From the IMG/VR virus record IMGVR_UViG_3300013006_000004, positions 1 through 36,881 of that record: DNA of 36,881 nt; one strand, written 5' to 3'. A program made the position numbers and the translations under genes. Position 1 is the first letter of the stretch, and each line of letters opens with the position of its first letter. Positions 1-36,881 of this stretch are shown here, piece after piece. Under the pieces are notes generated by a model that saw only the letters and a program-made list of their open reading frames with translations, was not told the origin of the DNA and did not search any database. Origin of the DNA: a virus.

Positions 1-123
1 ACATTATGGAGTTCTTCTTCAAGGTTGGGTTACACATGGATGAACTACAAGCTGATCAAAAAGACAAACTAAATAAAGAGATGAACGAATTGTTGGCTCA
101 ATATGGTATCAACTTAAATGTAG
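1..123. repeat. Terminal direct repeat, left copy
   Basis: Bases 1-123 are identical to 36759-36881. A coding frame runs through the join without interruption (36527 to 137), so the contig closes into a circle. The repeat is either an assembly overlap of a circular or circularly permuted genome, or less likely a true short terminal repeat of the virion DNA. The sequence alone cannot separate these. Confidence 0.95.
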
Positions 124-137
124 AAATAAATGGATAG
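1..137 (+). CDS. Hypothetical protein, 3' part (gene spans the contig junction)
   Basis: This is the C-terminal end of the gene that starts at 36527. In frame, the residues run from the repeat into the last codons and stop with TAG at 135-137. The joined product is 122 residues. It is mostly helical-looking and charged, with no motif I recognise. Its last 8 bases overlap the start of the next gene at 130, which fits tight operon packing in the plus-strand replication module. Bases 1-123 belong to the duplicated end, so only 124-137 is unique here. Confidence 0.8.
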   Translation, partial: IMEFFFKVGLHMDELQADQKDKLNKEMNELLAQYGINLNVEING

Positions 138-327
138 TATCGTTGAGTCTGTAATAGATAAAATAAAATCTCGTTCTGAGGTTGGAATAAAAAAATATGG
201 TGTAACATTGGACAGGACAGATTTTACCACTATTCAATGGATTGATTCTGCGATTGAGGAACAAATGGATAATATTTTATATTTAACAAGATTAAAAAAA
301 GACCTAATAGAAAATGGAATATCGTAA
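130..327 (+). CDS. Small phage protein with MazG-like helix, function unknown
   Basis: This is a 65-residue protein. The pattern 'KYGVTLDRTD' followed by 'WIDSAIEEQMDNILYL' occurs in many small phage proteins of Bacteroidota and other hosts. The E-E-x-x-D spacing in the second motif recalls the metal-binding helix of MazG-like nucleotide pyrophosphohydrolases. The protein is too short to hold a full MazG fold, so enzyme activity is only a guess. It overlaps the preceding gene by 8 bases and the homing endonuclease gene by 14 bases. Confidence 0.75.
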   Translation: MDSIVESVIDKIKSRSEVGIKKYGVTLDRTDFTTIQWIDSAIEEQMDNILYLTRLKKDLIENGIS

Positions 328-1030
328 AGCATTTATTTATCAAATAACTAATCCTTGTGGTAAAATATATATTGGATCTACCGTTGATTTAAAAGATAGA
401 ATTTATAGGTATAAAAATGCAAAACTTGGGAGCCAATTTAAAATAAAACATTCTATAATAAAATATGGATGGGATAATCATAAGTTTGAAGTAATATTTG
501 AATGCGAAGAAATTGATAGATATAAATATGAGGCATTTTATGGACATAAATTTCAAGTATTAGGCGATGAAGGATTAAATTTATCTTTACCTAGTGGCGA
601 AATTAAAGGATATGCAAAATCAGAGTCTACGAAATTAAAAACTAGTTTAATTCATAAGGGGAAAAAGATAAGTGATGAACAAAAAAAAGCTATGTCAATA
701 TCTTTGAAAAAAACATTTAAAGAAAATGGTCATCCATGCACAGGAAGGTTGCCTTGGAATAAAGGAAAACCTTTTTTATCCGGGAAAAACAATCCAATGT
801 TTGGGGTAAGAAGAAGTAATGATTGGAAAATTAAACAATCTTTACTAATGAAAAATATTAACCTAAGTGGTGAAAATCACCCATCAAGTAAAATTATAAT
901 TGATAAATATACTGGTGTGTTTTATTATTCACTTGGTGAATTATGTAGGCTTATTAGTGCAAATTATTCTACAATGAAAAATAAATTAAATGGAAATTTA
1001 AAAAACAATACAAGATATGAATACGCATAA
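314..1030 (+). CDS. GIY-YIG homing endonuclease with NUMOD-type DNA-binding motifs
   Basis: The product has 238 residues. The N-terminal GIY-YIG nuclease core shows 'FIYQITN' near residue 7, 'IYIGST' at 18-23, the expected arginine at R29 and the catalytic glutamate at about E73 (YEAFYG). The middle and C-terminus carry NUMOD3-like DNA-binding repeats: 'SDEQKKAMS' near 116, a WNKGKP block near 143, 'NNPMFG' near 155 and 'GENHPSS' near 186. A NUMOD1-like tail follows (Y..LGELCRLIS..). This architecture is typical of free-standing or intron-encoded phage homing endonucleases, which cut a site in related genomes and spread by repair. No intron or split gene is visible. Instead it overlaps both neighbours by 14 bases each, so it sits within the operon as an ordinary gene. 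Confidence 0.93.
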   Translation: MEYRKAFIYQITNPCGKIYIGSTVDLKDRIYRYKNAKLGSQFKIKHSIIKYGWDNHKFEVIFECEEIDRYKYEAFYGHKFQVLGDEGLNLSLPSGEIKGYAKSESTKLKTSLIHKGKKISDEQKKAMSISLKKTFKENGHPCTGRLPWNKGKPFLSGKNNPMFGVRRSNDWKIKQSLLMKNINLSGENHPSSKIIIDKYTGVFYYSLGELCRLISANYSTMKNKLNGNLKNNTRYEYA

Positions 1031-1253
1031 AGAAATTATTGAATTAAATGAACGCATTGATGAAATACACAATGAGCATAATGATATTTTTAATTATTTA
1101 AAATTAATTAAGACTGAATTAGAAAAGGAATTAGATATTAAAAATCGAATCATCGAAAATTTATCTAAGGTCATTAAATCACAAGAAGAAGAAATATATC
1201 AACTTAAAAAACAAGACTATACCCAATCTAAAAGAAGGGCATGGCATTACTAA
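1017..1253 (+). CDS. Small coiled-coil protein, function unknown
   Basis: This is a 78-residue, highly charged protein. Its heptad-like pattern of I/L with E/K from about residue 5 to 66 predicts one long coiled coil, and the C-terminus is basic (SKRRAWHY). It begins inside the last codons of the homing endonuclease gene with a 14-base overlap, and ends two bases before the methyltransferase start at 1255. No enzyme motif is visible. Translational coupling between the three genes is likely. Confidence 0.75.
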   Translation: MNTHKEIIELNERIDEIHNEHNDIFNYLKLIKTELEKELDIKNRIIENLSKVIKSQEEEIYQLKKQDYTQSKRRAWHY

Positions 1254-1254
1254 T

Positions 1255-1869
1255 ATGAAACTACTTGAACTATTTGCAGGCAGTAGATCTATTGGAAAGA
1301 TTGCCGAAAGAATGAAATTTGAAGTATTATCAAGTGATATAAATGATTTTGAAAATATATCTTATGTCAAAAACATATTAGAATTTAATCCTAAGGAAAT
1401 TCATTTTAGACCAGATGTTATTTGGGCATCTCCACCATGTACTTCCTTTAGTGTAGCATCATTAGGTCATCATTGGGGAGGTGGAAATAAAGCATATATT
1501 CCTAAAACCGAAAGTGCTAAACTTGGAATAGAAATAGCCAAAAAAACTATTGAGATAATAAATTATTATAATCCAAAATATTATTTTATTGAAAATCCAA
1601 GAGGGTTATTAAGAAAAATGGATTTTATGCAAAACCTACCAAGATATACTATTTCATATTGTCAATATGGTGATGATAGAATGAAACCTACCGATATATG
1701 GACTAATAATATATTTTGGAACCCAAGGCCAATTTGTAAAAATGGTGAGGCTTGCCATGATGAGGCTCCAAGAGGATCAAAAACCGGAACCCAAGGATTA
1801 TCTAATGCTTATGAAAGAAGTAAAATTCCGAGGCTACTTTGCTATGATATATTAAAATCTTGTCTTTAA
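1255..1869 (+). CDS. Orphan DNA (cytosine-5) methyltransferase, short form
   Basis: The 204-residue product shows the C5-methyltransferase motifs in order: motif I 'LLELFAGSRSIG' (3-14), the acidic SAM-contact 'SSDIND' (26-31), motif IV 'ASPPCTSFS' with catalytic Cys62, motif VI as 'FIENPRG' (111-117) and a motif VIII-like 'RMKPTDIWTN' (142-151). Known Dcm-type enzymes exceed 300 residues, so this one is compact and has little room for a target recognition domain. The ENP in place of ENV in motif VI is seen in other short phage members. No restriction endonuclease gene lies nearby, so the likely role is protection of phage DNA from host restriction. Confidence 0.88.
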   Translation: MKLLELFAGSRSIGKIAERMKFEVLSSDINDFENISYVKNILEFNPKEIHFRPDVIWASPPCTSFSVASLGHHWGGGNKAYIPKTESAKLGIEIAKKTIEIINYYNPKYYFIENPRGLLRKMDFMQNLPRYTISYCQYGDDRMKPTDIWTNNIFWNPRPICKNGEACHDEAPRGSKTGTQGLSNAYERSKIPRLLCYDILKSCL

Positions 1870-1902
1870 TTATCTATTTATTGAAATTTATTTAATGTAT
1901 TA

Positions 1903-1932
1903 TTGTTTTTAATTAATTAATGTTTACATTTG
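1903..1932 (+). promoter_or_regulatory. Bacteroidota-type promoter
   Basis: TTG at 1903-1905, a 19-base spacer and TACATTTG at 1925-1932 match the Bacteroidota consensus TTG-N(17-23)-TAnnTTTG exactly. It lies in the gap after the methyltransferase and points at the gene starting at 1959, so it would drive the SSB/exonuclease part of the operon. It also argues against the in-frame upstream ATG at 1920, which lies inside the promoter. Confidence 0.8.
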
Positions 1933-1958
1933 TATCACAAAACAAACAAATATATCTC

Positions 1959-2183
1959 ATGATCGAAAAAATCACACATTTCAACGCAAAAATGATTGAT
2001 TTAGGTATAAACCCTAACTCATTCTTTGTTATCTCCTTTTGGGGAAATCAAGACATTCAATGCCAAGGCAATTACGATAACCTACTTGCCAAAAAACTTT
2101 ACGATTTAGGCTATGAAGGTAAACTTCAAAACAATGGCCACATAAGATTTACCACCGAGGGTATTCAATTTACATTATGCTAA
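1959..2183 (+). CDS. Hypothetical protein
   Basis: The product is 74 residues when started at 1959. The in-frame ATG at 1920 lies inside the promoter spacer and is rejected. The ATG at 1959 comes after an A-rich leader (acaaaacaaacaaa), as seen at other starts in this genome. The sequence is a mix of short strands and helices ending in 'GHIRFTTEGIQFTLC', and I recognise no family. It is the first gene after the consensus promoter. Confidence 0.7.
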   Translation: MIEKITHFNAKMIDLGINPNSFFVISFWGNQDIQCQGNYDNLLAKKLYDLGYEGKLQNNGHIRFTTEGIQFTLC

Positions 2184-2410
2184 TGGCAAAGAAAATTAAA
2201 GACTTCTTTTATAAGTCCAACGACAACACATTTGCCGTTAAGATAGATTATAACAATTTATGTTATCACCATTACTCATTTGAAAACATTGAACGTAGAT
2301 TACTTGGTGCGGTCAATGATAGAATTGAGGCTTACTTTATTCGTAAGAAGTATATTAAAATAACAGAAAAAGAATTTAATGTTTTACTAACACAATTTAA
2401 AATTAACTAA
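2183..2410 (+). CDS. Hypothetical protein
   Basis: The product is 75 residues. The start at 2183 overlaps the previous stop as TAATG; another ATG two codons upstream (2177) is possible. The protein is basic and aromatic, with 'KKIKDFFYKSNDNTFAVKIDY' compressed into the first third and a helical C-terminus. There is no motif I can name. It sits two bases upstream of the SSB-like gene, which suggests co-expression with DNA metabolism functions. Confidence 0.68.
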   Translation: MAKKIKDFFYKSNDNTFAVKIDYNNLCYHHYSFENIERRLLGAVNDRIEAYFIRKKYIKITEKEFNVLLTQFKIN

Positions 2411-2411
2411 C

Positions 2412-3047
2412 ATGGCTATTATCGCACAAAAAGGATCGAGTACAAAAGAACGCAAAACTATTCCAGCAGGTAATCACGTTGCACGTTGCTACGGAATGAT
2501 TGAAATTGGAACAATCACCGAAATTATCTTGGGTGAATCTAAAACAATGCACAAGGTAATGATTGATTGGGAACTACCTAATGAGAAAGCAATATTCTCA
2601 GAAGAAAAAGGTGAGCAACCATTTGTATTCTCTAAAGAGTTTACTTTGTCAATGCACGAGAAGGCATCATTAAGAGCAATCCTTACTTCATGGAGAGGAA
2701 AGCAATTCTCGGATGCGGAGGCATCTAACTTTGACATTACTAAATTGATTGGTGTACCTTGTATGCTTAACATTGTCCACAAGGCAAGCAAAGATGGTTT
2801 AAAGGTATATGCCAATTTAGCGGGTGTAACCCCATTACCTAAAGGATTTAATTGCCCCGATGCAATTACACCACAACGTATCTTATCTTTTGATAATTGG
2901 AGCCAAGAAACATTTATGACTTTACCCGATTGGTTGGCCGATAAGATAAGTGGTTCTGCCCAATACAAGGCTAAGTTTGCAATGCCTAATGAGGCACCAC
3001 AATTAGATGTTATTAACTCGGATGATAATTCAATTTTACCGTTTTAA
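2412..3047 (+). CDS. SSB-like single-stranded DNA-binding protein (inferred)
   Basis: The product has 211 residues. The first ~130 residues alternate short strands in a pattern suiting an OB-like barrel: 'GNHVARCYGMIEIGTI', then 'HKVMIDWELP', then 'GVPCMLNIVH' and 'GLKVYANLAGV'. Similar proteins occur beside recombination nucleases in many phages. The C-terminus is acidic and ends '...SDDNSILPF', closely resembling the acidic tip with final Pro-Phe by which bacterial SSB recruits replication and repair partners. The exonuclease gene at 3800 and helicase gene at 6252 in the same operon support the role. I infer function from the tail and context, not from a full family match. Confidence 0.62.
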   Translation: MAIIAQKGSSTKERKTIPAGNHVARCYGMIEIGTITEIILGESKTMHKVMIDWELPNEKAIFSEEKGEQPFVFSKEFTLSMHEKASLRAILTSWRGKQFSDAEASNFDITKLIGVPCMLNIVHKASKDGLKVYANLAGVTPLPKGFNCPDAITPQRILSFDNWSQETFMTLPDWLADKISGSAQYKAKFAMPNEAPQLDVINSDDNSILPF

Positions 3048-3049
3048 TC

Positions 3050-3304
3050 ATGCTACAAAATCAAAATCCTTTAGCTAAAACTATTTCCAAAAGTATTGGA
3101 AAGGTGGCAAGAATGACCTACAAGTTAGGCAATTTAGAAGAAGTAGTTTCTTCACGAATCATTGACATTACCGATAGTCACAACTCGGTAATCATTGAGC
3201 ATCCAGCACCATTTAAAACAAACAATAAAGTTAGTGGGGATAAAACGGTAACAACCATGATGATACCCATTAATAATATTTTAGCATTTAGAATCGTATT
3301 ATGA
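3050..3304 (+). CDS. Hypothetical protein
   Basis: This is an 84-residue protein with a basic N-terminus and a strand-rich remainder (VSSRIIDITDSHNSVIIEH, then TTMMIPINNILAFRIVL) that could form a small beta-barrel. It starts two bases after the SSB-like gene and overlaps the next gene by four bases (ATGA). The function is unknown. Its position points to a DNA-replication or recombination accessory role. Confidence 0.7.
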   Translation: MLQNQNPLAKTISKSIGKVARMTYKLGNLEEVVSSRIIDITDSHNSVIIEHPAPFKTNNKVSGDKTVTTMMIPINNILAFRIVL

Positions 3305-3519
3305 CAAAATTAAAAGATGTACTTCCAATCCCCCGTAATAGGGGGTACTTGGAACTTTATTCAGAGGTTGCTAAGTCATTAAACAATAAAGGTAAGCTAC
3401 CTTATAGAGCAAGAGAATACACTTCGGCTATTGTTCAATCTCACGCATTTAAAAGGATTAATGATCCACAGGTTCAAGAAGAATTAGAAATGATTGCTAA
3501 AGAATGGTATAATGAATGA
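3301..3519 (+). CDS. Hypothetical protein
   Basis: The 72-residue protein is predicted to be mainly helical, with 'LPYRAREYTSAIVQSHAFKR' in its centre. It overlaps the upstream gene by four bases. A compact GC hairpin (CCCCC at 3330-3334, GGGGG at 3341-3345, six-base loop) lies within codons 10-15. That is unusual in such AT-rich DNA and could slow early elongation. I recognise no family. Confidence 0.7.
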   Translation: MTKLKDVLPIPRNRGYLELYSEVAKSLNNKGKLPYRAREYTSAIVQSHAFKRINDPQVQEELEMIAKEWYNE

Positions 3520-3688
3520 TAGATTAGAAAAAGAAAGCGACATCCTAAGTGATGTTCTTTGGACACAAGTATTTGAATTATTGTTGTTTATGCACAATGA
3601 TATATTCCCTTCGGATTTTTACGAGCATTCTCCAGAAGGTATTGTTAAGGTTTACTTTCAGAAAAAATATAAAATAAGTTTCAAATGA
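3512..3688 (+). CDS. Hypothetical protein
   Basis: The product is 58 residues. I prefer the ATG at 3512, which overlaps the previous stop (TGA 3517-3519), over the longer in-frame start at 3494. The sequence is acidic at the N-terminus and then aromatic and hydrophobic (VFELLLFMHNDIFPSDFYEH). No known motif. It overlaps the next micro-gene as ATGA at 3685. Confidence 0.65.
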   Translation: MNDRLEKESDILSDVLWTQVFELLLFMHNDIFPSDFYEHSPEGIVKVYFQKKYKISFK

Positions 3689-3807
3689 GTATAGAAGACA
3701 AAATCAATTTTATTTTTTGGTATGCAGCTTGCCAAACTATAATGGTTCTTTTCGCTGGAGTACTTAAATTATTATCTAACTATTTAGAAAAAAAAGCAAA
3801 TGACTAA
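3685..3807 (+). CDS. Micro membrane protein (40 aa)
   Basis: This 40-residue frame starts with ATG overlapping the preceding TGA (3685-3688), and its stop at 3805-3807 overlaps the exonuclease start at 3800. It has a short charged N-terminus, then one hydrophobic stretch from about residue 9 to 31 (IFWYAACQTIMVLFAGVLKLL), then 'EKKAND'. One membrane helix with a cytoplasmic basic tail is likely. The tight overlaps on both sides are the main evidence that it is a gene. Function unknown. Confidence 0.6.
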   Translation: MSIEDKINFIFWYAACQTIMVLFAGVLKLLSNYLEKKAND

Positions 3808-4540
3808 CGAACAAATTATTGACAAATTAAAGGATGACAATGAGTATTACAATGGACTTGGTCGTTCTTACTTATCTAATTCAGACATAGGAACCCTAAT
3901 TAGGAATCCTAAAGCTTTTGGGCAAAAGAGTGAGCCTACATTGGCAATGCTACAAGGAAGTTACTTCCACACCGCTTGTTTAGAACCATTAAAATTAAAG
4001 AACTTTGTATTGATTGATGCCTCCACAAGAACCACCAACATTTACAAGGATGCTTGCAAGGATTATAACTCGGACTTTATGTTATTAAAGAAGGAGGCCG
4101 ATGAGGTAGACCAAATGGTAATGGCCCTAAGAGGCAACAAGGATTTATCTAAATTAGTCTGGGATAATGGTGTTCAATATGAAGTACCGGTTATTGGTAG
4201 CTTTGGTGATTTAATGTGGAAAGGTAAGTGTGATATTATCAATGGTGATATGATTTACGATTTAAAGACCACCACTTCTATTGATGACTTTAAGTATTCG
4301 GCAAGTAAGTATAATTACGATTCACAAGTTACTATCTATGAGCATCTAACGGGCAAAAGAATGGCATTTATTGTCATTGAAAAAGGCACTAATAGATTAG
4401 CTTTATTTAATGTCACAGATGAATTTAGGCAACGTGGTTTAACAAAGGTGGGCCAAGCAATGGATGCTTATAGAAAGTTCTTTGGAACAATGCCTACTCA
4501 CGATGTATCACAATATTTTTTAGAATCTTATCTTTTTTAA
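3800..4540 (+). CDS. PD-(D/E)XK exonuclease, RecE / exonuclease VIII-like
   Basis: The product has 246 residues. It shows the RecB-like nuclease pattern: His57 in 'GSYFHTACLEP', Glu128 in 'QYEVP', Asp145 in 'KGKCD', then 'IYDLKTTTS' with Asp154 and Lys156 as the D-x-K pair, and the downstream 'YNYDSQVTIY' motif (171-180) typical of these exonucleases. The family with a putative exodeoxyribonuclease 8 domain has this layout. It would resect DNA ends for recombination with the SSB-like protein encoded upstream. I see no RecT/Beta annealase under a recognisable sequence, although one of the unknown genes could serve. Confidence 0.85.
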   Translation: MTNEQIIDKLKDDNEYYNGLGRSYLSNSDIGTLIRNPKAFGQKSEPTLAMLQGSYFHTACLEPLKLKNFVLIDASTRTTNIYKDACKDYNSDFMLLKKEADEVDQMVMALRGNKDLSKLVWDNGVQYEVPVIGSFGDLMWKGKCDIINGDMIYDLKTTTSIDDFKYSASKYNYDSQVTIYEHLTGKRMAFIVIEKGTNRLALFNVTDEFRQRGLTKVGQAMDAYRKFFGTMPTHDVSQYFLESYLF

Positions 4541-4541
4541 A

Positions 4542-4712
4542 ATGAAAACGCACCAATTCAAAACAAATCAATTAGGTTACACTTATAACCAGTTTGGAGA
4601 AAATCTCTTAAAACAATTAAATATCTCTTATCAAAAGTTGCATGGACAAGATTCAAAGACAACAATGGGTGCTAAACCTAAAAGTCATCGAAAAGATGAT
4701 CTCGGAATATGA
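4542..4712 (+). CDS. Small hypothetical protein (56 aa), reading frame uncertain
   Basis: This frame begins two bases after the exonuclease stop and ends as ATGA with the frame at 4709. The product is polar and basic at the C-terminus (MGAKPKSHRKDD). In 4642-4818 a second frame is also open, so all three plus-strand frames are used or open around 4640-4820. Contiguity supports this one, but composition does not decide it. Confidence 0.45.
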   Translation: MKTHQFKTNQLGYTYNQFGENLLKQLNISYQKLHGQDSKTTMGAKPKSHRKDDLGI

Positions 4713-4818
4713 AGAACTTAAAAGTATTCCCAATGTTAATGCTTGCGTTATTCTTGCTTATCAGTATGTCGTTATCCCCAACACAAAAGATGAACACGAA
4801 GAAAGCCTCGGTATTTAG
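4642..4818 (+). CDS. Alternative overlapping small ORF (58 aa)
   Basis: An ATG at 4642 opens a 58-residue frame ending with TAG at 4816-4818. It is helical and protein-like at the start (IQRQQWVLNLKVIEKMISEY), and its third codon positions are more AT-rich than those of the frame at 4709 across the shared stretch. It overlaps the 4542 frame by 71 bases and the 4709 frame by 110 bases. It is either the true gene here or an overprinted one. Confidence 0.35.
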   Translation: MDKIQRQQWVLNLKVIEKMISEYEELKSIPNVNACVILAYQYVVIPNTKDEHEESLGI

Positions 4819-4924
4819 ACCTTATGAAGAATTTGGAATAGTTACCCAAGAGGACATTTACCCAGACACAATTGATTTAAGATTGTACACAAGTCATGGG
4901 AGGTTAAAATATGTTGTAGAATGA
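4709..4924 (+). CDS. Small secreted or membrane-anchored hypothetical protein
   Basis: The product is 71 residues. Residues 4-23 are strongly hydrophobic (LKVFPMLMLALFLLISMSLS) after a short basic start, resembling a signal peptide or membrane anchor. A polar domain follows, ending 'HGRLKYVVE'. The start overlaps the 4542 frame as ATGA. A shorter start at 4790 would remove the hydrophobic part and most of the clash with the 4642 frame. Confidence 0.5.
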   Translation: MKNLKVFPMLMLALFLLISMSLSPTQKMNTKKASVFRPYEEFGIVTQEDIYPDTIDLRLYTSHGRLKYVVE

Positions 4925-4928
4925 AGTA

Positions 4929-4945
4929 ATTCGGAAATTCCGAAT
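4929..4945. promoter_or_regulatory. Perfect 17-bp palindrome, candidate operator
   Basis: ATTCGGAA-A-TTCCGAAT lies directly after a stop codon and about 70 bases upstream of the gene at 5013. Arms of eight bases around a single centre base suit a dimeric repressor site better than an RNA hairpin, because the loop is too small. The binding protein is unknown. Confidence 0.5.
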
Positions 4946-4960
4946 AGCCACTTTAAATCA

Positions 4961-5002
4961 ACGAGAGTAAGAATTACTTTTATATTTTAAACGAGAGTAA
5001 GA
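4961..5002 (+). repeat. Two direct repeats of ACGAGAGTAAGA, 30 bp apart
   Basis: Exact 12-base copies lie at 4961-4972 and 4991-5002, three helical turns apart, in the leader of the gene at 5013. A third copy of the 11-base core CGAGAGTAAGA occurs at 33597-33607 inside a gene. A TATATTTT at 4981-4988 between the copies resembles a -7 box with one mismatch, but no TTG is correctly spaced. Confidence 0.55.
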
Positions 5003-5012
5003 CAACAAGACA

Positions 5013-5231
5013 ATGACAACTAAAAAAACAAAATTAAGTTTGTCCACTAACGACACAACAATGTCAATTGAGTTTGATAACTGGGATATAGACTTAGACC
5101 AATACTTTCAAGCATTTAAGACTCTACTTATTGGGGCAACATTTCAAGAATCCCAAATAGATCATTGGATTATTGATGAGGGTGAAATGTTATCAGAAAA
5201 TGATGACACACCTAAGAGTAATTTATTTTAA
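5013..5231 (+). CDS. Conserved-looking small acidic phage protein
   Basis: The product has 72 residues and an acidic C-terminal third. The central pattern 'MSIEFDNWDIDLDQYFQAFKTLLIGATF' is like small proteins I associate with Bacteroidota phages, but no function is known to me. It is preceded by the palindrome at 4929 and the repeated elements at 4961-5002, and followed by a non-coding gap with repeats. Confidence 0.7.
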   Translation: MTTKKTKLSLSTNDTTMSIEFDNWDIDLDQYFQAFKTLLIGATFQESQIDHWIIDEGEMLSENDDTPKSNLF

Positions 5232-5250
5232 TAACATTAAATAGAATTGA

Positions 5251-5277
5251 CAAAACTTGTACTTTTTGTAAGTTTTG
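5251..5277 (+). terminator. Hairpin after the gene at 5013, weak terminator
   Basis: Eight-base arms CAAAACTT / AAGTTTTG enclose an 11-base loop, 20 bases after the stop at 5231. No long T-run follows on either strand, so factor-independent termination is doubtful. It could instead stabilise RNA or mark the edge of the repeat region. Confidence 0.35.
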
Positions 5278-5380
5278 ATGATAAGTTGGAAAAATTCATC
5301 ATTAATTGAGAAATTGTCACATAATGAGGATAAAATCCGACAAATTATGTAACAAAATTAGGTAGTATTACTACTGATAT

Positions 5381-5441
5381 TATATGCAAAAGGGTATAAT
5401 ATTGCACAATAATATACCTTTTATATGCACAAAGGTATAAT
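5381..5441. repeat. Iteron-like direct repeats
   Basis: TATATGCAAAAGGGTATAAT (5381-5400) and TATATGCACAAAGGTATAAT (5422-5441) match at 18 of 20 positions and start 41 bases apart, about four helical turns. Between them an inverted, partly matching copy (AATATACCTTTT, 5410-5421) makes the first repeat foldable. Spacing in phase with the helix suits cooperative protein binding, as in initiator iterons. Confidence 0.6.
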
Positions 5442-5480
5442 TTAAAGTAAAAGTGCATTATAGGGCACATTATAAGTGAG

Positions 5481-5504
5481 TGCAACCCAAGATAAATGGG
5501 TGCA
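5481..5504. repeat. Imperfect inverted repeat, TGCA-centred
   Basis: TGCAACCCA (5481-5489) and TGGGTGCA (5497-5504) pair over eight bases with one bulged A, around a seven-base loop. Together with GTGCATTATA (5453-5462) and GCACATTATA (5465-5474) it continues the TGCA-rich theme of this gap. Confidence 0.45.
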
Positions 5505-5539
5505 TTTAACAATAAAAAAAGTAAATCTATAACTTGACA

Positions 5540-5773
5540 ATGAAAACGCAAGAAGATTATAACTTAATGGCAATTGATTGGGTAGAGCAGTATATTGCCA
5601 ACAATAAACCCTTGTTTAATGTAAAAGTGTTTGATGGGATAATTATGGAGAATACACATTACACTCTTACCTACTGGGTATATAGGTTAAAGAATAGCAA
5701 AGGTCGTGATCAATATGGCTCTTTTGCTAAAATAAAAAAGTTTAAAGATTGGATAAACAAACAAGCATCATGA
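5540..5773 (+). CDS. Hypothetical protein
   Basis: The product is 77 residues when started at ATG 5540 (a TTG at 5534 is in frame but unlikely). The first half is helical (DWVEQYIAN) and the second is aromatic and basic (YWVYRLKNSKGRDQYGSFAKIKKFKDWI). That could bind nucleic acid, but it matches no family I know. Its stop overlaps the next start as ATGA at 5770. Confidence 0.7.
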   Translation: MKTQEDYNLMAIDWVEQYIANNKPLFNVKVFDGIIMENTHYTLTYWVYRLKNSKGRDQYGSFAKIKKFKDWINKQAS

Positions 5774-6237
5774 AAAATCAAATTGGACTTGGGGATTTTC
5801 TTCAAGAAGTTTTAAGTAAATTAAATTTGGCCATTAAGGATAAAGAATTACTTGATAGCTTAAATGATTCAAGATTACATTGCACACCCGGACTTAAATT
5901 AATATATCCAAAAGATAAACCATTTGAGATGCCAGTAATATCTAAGGTAGATGCTAATGAGATTCTTAAAGAAGTTAATGAGAAGGAAGTATTATTTAAG
6001 AAGTTCTGGAACTTATATAATAAAAAAACCAACAGAGTAAAAGTAGAGGCCAAATTTCTTAGATGTTCTCTTTTAGAGATAAATAAGATTATGGAAACAT
6101 TGCCTCATTACATTAAATACACCCCCGATGTTAAGTTTAGGAAAGACCCTATAACCTACCTTAATCAACGTACTTGGGAAGATGAAATTTACTTACCAAG
6201 AGTTATCCAAACAAAAGAAAATCCTTTTAAGTTTTAG
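5770..6237 (+). CDS. Replication protein, helicase-loader / primosome-like
   Basis: The product is 155 residues starting at 5770; an upstream TTG start at 5749 is less likely. The last 70 residues follow a pattern common at the C-terminus of phage replication and primosome proteins: 'FWNLYNKK', a basic helix, a 'LPHYIKYTP' segment, then 'RKDPITYLNQRTWEDE'. In such proteins this domain links the origin or single-stranded DNA to the helicase. The DnaB-type helicase gene begins 14 bases downstream, the classical partner arrangement. The N-terminal half is not recognisable. Confidence 0.7.
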   Translation: MKNQIGLGDFLQEVLSKLNLAIKDKELLDSLNDSRLHCTPGLKLIYPKDKPFEMPVISKVDANEILKEVNEKEVLFKKFWNLYNKKTNRVKVEAKFLRCSLLEINKIMETLPHYIKYTPDVKFRKDPITYLNQRTWEDEIYLPRVIQTKENPFKF

Positions 6238-6251
6238 AATAACAAAATAAC

Positions 6252-7610
6252 ATGAAATCAAATAATAAAGTATCATTCGCAGATTTAGATGCTGAGAAGG
6301 AAGTTATCGCACTTCTTTGTAATTACCCATCATTAACAAAAGAATGCCAAAAGGCAATCAACCCAGATGTATTTCACTTTGCCTCCACTAAGGCCATTTA
6401 TTTGACTTGTATTGAATTATTTTCAGAGAGTGGTACGTTTTCCTTATCAGACCTCGTACTAAGGCTTAAAACGCAAGGAAGTAATGATTGGGCATTAATC
6501 TTAGGGGCCACCACAAGTAGAAATCCATTAAATGCAAATGAGTTACTTATTTACTTAGCCGAATTGAAAGGTAAAAGGGATTTGCTAAATTTATCAAGGG
6601 AACTAAATAATGATTTAGCTAATGGACATGATTACTTTACACTTGTGGATAAGATAACAAACTCAATAGGCAACGACCTTATTAAGAATGATTCTAATGA
6701 AATCATTGAAATGAAGGATGCCTTAATGACTGCCGTAACTACAATTGGTGATGTAATGACTAATGGATCACTAAGTGGGGTGCCTACAGGATATAAGATA
6801 CTAGATGATGTTACGGGTGGATGGCTTAAAGGTAATGTTGTATTGTTTGCTGCAAGACCCGGCCAAGGTAAAACCATTTGTCTATTGGAGCATTCTCGCC
6901 ATGCCTCACAAATGAATAATAAAGTTTTATTCTTATCCTTAGAGATGCCTGTAATCTCACTTATCTATCGAATGATTAGTGGACAATTAGATGACTCAAC
7001 TCCTTATTCTAAAATCAAGACTGGCAAAATTAATATTGAACAATTCACAAATATCCAAAGAGATGCCGTAGGTAAGCTTGAAAAGTTACCAATAACATGG
7101 TATGATGGTGCTAATAGGGATATTAATTATTTATCCTCTTTAATTCAAAAGATTGTTAGAGAGAAAGGAATTAACATGGTGGTCATTGATTATTTGCAAT
7201 TGCTTACCGATAGTTCAATTAGGAGCAATGAAGAAACTGCGGTGGTAGGAAGTGTATCCAAGAAGATACAACAGTTGGCAAAGAAATTAAACATTCCCTT
7301 CTTATGTGCAGCACAACTTAATCGTGCATCCGAATCAAGAAATACTCATAGGCCAAGGCTTAGTGATTTAAGGTCAAGTGGGCAGATAGAGCAGGATGCC
7401 TCGGTGGTTATTGGTTTATATCGTGATGACTATTATAAGTATGAGAAAGCTAAAGAAGAAGGTAATGCTAATGTACAATTTGATAATACCATTGAGTACA
7501 TATTCATGAAGAATAGAGATGGTGACACAAGGACTGCCGAGATGTTTATAGATGTGGCAACAAGTAAGATATTGGAAACCAATAACTTCGATAAGAAGTC
7601 ACCATTTTAA
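6252..7610 (+). CDS. dnaB: Replicative DNA helicase, DnaB family
   Basis: The product has 452 residues, the usual length of the family. The N-terminal domain (about 1-110) is followed by a linker and a RecA-like motor. Walker A is 'ARPGQGKT' (201-208), the catalytic glutamate is in 'LSLEMP' (E231), Walker B is 'VVIDYLQLL' (310-318), the sensor loop is 'AAQLNRASESR' (353-363), and 'DLRSSGQIEQDASVV' (372-386) is followed by the arginine-finger region. It unwinds phage DNA 5' to 3' ahead of a host polymerase; no phage polymerase or primase is seen. It is the last gene of the plus-strand operon, with a terminator 34 bases after the stop. Confidence 0.96.
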   Translation: MKSNNKVSFADLDAEKEVIALLCNYPSLTKECQKAINPDVFHFASTKAIYLTCIELFSESGTFSLSDLVLRLKTQGSNDWALILGATTSRNPLNANELLIYLAELKGKRDLLNLSRELNNDLANGHDYFTLVDKITNSIGNDLIKNDSNEIIEMKDALMTAVTTIGDVMTNGSLSGVPTGYKILDDVTGGWLKGNVVLFAARPGQGKTICLLEHSRHASQMNNKVLFLSLEMPVISLIYRMISGQLDDSTPYSKIKTGKINIEQFTNIQRDAVGKLEKLPITWYDGANRDINYLSSLIQKIVREKGINMVVIDYLQLLTDSSIRSNEETAVVGSVSKKIQQLAKKLNIPFLCAAQLNRASESRNTHRPRLSDLRSSGQIEQDASVVIGLYRDDYYKYEKAKEEGNANVQFDNTIEYIFMKNRDGDTRTAEMFIDVATSKILETNNFDKKSPF

Positions 7611-7643
7611 GATAAGGGTTAAATTTGATTTCATGGTTGTATT

Positions 7644-7676
7644 AATCCCCTTGGTTTCTGACCTTGGGGATTTTTG
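7644..7676 (+). terminator. Intrinsic terminator after the helicase gene
   Basis: AATCCCC (7644-7650) pairs with GGGGATT (7666-7672), with an inner GGT/ACC pair across a TT/TT internal loop, and the second arm runs into TTTTTG. It closes the plus-strand replication operon just before the convergent minus-strand genes. Confidence 0.8.
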
Positions 7677-7759
7677 TTAATGCAAAAGGTGACAATACTT
7701 GCCACCCTTGCAATCCAAACCACAAAACAAACACAAAATGAAACGCAAGGGTAAATATA

Positions 7760-8935
7760 TTAAAATAAATGAGAAATCCGTGCTATTTGTCCATGTTCTT
7801 TTGAATGCAAAAATCCTTCGATAGCTTTAGGTGCGTGAACGTATCCATTACGATGATGCCATGAATCTGTACCCGATGGACTCCTTAAACTTTCCACCGT
7901 TACCCCTATAAAATCCTTTGATGTTTTGTGATGAACGTGGTGTGTATAAACATATCTATGTTTGGTGTCACCCCAATCTTTCTTAGCCTCCTCGGCCATT
8001 AATAAACCTAAATCTGTAATCTTTGCACCATCACCATGGGTAGTGCCAATAAGATTATTATAATACCTGTAATACTTGCGATGGTTAATAGAACAATCAA
8101 AAGTAATTGATTCATCTAATCTAAACCAAGATTGTATAGCATCCGCTAAGAAGAAACCATTTGTATAATCGTGATTACTTGGATTATAAGTAATGTGTAC
8201 ATTGGCCACTAACCTAAGTATCTCAATTACTTCAACATATAACTTTTTAGCTAATAAGAAATTAGTGTACCACATCCCATCGGTATCTTGTGATGTACCA
8301 GCGGTAGTTGTTCTTTTGGGTGTATCAATATGTAAGATGTCATTACCAATAACTAAAACTATTTGGTCAATGTTAAATCCTTTGACTTTATTTAAAATAC
8401 CATGAACTCCTTCGTGTACACGTTGAACCGCAATGTTACTATTATAATCTTCACCCGTTTCAAATGCAGTCGCAAGCTTGCCAATGTGTATGTCTGCCGG
8501 ATCAATAACTAATAAGTGCCCATCGGTATATTCTTGATAATTAACTTTGTCATAATTAGGGGAATGATTATTCATCTCCTCTATTATAACATCCTTTAAA
8601 TCACTATAGGTCTTTTCTGATTTATCTAATCTTACCGCTACCGAATACTCTTTTGTCTTATCCCAGTAGAGTGTAACATCATTTACATTTATACCACGTT
8701 CTTCGCAATGATTTGCAAGGCCACTATGTTCTTCGGCTAACTTGTATTGTTTAATTGTGTGTTCTGATCTTGCACCAACTAAGATGCCATGATTAATCAT
8801 AAACTTACGAAAGCCATTAGGTTGTTGATAGCCGTATTGTTCATGAAAGTTAGTGCAGAAATCTTTACAACTTAAATTAGTAGAGTAAAAATGTTCTTTA
8901 ACTTTTTTAACGCGTTCAACTGTAATTTGTTCCAT
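7760..8935 (-). CDS. Metallophosphoesterase (calcineurin-like)
   Basis: The product has 391 residues. The two-metal phosphoesterase motifs appear in order: 'DPADIHIGK' with D148 and H150, 'VIGNDIL' with N198-D199, 'NPSNHDYT' with N254-H255, 'THGDGA' with H300, and the 'YTHHVHHKT' cluster at 330-338. About 140 residues precede the core; they include a possible helix-turn-helix-like stretch and do not match a family I know. Members act on nucleic acids, nucleotides or phosphoproteins, so the substrate is open. It is the last gene of the minus-strand late region, downstream of lysis genes, and its leader is a run of CAAA units. Confidence 0.88.
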   Translation of the reverse strand: MEQITVERVKKVKEHFYSTNLSCKDFCTNFHEQYGYQQPNGFRKFMINHGILVGARSEHTIKQYKLAEEHSGLANHCEERGINVNDVTLYWDKTKEYSVAVRLDKSEKTYSDLKDVIIEEMNNHSPNYDKVNYQEYTDGHLLVIDPADIHIGKLATAFETGEDYNSNIAVQRVHEGVHGILNKVKGFNIDQIVLVIGNDILHIDTPKRTTTAGTSQDTDGMWYTNFLLAKKLYVEVIEILRLVANVHITYNPSNHDYTNGFFLADAIQSWFRLDESITFDCSINHRKYYRYYNNLIGTTHGDGAKITDLGLLMAEEAKKDWGDTKHRYVYTHHVHHKTSKDFIGVTVESLRSPSGTDSWHHRNGYVHAPKAIEGFLHSKEHGQIARISHLF

Positions 8936-8953
8936 GTTTTGTTTGTTTGTTTG

Positions 8954-9403
8954 TTATTTGACAAATACAAACTTTAAATACAAATATCCTATTATTATAA
9001 AACTTTCTATTAAAATGGTAATGACTGCCCATAATGGGATAATATTTCTTGTCACAATTTTTGAAGAATTAGTGACATTAGAAGTTTCCATATTACGATA
9101 CTTTTTCTCATAAACACTTGCAATAGAATCAATGTTTATTGTGGCTTGAATCTTGCCCTTGTAAGACCTTATAATAACCTTGCCTTGTGGTAGTGTTATC
9201 TTTGAGTAGAAAGTCGTTAATATGCCCAAGGAATCGCAAGGATTGTCAATTGTTAGTGTGTCATGGATAGCATCGTATAATGTAATTACTTTGTAATCAC
9301 GAATCGTATCAATTCGTATCTTTTCGGATACAATAGTAGTTACCTTAGAAGGCTTACAAGATATAATGCAAGAAAGTATAAACAAAAATGTTAATTTTTT
9401 CAT
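8954..9403 (-). CDS. Candidate unimolecular spanin (lipoprotein with C-terminal membrane helix)
   Basis: The product is 149 residues from the ATG at 9403; a longer frame exists upstream, but the signal peptide fixes this start. Residues 1-16 form a lipoprotein signal with lipobox I-I-S-C (Cys16). Residues 17-119 are a polar, strand-rich periplasmic part. Residues ~121-144 (IIPLWAVITILIESFIIIGY...) form a membrane helix with a basic end. An outer-membrane lipid anchor plus an inner-membrane helix in one protein is the design of u-spanins such as T1 gp11, which join the two membranes in the last step of lysis. The GH24 endolysin gene lies directly upstream. Confidence 0.68.
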   Translation of the reverse strand: MKKLTFLFILSCIISCKPSKVTTIVSEKIRIDTIRDYKVITLYDAIHDTLTIDNPCDSLGILTTFYSKITLPQGKVIIRSYKGKIQATINIDSIASVYEKKYRNMETSNVTNSSKIVTRNIIPLWAVITILIESFIIIGYLYLKFVFVK

Positions 9404-9486
9404 GCTAAACAATAATAGATAATTCGGCAAATTTCCGAGTTTGGCACGTTTATTTTCCATAATTTGTCAAATTTTAATGATTTATT

Positions 9487-9942
9487 CTATGAGAAATATA
9501 ATTGAGCCTCCTCAATTCTTCGTTTAGTTAGTCCACTTAGTACCTTGCCTCCACCCTTATTCCATTTAAGAAATTCATCTTTAATTGTAGGGTCATTGGG
9601 ATTCTTATTTACCTTCTTGAGTAGGGTAGAGGTCTTTAATGCGTTAGAGCCACAATTATAAACAAAAGAGCATAAAGCATCAAATTGGTTTTGATTAATT
9701 GTATCTACGCAGTAAGAATCTACTGCTCTTTCAAAGGGAACTAAAAGAGCCATCAATAGTTCGGTGGCTCTCTCTTGTGTTATTGGGGAATCGGTTAATT
9801 TAACTTTAGTACCATCTTCGTAGTAAGTACTTCCATAACCAATTGTGATTACTTTTGCCGGGCATAGATAAGCCTTAGCTTTAAACCCTTCGTATTTCTT
9901 AATTAACTCTAATCCAAGATTACTTATCTTTGTGATTTTCAT
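9487..9942 (-). CDS. Endolysin, GH24 lysozyme family
   Basis: The product has 151 residues, the usual size. 'LIKKYEGFKAKAYLCPAKVITIGYGST' holds catalytic Glu18, Cys27 in the place of the usual Asp, and Thr33 (E-C-T, as in many P22-like lysozymes). 'NQNQFDALCSFVYNCG' and 'LSGLTKRRIEEAQLY' are the other family hallmarks. It cleaves the peptidoglycan glycan strand. No signal peptide or membrane anchor is visible, so release should need a holin. It overlaps the candidate holin gene by 23 bases. Confidence 0.95.
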   Translation of the reverse strand: MKITKISNLGLELIKKYEGFKAKAYLCPAKVITIGYGSTYYEDGTKVKLTDSPITQERATELLMALLVPFERAVDSYCVDTINQNQFDALCSFVYNCGSNALKTSTLLKKVNKNPNDPTIKDEFLKWNKGGGKVLSGLTKRRIEEAQLYFS

Positions 9943-10207
9943 TAAGCTTTGCTCTTAATTCAATGTTTTCGGTTCTTAAACCATTAATCTCGGTTGTTAA
10001 ACTTTCAACCTTTATCTTTAATTCAGCAACCTCGGCTTTTAATTCTTGTGCCGTTTCTCGCCATAACTTAATGGCATCGGATACGTTTTCTATTTCGGTC
10101 TTTTGAACTTCAACGTGTTCCTTCTTTCTACCTACAATCCAACCGAAAAACCCACTTAAAGCAGAAAATACACCCGGTAACACTACATCTTCAAATTCAA
10201 AATTCAT
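9920..10207 (-). CDS. Membrane protein with coiled coil, candidate holin
   Basis: The product is 95 residues from ATG 10207, next to the upstream stop at 10209; a GTG at 10219 is also possible. One glycine-rich hydrophobic helix (about 7-27, VVLPGVFSALSGFFGWIVG) is followed by 'RKKEH' and a long coiled coil (about 35-92) with regular E/K/L heptads. The single helix and its place directly before the endolysin fit a class III-like holin. A cell-envelope anchor that positions the endolysin is an alternative. Family membership is not visible. Confidence 0.5.
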   Translation of the reverse strand: MNFEFEDVVLPGVFSALSGFFGWIVGRKKEHVEVQKTEIENVSDAIKLWRETAQELKAEVAELKIKVESLTTEINGLRTENIELRAKLNENHKDK

Positions 10208-10208
10208 C

Positions 10209-10604
10209 TTATTTATCACTGATTAAAGGTTCAACATTACTTGCAATTGTTTCATCAACAATCTCACTTGTGGTTTGATAATCAACCTCGGTAGGAGTTG
10301 CTAATTTTTCTTTTGTTTGTAGTTGGGCCTGCTCATCGGCAAAGAATACCGGAGAGTCATCAATAACAACACCTTCGGCTTTAATGATATATTGTAAGAT
10401 TAAGTCATCGTTCGTACCCCACTTGGCCACAAGGCTATCGGGTAATACAATATTCTTAGTGTACATAGATGAACCATCAAATGTTTTGTATTCCAAGAAA
10501 CAAGTTTGATTGCTACCAAATAGCACATAGAATAAACGAATATGCAAACGAGTTGCAATAGTACCAAATGCCTCAATAGGCTTTATACGAACAATGTAAT
10601 CCAT
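10209..10604 (-). CDS. Hypothetical protein, possible tail accessory
   Basis: The product has 131 residues. The first ~85 are strand-rich and compact (MDYIVRIKPIEAFGTIATRL..., then FLEYKTFDGSSMYTKNIVLP). The last ~40 are polar, threonine- and glutamate-rich and probably disordered. It lies between a presumed accessory gene and the lysis genes, four bases after the upstream gene. No known family. Confidence 0.7.
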   Translation of the reverse strand: MDYIVRIKPIEAFGTIATRLHIRLFYVLFGSNQTCFLEYKTFDGSSMYTKNIVLPDSLVAKWGTNDDLILQYIIKAEGVVIDDSPVFFADEQAQLQTKEKLATPTEVDYQTTSEIVDETIASNVEPLISDK

Positions 10605-10607
10605 ATC

Positions 10608-11000
10608 TTATAATTCTATTTCTTCTTCTATTTTAAACTCTACTCCACTAACCCATCCATTAAGGAAAACGTATTGATCTAACTCGGCTGGGTTATTAAT
10701 AACAATTGTTTGATAATCAAACTCCTTGTCACTTAACTCTTTTATTTGCTTGCTTAACTTAGCAAGATTCTCTTTAGAATAACTATACTCACCTTTCTCA
10801 TCCATGATAACATTATTCTTATCATCACAAGAAGCACAATCTAAACGTAGAGCATCTCTATCTTCATTATAAGCATCTAAATAGGACTGTAACTTTTTAC
10901 GAATAATCCCTAATTTCTTTTGACCTTTTGTTTCTTCATTGTAGATATTACCAGCAATGTAAGCCACAACCATAAATAAGTCTTTGTACGATTTTTTCAT
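10608..11000 (-). CDS. Hypothetical protein, first gene of the lysis-side transcript
   Basis: The product is 130 residues from ATG 11000, chosen because it follows an A-rich leader (aaacaaacaattcaaa) typical of this genome. ATG 11042 would add 14 residues but leave only about 13 bases of leader after the promoter at 11062-11093. The sequence is helical and charged, with a Cys pair in 'LDCASCDDK' and an acidic end (FKIEEEIEL). I recognise no family. It heads the transcript with the lysis genes. Confidence 0.7.
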   Translation of the reverse strand: MKKSYKDLFMVVAYIAGNIYNEETKGQKKLGIIRKKLQSYLDAYNEDRDALRLDCASCDDKNNVIMDEKGEYSYSKENLAKLSKQIKELSDKEFDYQTIVINNPAELDQYVFLNGWVSGVEFKIEEEIEL

Positions 11001-11061
11001 TTTGAATTGTTTGTTTATGAGTTTGCGATACTTGTCAACCATATAAATATTGATTACACAA

Positions 11062-11093
11062 CAAATATAAGTTAATTATTTTAATATTAGCAA
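11062..11093 (-). promoter_or_regulatory. Bacteroidota-type promoter for the lysis-side genes
   Basis: Read on the minus strand: TTG (11093-11091), a 21-base spacer, TATATTTG (11069-11062). It overlaps the stop of the tail gene at 11087 and points to the genes at 11000 and below. This gives the holin, endolysin and spanin genes their own start. Confidence 0.78.
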
Positions 11094-13057
11094 GTTATAA
11101 AACTTCCATTTGATCCATTATGATCCACAACAATACTAACTGTTGAATCATAATAATATGGATTCCCCCATTGGTAAGCTATTGCGTTTGAATTGGTAAT
11201 GTTACATTGACCAAATAAACTATAAGATATAGTTCCGCTATTATTAGTCAAACTAAATGCACTTGGGAACATTTCATAACCACTCATTGCAACACCCGAA
11301 CCAATTTGTGGGTATATAGTTACAATAAACCAATTTTTAGAAAAAACTTCACTAATAGTAAAATTATAAATGGTGGTATTTCCTCCATTATAATTCATCA
11401 TATTTAATATATACTTATAATCACCTAACCAATTATTATTAAATCCACCAAATCCACAAAATAGTCTTAGATTAATTTTGGCTCTACCAGCAACATTATA
11501 TTGAGTAAATGAGTTTGTATATTGATTATTATTATAATATAAAATAAATTGATGTGATGAAGTTTCTACTCCTAAAAAACTAAAATTATCAACTTTATAG
11601 TTTACATAACCAACATTATAATTACCGGGGGATAAGGTAACATTATTAGTAAACTCAGTTCCATCCCAAGACCATTGCCCACTATTAACACCACCATTAA
11701 GTCTATAAATAGATGCACTATATGTTGCGGGAATCCTTATGCTATATGGAGCCACACTTGCATTATTAATAGTAAGACTTATGCTATGAGTAATAGTATT
11801 ATCATCAAATGCGTGAACCGCAAAGGTATTACTACTTGATCTAAATATTGGATTAGCATTATTAGTTTCAATAAAGTTACTAAATGATGGTTGTGCGGGT
11901 GGTGAGATAACAACATTTGCCGAAGCAGATCTACTATTTCCCCCTCCACCACTTACCGTAGCATTATTAGTATAACTACCACTTGTATTCGCCGTTACCG
12001 TAATATAAAAATCATAAGTAGTACCAGCCGTTAATGTATTATCTGTATAAAAGTTAATTGTACTTCCCGATTGATAAGAAGTCCATCCAGCGGGTTTGCT
12101 ATTATTTGTAATGGTAAAATTACCACCAACATTATCACTTATAGTTACAGTACCCGAAGTGCTATTATTTTGCACTCCCAATGTCACCTTCCATTGCATT
12201 GACCCATTTACATAAATAGGAGGTGTGCTATCTAATATCTTGGTTAATGTATATGTCGGTGGGTTGCAATTACATGAACCATTAGCATTTGCTACGGCTT
12301 GTCCATTGGCATCTAACCAACTATTTGCATCACTTGTAGCTAAAGCATCAGCCTCACCTTGTGATGTACATGAACTACGAGTAAATGAAGGTGATGTTAC
12401 ATTGACATAAGAACCACTACAAAATTGCCCACAATCATTCTTTTGGATTGACCTTGTTAAGCTAATAGTTGCATAAAACAAACTTACATTAGTGGTTGTT
12501 GTGTTAGAATATTGAGTGCCATTTGTGCCTCCACCATAAACATTAGCTTGGTTGTAATAAGTACCCGATGCACAATTTACAACCTTAACGGTGAATACTA
12601 TTTGTGGATAAGCATTGTTAGGGGCCAATACATCATACCTTGTAGCTTGAATAGTTGTACCAAATGAGTTTACATTCCATCCCGGTGCATTGTAAGTCAC
12701 AAATTGCATATTAGCGGGCATTATATCGGTTACCACTACCGCCGATCCATTCGTGGAAGTATTACCACCATTAGCAACGGTGATTGTAAAGTTAAAATTA
12801 GTATTAACATTAACATCACTTGGTGTTGACTTAGTAATTTGAAAGAAAGGTGCTAATTGTGATTGGGTATGATTATAATTATACCACTCGGATACCGAAG
12901 AAGGGATTACCCCATCGGGTTTATAAGTACTATAAGGATTTAATGCTACATAACCCCCCGTTTCTGCGGTGGTTATATTAAGGATAGAACCACTTGCTCT
13001 TTGTAGTTCTACCCCTATTTGATCAAAAGTTAATTCACCACTTCCCGGTAATGCCAT
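11087..13057 (-). CDS. Tail appendage protein with DUF11- and DUF5977-like domains
   Basis: The product has 656 residues. The N-terminus (1-65, 'GSGELTFDQIGVELQRASGS') resembles start regions of phage tail fibers and may attach to the tail. Residues ~70-192 form a DUF11-like immunoglobulin-type domain (ITKSTPSDVNVNTNFNFTITV). Residues ~200-262 resemble DUF5977 of Bacteroidota surface proteins (SQGEADALATSDANSWLDANG, then a Cys-rich end). Residues ~268-385 form a second DUF11-like domain. The remaining 270 residues are Asn/Tyr-rich and unassigned, possibly the receptor-binding tip. Its start abuts the stop of the large fiber gene, so both are likely host-contact proteins. Confidence 0.8.
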   Translation of the reverse strand: MALPGSGELTFDQIGVELQRASGSILNITTAETGGYVALNPYSTYKPDGVIPSSVSEWYNYNHTQSQLAPFFQITKSTPSDVNVNTNFNFTITVANGGNTSTNGSAVVVTDIMPANMQFVTYNAPGWNVNSFGTTIQATRYDVLAPNNAYPQIVFTVKVVNCASGTYYNQANVYGGGTNGTQYSNTTTTNVSLFYATISLTRSIQKNDCGQFCSGSYVNVTSPSFTRSSCTSQGEADALATSDANSWLDANGQAVANANGSCNCNPPTYTLTKILDSTPPIYVNGSMQWKVTLGVQNNSTSGTVTISDNVGGNFTITNNSKPAGWTSYQSGSTINFYTDNTLTAGTTYDFYITVTANTSGSYTNNATVSGGGGNSRSASANVVISPPAQPSFSNFIETNNANPIFRSSSNTFAVHAFDDNTITHSISLTINNASVAPYSIRIPATYSASIYRLNGGVNSGQWSWDGTEFTNNVTLSPGNYNVGYVNYKVDNFSFLGVETSSHQFILYYNNNQYTNSFTQYNVAGRAKINLRLFCGFGGFNNNWLGDYKYILNMMNYNGGNTTIYNFTISEVFSKNWFIVTIYPQIGSGVAMSGYEMFPSAFSLTNNSGTISYSLFGQCNITNSNAIAYQWGNPYYYDSTVSIVVDHNGSNGSFITC

Positions 13058-16000
13058 TACGCAATTTTAGACTTTAAAATATCTATTTCAGCTTGTTGAA
13101 TTTTAACCTTTTTCTTTAATTGAGTTATCTCACTTTCGTGACTCTTAAATCCTTCAATTAGTAATGGAGTTAATTGATTATAAGAAACTCCTTTGATACC
13201 ATCGTTACCAGTACTAACGGCATAAGGTAGTATCTTTTCAACCTCTTGTGCAATTACTCCATATTGATGCTCATCATTAGCTTTCCATTGATAAGCATAA
13301 CCATTTAATTGCATTAATTTATCAATTGGATTGTCAATTAATTTTAGGTTTTTCTTTAGAGTTAAATCAGAGTTGGCGGTTATATTTCCCGTTGCATAAA
13401 TTGCTCCCGAAACATAAAGCCTATATCCTGCATCAGAAGTAGTTCCTATTGAAACATTAGAACTATTACTTGCCCAAATTGGAAATACCCCAGTATCTAC
13501 ATTGTATAGTCCCCATCCAGCCGAAGCAATAGTTCCATTAAATAAGTAAAATGTATGTGCACCTCCTGTAGCCTCCCATCTCATTCCATTTTGAGTTGAA
13601 CCTCCAGCAAGTGATATTTTATTTGCATCTGAATCAGAAATTACCAATTTAGCAAGGCTTGGCGAATTGGTTCCTATCCCTACTTTGCCAACAGGAGTAA
13701 TTCGCATACGTTCAGTATCATTGGTAACTATTATAAATGGATTATTTGATTGTGTTCCAACAACTCCTAAAGCATTTGAACTTTGCATCCCCAAAATAGT
13801 CTTAACCGTATTAGCAGCATTAGTGACATAAATAGTTGCAAAACCACCACTTGCATCGGTTAAATGTATTGTTTTTTCAGCAGAACTTCCAAAAGGGGAA
13901 ATTGTATTTATACCAATTAATCCACCATTCTTAATGTAAAAAGTTCTTGTATCTCCACTTCCTAAAGCTAAATCTCCAGTAGTTGTATTAACTATTTCTA
14001 AAGCATTTCTTCTTGCAGTAGCTACAAATGTACTACCTAAAAATTGAATAGCTGCTTTAAATGTACCCGATTCACTAAAGTATATTCTACCATAATCAGA
14101 AGCAGAAGTATAATTTATAACTGAATTAGGCTGAGTTCCACTTACAGTTAATAATTCTGAAGGAGAAGTTGTTCCGATTCCCAATCGACCACTTGCATCC
14201 AATGTCATTGCTTGATTAGGAGTTATAGTATTCCCTGCTATTCCACTTGGTGCAACAAACCATTCGTGTTTACTATTTTGTTGGTTATAATAACTGGCAA
14301 AAGTACTAACTTTATAAGAAGGTGTTGAGCCACTCCAAGAAACATTTGATCCAAAAAGAGTTTGATTAACACCACTATAAATTGATCCACCACCGCTTGC
14401 TATTTCAAATAAAGAATATCCACCTAATCCACCCGCACTCGGGGTAACACCTAAGCCGAGATTACCACTAACTTCTTGTAATGCACTATTTCCAATCGCA
14501 CTACTTGAAGTAAACTTAGAAATATAATTAGTTGTTCCACTTAATGTAGATGCCTTAGCATTCAATTGAGTTTGAATGGAACTTGTAACTCCTTTTACAT
14601 AAGCTAATTCGGTAAGTGAAGGATAAGTAGCAACCGCTAAACTTGCTACCGTAGATGTAGTATTAAAATATGCTAATTCATTAATAGTACCGGTACCCGT
14701 AATATTATTAGTAATAATAGTTTGATAAGTACTTGATGCACTTGCGGTGGTTAAATAAGTACTATTGTCATACGATATTGTAGTACCACTTATTTTAACA
14801 AATCCCGTACCATTCAAAGCAACTTGACCACCTAAACCAACTAACGTATAAGTTGGAATATTTAGTACGTTAGAAACTAATGTAGCACTACCGCTTGAAC
14901 CCGTTACGGTTAAAGAAGTAATTCTATTGTTATATGCAATACCCCATTCCGAGGTACTTGTTGTTGATGGGATTACATACCCAGCGGTTAATGTTATACC
15001 AAATGTACCACTTGTTGTGATAGGAGAACCACTAACCGATAAACCCAATGGCATAGTCATTGCTACCGAAGTAACACTACCCGTACCCGTACCTTTATTG
15101 TTAAAAGTGTTCCAATCGGTAGAAGACAAGAATCCACTTGTTGAAGCACTTGCTTGATTAATTGATATTGTATTAGTTGTTCTAACTAATGGAGTGGTAA
15201 AACTTAAAACACTTTCTTTACCATTGAATGTATTCCAATCGGTACTTGAAAGATAGCCATTAGAAGCCGTTGTAGCTTGCGATATACTATATACACCATT
15301 TGAATAAGATAATGGTGTGGTGGCACTAAATAGTGCCTTAATCGAAGTGTCCGTTCCATTATAAGGAGTGTAACCTAACACAGTAGCAATAGATTTCTTT
15401 TCCCACAAGCTTGTTGTTGTATTATAGAACAACCCATCGTTATTAGAAGGTGATTGAGCCGACACATTGTGTAACTCATCCATCTCATAACCATTTTGTA
15501 CTTTAACTTCAATCACACCCAATGAAACGTGTGAACGAGTAACAACACCCACATAAACTAAATGGTTAGGTGCATATTGTTTAGTTGCCGTATAAGTACC
15601 CGCCGTAGTTGGAGAAAGATATAATTGTTGACCTTCACTAAATGCCGATGTATTAAGGTCTATAACCGATCCTACAATAACCACATTACCTTCGGCATTG
15701 TTAGCCAAGGTAGCTTGAAGTAATCCTAATGTTTGTGCTGAGGTAGCATTGGAGTTACCTTGTGATAATGCAACAGTTGGCTTATTCCCCGTAGCACCAT
15801 TGATATAAACAACACTACCCTTTGGCATTGACACACCACTACTATTCCTAACATTAATCACCAACTTATCTGCGGAGGCTAACACAGGGAATGTTTGTAA
15901 TGCACCAGTTCCATCTACATATTGTAATGTAGTACCACTTGGTGTGGCTAACTTATTATTAAAGGTATTCCAATCCGTAGAACTTAAATATCCATTAGTA

Positions 16001-16620
16001 GATGTATTAGCTTGTGTAATCACAAAGCTATTAGTACCACTATTATAACTCAATGGAGCCGTACCACTTGGCTTAGAAGATAGATCGGTAAACAATCCCG
16101 ATGTAGCAACGGTGGCTAATGTTGGCTTACCGGTTAAATCGGCATAAGCACCACTTGTAGCTACGGTGGCTAACCCGGGGGCCGTACCAAAGTTTAACTC
16201 ATTGATATACGTTTTACCCGCAAACTTTGAGTTATAAATAGAATCAGTAGTAGCACCATTGAAATATAAACGATTAGAAGTTTGAACTATTTGTGTATAG
16301 CTACTAACACCCGCAGGCCCCGTAGCAATAATCATATTCATCACCACATTGTTAATGTTAGGTGAATCGGGATAAACACGAACATTACGAGTATAAGAAG
16401 GATTCCATGCTTGACCATTAACCCTTATCCACACATAAAAATCAGTCATTGCCGTAACCGTAACCACCAAGTCGGGATTATCAGTTTGGAATGATGTTGG
16501 TGTTGTTGCGGGGAAGGTGCTACCTAATGTATATCCATAGTCAATGTTACCCGCCGTAGGCATTGGTACAAATCCCGTTGATGTATATTCCGCAAATACT
16601 CTTAATGTTTTAGTTGCCAT
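13057..16620 (-). CDS. Large tail fiber with C-terminal S74 chaperone domain
   Basis: This is the longest gene, 1187 residues. Three ~34-residue repeats ending 'G(Y/F)LSSTDWNTFN.K' lie at about 188-223, 435-468 and 476-509. A pair of 'SG.(Y/F).DL..KP' units lies at 157-184. Gly/Ser/Thr-rich fiber shaft follows, with many 'G.LGIGT.SP' type turns. The C-terminus (about 1084-1187, starting SDLTLKKN and including 'YGVIAQEVEKILP') is a peptidase S74 intramolecular chaperone, which trimerises the fiber and then cleaves itself off, probably before Ser1084. The last 30 residues are a coiled coil. It probably binds the host receptor. Confidence 0.93.
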   Translation of the reverse strand: MATKTLRVFAEYTSTGFVPMPTAGNIDYGYTLGSTFPATTPTSFQTDNPDLVVTVTAMTDFYVWIRVNGQAWNPSYTRNVRVYPDSPNINNVVMNMIIATGPAGVSSYTQIVQTSNRLYFNGATTDSIYNSKFAGKTYINELNFGTAPGLATVATSGAYADLTGKPTLATVATSGLFTDLSSKPSGTAPLSYNSGTNSFVITQANTSTNGYLSSTDWNTFNNKLATPSGTTLQYVDGTGALQTFPVLASADKLVINVRNSSGVSMPKGSVVYINGATGNKPTVALSQGNSNATSAQTLGLLQATLANNAEGNVVIVGSVIDLNTSAFSEGQQLYLSPTTAGTYTATKQYAPNHLVYVGVVTRSHVSLGVIEVKVQNGYEMDELHNVSAQSPSNNDGLFYNTTTSLWEKKSIATVLGYTPYNGTDTSIKALFSATTPLSYSNGVYSISQATTASNGYLSSTDWNTFNGKESVLSFTTPLVRTTNTISINQASASTSGFLSSTDWNTFNNKGTGTGSVTSVAMTMPLGLSVSGSPITTSGTFGITLTAGYVIPSTTSTSEWGIAYNNRITSLTVTGSSGSATLVSNVLNIPTYTLVGLGGQVALNGTGFVKISGTTISYDNSTYLTTASASSTYQTIITNNITGTGTINELAYFNTTSTVASLAVATYPSLTELAYVKGVTSSIQTQLNAKASTLSGTTNYISKFTSSSAIGNSALQEVSGNLGLGVTPSAGGLGGYSLFEIASGGGSIYSGVNQTLFGSNVSWSGSTPSYKVSTFASYYNQQNSKHEWFVAPSGIAGNTITPNQAMTLDASGRLGIGTTSPSELLTVSGTQPNSVINYTSASDYGRIYFSESGTFKAAIQFLGSTFVATARRNALEIVNTTTGDLALGSGDTRTFYIKNGGLIGINTISPFGSSAEKTIHLTDASGGFATIYVTNAANTVKTILGMQSSNALGVVGTQSNNPFIIVTNDTERMRITPVGKVGIGTNSPSLAKLVISDSDANKISLAGGSTQNGMRWEATGGAHTFYLFNGTIASAGWGLYNVDTGVFPIWASNSSNVSIGTTSDAGYRLYVSGAIYATGNITANSDLTLKKNLKLIDNPIDKLMQLNGYAYQWKANDEHQYGVIAQEVEKILPYAVSTGNDGIKGVSYNQLTPLLIEGFKSHESEITQLKKKVKIQQAEIDILKSKIA

Positions 16621-16623
16621 CTT

Positions 16624-17205
16624 TTAATCTTCTTTTTGTCCTATTGGACTTATCCAACAATCCTCCGTATAAACTTTTGTAAAGTAAGCCAAATTTACAT
16701 TATCTCCTCCACTACTACAACACAAATGCTTTTCTAAAGTTATCCAAGCATCGGCATCTCCCGTTTGTGTATCTAATGTTGTCCATACAAGTGATGCGGG
16801 AGCAACTCCTTCTAATTGTAGTGAATATTTAAATGTAATTACACTACCAATCTTTTGTATTTGCATCCATATTCCTTGGTGAACACCAATATTGGTTGTG
16901 GCTATCGTATTTGTAGTACTACCCGTAGATTCTCTTTGGAATGCTTTTATGTTGTTATCCCCTTGCACCATAATGCCCATATAAGCCACGTTTGCATTAG
17001 CTTGGATACGAAGTTGTAATCCCGCTTTAGCACCGCTTGTAGTGCCTGCAAATGTGTTTAAAAAGGCTCTTAATGTAAAGTCGGTAAGTGTTTCACTCCA
17101 ACCATAAATATACCCCGTATCCGAAGCATTCTCAAATACACCACTTCCATATATCTCAATGGATGATCGTGTCTTATATTTAAAATAACCTATTGTCCTT
17201 GGCAT
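16624..17205 (-). CDS. Tail-associated beta-sandwich protein, possible carbohydrate binder
   Basis: The product has 193 residues. Alternating strands with 'KAGLQLRIQANANVAYMGIM', 'GIWMQIQKIGSVITFKYSL' and 'WTTLDTQ' follow the pattern of concanavalin-like or DUF1349-like beta-sandwiches, in which the 'W..I....G..I...YS' strand is typical. A Cys-Cys pair lies near residue 162. It is encoded between the tail-tip protein and the large fiber, so a role in glycan contact at the tail tip is plausible. That is inference. Confidence 0.6.
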   Translation of the reverse strand: MPRTIGYFKYKTRSSIEIYGSGVFENASDTGYIYGWSETLTDFTLRAFLNTFAGTTSGAKAGLQLRIQANANVAYMGIMVQGDNNIKAFQRESTGSTTNTIATTNIGVHQGIWMQIQKIGSVITFKYSLQLEGVAPASLVWTTLDTQTGDADAWITLEKHLCCSSGGDNVNLAYFTKVYTEDCWISPIGQKED

Positions 17206-17210
17206 ATCTA

Positions 17211-19343
17211 TTAAGCGTTAAAGTCATCCATAAAGAAGGCAACGAATCTATCGAAGATTGTACCATAATCACCCGCTTGACCTAAGTCTGTACCTACACC
17301 GTTACGGGATTTTTTTTTTGATTCCGACACCTTTGTCGCAATTAATAACCCACTTTGGTCGTATCTTGATATGGTCATTTGCCCCGTAATCTCATTGGAA
17401 CTGAGTTCCATCAATACGACCTCCCCCGTATTATCTCTTTCATTCATTTTAATTGACAATGGCCAAAACTTCTTAGAGTTTAAAGCACCTTGCAATGGAA
17501 ACTCATAAATAGCACCATATTGCAATCCCTTGCCTATTAGTGTACCTGTGAATATATTTCTATAATCTGAATATTGATTAAGGATATTACGAGCCGTTAA
17601 TTCATTAACCCCATATTTATCCGGTTCTTCCCTTTCATACCAACCACCAGTACTTGGATATGTAGGCCCAAGTACACTTGGCACAGGCCATGTAGATGGG
17701 AAATAATCACCACTATAATATATATAAAGATTTGAATAATCTTGAAGTGTTGTTACCCCATTAAGTGTAAAAGCATCCCCCGCATAAACAACCTTTTTAG
17801 GTGGGATAATTGAGGCATTCTTGATATTATCAATCTTTGTTATTTCCTTATCGGGTAATGTACTTCCCTTGGGAGCATTAAGTAATATTTGATTATACCA
17901 TGTTTCATATCCACCACCACTTGATTGTGCATATAAAACTAAGTCAACGGCATAACTCTTATAATTATATTGACTCCAAGCATCTAATACAGGTGGGAAT
18001 GGAAATGATTTACTATAAATATTCATGTCCTCACTTGGGTAATTAACCGCCTTAGTATATATATAAGGTGATTCTTGCCAAGTATCATTACCAAAATTGT
18101 AATAATATGTTTGAAAAGAATTTACAAAAGGTATTGTTATACTTAATCTAAAAGATGGATTATTGGTTTCCGAAGTTATTGATAAATTAAATCCTTCATT
18201 CCACCCCGCACTCATGCCAGCAAAACCAACACTGCCTGTAGATAATGCCGATGTTAAAGCTAATATGTATTTATCGGCAACCGCATCATAGACTAAATAT
18301 GTTTTAGGAGTACCTAAAAATGATTTGGTAAATCCTTTAAATAACGTTTCTGTATATGTACCAGATAGTAATGACATACCTGCGGTTTTAGTAATTGGGG
18401 TAGCCGTACCATTCCACAAGGTAAAATCACCATTGATAAACTTATTGCTACCATATTCATATTCAACCTCCATGTACTTATAAAACCTTCTAATCTTTCT
18501 TTTAGGCTCGGCAACAATCAAGAAGTTTGTGCCATGAACTAATGTAGGAATAATGGCTTTAGTAGAAGTATTTATTACTCCTTGATTAGAAAACTTGGTA
18601 GCTTGATTAACTCCAAATGCTAAATCTTTTGGTTTAACAAAAAACCATTGGCCTGCATTTTGATAAACAAAGGCATTGAATAAATTGCAAATATCTAATA
18701 CTAAATCAACATTATCTTTAAACTCAAAGTTATTATCTCTTAACGCAGCGGTGTAAACATAAGTTTGTTCTAATGGAGTTGAATAAGCCGTTTTAGTGTG
18801 ATTGTCATTCCATACTTTAGCTAACACATTTAATCCATATTCATATCCAACACCTTTTAAAGCATTAAATATAACCTCAAATAAACTTAATATCCCCGCT
18901 GGGTATTTATTATTAATCTTTAACTTTTGGTTTTTTAATGAACCTAATCCATCAATAGTTTTAAATTCGATGGCGGGATACTTTAAGAATATATCTTCTT
19001 CGCATAATTCGGGAGAAACAAATCCACTCCAAAATAATACCGCATCACGATAGTATTCTAAGAAATATTCTTTCTCATCTTCGCTTATGATTGAATCCAT
19101 ATTAATTACACCACCAAGAACCTTGAAGGTTAATGATGATCCTTTTAATGGATAGAATATATCATCATCGGCAGTTGGGTAATCAATCTCTACTGGACTA
19201 ACTTGTCCATTGGGTATTGTATAAATAGAACCATTATAATCTTTTTTTAAGATTAATACTTTGCCTTTAGTTGTTAATAATGTACCAAATGGATTACAAG
19301 TTCCATCAAATTCAAATTGGTAAATAGTTCCGTATCCTGTCAT
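17211..19343 (-). CDS. Tail tip / baseplate protein
   Basis: The product has 710 residues. Its N-terminal third (FEFDGTCNPF..., YYRDAVLFWSGFVSPELCEED, YPAIEFKTIDGLGSLK) resembles large proteins encoded directly after the tape measure in Bacteroidota siphophages; I know them only as tail-tip components. The remainder is Tyr/Asn-rich and strand-rich. Its start overlaps the tape measure stop by one base. The position corresponds to distal-tail or tail-hub proteins of other siphophages, but I see no sequence match to Dit or Tal. Confidence 0.7.
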   Translation of the reverse strand: MTGYGTIYQFEFDGTCNPFGTLLTTKGKVLILKKDYNGSIYTIPNGQVSPVEIDYPTADDDIFYPLKGSSLTFKVLGGVINMDSIISEDEKEYFLEYYRDAVLFWSGFVSPELCEEDIFLKYPAIEFKTIDGLGSLKNQKLKINNKYPAGILSLFEVIFNALKGVGYEYGLNVLAKVWNDNHTKTAYSTPLEQTYVYTAALRDNNFEFKDNVDLVLDICNLFNAFVYQNAGQWFFVKPKDLAFGVNQATKFSNQGVINTSTKAIIPTLVHGTNFLIVAEPKRKIRRFYKYMEVEYEYGSNKFINGDFTLWNGTATPITKTAGMSLLSGTYTETLFKGFTKSFLGTPKTYLVYDAVADKYILALTSALSTGSVGFAGMSAGWNEGFNLSITSETNNPSFRLSITIPFVNSFQTYYYNFGNDTWQESPYIYTKAVNYPSEDMNIYSKSFPFPPVLDAWSQYNYKSYAVDLVLYAQSSGGGYETWYNQILLNAPKGSTLPDKEITKIDNIKNASIIPPKKVVYAGDAFTLNGVTTLQDYSNLYIYYSGDYFPSTWPVPSVLGPTYPSTGGWYEREEPDKYGVNELTARNILNQYSDYRNIFTGTLIGKGLQYGAIYEFPLQGALNSKKFWPLSIKMNERDNTGEVVLMELSSNEITGQMTISRYDQSGLLIATKVSESKKKSRNGVGTDLGQAGDYGTIFDRFVAFFMDDFNA

Positions 19344-21700
19344 TATCTTCCTGTAACTCTAAGTGTTGTTTCTAATGATTTATTAATTGAATAACCACTT
19401 TGTGTAGCCGTAATTGAACCAGTAAGGTCTACCATTAATCTAACTGATTGTGTGGCATAAGATGACCCACCATATTGATAAGATGATCCACTCGCCTTAG
19501 ATGAAACCAATGAACCACCGCCTCCGCCAACACCACCCATTGCACCCAAAAGATTAGATGAAGTTTGTTTAGCTTTTCCAACCGCACTACTCATATTTTC
19601 ACCCATTTGTTTTAAAGCAGTACCTGTTGCTATTGCTGCGATACCACCTATTAAACCAAGTGTAGATTCTCCCAAGGGATCAGCAAAAAATGATTTAAGT
19701 GCCGCCATTGCCCCAGAAGCAGCCACCGCAGCAATACCCGTTTTAACTAAGAAATCACCCATGGTTGTAAATATCATTCCCATTAAAGAATCAAATGAAT
19801 CTTTAAATCCCATTTCACCAAGACCAACACTTCCAATTATTTCTCCAAATCCAACGGCCAATGACATTGCCATATCTTTTGTAGCTGCATGGGTAGCTTG
19901 TGCAAAGTTTCTTAATCTATTTGAAGCATCTGTATCTTCTAATTCTTTAATAAAATCTCCAATTTGTTTTGGATATTCGCTTTTGATTCCCGCAGTTTCT
20001 TCTGCAAGTGATTTGATTGCCTCGGCTTGTTTTTTACCACCCGATTCAACCATTATTTTAAGGATATTGGTTTCTCTCCATTTAACTAAATCAATAATAC
20101 TCCACCCCGCCTCCTCGTATGCTTTCTTTAAATCTTCAAACTTTTTATTAACATCTGATATTTCTTTATCAGCACCTTTAAGAAAAATAGAACTTGTTTC
20201 TCGAACTATATTTCTATTTACCTCGGCTAATTTTTCTTGCCTTTTATAATTATCTGTTAATTCTTTATCAAATGCAGCCGTTCTTGCTCTCTCGGCCTTT
20301 TCAAGTTCTTTTTCTTCTTCGGTTTTACCGAGTTTCTTGTCGGCTCCCGGAGGCTTATTATCTAATCCAGTTAAGCCTACTGCCCTTGCAGTTGTTGATT
20401 CTAAAACTTTTAAATCATTTTTTAGTTTGGCGATTTTATCTTCTGTAATTTTTAGCGAAAGTGGACTCGTAGAAATATATATTTGTGTTCTACTTGCCTC
20501 TAAACCAGCTATTTCTTGTTTTATTTTACTAATAGAATCTACAATGTTTGTAGGAGATAAATCTACTTTACCAAAATCATTAAAATAACCAATAAGTGAC
20601 TTTATATCAGATGCAAGCCTTGGGTTTTGACTACTTATACTATCTGCAAATTTTATAATAGATGCATCTACTTCATCAAAAAATGAAACAATTGGTGCTC
20701 CTAATTTTAATAATCCATCTAAAACAAAAGTAAGTGCTTTCCATGCTTTAATGGTTAAATCAATTGTTATACCTAAAGCATCTAAAACAAATTTTAATAC
20801 TTTGCCAAATTCTGATGAATTATTCATTTCTTGATTTGCACCAATAAAAGAATTTTTAAGTTGATCAATTATTCCAGCTAAGTGAGTTATATTATCCCCT
20901 AATTCCAAGTTTTCTGAAATAGATGTTCCTATCTCGGCCATTGCAAATGTTGTACTTTCACTTAGCTTATTAAATTGTCCTTGTAATGTTTGAGATTGTT
21001 TATCAGCCATCCCAAAGAATCTACCTCCTTCACTTGTTGCATAGGTAAACGCATCACCAACATCCTTAACACTAATTTGACCATCGTGCATCCTTTTGGT
21101 TAATACCGCCATTGATTGGCCAGTTTTATCCGATATAGCTTGCAATGGGTTAAACCCAGCATTAATCATTTGTCTTGCCTCTTGACCCATTAAACGACCC
21201 GCTGCATTAACTTGACCAAATGCTAAAGATAATCTTTGAAACTTATCGGCATTACCACCAGATATATCACCTAACATACGAGTGATAGGAATAACTTGTT
21301 GTGCAGTTAAACCATACCCCAATAATGTTTGTGCTCCTTTGGTAATGTCTTGAAATTGCATTGGGGATTTAAGTGCTTGATCCTTTAAATCGGATAGCAT
21401 ATTCTTAGCAACTAATGCCGAACCCGTAAATACCTCAAATGCAATAGAGGTTTGCTCTAATTGAGCCGATGTTTGTAATGCTGATTTAATGAATAATCCA
21501 AAAGATGCAACTGATAATGTTGCTCCAAGACCCGAAAATAATGAAGATATTTTGCCCATTGAAGAACCAATACTGCCACTTGCTACACCCGTATTTCTTG
21601 ATAAACTACTAAGTGAATTTGATAAATCTTTAAGTTTAGATTTAGCATCGGCAATATCCGCACCAATTATTATCTTAAAGTCATTATTTTCTCCTGCCAT
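19343..21700 (-). CDS. Tail tape measure protein
   Basis: The product has 785 residues. Residues ~80-260 carry the tape-measure domain (SPMQFQDITKGAQTLLGYGL, then ISGGNADKFQRLSLAFGQVN and MGQEARQMINAGFNPL). Hydrophobic helices follow at about 630-700, with coiled-coil-like helix around 450-600. At about 0.15 nm per residue it would set a tail of about 115-120 nm, a rough estimate. A Gly/Ser-rich tail ends the protein. It follows the frameshifted chaperone genes, with the stop and start overlapping as TAATG. Confidence 0.95.
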   Translation of the reverse strand: MAGENNDFKIIIGADIADAKSKLKDLSNSLSSLSRNTGVASGSIGSSMGKISSLFSGLGATLSVASFGLFIKSALQTSAQLEQTSIAFEVFTGSALVAKNMLSDLKDQALKSPMQFQDITKGAQTLLGYGLTAQQVIPITRMLGDISGGNADKFQRLSLAFGQVNAAGRLMGQEARQMINAGFNPLQAISDKTGQSMAVLTKRMHDGQISVKDVGDAFTYATSEGGRFFGMADKQSQTLQGQFNKLSESTTFAMAEIGTSISENLELGDNITHLAGIIDQLKNSFIGANQEMNNSSEFGKVLKFVLDALGITIDLTIKAWKALTFVLDGLLKLGAPIVSFFDEVDASIIKFADSISSQNPRLASDIKSLIGYFNDFGKVDLSPTNIVDSISKIKQEIAGLEASRTQIYISTSPLSLKITEDKIAKLKNDLKVLESTTARAVGLTGLDNKPPGADKKLGKTEEEKELEKAERARTAAFDKELTDNYKRQEKLAEVNRNIVRETSSIFLKGADKEISDVNKKFEDLKKAYEEAGWSIIDLVKWRETNILKIMVESGGKKQAEAIKSLAEETAGIKSEYPKQIGDFIKELEDTDASNRLRNFAQATHAATKDMAMSLAVGFGEIIGSVGLGEMGFKDSFDSLMGMIFTTMGDFLVKTGIAAVAASGAMAALKSFFADPLGESTLGLIGGIAAIATGTALKQMGENMSSAVGKAKQTSSNLLGAMGGVGGGGGSLVSSKASGSSYQYGGSSYATQSVRLMVDLTGSITATQSGYSINKSLETTLRVTGR

Positions 21701-22385
21701 TACTTTAATGAATTAACCCATTTTAAAACTACTTCATCCGAAAGATACTCTTTTTCTTTTGTTTTTTCTATACGTTTACCTATCTTGTCTGTCCACAATG
21801 GAATCAAGTCTTTAGGCTTAGGAACTTTGTCACCACCCATTGATGCTAATGATGCCCACATTAAGTTTCTTGTTATATCCCAATCCTCAGCCTTTCTAAA
21901 TTCAAAACCATGTTCATAGTCAAGAAATTCCCCTAAAGTCATCCTTTTCCACTCCCATGGTTTTAAACCCGTTCTATAAATTCTTGTGAGGATACTACCC
22001 CACCTAATTATCTCTTTTTTTTTATAGTTGTATCTTGTGATGGTTGATCTAAATCACTTGGCATTAAGTCCTTAGTAATCCATTCAACCACATTAACAAC
22101 CTTAGCTTGCATTAACCACTTAGTTGCAATCATCCTTGATGATTTAAGCTTAGTTAATAATGATTCAGCTAATTCATCATCTCCACTACAAAATAGGTGG
22201 TATATGTGGCCACTAAGTAGCATATCACGAGTAATGTCAATTAATTTGCTTGGATTGTTTTCGAACTCTTGCATATTAACTAAATCATTAAACTCGCCTC
22301 CTAATTCTTTAACATAAACATCGTTTATGCAACCAAGCGAGAAATCAAATGTGATTTTTTTGTTTTCAAATGTTATTGTACGCAT
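21700..22385 (-). CDS. Tail assembly chaperone GT fusion, made by -1 frameshift
   Basis: Ribosomes slipping one base back on the A9 run (22015-22023) leave the G frame and enter a frame open to 21700. The first codons after the slip read EIIRWGSILTRIYRTGLKPW, then 'EWKRMTLGEFLDYEHGFEF'. The fusion is 228 residues. The 'GLKPWEWKRMTLGEF' stretch is typical of the T part of G/GT chaperones, which coat the tape measure during tail assembly. The downstream frame has its own ATG at 21942, but no leader or spacing supports independent use. Confidence 0.82.
21986..22023 (-). promoter_or_regulatory. Programmed -1 ribosomal frameshift signal
   Basis: On the minus strand the G gene ends ...ATA AAA AAA AAG AGA TAA. 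This includes the heptamer A-AAA-AAG, the same slippery site as E. coli dnaX. Ten bases after the AAG lies a hairpin: GTGGGG (22003-21998) with CCTCAC (21991-21986), one G-U pair and a six-base loop. Heptamer, spacer and hairpin form a complete signal. Confidence 0.8.
22008..22385 (-). CDS. Tail assembly chaperone G
   Basis: The product is 125 residues from ATG 22385. A longer frame to 22451 overlaps the promoter, so it is rejected. 'MRTITFENKKITFDFSLGCI' is the strand-rich start typical of these chaperones, followed by helices, and the C-terminus is KKKR. It lies between tail tube and tape measure genes, as in lambda and HK97 relatives. The A-rich leader 'acacaaaaccaaaacaaaca' supports the start. 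It ends at the slippery A9 run. Confidence 0.85.
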   Translation of the reverse strand: MRTITFENKKITFDFSLGCINDVYVKELGGEFNDLVNMQEFENNPSKLIDITRDMLLSGHIYHLFCSGDDELAESLLTKLKSSRMIATKWLMQAKVVNVVEWITKDLMPSDLDQPSQDTTIKKKR

Positions 22386-22417
22386 TGTTTGTTTTGGTTT
22401 TGTGTTTAAAGCAAATA

Positions 22418-22467
22418 GGGTAGAGAAATTCCCTACCCCAAATGTAAACAAAAAAATTGAATCTCAA
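22418..22467 (-). promoter_or_regulatory. Promoter with overlapping hairpin before the chaperone gene
   Basis: Read on the minus strand: TTG (22467-22465), an 18-base spacer, TACATTTG (22446-22439). Directly after it lies an inverted repeat GGGTAG/CTACCC (22438-22433 with 22423-22418). The hairpin may end transcripts from the tail tube gene or act as an operator over the start point. The following U-tract (TATTTGCTTT) is weak. Confidence 0.68.
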
Positions 22468-22471
22468 TAGA

Positions 22472-22882
22472 TTATGCAGCAACTGTTGGTACTAAAGTAC
22501 CTGTACCCTTTAATTTTAAATCACAAGTAGCAATTGTTTGATCTCCAGATTTAACAGGCATAGATTCAACATAAGCTGAACCAGTTAAAATTGTTGCACC
22601 AGTAGCTATCGTTTTAAATACAACTGTTAATGAAGTACCAGCAAACCATGCAGCTTGGATAATATCATAAGTTGTTGTTGTTGCTGGATCAGCATAATCA
22701 ACTTGAAAAGTTGCTGATAAACCCCATGACTTACGGCCTGGTATTGCCGTTGCCCAATCTCCACTATCTTTTGAAGAAGTTTCAATCATACTTGTTGATA
22801 ACTCAATATCACAAGTTTGCTCGTTAATAATTTTATTTCCACCTATGAAGACCCTTAGGTCTGTACCTTGAACTAATGCCAT
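22472..22882 (-). CDS. Major tail tube protein
   Basis: The product has 136 residues. The start 'MALVQGTDLRVFIGGNKI', the middle 'ELSTSMIETSSKDSGDWATAIPGRKSW' and 'SGDQTIATCDLKLKGTG' at the end match the pattern of the TP901-1-like major tail protein family. It polymerises into hexameric rings around the tape measure. Its size and its place before the G/GT genes agree. A stem-loop follows its stop. Confidence 0.88.
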   Translation of the reverse strand: MALVQGTDLRVFIGGNKIINEQTCDIELSTSMIETSSKDSGDWATAIPGRKSWGLSATFQVDYADPATTTTYDIIQAAWFAGTSLTVVFKTIATGATILTGSAYVESMPVKSGDQTIATCDLKLKGTGTLVPTVAA

Positions 22883-22889
22883 ATTATTT

Positions 22890-23333
22890 TTAATTTAATT
22901 GATTTAATAATTGAGAGAACAAAATTGTTTGTTCTACTTGCCAACCCGTAGGCAATTGTAATATTAATGAATTTGTTTGATATTCACAATTTATGACTTG
23001 CCAAGTAGTTAAATATTGACTAATGCCAAAAGTATTATTAGAAGTAATAATTCTTGCAATAATTAAATTAGCAATATCATTAACTTCTTTTTTACCACCT
23101 TCATCCGAAGTATATTTTTGAATAACACATATTTCTATTGTAGTATCCCTTTGAAACGAATCTTTACTTCTTAATCCTCTTGATAATTGATCACTTAAAA
23201 CAATACATGGATAAACTGCTCCACTTGGAACAATTTCATCATATACACTAACCGCTTGGCTATTATAAGTTATACCACTTAATGCTTGAAAATAAGCCTT
23301 TCGCAAATCATAAGCACAATCCCTATTTATCAT
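22890..23333 (-). CDS. Tail terminator / completion protein
   Basis: The product has 147 residues. 'LRKAYFQALSGITYNSQAVSVYDEIVP', then 'YPCIVLSDQ' and 'TTIEICVIQKY' follow the layout of DUF3168-like tail terminators that cap the tube and join it to the head. The position between the gp10-like gene and the tail tube is as expected. It overlaps the upstream gene by four bases. I name the family by pattern and position. Confidence 0.72.
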   Translation of the reverse strand: MINRDCAYDLRKAYFQALSGITYNSQAVSVYDEIVPSGAVYPCIVLSDQLSRGLRSKDSFQRDTTIEICVIQKYTSDEGGKKEVNDIANLIIARIITSNNTFGISQYLTTWQVINCEYQTNSLILQLPTGWQVEQTILFSQLLNQLN

Positions 23334-23773
23334 TTGAATAAGTTTTTAAAAAAAGAAGAAGTTTGTCTTGACAATTCCCTTTTAGATAATACAAAATACT
23401 TTAAAAAAAATCTTTTATGAACAGGTGAACGTGGAGGCTTTGCCTTTGGGCCATAGTTACTTGCAAATTTAGTAAACTCTGAATAATCACCCGTTAAATC
23501 TACATTTGGCCTTGTTCCAAAATCCCAATAAGGAGCATATTTTGCAGCAAAACCAATTTCATAAGATAAATTACCTTTACTTGTTTTTTTAGGAACAAAT
23601 GTTTGGCTATTCTTTAAAGCACCAGTTCTCCTTGGAGCCTCCGAATAAGAATTAGTTTTAATAAAGTTAGCCTCCTTTGTAACTAAATTGTCCATAGTAT
23701 TCTCGGTTTGAATGATAGCATTATCAATCTTAGCTTTTAAACTATCCAAACCTTGAAAACTAAATTTAATCAC
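23330..23773 (-). CDS. HK97 gp10-like tail completion protein
   Basis: The product has 147 residues. 'EAPRRTGALKNSQTF' and 'FAAKYAPYWDFGTRPN' are the characteristic patterns of the HK97 gp10 family, which sits at the head-tail joint. An amphipathic helix leads the protein and the C-terminus is basic (FFLKYFVLSKRELSRQ). It overlaps genes on both sides by 4 to 8 bases. Confidence 0.85.
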   Translation of the reverse strand: MIKFSFQGLDSLKAKIDNAIIQTENTMDNLVTKEANFIKTNSYSEAPRRTGALKNSQTFVPKKTSKGNLSYEIGFAAKYAPYWDFGTRPNVDLTGDYSEFTKFASNYGPKAKPPRSPVHKRFFLKYFVLSKRELSRQTSSFFKNLFK

Positions 23774-24116
23774 TTCTTTTTGCTGCTTTAAATGTTAAAT
23801 CTTTTTTTGTAAAATCCGGGTCCATAATATTAGAGATAGCATATTCAATACCTTTTACTTCTAAGATGTCGGTTGTTCTTGGAATAAATTCGGCTCGGTA
23901 TCTCATCTTTCCTTCAAAGGATTGATTTGTGCCAAAGTTGGCACTCTCAATGTTTCTAATACCGCCATAATTTCCATAGAACGAACTTGTTTCCGCAAAG
24001 TATATACTTGTGGTATAACTTGAATATGTTACCCCCGATAAACCTCCCGCACCATCGGATGTGCCCGATAGTTTTCGTTTAAATATCCCTTTAACTCTAT
24101 TTAACTTATTATACAT
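23766..24116 (-). CDS. Head closure protein (stopper)
   Basis: The product has 116 residues. It is strand-rich, with 'GAGGLSGVTYSSYTT' and 'YRAEFIPRTTDILEVKGIEYAISNI', the usual pattern of SPP1 gp16-like or HK97-like head closure proteins ('I...D.l...G..Y.I..i'). Its place is between the connector and the gp10-like gene. It keeps DNA inside the filled head until the tail joins. Confidence 0.75.
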   Translation of the reverse strand: MYNKLNRVKGIFKRKLSGTSDGAGGLSGVTYSSYTTSIYFAETSSFYGNYGGIRNIESANFGTNQSFEGKMRYRAEFIPRTTDILEVKGIEYAISNIMDPDFTKKDLTFKAAKRSD

Positions 24117-24633
24117 ATATTGGGCGATAATGTCTAATTCTATCTTTAATAGCTTTTAAAGCTAATCTTTTATCTTCAACTTTATTATCAAAATCTACGG
24201 CTACAATATCTAATACCGCATTTCTTAAATCGGCAGGCAATGTAGTATATCCCGCAACAAAAGTAATTTTAATACCATTTGCAGAATAAGCACTAATCTT
24301 AGTTTTATCAACACTTGATGTATAAGTTAATGCAACATTATTTGCATCCGTTACCGAAGTAATAGATTGAACAGGACTATAAACTAATTCAATAGTTCCA
24401 TTAATTTCCTTAAAAGATTGTCTTAATGTTTTAGTCTTTAAAGCCTTTTGAGTAAATATTTCAACCTCACGAAATGCCGATGCTAACAAATTAGTTAGTT
24501 GGGTATCGTGATCAGCAAAATCTACATTTACATGGTCTTTAACTTCGGCTAAAGTTATTGGAATAGCTAAAGCATCGGATGTTATTGTAACATCTAATCC
24601 TTGTGTTCTTACAGGTTCTAATTCGTAAGTCAT
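24109..24633 (-). CDS. Head-tail connector, gp6-like adaptor
   Basis: The product has 174 residues. 'ITLAEVKDHVNVDFADHDTQL' followed by 'LASAFREVEIFTQKAL', and the final helix 'LRNAVLDIVAVDFDNKVEDKR', match the gp6-like head-tail connector family, whose ring binds beneath the portal. It overlaps the head closure gene by eight bases. Confidence 0.88.
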   Translation of the reverse strand: MTYELEPVRTQGLDVTITSDALAIPITLAEVKDHVNVDFADHDTQLTNLLASAFREVEIFTQKALKTKTLRQSFKEINGTIELVYSPVQSITSVTDANNVALTYTSSVDKTKISAYSANGIKITFVAGYTTLPADLRNAVLDIVAVDFDNKVEDKRLALKAIKDRIRHYRPIYV

Positions 24634-24830
24634 TATTTCTTCTTATAAGTAGGTTTTAATGCTTTATCTTGTGGAGGCTCTACCGGATCGGTATCAACAA
24701 TCACTTCCACATAACCCAATGAATTTAAATGATTTGCTCTTTCAACATCGCATTCGATTATGTCACCTTCAAAAATATTTCTTGATAATGGCAAATCATG
24801 ATATGCTTTAATACATTTTACACTTGGCAT
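24633..24830 (-). CDS. Small virion-module protein, function unknown
   Basis: The product has 65 residues. 'KCIKAYHDLPLSRNIFEGDIIECDVERANHLNSLGYVEV' is like short proteins often encoded between capsid and connector genes, where an 'A..L...G.v.v' ending is common. The tail is proline- and lysine-rich. It may aid capsid assembly or stability; this is unproven. The gene overlaps the connector start by one base. Confidence 0.7.
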   Translation of the reverse strand: MPSVKCIKAYHDLPLSRNIFEGDIIECDVERANHLNSLGYVEVIVDTDPVEPPQDKALKPTYKKK

Positions 24831-24850
24831 AACTTTATATTTAAAATTTT

Positions 24851-24889
24851 AAAAAAATAAGCCTACTGTTCACATGGGAAGTAGGCTTA
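24851..24889 (-). terminator. Strong intrinsic terminator after the capsid gene
   Basis: A perfect ten-base stem (TAAGCCTACT 24858-24867 with AGTAGGCTTA 24880-24889) and a 12-base loop are followed on the minus strand by T7 (24857-24851). It lies 25 bases beyond the capsid stop. It should cap a highly expressed capsid message and reduce flow into the connector and tail genes. Confidence 0.88.
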
Positions 24890-24914
24890 CATAATCATAA
24901 AATGAAAACTAAAA

Positions 24915-26096
24915 CTATGAAGTTGCGAAAGAACCTTTTCTCATTGCAGTAGAGAAATATATTGGCATTGCAATAGACTCCTCAATACGCACCGTTACTA
25001 AGTTTTTAGTGAAGTTATCACCATCTTCGTAAGCAAATTCAGTCATGATGTTATCTTCAAATAACAATTCAGCTGCTCTGTTTAAATCAGCAGTTAAGAA
25101 TGTTCCAGAAGTAACAATATCAGTTGATACGATTGGCACACCAGCGATTGACATTCTTTGTCCTAACAATAAAGCAGGATGAGAATAACCAGCACTTGAC
25201 TCCTTGTTGATCAACAATTCCATTTCATCAATTGGATTAACCAAGATAACCGAAGGAGAGAATCTTGCAGCTTTCAATTGTGCAATTGAGTTAGCTAATT
25301 TATCCCAACGATTAGAAGCAATAGTTACAGTTCCAGATGGAGTGTAAGTAGATGCTGACTCATAAAGACCTGCGAAAGCAGAAGTTCCTGCATAGTCATA
25401 CAAGTTAGTATCTTCGATGTCTAACAAATCATTTAACATTTGAGTAGAAACGAAAGATTGTAACCAAGTCAATCTCTGTAACATTTGCTTAGAAATCTTT
25501 GCGTAAGCAGCGATAGTCTTAGGAGTTACCTCAGAGATTGTGAAATCGTAATCAACCTGTGCTTTACCAGAACCTTCTGTTTGGATAGCAGCACCACCCT
25601 CAGAACCAGTTTTCTTAGCGAACTTGAATACACCATTTTGCTCAATTGTAGAACTACGCATCAAATCACGCAAGTGGATAGCACGAGTTGGATCAGTGAT
25701 GATAGTGTTAGATAAACCAGCAATAGAAGCTGCCCAACCTGCACCAATGTTAGCAGTAAGGTTCATATCACCTACGGCTTTAAAGTTCATTCCAAAAGCT
25801 GCATCTCTACGAGAAGACAAAGATTTGAATTTATCAGCATTAGCCTCGAAAGCCTTAGCTACAAAGTTCTCCGGTTGCTCAACAGATTTAGTCTTAGAAT
25901 CTAAGATAGCATCAGATAAAGATTTCTCTACGTTACCTAACTTATCTTCTAAAGAAGCTAATTTCTCACCAGCATTTTTAGTGTTCTCGATTAAGTCTGC
26001 AAGACCTAAGCCTTCCATCTCACGACCAACACCTTTTTGAATCATTTCGTTAAGGTCACTTTTTACTTCCTCAACAAGTTTTTTAATATCTTCCAT
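24915..26096 (-). CDS. Major capsid protein, HK97 fold
   Basis: The product has 393 residues. The first ~90 are charged and helical (DLNEMIQKGVGREMEGLGLA, KLASLEDKLGNVEKSLSDAI), as in the delta scaffold domain removed by the protease. The rest follows HK97-type capsids: 'STIEQNGVFKFAKKTGSEGG', 'TISEVTPKTIAAYAKISKQML', 'DTNLYDYAGTSAFAGLY' and the terminal 'VTVRIEESIAMPIYFSTAMR'. Gene order after the protease agrees. A strong terminator follows. Confidence 0.94.
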   Translation of the reverse strand: MEDIKKLVEEVKSDLNEMIQKGVGREMEGLGLADLIENTKNAGEKLASLEDKLGNVEKSLSDAILDSKTKSVEQPENFVAKAFEANADKFKSLSSRRDAAFGMNFKAVGDMNLTANIGAGWAASIAGLSNTIITDPTRAIHLRDLMRSSTIEQNGVFKFAKKTGSEGGAAIQTEGSGKAQVDYDFTISEVTPKTIAAYAKISKQMLQRLTWLQSFVSTQMLNDLLDIEDTNLYDYAGTSAFAGLYESASTYTPSGTVTIASNRWDKLANSIAQLKAARFSPSVILVNPIDEMELLINKESSAGYSHPALLLGQRMSIAGVPIVSTDIVTSGTFLTADLNRAAELLFEDNIMTEFAYEDGDNFTKNLVTVRIEESIAMPIYFSTAMRKGSFATS

Positions 26097-26104
26097 ATTA
26101 ACTA

Positions 26105-26836
26105 TTATTTATTTAAATTTTCCTTTAAAATTAACAAAAACTCTACACTTTTCTTGCGTTCTTCTTCTACTGGATCAATAATGATTGGAGTGGGTTCTTC
26201 CGACTTCTCTCTCTCATTGATTAGTTTAAATAATTCCGACTTGATAAAGTTATACTCTATTTCTAACAATTCATAAGTTTCATCCATTAAATTTCCACTT
26301 TTCAATTGCTTGTAAAGTTTATCGAATCTCTCTTGCAATCCTTTGGCATCTAAAGCCTTCATCCCCATAAATGGAGTGTCTGGGTTAGCACCCCAAAGAA
26401 CCGAAGAAAATTCGTACAATTTAACTTCTTGAATTTGATAGTAAGAATCTTTTGCACTCTTACCTTCAACCTTACTTTCCTTTATAGTTGAAAACCCTAT
26501 TGAGTGTTGGTTAATTAAACCTGCCTCATAAAGTTTTAAATTATCAGTACCTATTTGAGTATCTACAATAGATGCCTCAAAATATAAACCATAGTTGTCT
26601 TCTTTTAAAACACTTGGCTTTCCTAATGGCAAGCTTGAATCATGGTTATGTAAAAACCAAATTTCATTTTTTGCTTGTGGCCCACGTTCTTTAATAGTCT
26701 TTGTGAATGCACCGGGCATCATCATGTCATTATGAAGATCAATATTACCAAACTTAGATGCGTAACCCGAAACAATACGTTTAGTTACATCTACGTTAGT
26801 AATCTCCCCTTCTGACTTTATTTTATAATCTCTCAT
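26105..26836 (-). CDS. Prohead maturation protease, HK97 family
   Basis: The product is 243 residues from ATG 26836; the upstream TTG at 26857 falls in the -7 box. 'RIVSGYASKFGNIDLHNDMMMPGAF' gives the family start, 'FLHNHDSSLPLGK' holds catalytic His65, 'LINQHSIGFST' holds Ser112, and 'VKLYEFSSVLWGANPDTPF' holds the third active-site position near Glu142. It cleaves the capsid N-terminal domain during head maturation. A charged helical extension (160-243) may be the self-cleaved targeting part. It heads the capsid transcript. Confidence 0.93.
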   Translation of the reverse strand: MRDYKIKSEGEITNVDVTKRIVSGYASKFGNIDLHNDMMMPGAFTKTIKERGPQAKNEIWFLHNHDSSLPLGKPSVLKEDNYGLYFEASIVDTQIGTDNLKLYEAGLINQHSIGFSTIKESKVEGKSAKDSYYQIQEVKLYEFSSVLWGANPDTPFMGMKALDAKGLQERFDKLYKQLKSGNLMDETYELLEIEYNFIKSELFKLINEREKSEEPTPIIIDPVEEERKKSVEFLLILKENLNK

Positions 26837-26854
26837 ATTTTCTACTATTGATTG

Positions 26855-26883
26855 CAAATATAATAAAAATTCATAATTACCAA
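26855..26883 (-). promoter_or_regulatory. Bacteroidota-type promoter for protease and capsid
   Basis: Read on the minus strand: TTG (26883-26881), an 18-base spacer, TATATTTG (26862-26855). The start codon lies 19 bases downstream. With the terminator at 24851-24889 it defines a short protease-capsid transcript. Confidence 0.8.
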
Positions 26884-26888
26884 ATTAT

Positions 26889-27623
26889 TTATAAAAACAT
26901 AAGTCCACAACGGCAATTAACCAACTCACTTGGAGGTGCGGAATTATCACCCGGGCCACTCATTAAATTACCCCCAACATTGAACTTTTCATTTAAAGGT
27001 ATTGTTGGGTAACTCGCCATGGCATTATGCGAAGGTCTTTCCTTCCCATCTAAAATAACAATCCATTTTTTAGTCAAAACTTTTTTTTGTGACTCTGCCC
27101 AACTTTGTGATGCCAAGTTCATTATCTTGGTAATCTCAGTTCTTGCAATGGTTTGACTTCTAATGATATTTCTTGTAGATAAGTATAATCCAAGCAAAGT
27201 AATAATCGCAGCTTTTGGTACACCTCTTTCTACTTGATCCTCAACAAATCTTTTAATGTCTTGTTTGATTGTATTTACAATACCTAAAACAATATAGAAG
27301 TAAGATATATCCCTAAACAATAATAAAAGCAATAATAACCAGTTCTCCTCAAAATTATCACCTTCTTCCTTCTTTTGGTATTCATCTAAGAATTTACCTT
27401 GCTTTAATCCAAACTTGGTATAAGCATCACGCATTATCTCCAATAACCATCTTTCGTTAAAGTGATTAGTGATATGAAATGTTTGAGGATTCCTTCCTTC
27501 TAATGAATTAATGTAAGTCTTTGTTTCTACCGCTAACTTAGTGCGTATATAAGCAAATAAGGCACGTTCATTAATATTATGCCTTCTTTGCCATGCAACC
27601 CTATACATTTCTTCGTTTACCAT
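26889..27623 (-). CDS. MuF-like head morphogenesis protein
   Basis: The product has 244 residues. The C-terminal half has the MuF / SPP1 gp7 pattern: 'SQTIARTEITKIMNLASQSW', 'KKWIVILDGKERPSHNAM', a 'PGDNSAPPSELVNCRCGL' ending with the Cys pair. These minor head proteins bind the portal and are carried in small numbers. A long hydrophobic stretch (NWLLLLLLLFRDISYFYIVL, about 94-113) is unusual for the family and might be a membrane-active segment used at DNA entry. The end overlaps no other gene. Confidence 0.87.
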   Translation of the reverse strand: MVNEEMYRVAWQRRHNINERALFAYIRTKLAVETKTYINSLEGRNPQTFHITNHFNERWLLEIMRDAYTKFGLKQGKFLDEYQKKEEGDNFEENWLLLLLLLFRDISYFYIVLGIVNTIKQDIKRFVEDQVERGVPKAAIITLLGLYLSTRNIIRSQTIARTEITKIMNLASQSWAESQKKVLTKKWIVILDGKERPSHNAMASYPTIPLNEKFNVGGNLMSGPGDNSAPPSELVNCRCGLMFL

Positions 27624-27757
27624 CGTTTGTCTTTAAAAAGTTTTTCAACTTTTTTGCGTTCATTATTTTTTAATTTAGCATCATAAACAAGAAAGAATCC
27701 AAACCAAAAAGAACTTGTGATTGCAACCGAGTTTAATATGATGGCCCAAGTTTCCAT
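27617..27757 (-). CDS. Micro membrane protein between portal and MuF genes (46 aa)
   Basis: ATG at 27757 overlaps the portal stop as TAATG, and the TAA at 27617-27619 overlaps the MuF start at 27623. The 46 residues are an N-terminal hydrophobic helix (about 4-26, WAIILNSVAITSSFWFGFFL) and a strongly basic tail (KNNERKKVEKLFKDKRW). The overlaps on both sides make it a convincing gene. A single-pass membrane protein in the head operon is unexpected, and its role is unknown. Confidence 0.68.
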   Translation of the reverse strand: METWAIILNSVAITSSFWFGFFLVYDAKLKNNERKKVEKLFKDKRW

Positions 27758-29124
27758 TAATCTTCTTCGGTTACCATTGAACCAATTTCGGTAGGATCAA
27801 TGTTTAGGCTACCTAATGGCACTTGATTAGAACGAATATAAACCTGTTGCATAATTGGGTCGTTAGTTGGCTCAAAGTCCATAAATACTCTTTTCTCATC
27901 TTGAGTAAGAACACCATCTAATTTCTCTAATATACTTGCTGCATCCAAGAAGTTTTGTTTCATCTCTGGATAAGCATCCACATCAAACCTTAAAACATAT
28001 TGAGAAGGATTTAAACCCATGCTCGGAGCCAACCACTCTAATAAACCTTCACATACTCTTGATTGCATTGGAACAACGCAGTTGATAATCATTCTACGGA
28101 TAAATTGAGCCAAGTTACTTTCGGTCAAATTATCGGCATTTAAAAGAACATAAGGGTAATGCCATAATCTACACAATTGCTCGGTAGATAACTTACTCAT
28201 TGCTCTTAAATCTAAATCAATGTTAGTAGTAGATAACTTAGTAAATCCAACTTTGGTGTTAGAGAATACAACTCTACCTTTAGCATTTGAGTTATAGATT
28301 TTATCATAAACTTTATCTTCTAAATCTTGTTGTACCGTTGGATCAATATCTTCGGTGTTCATGTCATCTTTATACAAGAATCCCACCGCACCCCTTGTTT
28401 CGAAGTTTTCAATTGCTACTTCCTCTCCACTATTAGCTTTTTGCAAAACTCTTGCACCAGCGGTTAAAGGTGAGAATCCACGATGAACCGTAGTTTGGTT
28501 ATTAAAATCGGGATTGAACGATCTAAACGATAAAAAGAATGCTGGCTCAACATCTTGATTTATTGAATGTATTTTATACTTAACTATCCTTCTAAAATTA
28601 TCGGTAACGATTGTATAATCAAAAGGTGCAATAACATGAAGTCTTGCAATCTTACCCGGTTTAAGTGGGTCTTCCTCTCCCCATATACCAACATCCTTGG
28701 TTAATAAATCCCAAGAAAATAATGATTGAAAAAATTGCTTGGATGTTTGATAAGAATTGGGTCTTTTAAGCAAAGCTAATATTGGGTGTTCTTCCAACTC
28801 TTTCATTGCTTTAGACCGAATAGCATTACCCTCCATTATGCTCCTATCCGTAGGTCTTGTCAATAAGGCTTTATACTTACTAACCGACTTTATTTGCATT
28901 TTATTGGCTTGATATAATTCCAAAGGAATTTCAACGGCTCTTGATGAAATGTCATCTACGATGGCATAAACATCTACGTTCTTCTCAAATCCATTATTGA
29001 TTGCATCACGATAATCTGTGTTATAAAGAGAATACGTTTGTCCTCCATTAAACATCTGCCATTGCTTAACACTTTGTATTGTAGTCAAGGCTTTCTTGCT
29101 TGTAAAAAAATCTAATAATCCCAT
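27757..29124 (-). CDS. Portal protein, HK97-like
   Basis: The product has 455 residues. 'NVDVYAIVDDISSRAVEIPLELY' near 48, 'LTKDVGIWGEEDPLKPGKIARLHVI', 'VHRGFSPLTAGARVLQKANSGEEVA' and 'TTNIDLDLRAMSKLSTEQLCRLWHYPYVLL' are typical portal segments. It forms the dodecameric channel for DNA packaging and the base of the head-tail joint. It is placed directly after terL with a two-base gap. Confidence 0.92.
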   Translation of the reverse strand: MGLLDFFTSKKALTTIQSVKQWQMFNGGQTYSLYNTDYRDAINNGFEKNVDVYAIVDDISSRAVEIPLELYQANKMQIKSVSKYKALLTRPTDRSIMEGNAIRSKAMKELEEHPILALLKRPNSYQTSKQFFQSLFSWDLLTKDVGIWGEEDPLKPGKIARLHVIAPFDYTIVTDNFRRIVKYKIHSINQDVEPAFFLSFRSFNPDFNNQTTVHRGFSPLTAGARVLQKANSGEEVAIENFETRGAVGFLYKDDMNTEDIDPTVQQDLEDKVYDKIYNSNAKGRVVFSNTKVGFTKLSTTNIDLDLRAMSKLSTEQLCRLWHYPYVLLNADNLTESNLAQFIRRMIINCVVPMQSRVCEGLLEWLAPSMGLNPSQYVLRFDVDAYPEMKQNFLDAASILEKLDGVLTQDEKRVFMDFEPTNDPIMQQVYIRSNQVPLGSLNIDPTEIGSMVTEED

Positions 29125-29126
29125 GT

Positions 29127-30509
29127 CTAAAAAATAATAAGTTTTTTCTTTGAATACTTAGTATAAACGGCATACCGAATACTATCTAATGCGTGATTAA
29201 AGTCATCAATGGGTTTATTTATTTGTTTTCCCCCAACCATCATCCATTGGTAGTTATCTACTTCCTTTTTAATGTTTTTTGACCGCCTCGTGTAATACAC
29301 TTCATATTCCCGCAATTTACTTATTCCTGCATTAACACTATCGTTTCCTTTGACTGCTTTTTTAATTGGCAACCCCTCTCTGCGTAATTCCTCAATAGAT
29401 TTTGGATCGGCACTATCAGCATAAATCTCACCGAGTTTATCTGGGTAAAGCTTAATCCTTTTAGCTAAATCTGAATTAGTTAATCCAGTTTGGTAAATAA
29501 CTTCATCAAGGTATAACTTATTTCCTAATTTTGCAATTCGAATAAGTGCCGTAGGGTCATTTGAGAATCCAAAGTCAAGGCCACTAAACAATACATCAAC
29601 ATCTTTTGGGAAAAATTCACAAGGTTGCCAATCGTGATAAATAAGGGATTCAACACTTGGTTTAGGGTTTTGCTGATAAAGGGATTCAAAAGTAAATGGT
29701 TCATTCTTCTTAACTCTTAACAATTTTTCTAATGCGTGTTTTTCGGGCCACAAAGCCTCACCATCTTTTCTTTTGTCATAACTATTCTCAGCTTTTTCAC
29801 GAATGGCAGGAAATTCAATAATTGTCCAGTCATCATCACGTTCAAGCAACCTACCAGCTAAATCATCATCATACCACCTTGTTTGGATAAGAACTTGTGC
29901 CGAACCATTGTGTAACCTCGTTTCGAACACATCGGTGTACCAATTCCAAAGTTGTTCTTTAACAACACTTGATTGTGCCTCTTGCCGATCTTTAAGTGGA
30001 TCATCAATAATTCCAATATCAACCGATGTACCCGTTAGTGAACCACCTCTACCAACGGCTTTAACATATCCATTAGCATTAACGGTTTGAAAGAACTCGG
30101 CCATCCTAATTGCCTCACCTTTTTTCTCACCAATCCTTGTTTCGGGAAAAAGTAGTTTAAATTCCTCTCCCACGATTCTTCTTTGTATTTCATTGCTAAA
30201 TTGCTCGGCTAAAGTAGCATTATAAGAAATAACGGCTAATTTAAGATTTGGGTTTCTTCCAAGAAGGTAAGCGGGGAAACTTCGTGTTGACAACTCAGAC
30301 TTGCCATGTTGTGGAGGCACAAAGATCATTAACTTCTTAATCTTACCAGCATACACTAAATCCAAATGATCAGCAATCACCTTGTGAAACCATTGCATAT
30401 CATAATCGGGTTTAATGAACTTAACGAAGTTACTAAACGACCTCCTCGAAAGTTCCCTCGTCAATATCTCTTTCTCTAATTTGGCTAAGTCTTTCTCGGA
30501 TTTGCTCAT
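29127..30509 (-). CDS. terL: Terminase large subunit
   Basis: The product has 460 residues. The ATPase domain shows Walker A 'VPPQHGKS' (64-71), Walker B 'VDIGIIDDP' (163-171) and the coupling motif 'IQTRW' (208-212). The RNase H-like nuclease domain shows D312 in 'SGLDFGFSNDPTA', D365 in 'YADSADPKSIEELR' and D442 in 'FNHALDSIRYA'. It powers packaging and cuts concatemers. It overlaps terS by 77 bases, so the small-subunit C-terminus is encoded over its N-terminus. Confidence 0.96.
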   Translation of the reverse strand: MSKSEKDLAKLEKEILTRELSRRSFSNFVKFIKPDYDMQWFHKVIADHLDLVYAGKIKKLMIFVPPQHGKSELSTRSFPAYLLGRNPNLKLAVISYNATLAEQFSNEIQRRIVGEEFKLLFPETRIGEKKGEAIRMAEFFQTVNANGYVKAVGRGGSLTGTSVDIGIIDDPLKDRQEAQSSVVKEQLWNWYTDVFETRLHNGSAQVLIQTRWYDDDLAGRLLERDDDWTIIEFPAIREKAENSYDKRKDGEALWPEKHALEKLLRVKKNEPFTFESLYQQNPKPSVESLIYHDWQPCEFFPKDVDVLFSGLDFGFSNDPTALIRIAKLGNKLYLDEVIYQTGLTNSDLAKRIKLYPDKLGEIYADSADPKSIEELRREGLPIKKAVKGNDSVNAGISKLREYEVYYTRRSKNIKKEVDNYQWMMVGGKQINKPIDDFNHALDSIRYAVYTKYSKKKLIIF

Positions 30510-30927
30510 CGGTCAATAATTTTGGATTTAATATATCTTCTTTAACATTTGTTTCAATTTGTATTGCTTGGGATGCCTTGCCATGTTGAAACTCAATCAT
30601 AAATTGGCTATTCTTCATCTCACCATTTTTAATGTCACCTAAGATGGCATTTGCGATCACCGAAATGAAGGCAGGTGTCTGAGAGTCCATCGCAATCATT
30701 CTAATGTCAGCAACGGTCATAGAATTGACCATAGCAACTACATCTACTACATCTTGCTTAGTCATGCGAATACGAAGTGATTTATCTACCTCCTCCATGA
30801 CTTTACGGAACATATTCTTGGGCCTACCATTGGGATTTCTTATTTCACCCGGTTGGATAGGTTTGAGGTTTTTTAATTGATTCTCAGTAAGCTTGCGTTT
30901 AGGCTTTTGATATTCTTGTTCTTCCAT
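30433..30927 (-). CDS. terS: Terminase small subunit (inferred)
   Basis: The product has 164 residues. 'IQPGEIRNPNGRPKNMFRK' is the basic N-terminal motif common to small terminase-like proteins of Bacteroidota phages, followed by helices (VDVVAMVNSMTVADIRMIAM) and a charged C-terminus. The position immediately upstream of terL, with overlap, supports the role in recognising phage DNA for packaging. It is the first gene of the late strand, next to the large non-coding region that may hold its target. Confidence 0.78.
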   Translation of the reverse strand: MEEQEYQKPKRKLTENQLKNLKPIQPGEIRNPNGRPKNMFRKVMEEVDKSLRIRMTKQDVVDVVAMVNSMTVADIRMIAMDSQTPAFISVIANAILGDIKNGEMKNSQFMIEFQHGKASQAIQIETNVKEDILNPKLLTDEQIRERLSQIRERDIDEGTFEEVV

Positions 30928-31016
30928 TTTGTAGTCATTAATTAACTTTGAAAATGCCCTATATTTTTTTTAGGTCAATTTCGGTTTAAATACGTTTTTC
31001 AATTTTGTCTTGTTGG

Positions 31017-31051
31017 TATTACACTAAGTATTACACTAAGTATATACTAAG
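31017..31051. repeat. Tandem repeat TATTACACTAAG, about three units
   Basis: Two exact 12-base units (31017-31028, 31029-31040) are followed by an 11-base variant TATATACTAAG (31041-31051) and an AT run. Spacing of about one helical turn suits iterons or a terminase/initiator binding array. It lies 90 bases upstream of terS. Confidence 0.75.
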
Positions 31052-31083
31052 TATAATATATATACTCTAACCTTATTTATAAT

Positions 31084-31161
31084 CATTCTAAATAACCTTA
31101 ACTTATTGACCCTTAGTATTTTAAGAAGTAGTTCCGCCGGGAAATACCCTTATTTAGAATG
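31084..31161. repeat. Perfect 12-bp inverted repeat pair
   Basis: CATTCTAAATAA (31084-31095) and TTATTTAGAATG (31150-31161) are exact reverse complements 54 bases apart. Related TTTAGA/TCTAAA motifs recur at 31912-31925 (CATTCT-AA-AGAATG) and 32111-32215, which points to one protein recognising the whole region. Confidence 0.65.
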
Positions 31162-31266
31162 GGTCTTAATAGTAGTTTACATGCAAACATAGGCAACTTT
31201 TTTATAAAACGAGTCATTTCTTTGTTTTTACTCATAATATTTTCCCAATGTTTACATATTTCACCC

Positions 31267-31300
31267 CAAAAGTATTAGGATTTTTTTAGTGGGCCCCCAA
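31267..31300 (-). promoter_or_regulatory. Possible promoter for terminase and late genes
   Basis: On the minus strand TTG (31300-31298), a 23-base spacer and TACTTTTG (31274-31267) fit the Bacteroidota consensus at its longest spacing. The leader to terS would be about 330 bases and include the tandem repeats. No better candidate lies closer to terS. Confidence 0.45.
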
Positions 31301-31321
31301 TTCCCAACAGGGTACCCCTCT

Positions 31322-31440
31322 TTGCTCCACGCATAAAAATCGTAACCAAAGTTGCTCCAAGTAGTTTACTACTGAATAAAAAATGGATCCGGTGGTGTCA
31401 TTTGAATAAAAAACGTAGCCAAAGCCGGATCCGGGGGTGT
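31322..31440. repeat. Modular repeat block with CCGGATCCGG palindrome
   Basis: Short modules occur twice each: TTGCTCCA (31322, 31352), CGTARCCAAAG (31341, 31414), GAATAAAAAA (31374, 31404) and GGATCCGGKGGTGT (31385-31398, 31427-31440). The second GGATCCGG is part of the palindrome CCGGATCCGG (31425-31434). A further palindrome AGTAGT-TT-ACTACT lies at 31360-31373. The block is much richer in G+C than its surroundings. Confidence 0.75.
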
Positions 31441-31701
31441 GGTGGATAGCAGGCCGGGAGTAGCCACCATGTACAAAACCTTGTTTAATCTATCTAAACG
31501 CACTTTATACTAATATGAATACATAACCTTAATACATTTAATCTAAGGCACTATATAAGGACTATGTAGGGAAACACCTTACCCACCGCATGAACCTACC
31601 TTAAATCAAAGATATGATACCTTAAATCTAATTGTAGGGTAAAACATATACCAAACAAAAAAAGGCCCCCGCTTTAAAGTTTTTTTTTCTTTTAATGATA
31701 T

Positions 31702-31761
31702 GGTATTAAGTAAACCAATGTATTAACCAATGTAAAGCAATGTATTAAAATAGGTATTAAG
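31702..31761. repeat. Helix-phased CCAATGTA repeats between GGTATTAAG flanks
   Basis: CCAATGTA starts at 31715 and 31727 and a third copy, GCAATGTA, at 31737, so units are 10-12 bases apart. Exact GGTATTAAG copies flank the set (31702-31710 and 31753-31761). This is a compact iteron-like array, about 550 bases from the first plus-strand gene. Confidence 0.7.
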
Positions 31762-31829
31762 ATAGTGTACTATTTGAGTTGTGAAATAAGATGACAAAAT
31801 ACTTTATTAATTATGCCAAAATAAAATAC

Positions 31830-31884
31830 AAGAAAGAAAGAAAAGAAAGTGGGGTAAAGAAAAGAAATAAAGAAAGAGATAAAG
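31830..31884 (+). other. Polypurine tract
   Basis: Fifty-five bases are almost only A and G (AAGAAAGAAAGAAAAG...), with four single T interruptions. Such strands can form unusual structures or serve as strand-specific priming or unwinding zones. It follows the CCAATGTA array and leads into very AT-rich DNA. Confidence 0.6.
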
Positions 31885-32110
31885 TATATTACTAATTAAT
31901 ACTATATAATACATTCTAAAGAATGGTGTTACATAAGTGTAATGCTATGCATTCTTATTCAAGAAAAAAATATGGGTTTAATCTGAATAAAAAAAACCTT
32001 TTTGAATATTTATTTTTAAAATGTATTTAACCTGTTGAATTACAAAGGATTAACCCATTAAAAAAGTTTATTATTTATGCTTTTTATAATCTATTTAATG
32101 CACTAATGAA

Positions 32111-32215
32111 ATTTAGATTGATTCTAAATAAGGGTGTAAATCTATGTTTAATGCGTGTATTAAGCGTTTTTATCCTGTTTAATACCCTATTTCCTTATTT
32201 AGATTGATTATAAAT
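32111..32215. repeat. Two near-identical 19-bp elements
   Basis: ATTTAGATTGATTCTAAAT (32111-32129) is an inverted repeat with seven-base arms. ATTTAGATTGATTATAAAT (32197-32215) differs at one base, 86 bases downstream. They lie 85-190 bases upstream of the first early gene, a good position for operators of the early transcript. Confidence 0.65.
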
Positions 32216-32299
32216 TAGGTATTAATGTATTGTATATATGTAAACAAGTATTAATATTGAAATATCATTTAAACAAAAACAATTTTAAACAAATCAATT

Positions 32300-32488
32300 A
32301 TGAAAGCTTTACAAACATTATTTCAAGCAATTTTATTTATCGTTTCCTTTTTAGCATTAGGAACAATTTTTTATTTAGTATTTACAAGGCATTATGATAG
32401 TTCAGATTTGGTCGGCATAATGGTTTTTACATTTCCTGTATTAATGGCCTTAGTTTTATCTTTTACCTTATTAATCGAAAAAAAATAA
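32300..32488 (+). CDS. Small two-helix membrane protein
   Basis: The product has 62 residues. Two hydrophobic helices (about 5-28 and 37-59) flank a polar loop 'RHYDSSDL', and the C-terminus is EKK. The leader 'aaacaaaaacaattttaaacaaatcaatt' is A-rich. It is the first plus-strand gene after the large control region, so probably an early gene acting at the host membrane. Function unknown. Confidence 0.7.
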   Translation: MKALQTLFQAILFIVSFLALGTIFYLVFTRHYDSSDLVGIMVFTFPVLMALVLSFTLLIEKK

Positions 32489-32513
32489 TTTCACCTTTAA
32501 AACCCCTTATATC

Positions 32514-32642
32514 ATGGCTACCAAAATAGAATTTAAAACAAACAGATTTAAAAACTTTATTAGCGACTCAATAGAATTTATTTTTTATATGGTCGTATTG
32601 TTTATGGCTATTGCCTTTGTGTCAATAATCGAAAATCTTTAA
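32514..32642 (+). CDS. Micro membrane protein (42 aa)
   Basis: An ATG at 32514 opens 42 residues up to TAA 32640-32642. The N-terminal half is basic (KIEFKTNRFKNFI). The second half is one hydrophobic helix (about 21-39, EFIFYMVVLFMAIAFVSII). It fills the gap between two other genes of the operon with ordinary spacing on both sides. Likely single-pass membrane protein. Confidence 0.6.
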   Translation: MATKIEFKTNRFKNFISDSIEFIFYMVVLFMAIAFVSIIENL

Positions 32643-32664
32643 TCATCTTAAACAATTAAAAAAA

Positions 32665-32964
32665 ATGGAAAATTTAAAATTAAACGGATTTAATAACTCT
32701 TGGATTTGCAACCGTGAGGCGGTTGGCTTATCTAAATGCTTTGAGGCTTATGCTAAATATTGCAGCGGTAATCATATTTTAGAAATTGGGTTTAATCCAA
32801 ATAGTGGGTATGTATATATTGCCCTTGAAATGGAACCGATTTCAATTTGTTCAATGTTGGGCGGGGATGTAGAGTATTTATTTAATGACTTTGAAAGTGG
32901 TGAAGAAAATTTCTTTGAAACTTATGAGGAGGCGGTGGCTTATGATAATCAAATAACAAAATAA
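32665..32964 (+). CDS. Hypothetical acidic protein
   Basis: The product has 99 residues and is clearly acidic, especially at the C-terminus (FNDFESGEENFFETYEEA). 'HILEIGFNPNSGYVYIALE' suggests paired strands. A-rich leader 'aaacaattaaaaaa'. No family known to me. It belongs to the run of unknown early genes, where host-takeover or anti-defence proteins are often found. Confidence 0.75.
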   Translation: MENLKLNGFNNSWICNREAVGLSKCFEAYAKYCSGNHILEIGFNPNSGYVYIALEMEPISICSMLGGDVEYLFNDFESGEENFFETYEEAVAYDNQITK

Positions 32965-32975
32965 ACTTAAATATT

Positions 32976-33215
32976 ATGAAAACTTTATTAATTAATAGAT
33001 TAGCTTTTTTAGATTGGTATTTTTCAGATAATATTAATTTTACGGATAATGTTTATATATCATTATTACAAGAGGGTAAATATGAAATAGATATTCAAGA
33101 ACTTTTAGAGTCAACAGGGTATATTTCTGAACATATTTTAGAAAGTGGGCAAGAATATGAACTTTATGAAAATGGGGATGTAAATACAGAAAATGTAAAT
33201 CTTAAAATCAATTAA
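32976..33215 (+). CDS. Hypothetical acidic protein
   Basis: The product has 79 residues, acidic (EIDIQELLESTGYISEHILE, then SGQEYELYENGDVNTENV). It starts 12 bases after the previous gene. It has a helical N-terminus and short strands after it. No recognisable motif. Confidence 0.72.
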   Translation: MKTLLINRLAFLDWYFSDNINFTDNVYISLLQEGKYEIDIQELLESTGYISEHILESGQEYELYENGDVNTENVNLKIN

Positions 33216-33238
33216 TCAACTTTTTAAACAAAAACAAA

Positions 33239-33685
33239 ATGAAAAATTATCAATCAAATCAAAAATTAGTTCAAGCCTTTGCTACTTTTAAATCCTATGA
33301 GGGTAGGGCAAATAATATGTATTTTGGGGGCTCTACGATTTATTCATACGGTTATCATTTCCCAATAGCAACCCGAACAGACCAAGCGACATTTTTTAAT
33401 ATTAGCAACTATTCAAACACAACGGCAAAACATAAATCATTAGTTCGTAATGCCTTGTTAAATGACAAATTTATAGAGTGTATGTATGTACCTACTATTT
33501 CGCAAATTGAAAGGAATTTTTTAGATGACACACACAAAAATAATTTTAATTATTGGGATGTAAGAATTGCCAATTTATTAAAGGAAATTGAAAACCCGAG
33601 AGTAAGAAACAAGAAATCACGTTTACTTGAAATCGAAAAATTAAATACTAACAAAACTGAATATAAAAAATATTTTAACATCTAA
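33239..33685 (+). CDS. Hypothetical protein of a plasmid/phage-type family
   Basis: The product has 148 residues. 'GGSTIYSYGYHFPIATR' followed by 'NYSNTTAKHKSLVRNAL' is like hypothetical proteins found in phages and plasmids that I cannot assign a function. The C-terminus is basic and helical (NKKSRLLEIEKLNTNKTEYKKYF). Leader 'tttttaaacaaaaacaaa' is A-rich. The third copy of CGAGAGTAAGA lies inside it at 33597. Confidence 0.75.
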   Translation: MKNYQSNQKLVQAFATFKSYEGRANNMYFGGSTIYSYGYHFPIATRTDQATFFNISNYSNTTAKHKSLVRNALLNDKFIECMYVPTISQIERNFLDDTHKNNFNYWDVRIANLLKEIENPRVRNKKSRLLEIEKLNTNKTEYKKYFNI

Positions 33686-33689
33686 AAAA

Positions 33690-34208
33690 ATGGAAAAGTA
33701 TATAGATTATGAAACGGTAAAATTTGATATTAATCAAATACAGGATTTTAAATTAAATTCTGAATATAGCAAATCAATTTTTTGGTCAAATGGCAAAATT
33801 GATATTTATGCCTCGCCGCAATGGGATGAGGAATTTGGCAAATGTCCTATTCAATTAAGTTATGGCGAGGAATTAACAGACGGCCACGAATTTGACCTTG
33901 GAAAGCCTTATGATTTAGAAAATCAAAAGAAAAGATATTTAGAAATAATTACAGATTTAATTAATGATTTAAAAAATCCGTTTACTAATTATAATAATTT
34001 ATTAGAAACAGTTTTAAATAAATATAAAATTAAAGCGGAAATAATTGACATTGATGGACTAATTTACGATGGCGATGAGGTTGAGTTATTCGAGGGCCAA
34101 ATTGTAGATTTAATCGAAATAGATGAATATGAACAAGCTTTAATTTGTACCAATAATGGCGAAAAACACACAATTTTTTCTTATAGAATTCAAATATTAA
34201 ACTTTTAA
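33690..34208 (+). CDS. Hypothetical acidic protein
   Basis: The product has 172 residues, with many Asp and Glu. 'SIFWSNGKIDIYASPQWDEE' opens a strand-rich N-terminal part. A helix follows (KRYLEIITDLINDLKNPF), then a compact strand set with 'GDEVELFEGQIVDLIEIDEYEQALICTNNGE'. The last part could be a small beta-barrel. No family is recognised. Confidence 0.75.
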   Translation: MEKYIDYETVKFDINQIQDFKLNSEYSKSIFWSNGKIDIYASPQWDEEFGKCPIQLSYGEELTDGHEFDLGKPYDLENQKKRYLEIITDLINDLKNPFTNYNNLLETVLNKYKIKAEIIDIDGLIYDGDEVELFEGQIVDLIEIDEYEQALICTNNGEKHTIFSYRIQILNF

Positions 34209-34212
34209 AATC

Positions 34213-34440
34213 ATGAAATTTAAAATAAATAAATCAAATCAAATTTTAGCGAGTGTTTGGAGTTGGGAGGGTATTTTGTTAGCCTCGGTAATTACAAAAG
34301 AAATAGAAAACGTAGAGCAAGCAAAAAAAATGTTAATTAGTCAAATCCCATACGATTATATTAATAAGAAAATCCAAATCGGTATTTGGAACCTTGATAA
34401 TGAAACAGAAAAGCTTTTTAGCTGCTTTGCAAGAGAATAA
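34213..34440 (+). CDS. Hypothetical protein, last of the early operon
   Basis: The product has 75 residues. It contains short strands (NQILASVWSWEGILLASVIT) and a helix with 'NVEQAKKMLISQIPYDYINKK'. It starts four bases after the previous gene and is followed by two terminators at 34468 and 34526. Function unknown. Confidence 0.72.
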   Translation: MKFKINKSNQILASVWSWEGILLASVITKEIENVEQAKKMLISQIPYDYINKKIQIGIWNLDNETEKLFSCFARE

Positions 34441-34467
34441 AGAGTAATTAATTAAAGATTAAACATT

Positions 34468-34491
34468 AGGCCCTTTTTTATGGGCCTTTTG
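34468..34491 (+). terminator. First of two tandem intrinsic terminators
   Basis: AGGCCC (34468-34473) pairs with GGGCCT (34482-34487), the loop is mostly T, and TTTTG follows. It ends the early operon 27 bases after the last stop. Confidence 0.85.
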
Positions 34492-34525
34492 TCATTATTA
34501 AGTACCTATATTAAAATCAAACATT

Positions 34526-34547
34526 GGCCCTATTTTTGGGCCTTTTT
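34526..34547 (+). terminator. Second tandem intrinsic terminator
   Basis: GGCCC (34526-34530) pairs with GGGCC (34538-34542), a seven-base loop, then TTTTT (34543-34547). The preceding AAACATT is shared with the first terminator, so the pair looks like a local duplication. Confidence 0.85.
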
Positions 34548-34711
34548 GCGTTTACCTAAACCACTACAAAGACATTTTATTAAATACATTGGATTTAAGG
34601 CATTATTTTAAAGATACCTATCCAATCATATTACCTACACTACAAAAGTCCTTTAAACTTAAAGTATTGCCCATATAAATTGATAATTAAACAAAATAAA
34701 TACCTTATAAA

Positions 34712-34966
34712 ATGAATACTCAAAAAATTAATCCGAAATATTACTTTTTTAATTGCCCATTGAAAACAAGTACAAATTTTAACGAAGGAGGGGTAAATAC
34801 CGGATCCGGTTGTGCCAGCCAAAAAGCTGATAGTCCCGGGGAAATTTGGGGAAAAATTACAAATCCAACCGACCAATTTATTATTTTATGTTCGGTGATT
34901 TTTTTATTTTCCTTTTTAATTTTTGTAACATTTTTGCTATTGTTTTTGATAATTTATTTCAAATAA
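34712..34966 (+). CDS. Hypothetical protein with C-terminal membrane helix
   Basis: The product has 84 residues. The N-terminal 57 are polar, Asn/Gly/Ser-rich. Residues ~58-83 are a strong hydrophobic helix (IILCSVIFLFSFLIFVTFLLL). This gives a C-tail-anchored membrane protein. It carries the palindrome ACCGGATCCGGT (34799-34810), which resembles the motif repeated at 31385 and 31427. It has no consensus promoter, and a minus-strand frame also overlaps it, so its status is moderate. Confidence 0.55.
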   Translation: MNTQKINPKYYFFNCPLKTSTNFNEGGVNTGSGCASQKADSPGEIWGKITNPTDQFIILCSVIFLFSFLIFVTFLLLFLIIYFK

Positions 34967-34996
34967 TATTTAGATAAAAAAATAATTAATATTTGT

Positions 34997-35029
34997 TTGC
35001 AATTATTAAATAAATCTTGTTTACATTTG
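34997..35029 (+). promoter_or_regulatory. Bacteroidota-type promoter for the replication operon
   Basis: TTG (34997-34999), a 22-base spacer and TACATTTG (35022-35029) match the consensus. A start codon follows at 35051. The in-frame ATG at 34997 inside the promoter is therefore not used. This is likely the main promoter of the long plus-strand module. Confidence 0.8.
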
Positions 35030-35050
35030 CAAAAGAAATTACAAAACAAA

Positions 35051-35230
35051 ATGAAAGAAAAAACTGAAAAAAATCCCAAAAAAGCGGGTAGACCAAAATT
35101 GGAACCAACCATCGTAAGATCGGTGAGAGTTAAGGAATCATTAGATAAGGAAATGTGCAAGAGATTTTCCAACAAATATGTGAGTAAATTATGGCCAGAT
35201 TTTTGCCGAGTTTATTTACTAAATAATTAG
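35051..35230 (+). CDS. Small basic DNA-binding-like protein, candidate regulator
   Basis: The product is 59 residues. The N-terminus is very basic (KEKTEKNPKKAGRPKLEP) and holds a GRPK core like an AT-hook. The remainder, 'VRSVRVKESLDKEMCKRFS', has the strand-then-helix pattern of ribbon-helix-helix proteins. A-rich leader 'attacaaaacaaa'. It lies alone between a consensus promoter and a terminator, so it may be expressed separately. It is the clearest regulator candidate in the genome. Function inferred. Confidence 0.65.
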   Translation: MKEKTEKNPKKAGRPKLEPTIVRSVRVKESLDKEMCKRFSNKYVSKLWPDFCRVYLLNN

Positions 35231-35265
35231 CATTCATAGTTGATAGGTTTAAGATTAGATTGGGG

Positions 35266-35300
35266 AAAGGCATTGAAATTTTTTTAGTGCCTTTTTTTTT
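35266..35300 (+). terminator. Intrinsic terminator after the small regulator gene
   Basis: AAAGGCA (35266-35272) pairs with TGCCTTT (35288-35294), and a run of T reaches 35300. It may be partial, since no clear new promoter is seen before the next gene at 35318. Confidence 0.8.
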
Positions 35301-35317
35301 CAACACTTTTTCTGAAA

Positions 35318-35524
35318 ATGATAAAAATGGAAAATAATAATAAAGCAATCACTTACGAGGAATACAGGGCGGTAGCTAAGGTATTTACCTTTATTTGCAA
35401 GAATGATAAAAAATACGATAAAGATGGTAAGATAGTTATCTCTTTTGACTCCGAAGAAGATTTAGACAACATTATTGATACTACTTGGGAATCTTTAAAT
35501 AAAATTCAAAATGAATTGGAATGA
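35318..35524 (+). CDS. Hypothetical protein
   Basis: The product is 68 residues, or 65 from the second ATG at 35327, which also has an A-rich leader. It is helical and acidic (DSEEDLDNIIDTTWESLNKIQNE). No family known. It overlaps the next micro-gene by 14 bases. Confidence 0.68.
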   Translation: MIKMENNNKAITYEEYRAVAKVFTFICKNDKKYDKDGKIVISFDSEEDLDNIIDTTWESLNKIQNELE

Positions 35525-35618
35525 TGATAATGATGTAGCTAAGTTTTGGGCCTTTGTTTGGATACTTTGGGCCGTTAGTCTATTTTATATTGCAATTAAG
35601 TATTTTAATCTTTTATGA
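35511..35618 (+). CDS. Micro membrane protein (35 aa)
   Basis: An ATG at 35511 opens 35 residues ending at TGA 35616-35618, which overlaps the resolvase start as ATGA. An acidic N-terminus (NWNDDNDVAK) is followed by one Trp-rich hydrophobic helix (about 12-33, FWAFVWILWAVSLFYIAI). Overlaps on both sides support it as a gene. Function unknown. Confidence 0.55.
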   Translation: MNWNDDNDVAKFWAFVWILWAVSLFYIAIKYFNLL

Positions 35619-35968
35619 TAGAAACTATATTAGGAGTGGTGCCAAGTAAATCTAATTCATATCGAATAGCTGGGCGGTTTATTTATAAAACAAAAGCACT
35701 TAAAGATTACGAGCAAAGTTTTATTGATCAATGTATTAAGTACAAAAATGCTAACATTGAAGGAAACCTAAAGATTACATTAAGAGCATACTACCCTAAC
35801 CGCAAATCTGATTTAGATGGAGTCACCAAAGCAGTTTTAGATTTACTACAAAAAGTGAATGCTTTTGAGAATGACAATAAAGTTGCAGAATTATTTTTAT
35901 TTAAGGGATTAGATAAAGACAATCCAAGAATAGAATTTAAAATTGAAACAGTAGATTATATTATTTAA
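35615..35968 (+). CDS. rusA: RusA-family Holliday junction resolvase
   Basis: The product has 117 residues, the usual length. 'GVVPSKSNSYRI' gives the N-terminal pattern, 'NRKSDLDGVTKAVLDLLQ' holds the metal-binding D66 and D68, 'FENDNKVAEL' holds D87, and 'KGLDKDNPRIEFKIE' gives the final strand. RusA enzymes cut four-way junctions as homodimers and resolve replication and recombination intermediates before packaging. The SSB-like and exonuclease genes further along the same strand form a matching set. Confidence 0.93.
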   Translation: MIETILGVVPSKSNSYRIAGRFIYKTKALKDYEQSFIDQCIKYKNANIEGNLKITLRAYYPNRKSDLDGVTKAVLDLLQKVNAFENDNKVAELFLFKGLDKDNPRIEFKIETVDYII

Positions 35969-35986
35969 ACTTAAAAACAAACGCAA

Positions 35987-36202
35987 ATGAAACGAGTAAG
36001 AATTGGAGAAGTGACACTTGTCCACAATCAAAACAAAAAGGCGGGAGCCAACAATGAGTATTATTCGGTAATACTTAGAATGCCCAATGGGCCATGTAAA
36101 TTCTTGTTCACTGAGAATGAGATTGACACCGCTAACAACCGGGCAATTGACAATTGGGAAGACACTCCAGAAAGAAGTTATCTATCTACATTTTTAGATT
36201 AA
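35987..36202 (+). CDS. Hypothetical protein
   Basis: The product has 71 residues. 'RVRIGEVTLVHNQNKKAG' and 'YYSVILRMPNGPCKFLFTENEIDTA' suggest a small beta-fold. Residues 48-71 are acidic. A-rich leader 'aacttaaaaacaaacgcaa'. No known family. It lies directly after the resolvase gene. Confidence 0.72.
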   Translation: MKRVRIGEVTLVHNQNKKAGANNEYYSVILRMPNGPCKFLFTENEIDTANNRAIDNWEDTPERSYLSTFLD

Positions 36203-36207
36203 TTGAG

Positions 36208-36309
36208 ATGCAAGGCAAGAAACCTCATAGCTATGATACATCATCAGATGTGTGTTATTATGGCACAATTGCATTAATTGTTTTACTTATAATGTTTGCA
36301 ATACTATGA
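36208..36309 (+). CDS. Micro membrane protein (33 aa)
   Basis: An ATG at 36208 opens 33 residues ending at TGA 36307-36309, overlapping the next start (36306) as ATGA. The N-terminal half is polar (QGKKPHSYDTSSDV). The C-terminal half is hydrophobic (about 16-33, CYYGTIALIVLLIMFAIL). The coupling overlap is the chief support. Confidence 0.5.
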   Translation: MQGKKPHSYDTSSDVCYYGTIALIVLLIMFAIL

Positions 36310-36530
36310 CACCAAAAATAAAAGCAGAAGAAATCTATAACAGATGTTTAGATAAAATACAAGGATTAGAAGGTACAGAATGGTGGGAATCTGCCAAGCA
36401 ATGTGCATTAATTGCAGTAGATGAGATAATTTATGAATATTTTGTAATTAGTTATCGAACAGAAGGAAGTAATTTAAGATTACCATTTGAATGGTGGGAA
36501 TCAGTCAAAGGAGAAATAGAAAAACTATGA
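36306..36530 (+). CDS. Hypothetical protein with duplicated EWWES motif
   Basis: The product is 74 residues from ATG 36306; a longer frame to 36252 runs through the micro-gene and is rejected. 'KAEEIYNRC', 'AKQCALIAVDEII' and 'WWESVKGEIEKL' give a helical pattern common in small phage proteins. EWWES occurs twice, encoded by exact 14-base copies (36378-36391 and 36489-36502), which may reflect a local duplication or template switch. Its stop overlaps the next start as ATGA. Confidence 0.72.
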   Translation: MTPKIKAEEIYNRCLDKIQGLEGTEWWESAKQCALIAVDEIIYEYFVISYRTEGSNLRLPFEWWESVKGEIEKL

Positions 36531-36881
36531 CAACGCAAGATTCGCATGATTACTTAACATACTTTAGTCTTTGCAACTTCATGCAAGATTTCATTGAAGA
36601 CAAATGGGCAAGAAATAGTAATAATGTAAGAAAGGTTAAATTATTGTCTAATCAATTAAAAGGAGAATTAGAAAAATCCGTAGATCATGTATTTACTAAC
36701 AAAGATACCGAAGGGGTTGACATGGGTAATGTATTGGAGCAATTCGTACAAGCCAGTTACATTATGGAGTTCTTCTTCAAGGTTGGGTTACACATGGATG
36801 AACTACAAGCTGATCAAAAAGACAAACTAAATAAAGAGATGAACGAATTGTTGGCTCAATATGGTATCAACTTAAATGTAG
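36527..36881 (+). CDS. Hypothetical protein, 5' part (gene spans the contig junction)
   Basis: The frame opens at ATG 36527 and stays open to the window end. Through the circular join it ends at 137, giving 122 residues. It is helical, with 'YLTYFSLCNFMQDFIEDKW' at the start and a hydrophobic middle (VLEQFVQASYIMEFFFKVGL). I recognise no family. It is the link that shows the operon is continuous across the ends. Confidence 0.8.
   Translation, partial: MTTQDSHDYLTYFSLCNFMQDFIEDKWARNSNNVRKVKLLSNQLKGELEKSVDHVFTNKDTEGVDMGNVLEQFVQASYIMEFFFKVGLHMDELQADQKDKLNKEMNELLAQYGINLNV
36759..36881. repeat. Terminal direct repeat, right copy
   Basis: Exact copy of 1-123. See the left copy. Removing one copy gives a circular genome of 36,758 bp. 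Confidence 0.95.

Follow-up and report, generated by a model that had tools for sequence, protein, structure and literature searches.

Small unrelated genes exchanged at a fixed site beside the control region of a tailed phage: a probable early cassette for counter-defence or host takeover

The host-takeover module of SPO1 comprises 26 genes in a terminal region, several of which have been shown to act on the host (PMC6873191). In archaeal viruses, accessory anti-defence genes unrelated to one another are grouped into early regulons (PMC11065993), and acr loci are swapped in related phages (PMC7648647). The seven-gene locus described here, g1-g7, shares with the SPO1 module clustered small early-region genes of mostly unknown domains and supposed host action (PMC6873191), and with the archaeal regulons accessory genes, mostly unrelated and poorly conserved, behind a conserved early-type regulatory sequence (PMC11065993). 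As in acr-aca loci, small genes that related phages swap lie close to a small gene of DNA-binding-like type (PMC7648647). An analogy also holds with the leading region of conjugative plasmids, where accessory genes are placed for first reading after entry (PMC11541004). Counter-defence in phages of Bacteroidota is little known so far.

The locus lies in a 36.9-kb virus record derived from a tailed phage; the whole stretch analysed, 36,881 nucleotides, is called the window. The minus strand carries, from 30.9 kb down to about 7.8 kb, the terminase, portal, protease, capsid, tape measure and tail genes, while the plus strand encodes RusA, a DNA methyltransferase, exonuclease VIII, a replication-initiation protein and a DnaB helicase. 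Genes g1-g7 are the first of the plus-strand, replication-side arm and diverge from terS (30433-30927, minus strand). They adjoin the control region, as the initial annotation held, with the region lying between 30927 and 32300 and the slot, as we term the g1-g7 site, starting at 32300. The promoter type, the start context and the phage relatives point to a Bacteroidota-type host. A DNA search of phage records gave no match, and an RNA-family search of the region returned only a sub-threshold match. As regards a lysogenic-conversion moron, which would call for a temperate phage with integrase and repressor, no integrase was seen among the larger ORFs scanned, with the smallest ORFs covered in part and the record possibly incomplete.

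The seven ORFs proposed at 32300-34440 on the plus strand are present and encode products of 62, 42, 99, 79, 148, 172 and 75 aa (Table 1). All are co-directional, with intergenic gaps of 25, 22, 11, 23, 4 and 4 nt. An A occupies position -3 of all seven starts, a rule described for Flavobacterium johnsoniae, a member of the Bacteroidota (PMC6847099). In 21 of 23 slots, the first ATG is preceded at 35-75 nt by TTG-N19/20-TAnnTTTG (spacing 19-21), a Bacteroidota-type promoter whose -7 consensus was taken from PMC9723704; some of these promoters, including that of the window, have one mismatch. The two terminators said to close the operon correspond to two hairpins after g7. The count from the terminator scan is by itself not clearly over chance (4 found, 2.0 expected); two to three tandem hairpins follow g7 at the equivalent place in siblings that have no extra gene there. 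The slot is thereby predicted to have its own host-type promoter and terminators. Promoter, gaps, direction and terminators together define g1-g7 as a single predicted transcription unit.

Comparison with homologues gave dN/dS values of at most 0.33 for g1, g2, g3, g4 and g7. Because of these values, the viral relatives of g5 and the match at the C-terminus of g6, g1-g7 are judged to be real genes and not chance ORFs. The two membrane proteins that had been noted are g1 and g2. The statement that no product has a known domain stands for Pfam, NCBIfam and PADLOC, which made no assignment, and fails for g5, which matches PHROG 7247 (unknown function). None of g1-g7 matched a virion part, in line with the early role first proposed, and Pfam, NCBIfam, PADLOC and PHROG searches gave no virion or replication match for the window's cargo.

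Table 1. Positions of the genes and predicted control elements in the window
Feature	Coordinates	Strand	Supporting data
Palindromic operator copy 1, before terS and late genes	31075..31093	.	0 mismatches on minus strand; same place in siblings
Operator copy 2, weaker, before terS	31153..31170	.	3 mismatches; same place in siblings
Control region, non-coding, about 1.3 kb, terS (-) to slot (+)	30928..32299	.	No long ORF; motifs conserved in position among siblings
Palindromic operator copy 3, before slot	32112..32129	.	0 mismatches; sibling comparison
Palindromic operator copy 4, before slot, 86 nt from copy 3	32198..32215	.	0 mismatches; sibling comparison
Slot promoter TTG-N19-TAATATTG, one mismatch to TAnnTTTG; TGTAAACA at 32239-32246	32230..32259	+	Equivalent in most siblings
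g1, 62-aa membrane protein, exchangeable cargo	32300..32488	+	44% to L030; dN/dS 0.32
g2, 42-aa peptide, one membrane segment, recurrent slot position	32514..32642	+	dN/dS 0.12-0.26
g3, acidic 99-aa protein, family core EIGFNPNSGYVYIAL	32665..32964	+	34 viral loci; alignment; model pLDDT 92
g4, acidic 79-aa protein	32976..33215	+	dN/dS 0.33; accompanies g3 in L010
g5, basic 148-aa protein, N-terminal domain of PHROG 7247	33239..33685	+	Profile match; model pLDDT 94
g6, acidic 172-aa protein	33690..34208	+	C-terminal 60 aa match a free-standing 59-aa ORF in L010
g7, 75-aa closing gene	34213..34440	+	In 21/23 slots; dN/dS 0.05
Terminator 1	34468..34487	+	Hairpin scan; sibling equivalents
Terminator 2	34526..34542	+	Hairpin scan; sibling equivalents
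g9 promoter TTG-N22-TACATTTG, overlapping TGTTTACA (35018-35025)	34997..35029	+	Conserved in siblings
g9, basic, 59 aa, KAGRP...SVRIP protein, outside operon	35051..35230	+	17 loci; alignment A7

A terminase search identified 53 viral contigs, several with a 98-100% identical terminase, and the slot comparison drew on about 50 sibling phages. In three of them (L002, L003 and L006), DNA similarity to the window extends to about 32292 (32321 in L003), eight bases 5' of the g1 start, these borders being BLAST ends accurate to some tens of bases. Beyond this point similarity is lost, g2 excepted, and resumes at 34196 (L003, L006) or 34534 (L002). None of the three encodes g1, g3, g4, g5 or g6, and other genes take their place. 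When the window was compared with 13 larger sibling records, 32305-34820 (2516 bases) was the longest stretch with at most one sibling match among the matches listed; the next-longest, on the same terms, measured 1417 bases.

The 23 slots, of about 1.0-2.7 kb, contain 105 ORFs of at least 35 aa in 49 families, 25 of which were found in one slot only; sibling genes were called mechanically (ATG start, at least 35 aa, overlaps removed). The g1-g7 unit is thus a cargo slot, in which small unrelated genes are exchanged at a fixed site between close relatives. Its frame recurs, as judged from the siblings, and consists of g7, the tandem terminators and a membrane peptide at the g2 position, where most slots hold a peptide of 35-46 aa with one membrane segment. 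Sibling slots also hold GP88 (PF17338, 5.1e-33) and PHROGs 5162, 7028, 4534, 1617 and 37559, almost all annotated as of unknown function. In the near-identical sibling L003, a GP88 protein (PF17338, 5.1e-33; PHROG 1617), from a phage family with no assigned function, replaces g3-g6 at positions 2311-3165 of L003, minus strand. Synonymous divergence is high for g7 (1.14 to L006) and low for the downstream genes g8 (0.12) and g9 (0.06), and the right-hand crossovers would therefore lie near g7 and the terminators.

Other parts of the window vary as well. Almost no sibling DNA match was found for window positions 1-1122, which include a homing endonuclease gene (314-1030), or for 1260-1874, which include a DNA methyltransferase gene (1255-1869). 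Together they form a second variable place, which through its methyltransferase may also serve counter-defence. Two further variable stretches, 13420-14200 and 19508-20924, fall within the tail-fibre and tape-measure genes, as expected from divergence in host range and tail length.

The regulatory sequences around the slot recur in the siblings, in part through common descent, since these phages are related. In 12 of 16 representatives, TGTAAAC or its complement GTTTACA occurs no more than 110 nt from the ATG that opens the slot, the expected number being 0.47. The octamer of the slot promoter recurs at the g9 promoter, which it overlaps, and near terS in many siblings. Genome-wide enrichment of TGTAAACA was rejected (6 copies, 3.1 expected), and it is only its placement at control points that stands out. 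The palindrome TTTAGAATGATTCTAAA has 10 matches in the window, both strands counted, against 1.31 expected, and seven of the ten are in the control region. It is present at homologous places in the siblings, often with one further copy before g8. Since these predicted operators are common to the early cargo and the late genes, they suggest a phage-wide switch; their position on both sides of the control region may mark a switch from early to late expression.

The nearest candidate regulator for these operators would be g9, and TTTAGATTGATTCTAAAT and the slot promoter are its candidate DNA targets. Profile searches with g9 found no match; a ribbon-helix-helix assignment, which the pattern fits by eye, was rejected, as no profile matched. 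No helix-turn-helix regulator was found among g1-g7, and g9 sits in a separate unit. Within g8 (34712-34966), AAAAAGCTRATAGTCC at 34821-34836 is almost invariant in all siblings that reach the g8 block, third codon positions included, whereas the remainder of the gene has drifted. Such constancy suggests a DNA site, putatively one used in packaging, replication or recombination, and not a protein motif.

The initial annotation had linked three markedly acidic products to DNA-mimic anti-restriction proteins. Their acidity was confirmed: g4, g3 and g6 are the phage's most acidic products per residue, with pI values of 4.05-4.30. An operon in which these three imitate DNA and inhibit restriction enzymes would also agree with the recurrence of strongly acidic families in sibling slots. 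Counting every slot, 8 of 30 families (at least 60 aa) reach a net charge per residue of roughly -0.09 or less; among 37 genes of this phage outside the slot, none does (Fisher p 0.0009). These counts indicate that slots recruit several strongly acidic families. A general acidic shift across slot families was rejected, the medians being alike (p 0.49), so acidity is not a common trait of the cargo. Ocr has a net charge of about -0.2 per residue. The charge of g3, g4 and g6 is only -0.11 to -0.14 per residue, which weakens the hint of mimicry, and no profile of Ocr or ArdA matched any of g1-g7. Moreover, the alignment of the g3 family contains ten invariant residues, none of them Asp or Glu. 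These residues and the conserved core EIGFNPNSGYVYIAL are what a protein with a specific fold, not a charge mimic, would be expected to show. The AlphaFold model of g3 resembles no PDB fold, hence no known mimic, and we regard DNA mimicry as the role of this operon as very unlikely, although the evidence from residues and fold covers g3, and g4 or g6 may yet act in this way.

The g3 family comprises 34 viral loci with 35-80% identity, and a search of 84,980 species genomes of bacteria and archaea revealed no relatives. The g3 model is a confident alpha-beta5-alpha structure (pLDDT 92). PDB sequence and fold searches with g3 gave no significant match (best E 0.35), and the model has one clear viral structural relative, which has no name (TM 0.85). 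The acidic g6 consists of an N-terminal part without relatives and a C-terminal domain of about 60 aa, the latter occurring alone in L010.

Residues 1-93 of g5 match the profile of PHROG 7247 (3.7e-17). At least 197 viral relatives were reached with a small alignment, while single-protein scans of viral contigs with g5 and with g6 gave no match. Most PHROG 7247 relatives are 260-420 aa long with a GCH-containing C-terminal domain, which g5 of the window lacks; it and L061 possess only the N-domain and a helical tail, the window protein ending at 148 aa. The g5 model is confident (pLDDT 94), and PDB sequence and fold searches gave no significant match (best E 0.26). A ricin-like fold was dismissed as noise, the top rows having E above 0.2, TM of about 0.25 and rmsd of 6-17 A.

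Relatives of g5 also occur in unrelated phages: they precede the RNA polymerase gene of Rhizobium phage RHEph01 and, in Caulobacter phage Karma, fall within the terminal repeat. Such places in phages like these are read early. Weak enrichment at the heads of transcription units was seen for g5 after long gaps (p 0.025) and for g3 after divergent neighbours (p 0.014); a preference of g5 for divergent neighbours was rejected (p 0.50). No relatives of g5 were found on plasmids, and no known anti-restriction gene was detected beside g5 relatives among 111 neighbour proteins (alignment A8, loci L061-L137). One of the 111 matches the Staphylococcus phage terminal-repeat protein TreK (8.6e-19).

Turnover of small genes in a fixed early-type frame typifies counter-defence and host-takeover loci (PMC11065993, PMC7648647, PMC6873191, PMC11541004), and on this ground the locus is probably an exchangeable early accessory cassette for one of these purposes. 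Upon DNA entry, host sigma-A RNA polymerase would bind at 32230-32259 and produce a single g1-g7 mRNA, with the tandem terminators closing it. The cargo products (g1 and g3-g6) would then most likely block host functions or redirect them, foremost defence systems, and the cargo set of each phage lineage would be the one suited to its local hosts. The cargo would be swapped by recombination between conserved flanks, formed by the control region to about 32292 and by g7 and the terminators from 34196. A phage regulator, possibly g9, would probably tune the slot promoter later through the palindromes that also precede the late genes.

Since known anti-defence proteins, acr included, gave no match to the cargo in Pfam, NCBIfam and PADLOC, its function is one that we infer. 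Tentatively, the slot may serve a group of Bacteroidota phages as a plug-in anti-defence locus. In such a locus, dozens of small recombination-swapped families would inhibit separate immune systems, at least two folds (g3 and the g5 N-domain) would be unseen in solved structures, and a palindromic operator would couple early cargo and late genes. The cargo could instead shut down or retune host transcription, division, proteolysis or metabolism, varying because hosts vary. The small-gene cluster behind a strong-type promoter, the parallel with the SPO1 module (PMC6873191) and the TreK-like neighbour of a g5 relative accord with such a takeover. However, turnover among nearly identical phages suits an arms race with variable defences better than an attack on conserved machinery, and we consider host takeover on its own rather unlikely. 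One or two small membrane proteins are present in 19 of 23 slots, as would be expected if membrane peptides blocked the entry of other phages and soluble products attacked competitors. Such superinfection exclusion or phage-phage competition is improbable, as the cargo is mostly soluble and profile searches of the window and sibling slots matched no such family.

For the preferred reading of the slot as an early accessory cassette, the fixed borders turn the search for counter-defence genes into a list, in which everything from the promoter (TTG-N19/20-TAnnTTTG with TGTAAAC) to g7 is a candidate. These borders provide 49 candidate families from 23 slots at once. Because the g3 and g5 families both occur in many other phages, a function found for either would extend the annotation to hundreds of proteins. 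The shared operator TTTAGAATGATTCTAAA could also serve as a handle on the early-late switch in the sibling phages.

Set against the systems described above, the locus exhibits distinct features. In contrast to the SPO1 module, it is one seven-gene operon whose cargo is swapped between siblings, and its action on the host is a prediction. The archaeal regulons place their motif before many separate genes and their expression is known, whereas the slot is one polycistronic unit of a bacterial virus, with predicted expression. Unlike acr-aca loci, it contains no known acr, and its candidate regulator g9 belongs to another unit and matched no helix-turn-helix. It also differs from the plasmid leading region in belonging to a phage, and its g5 has no plasmid relatives. 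The slot is therefore a cassette of a kind already known, built from protein families that are new.
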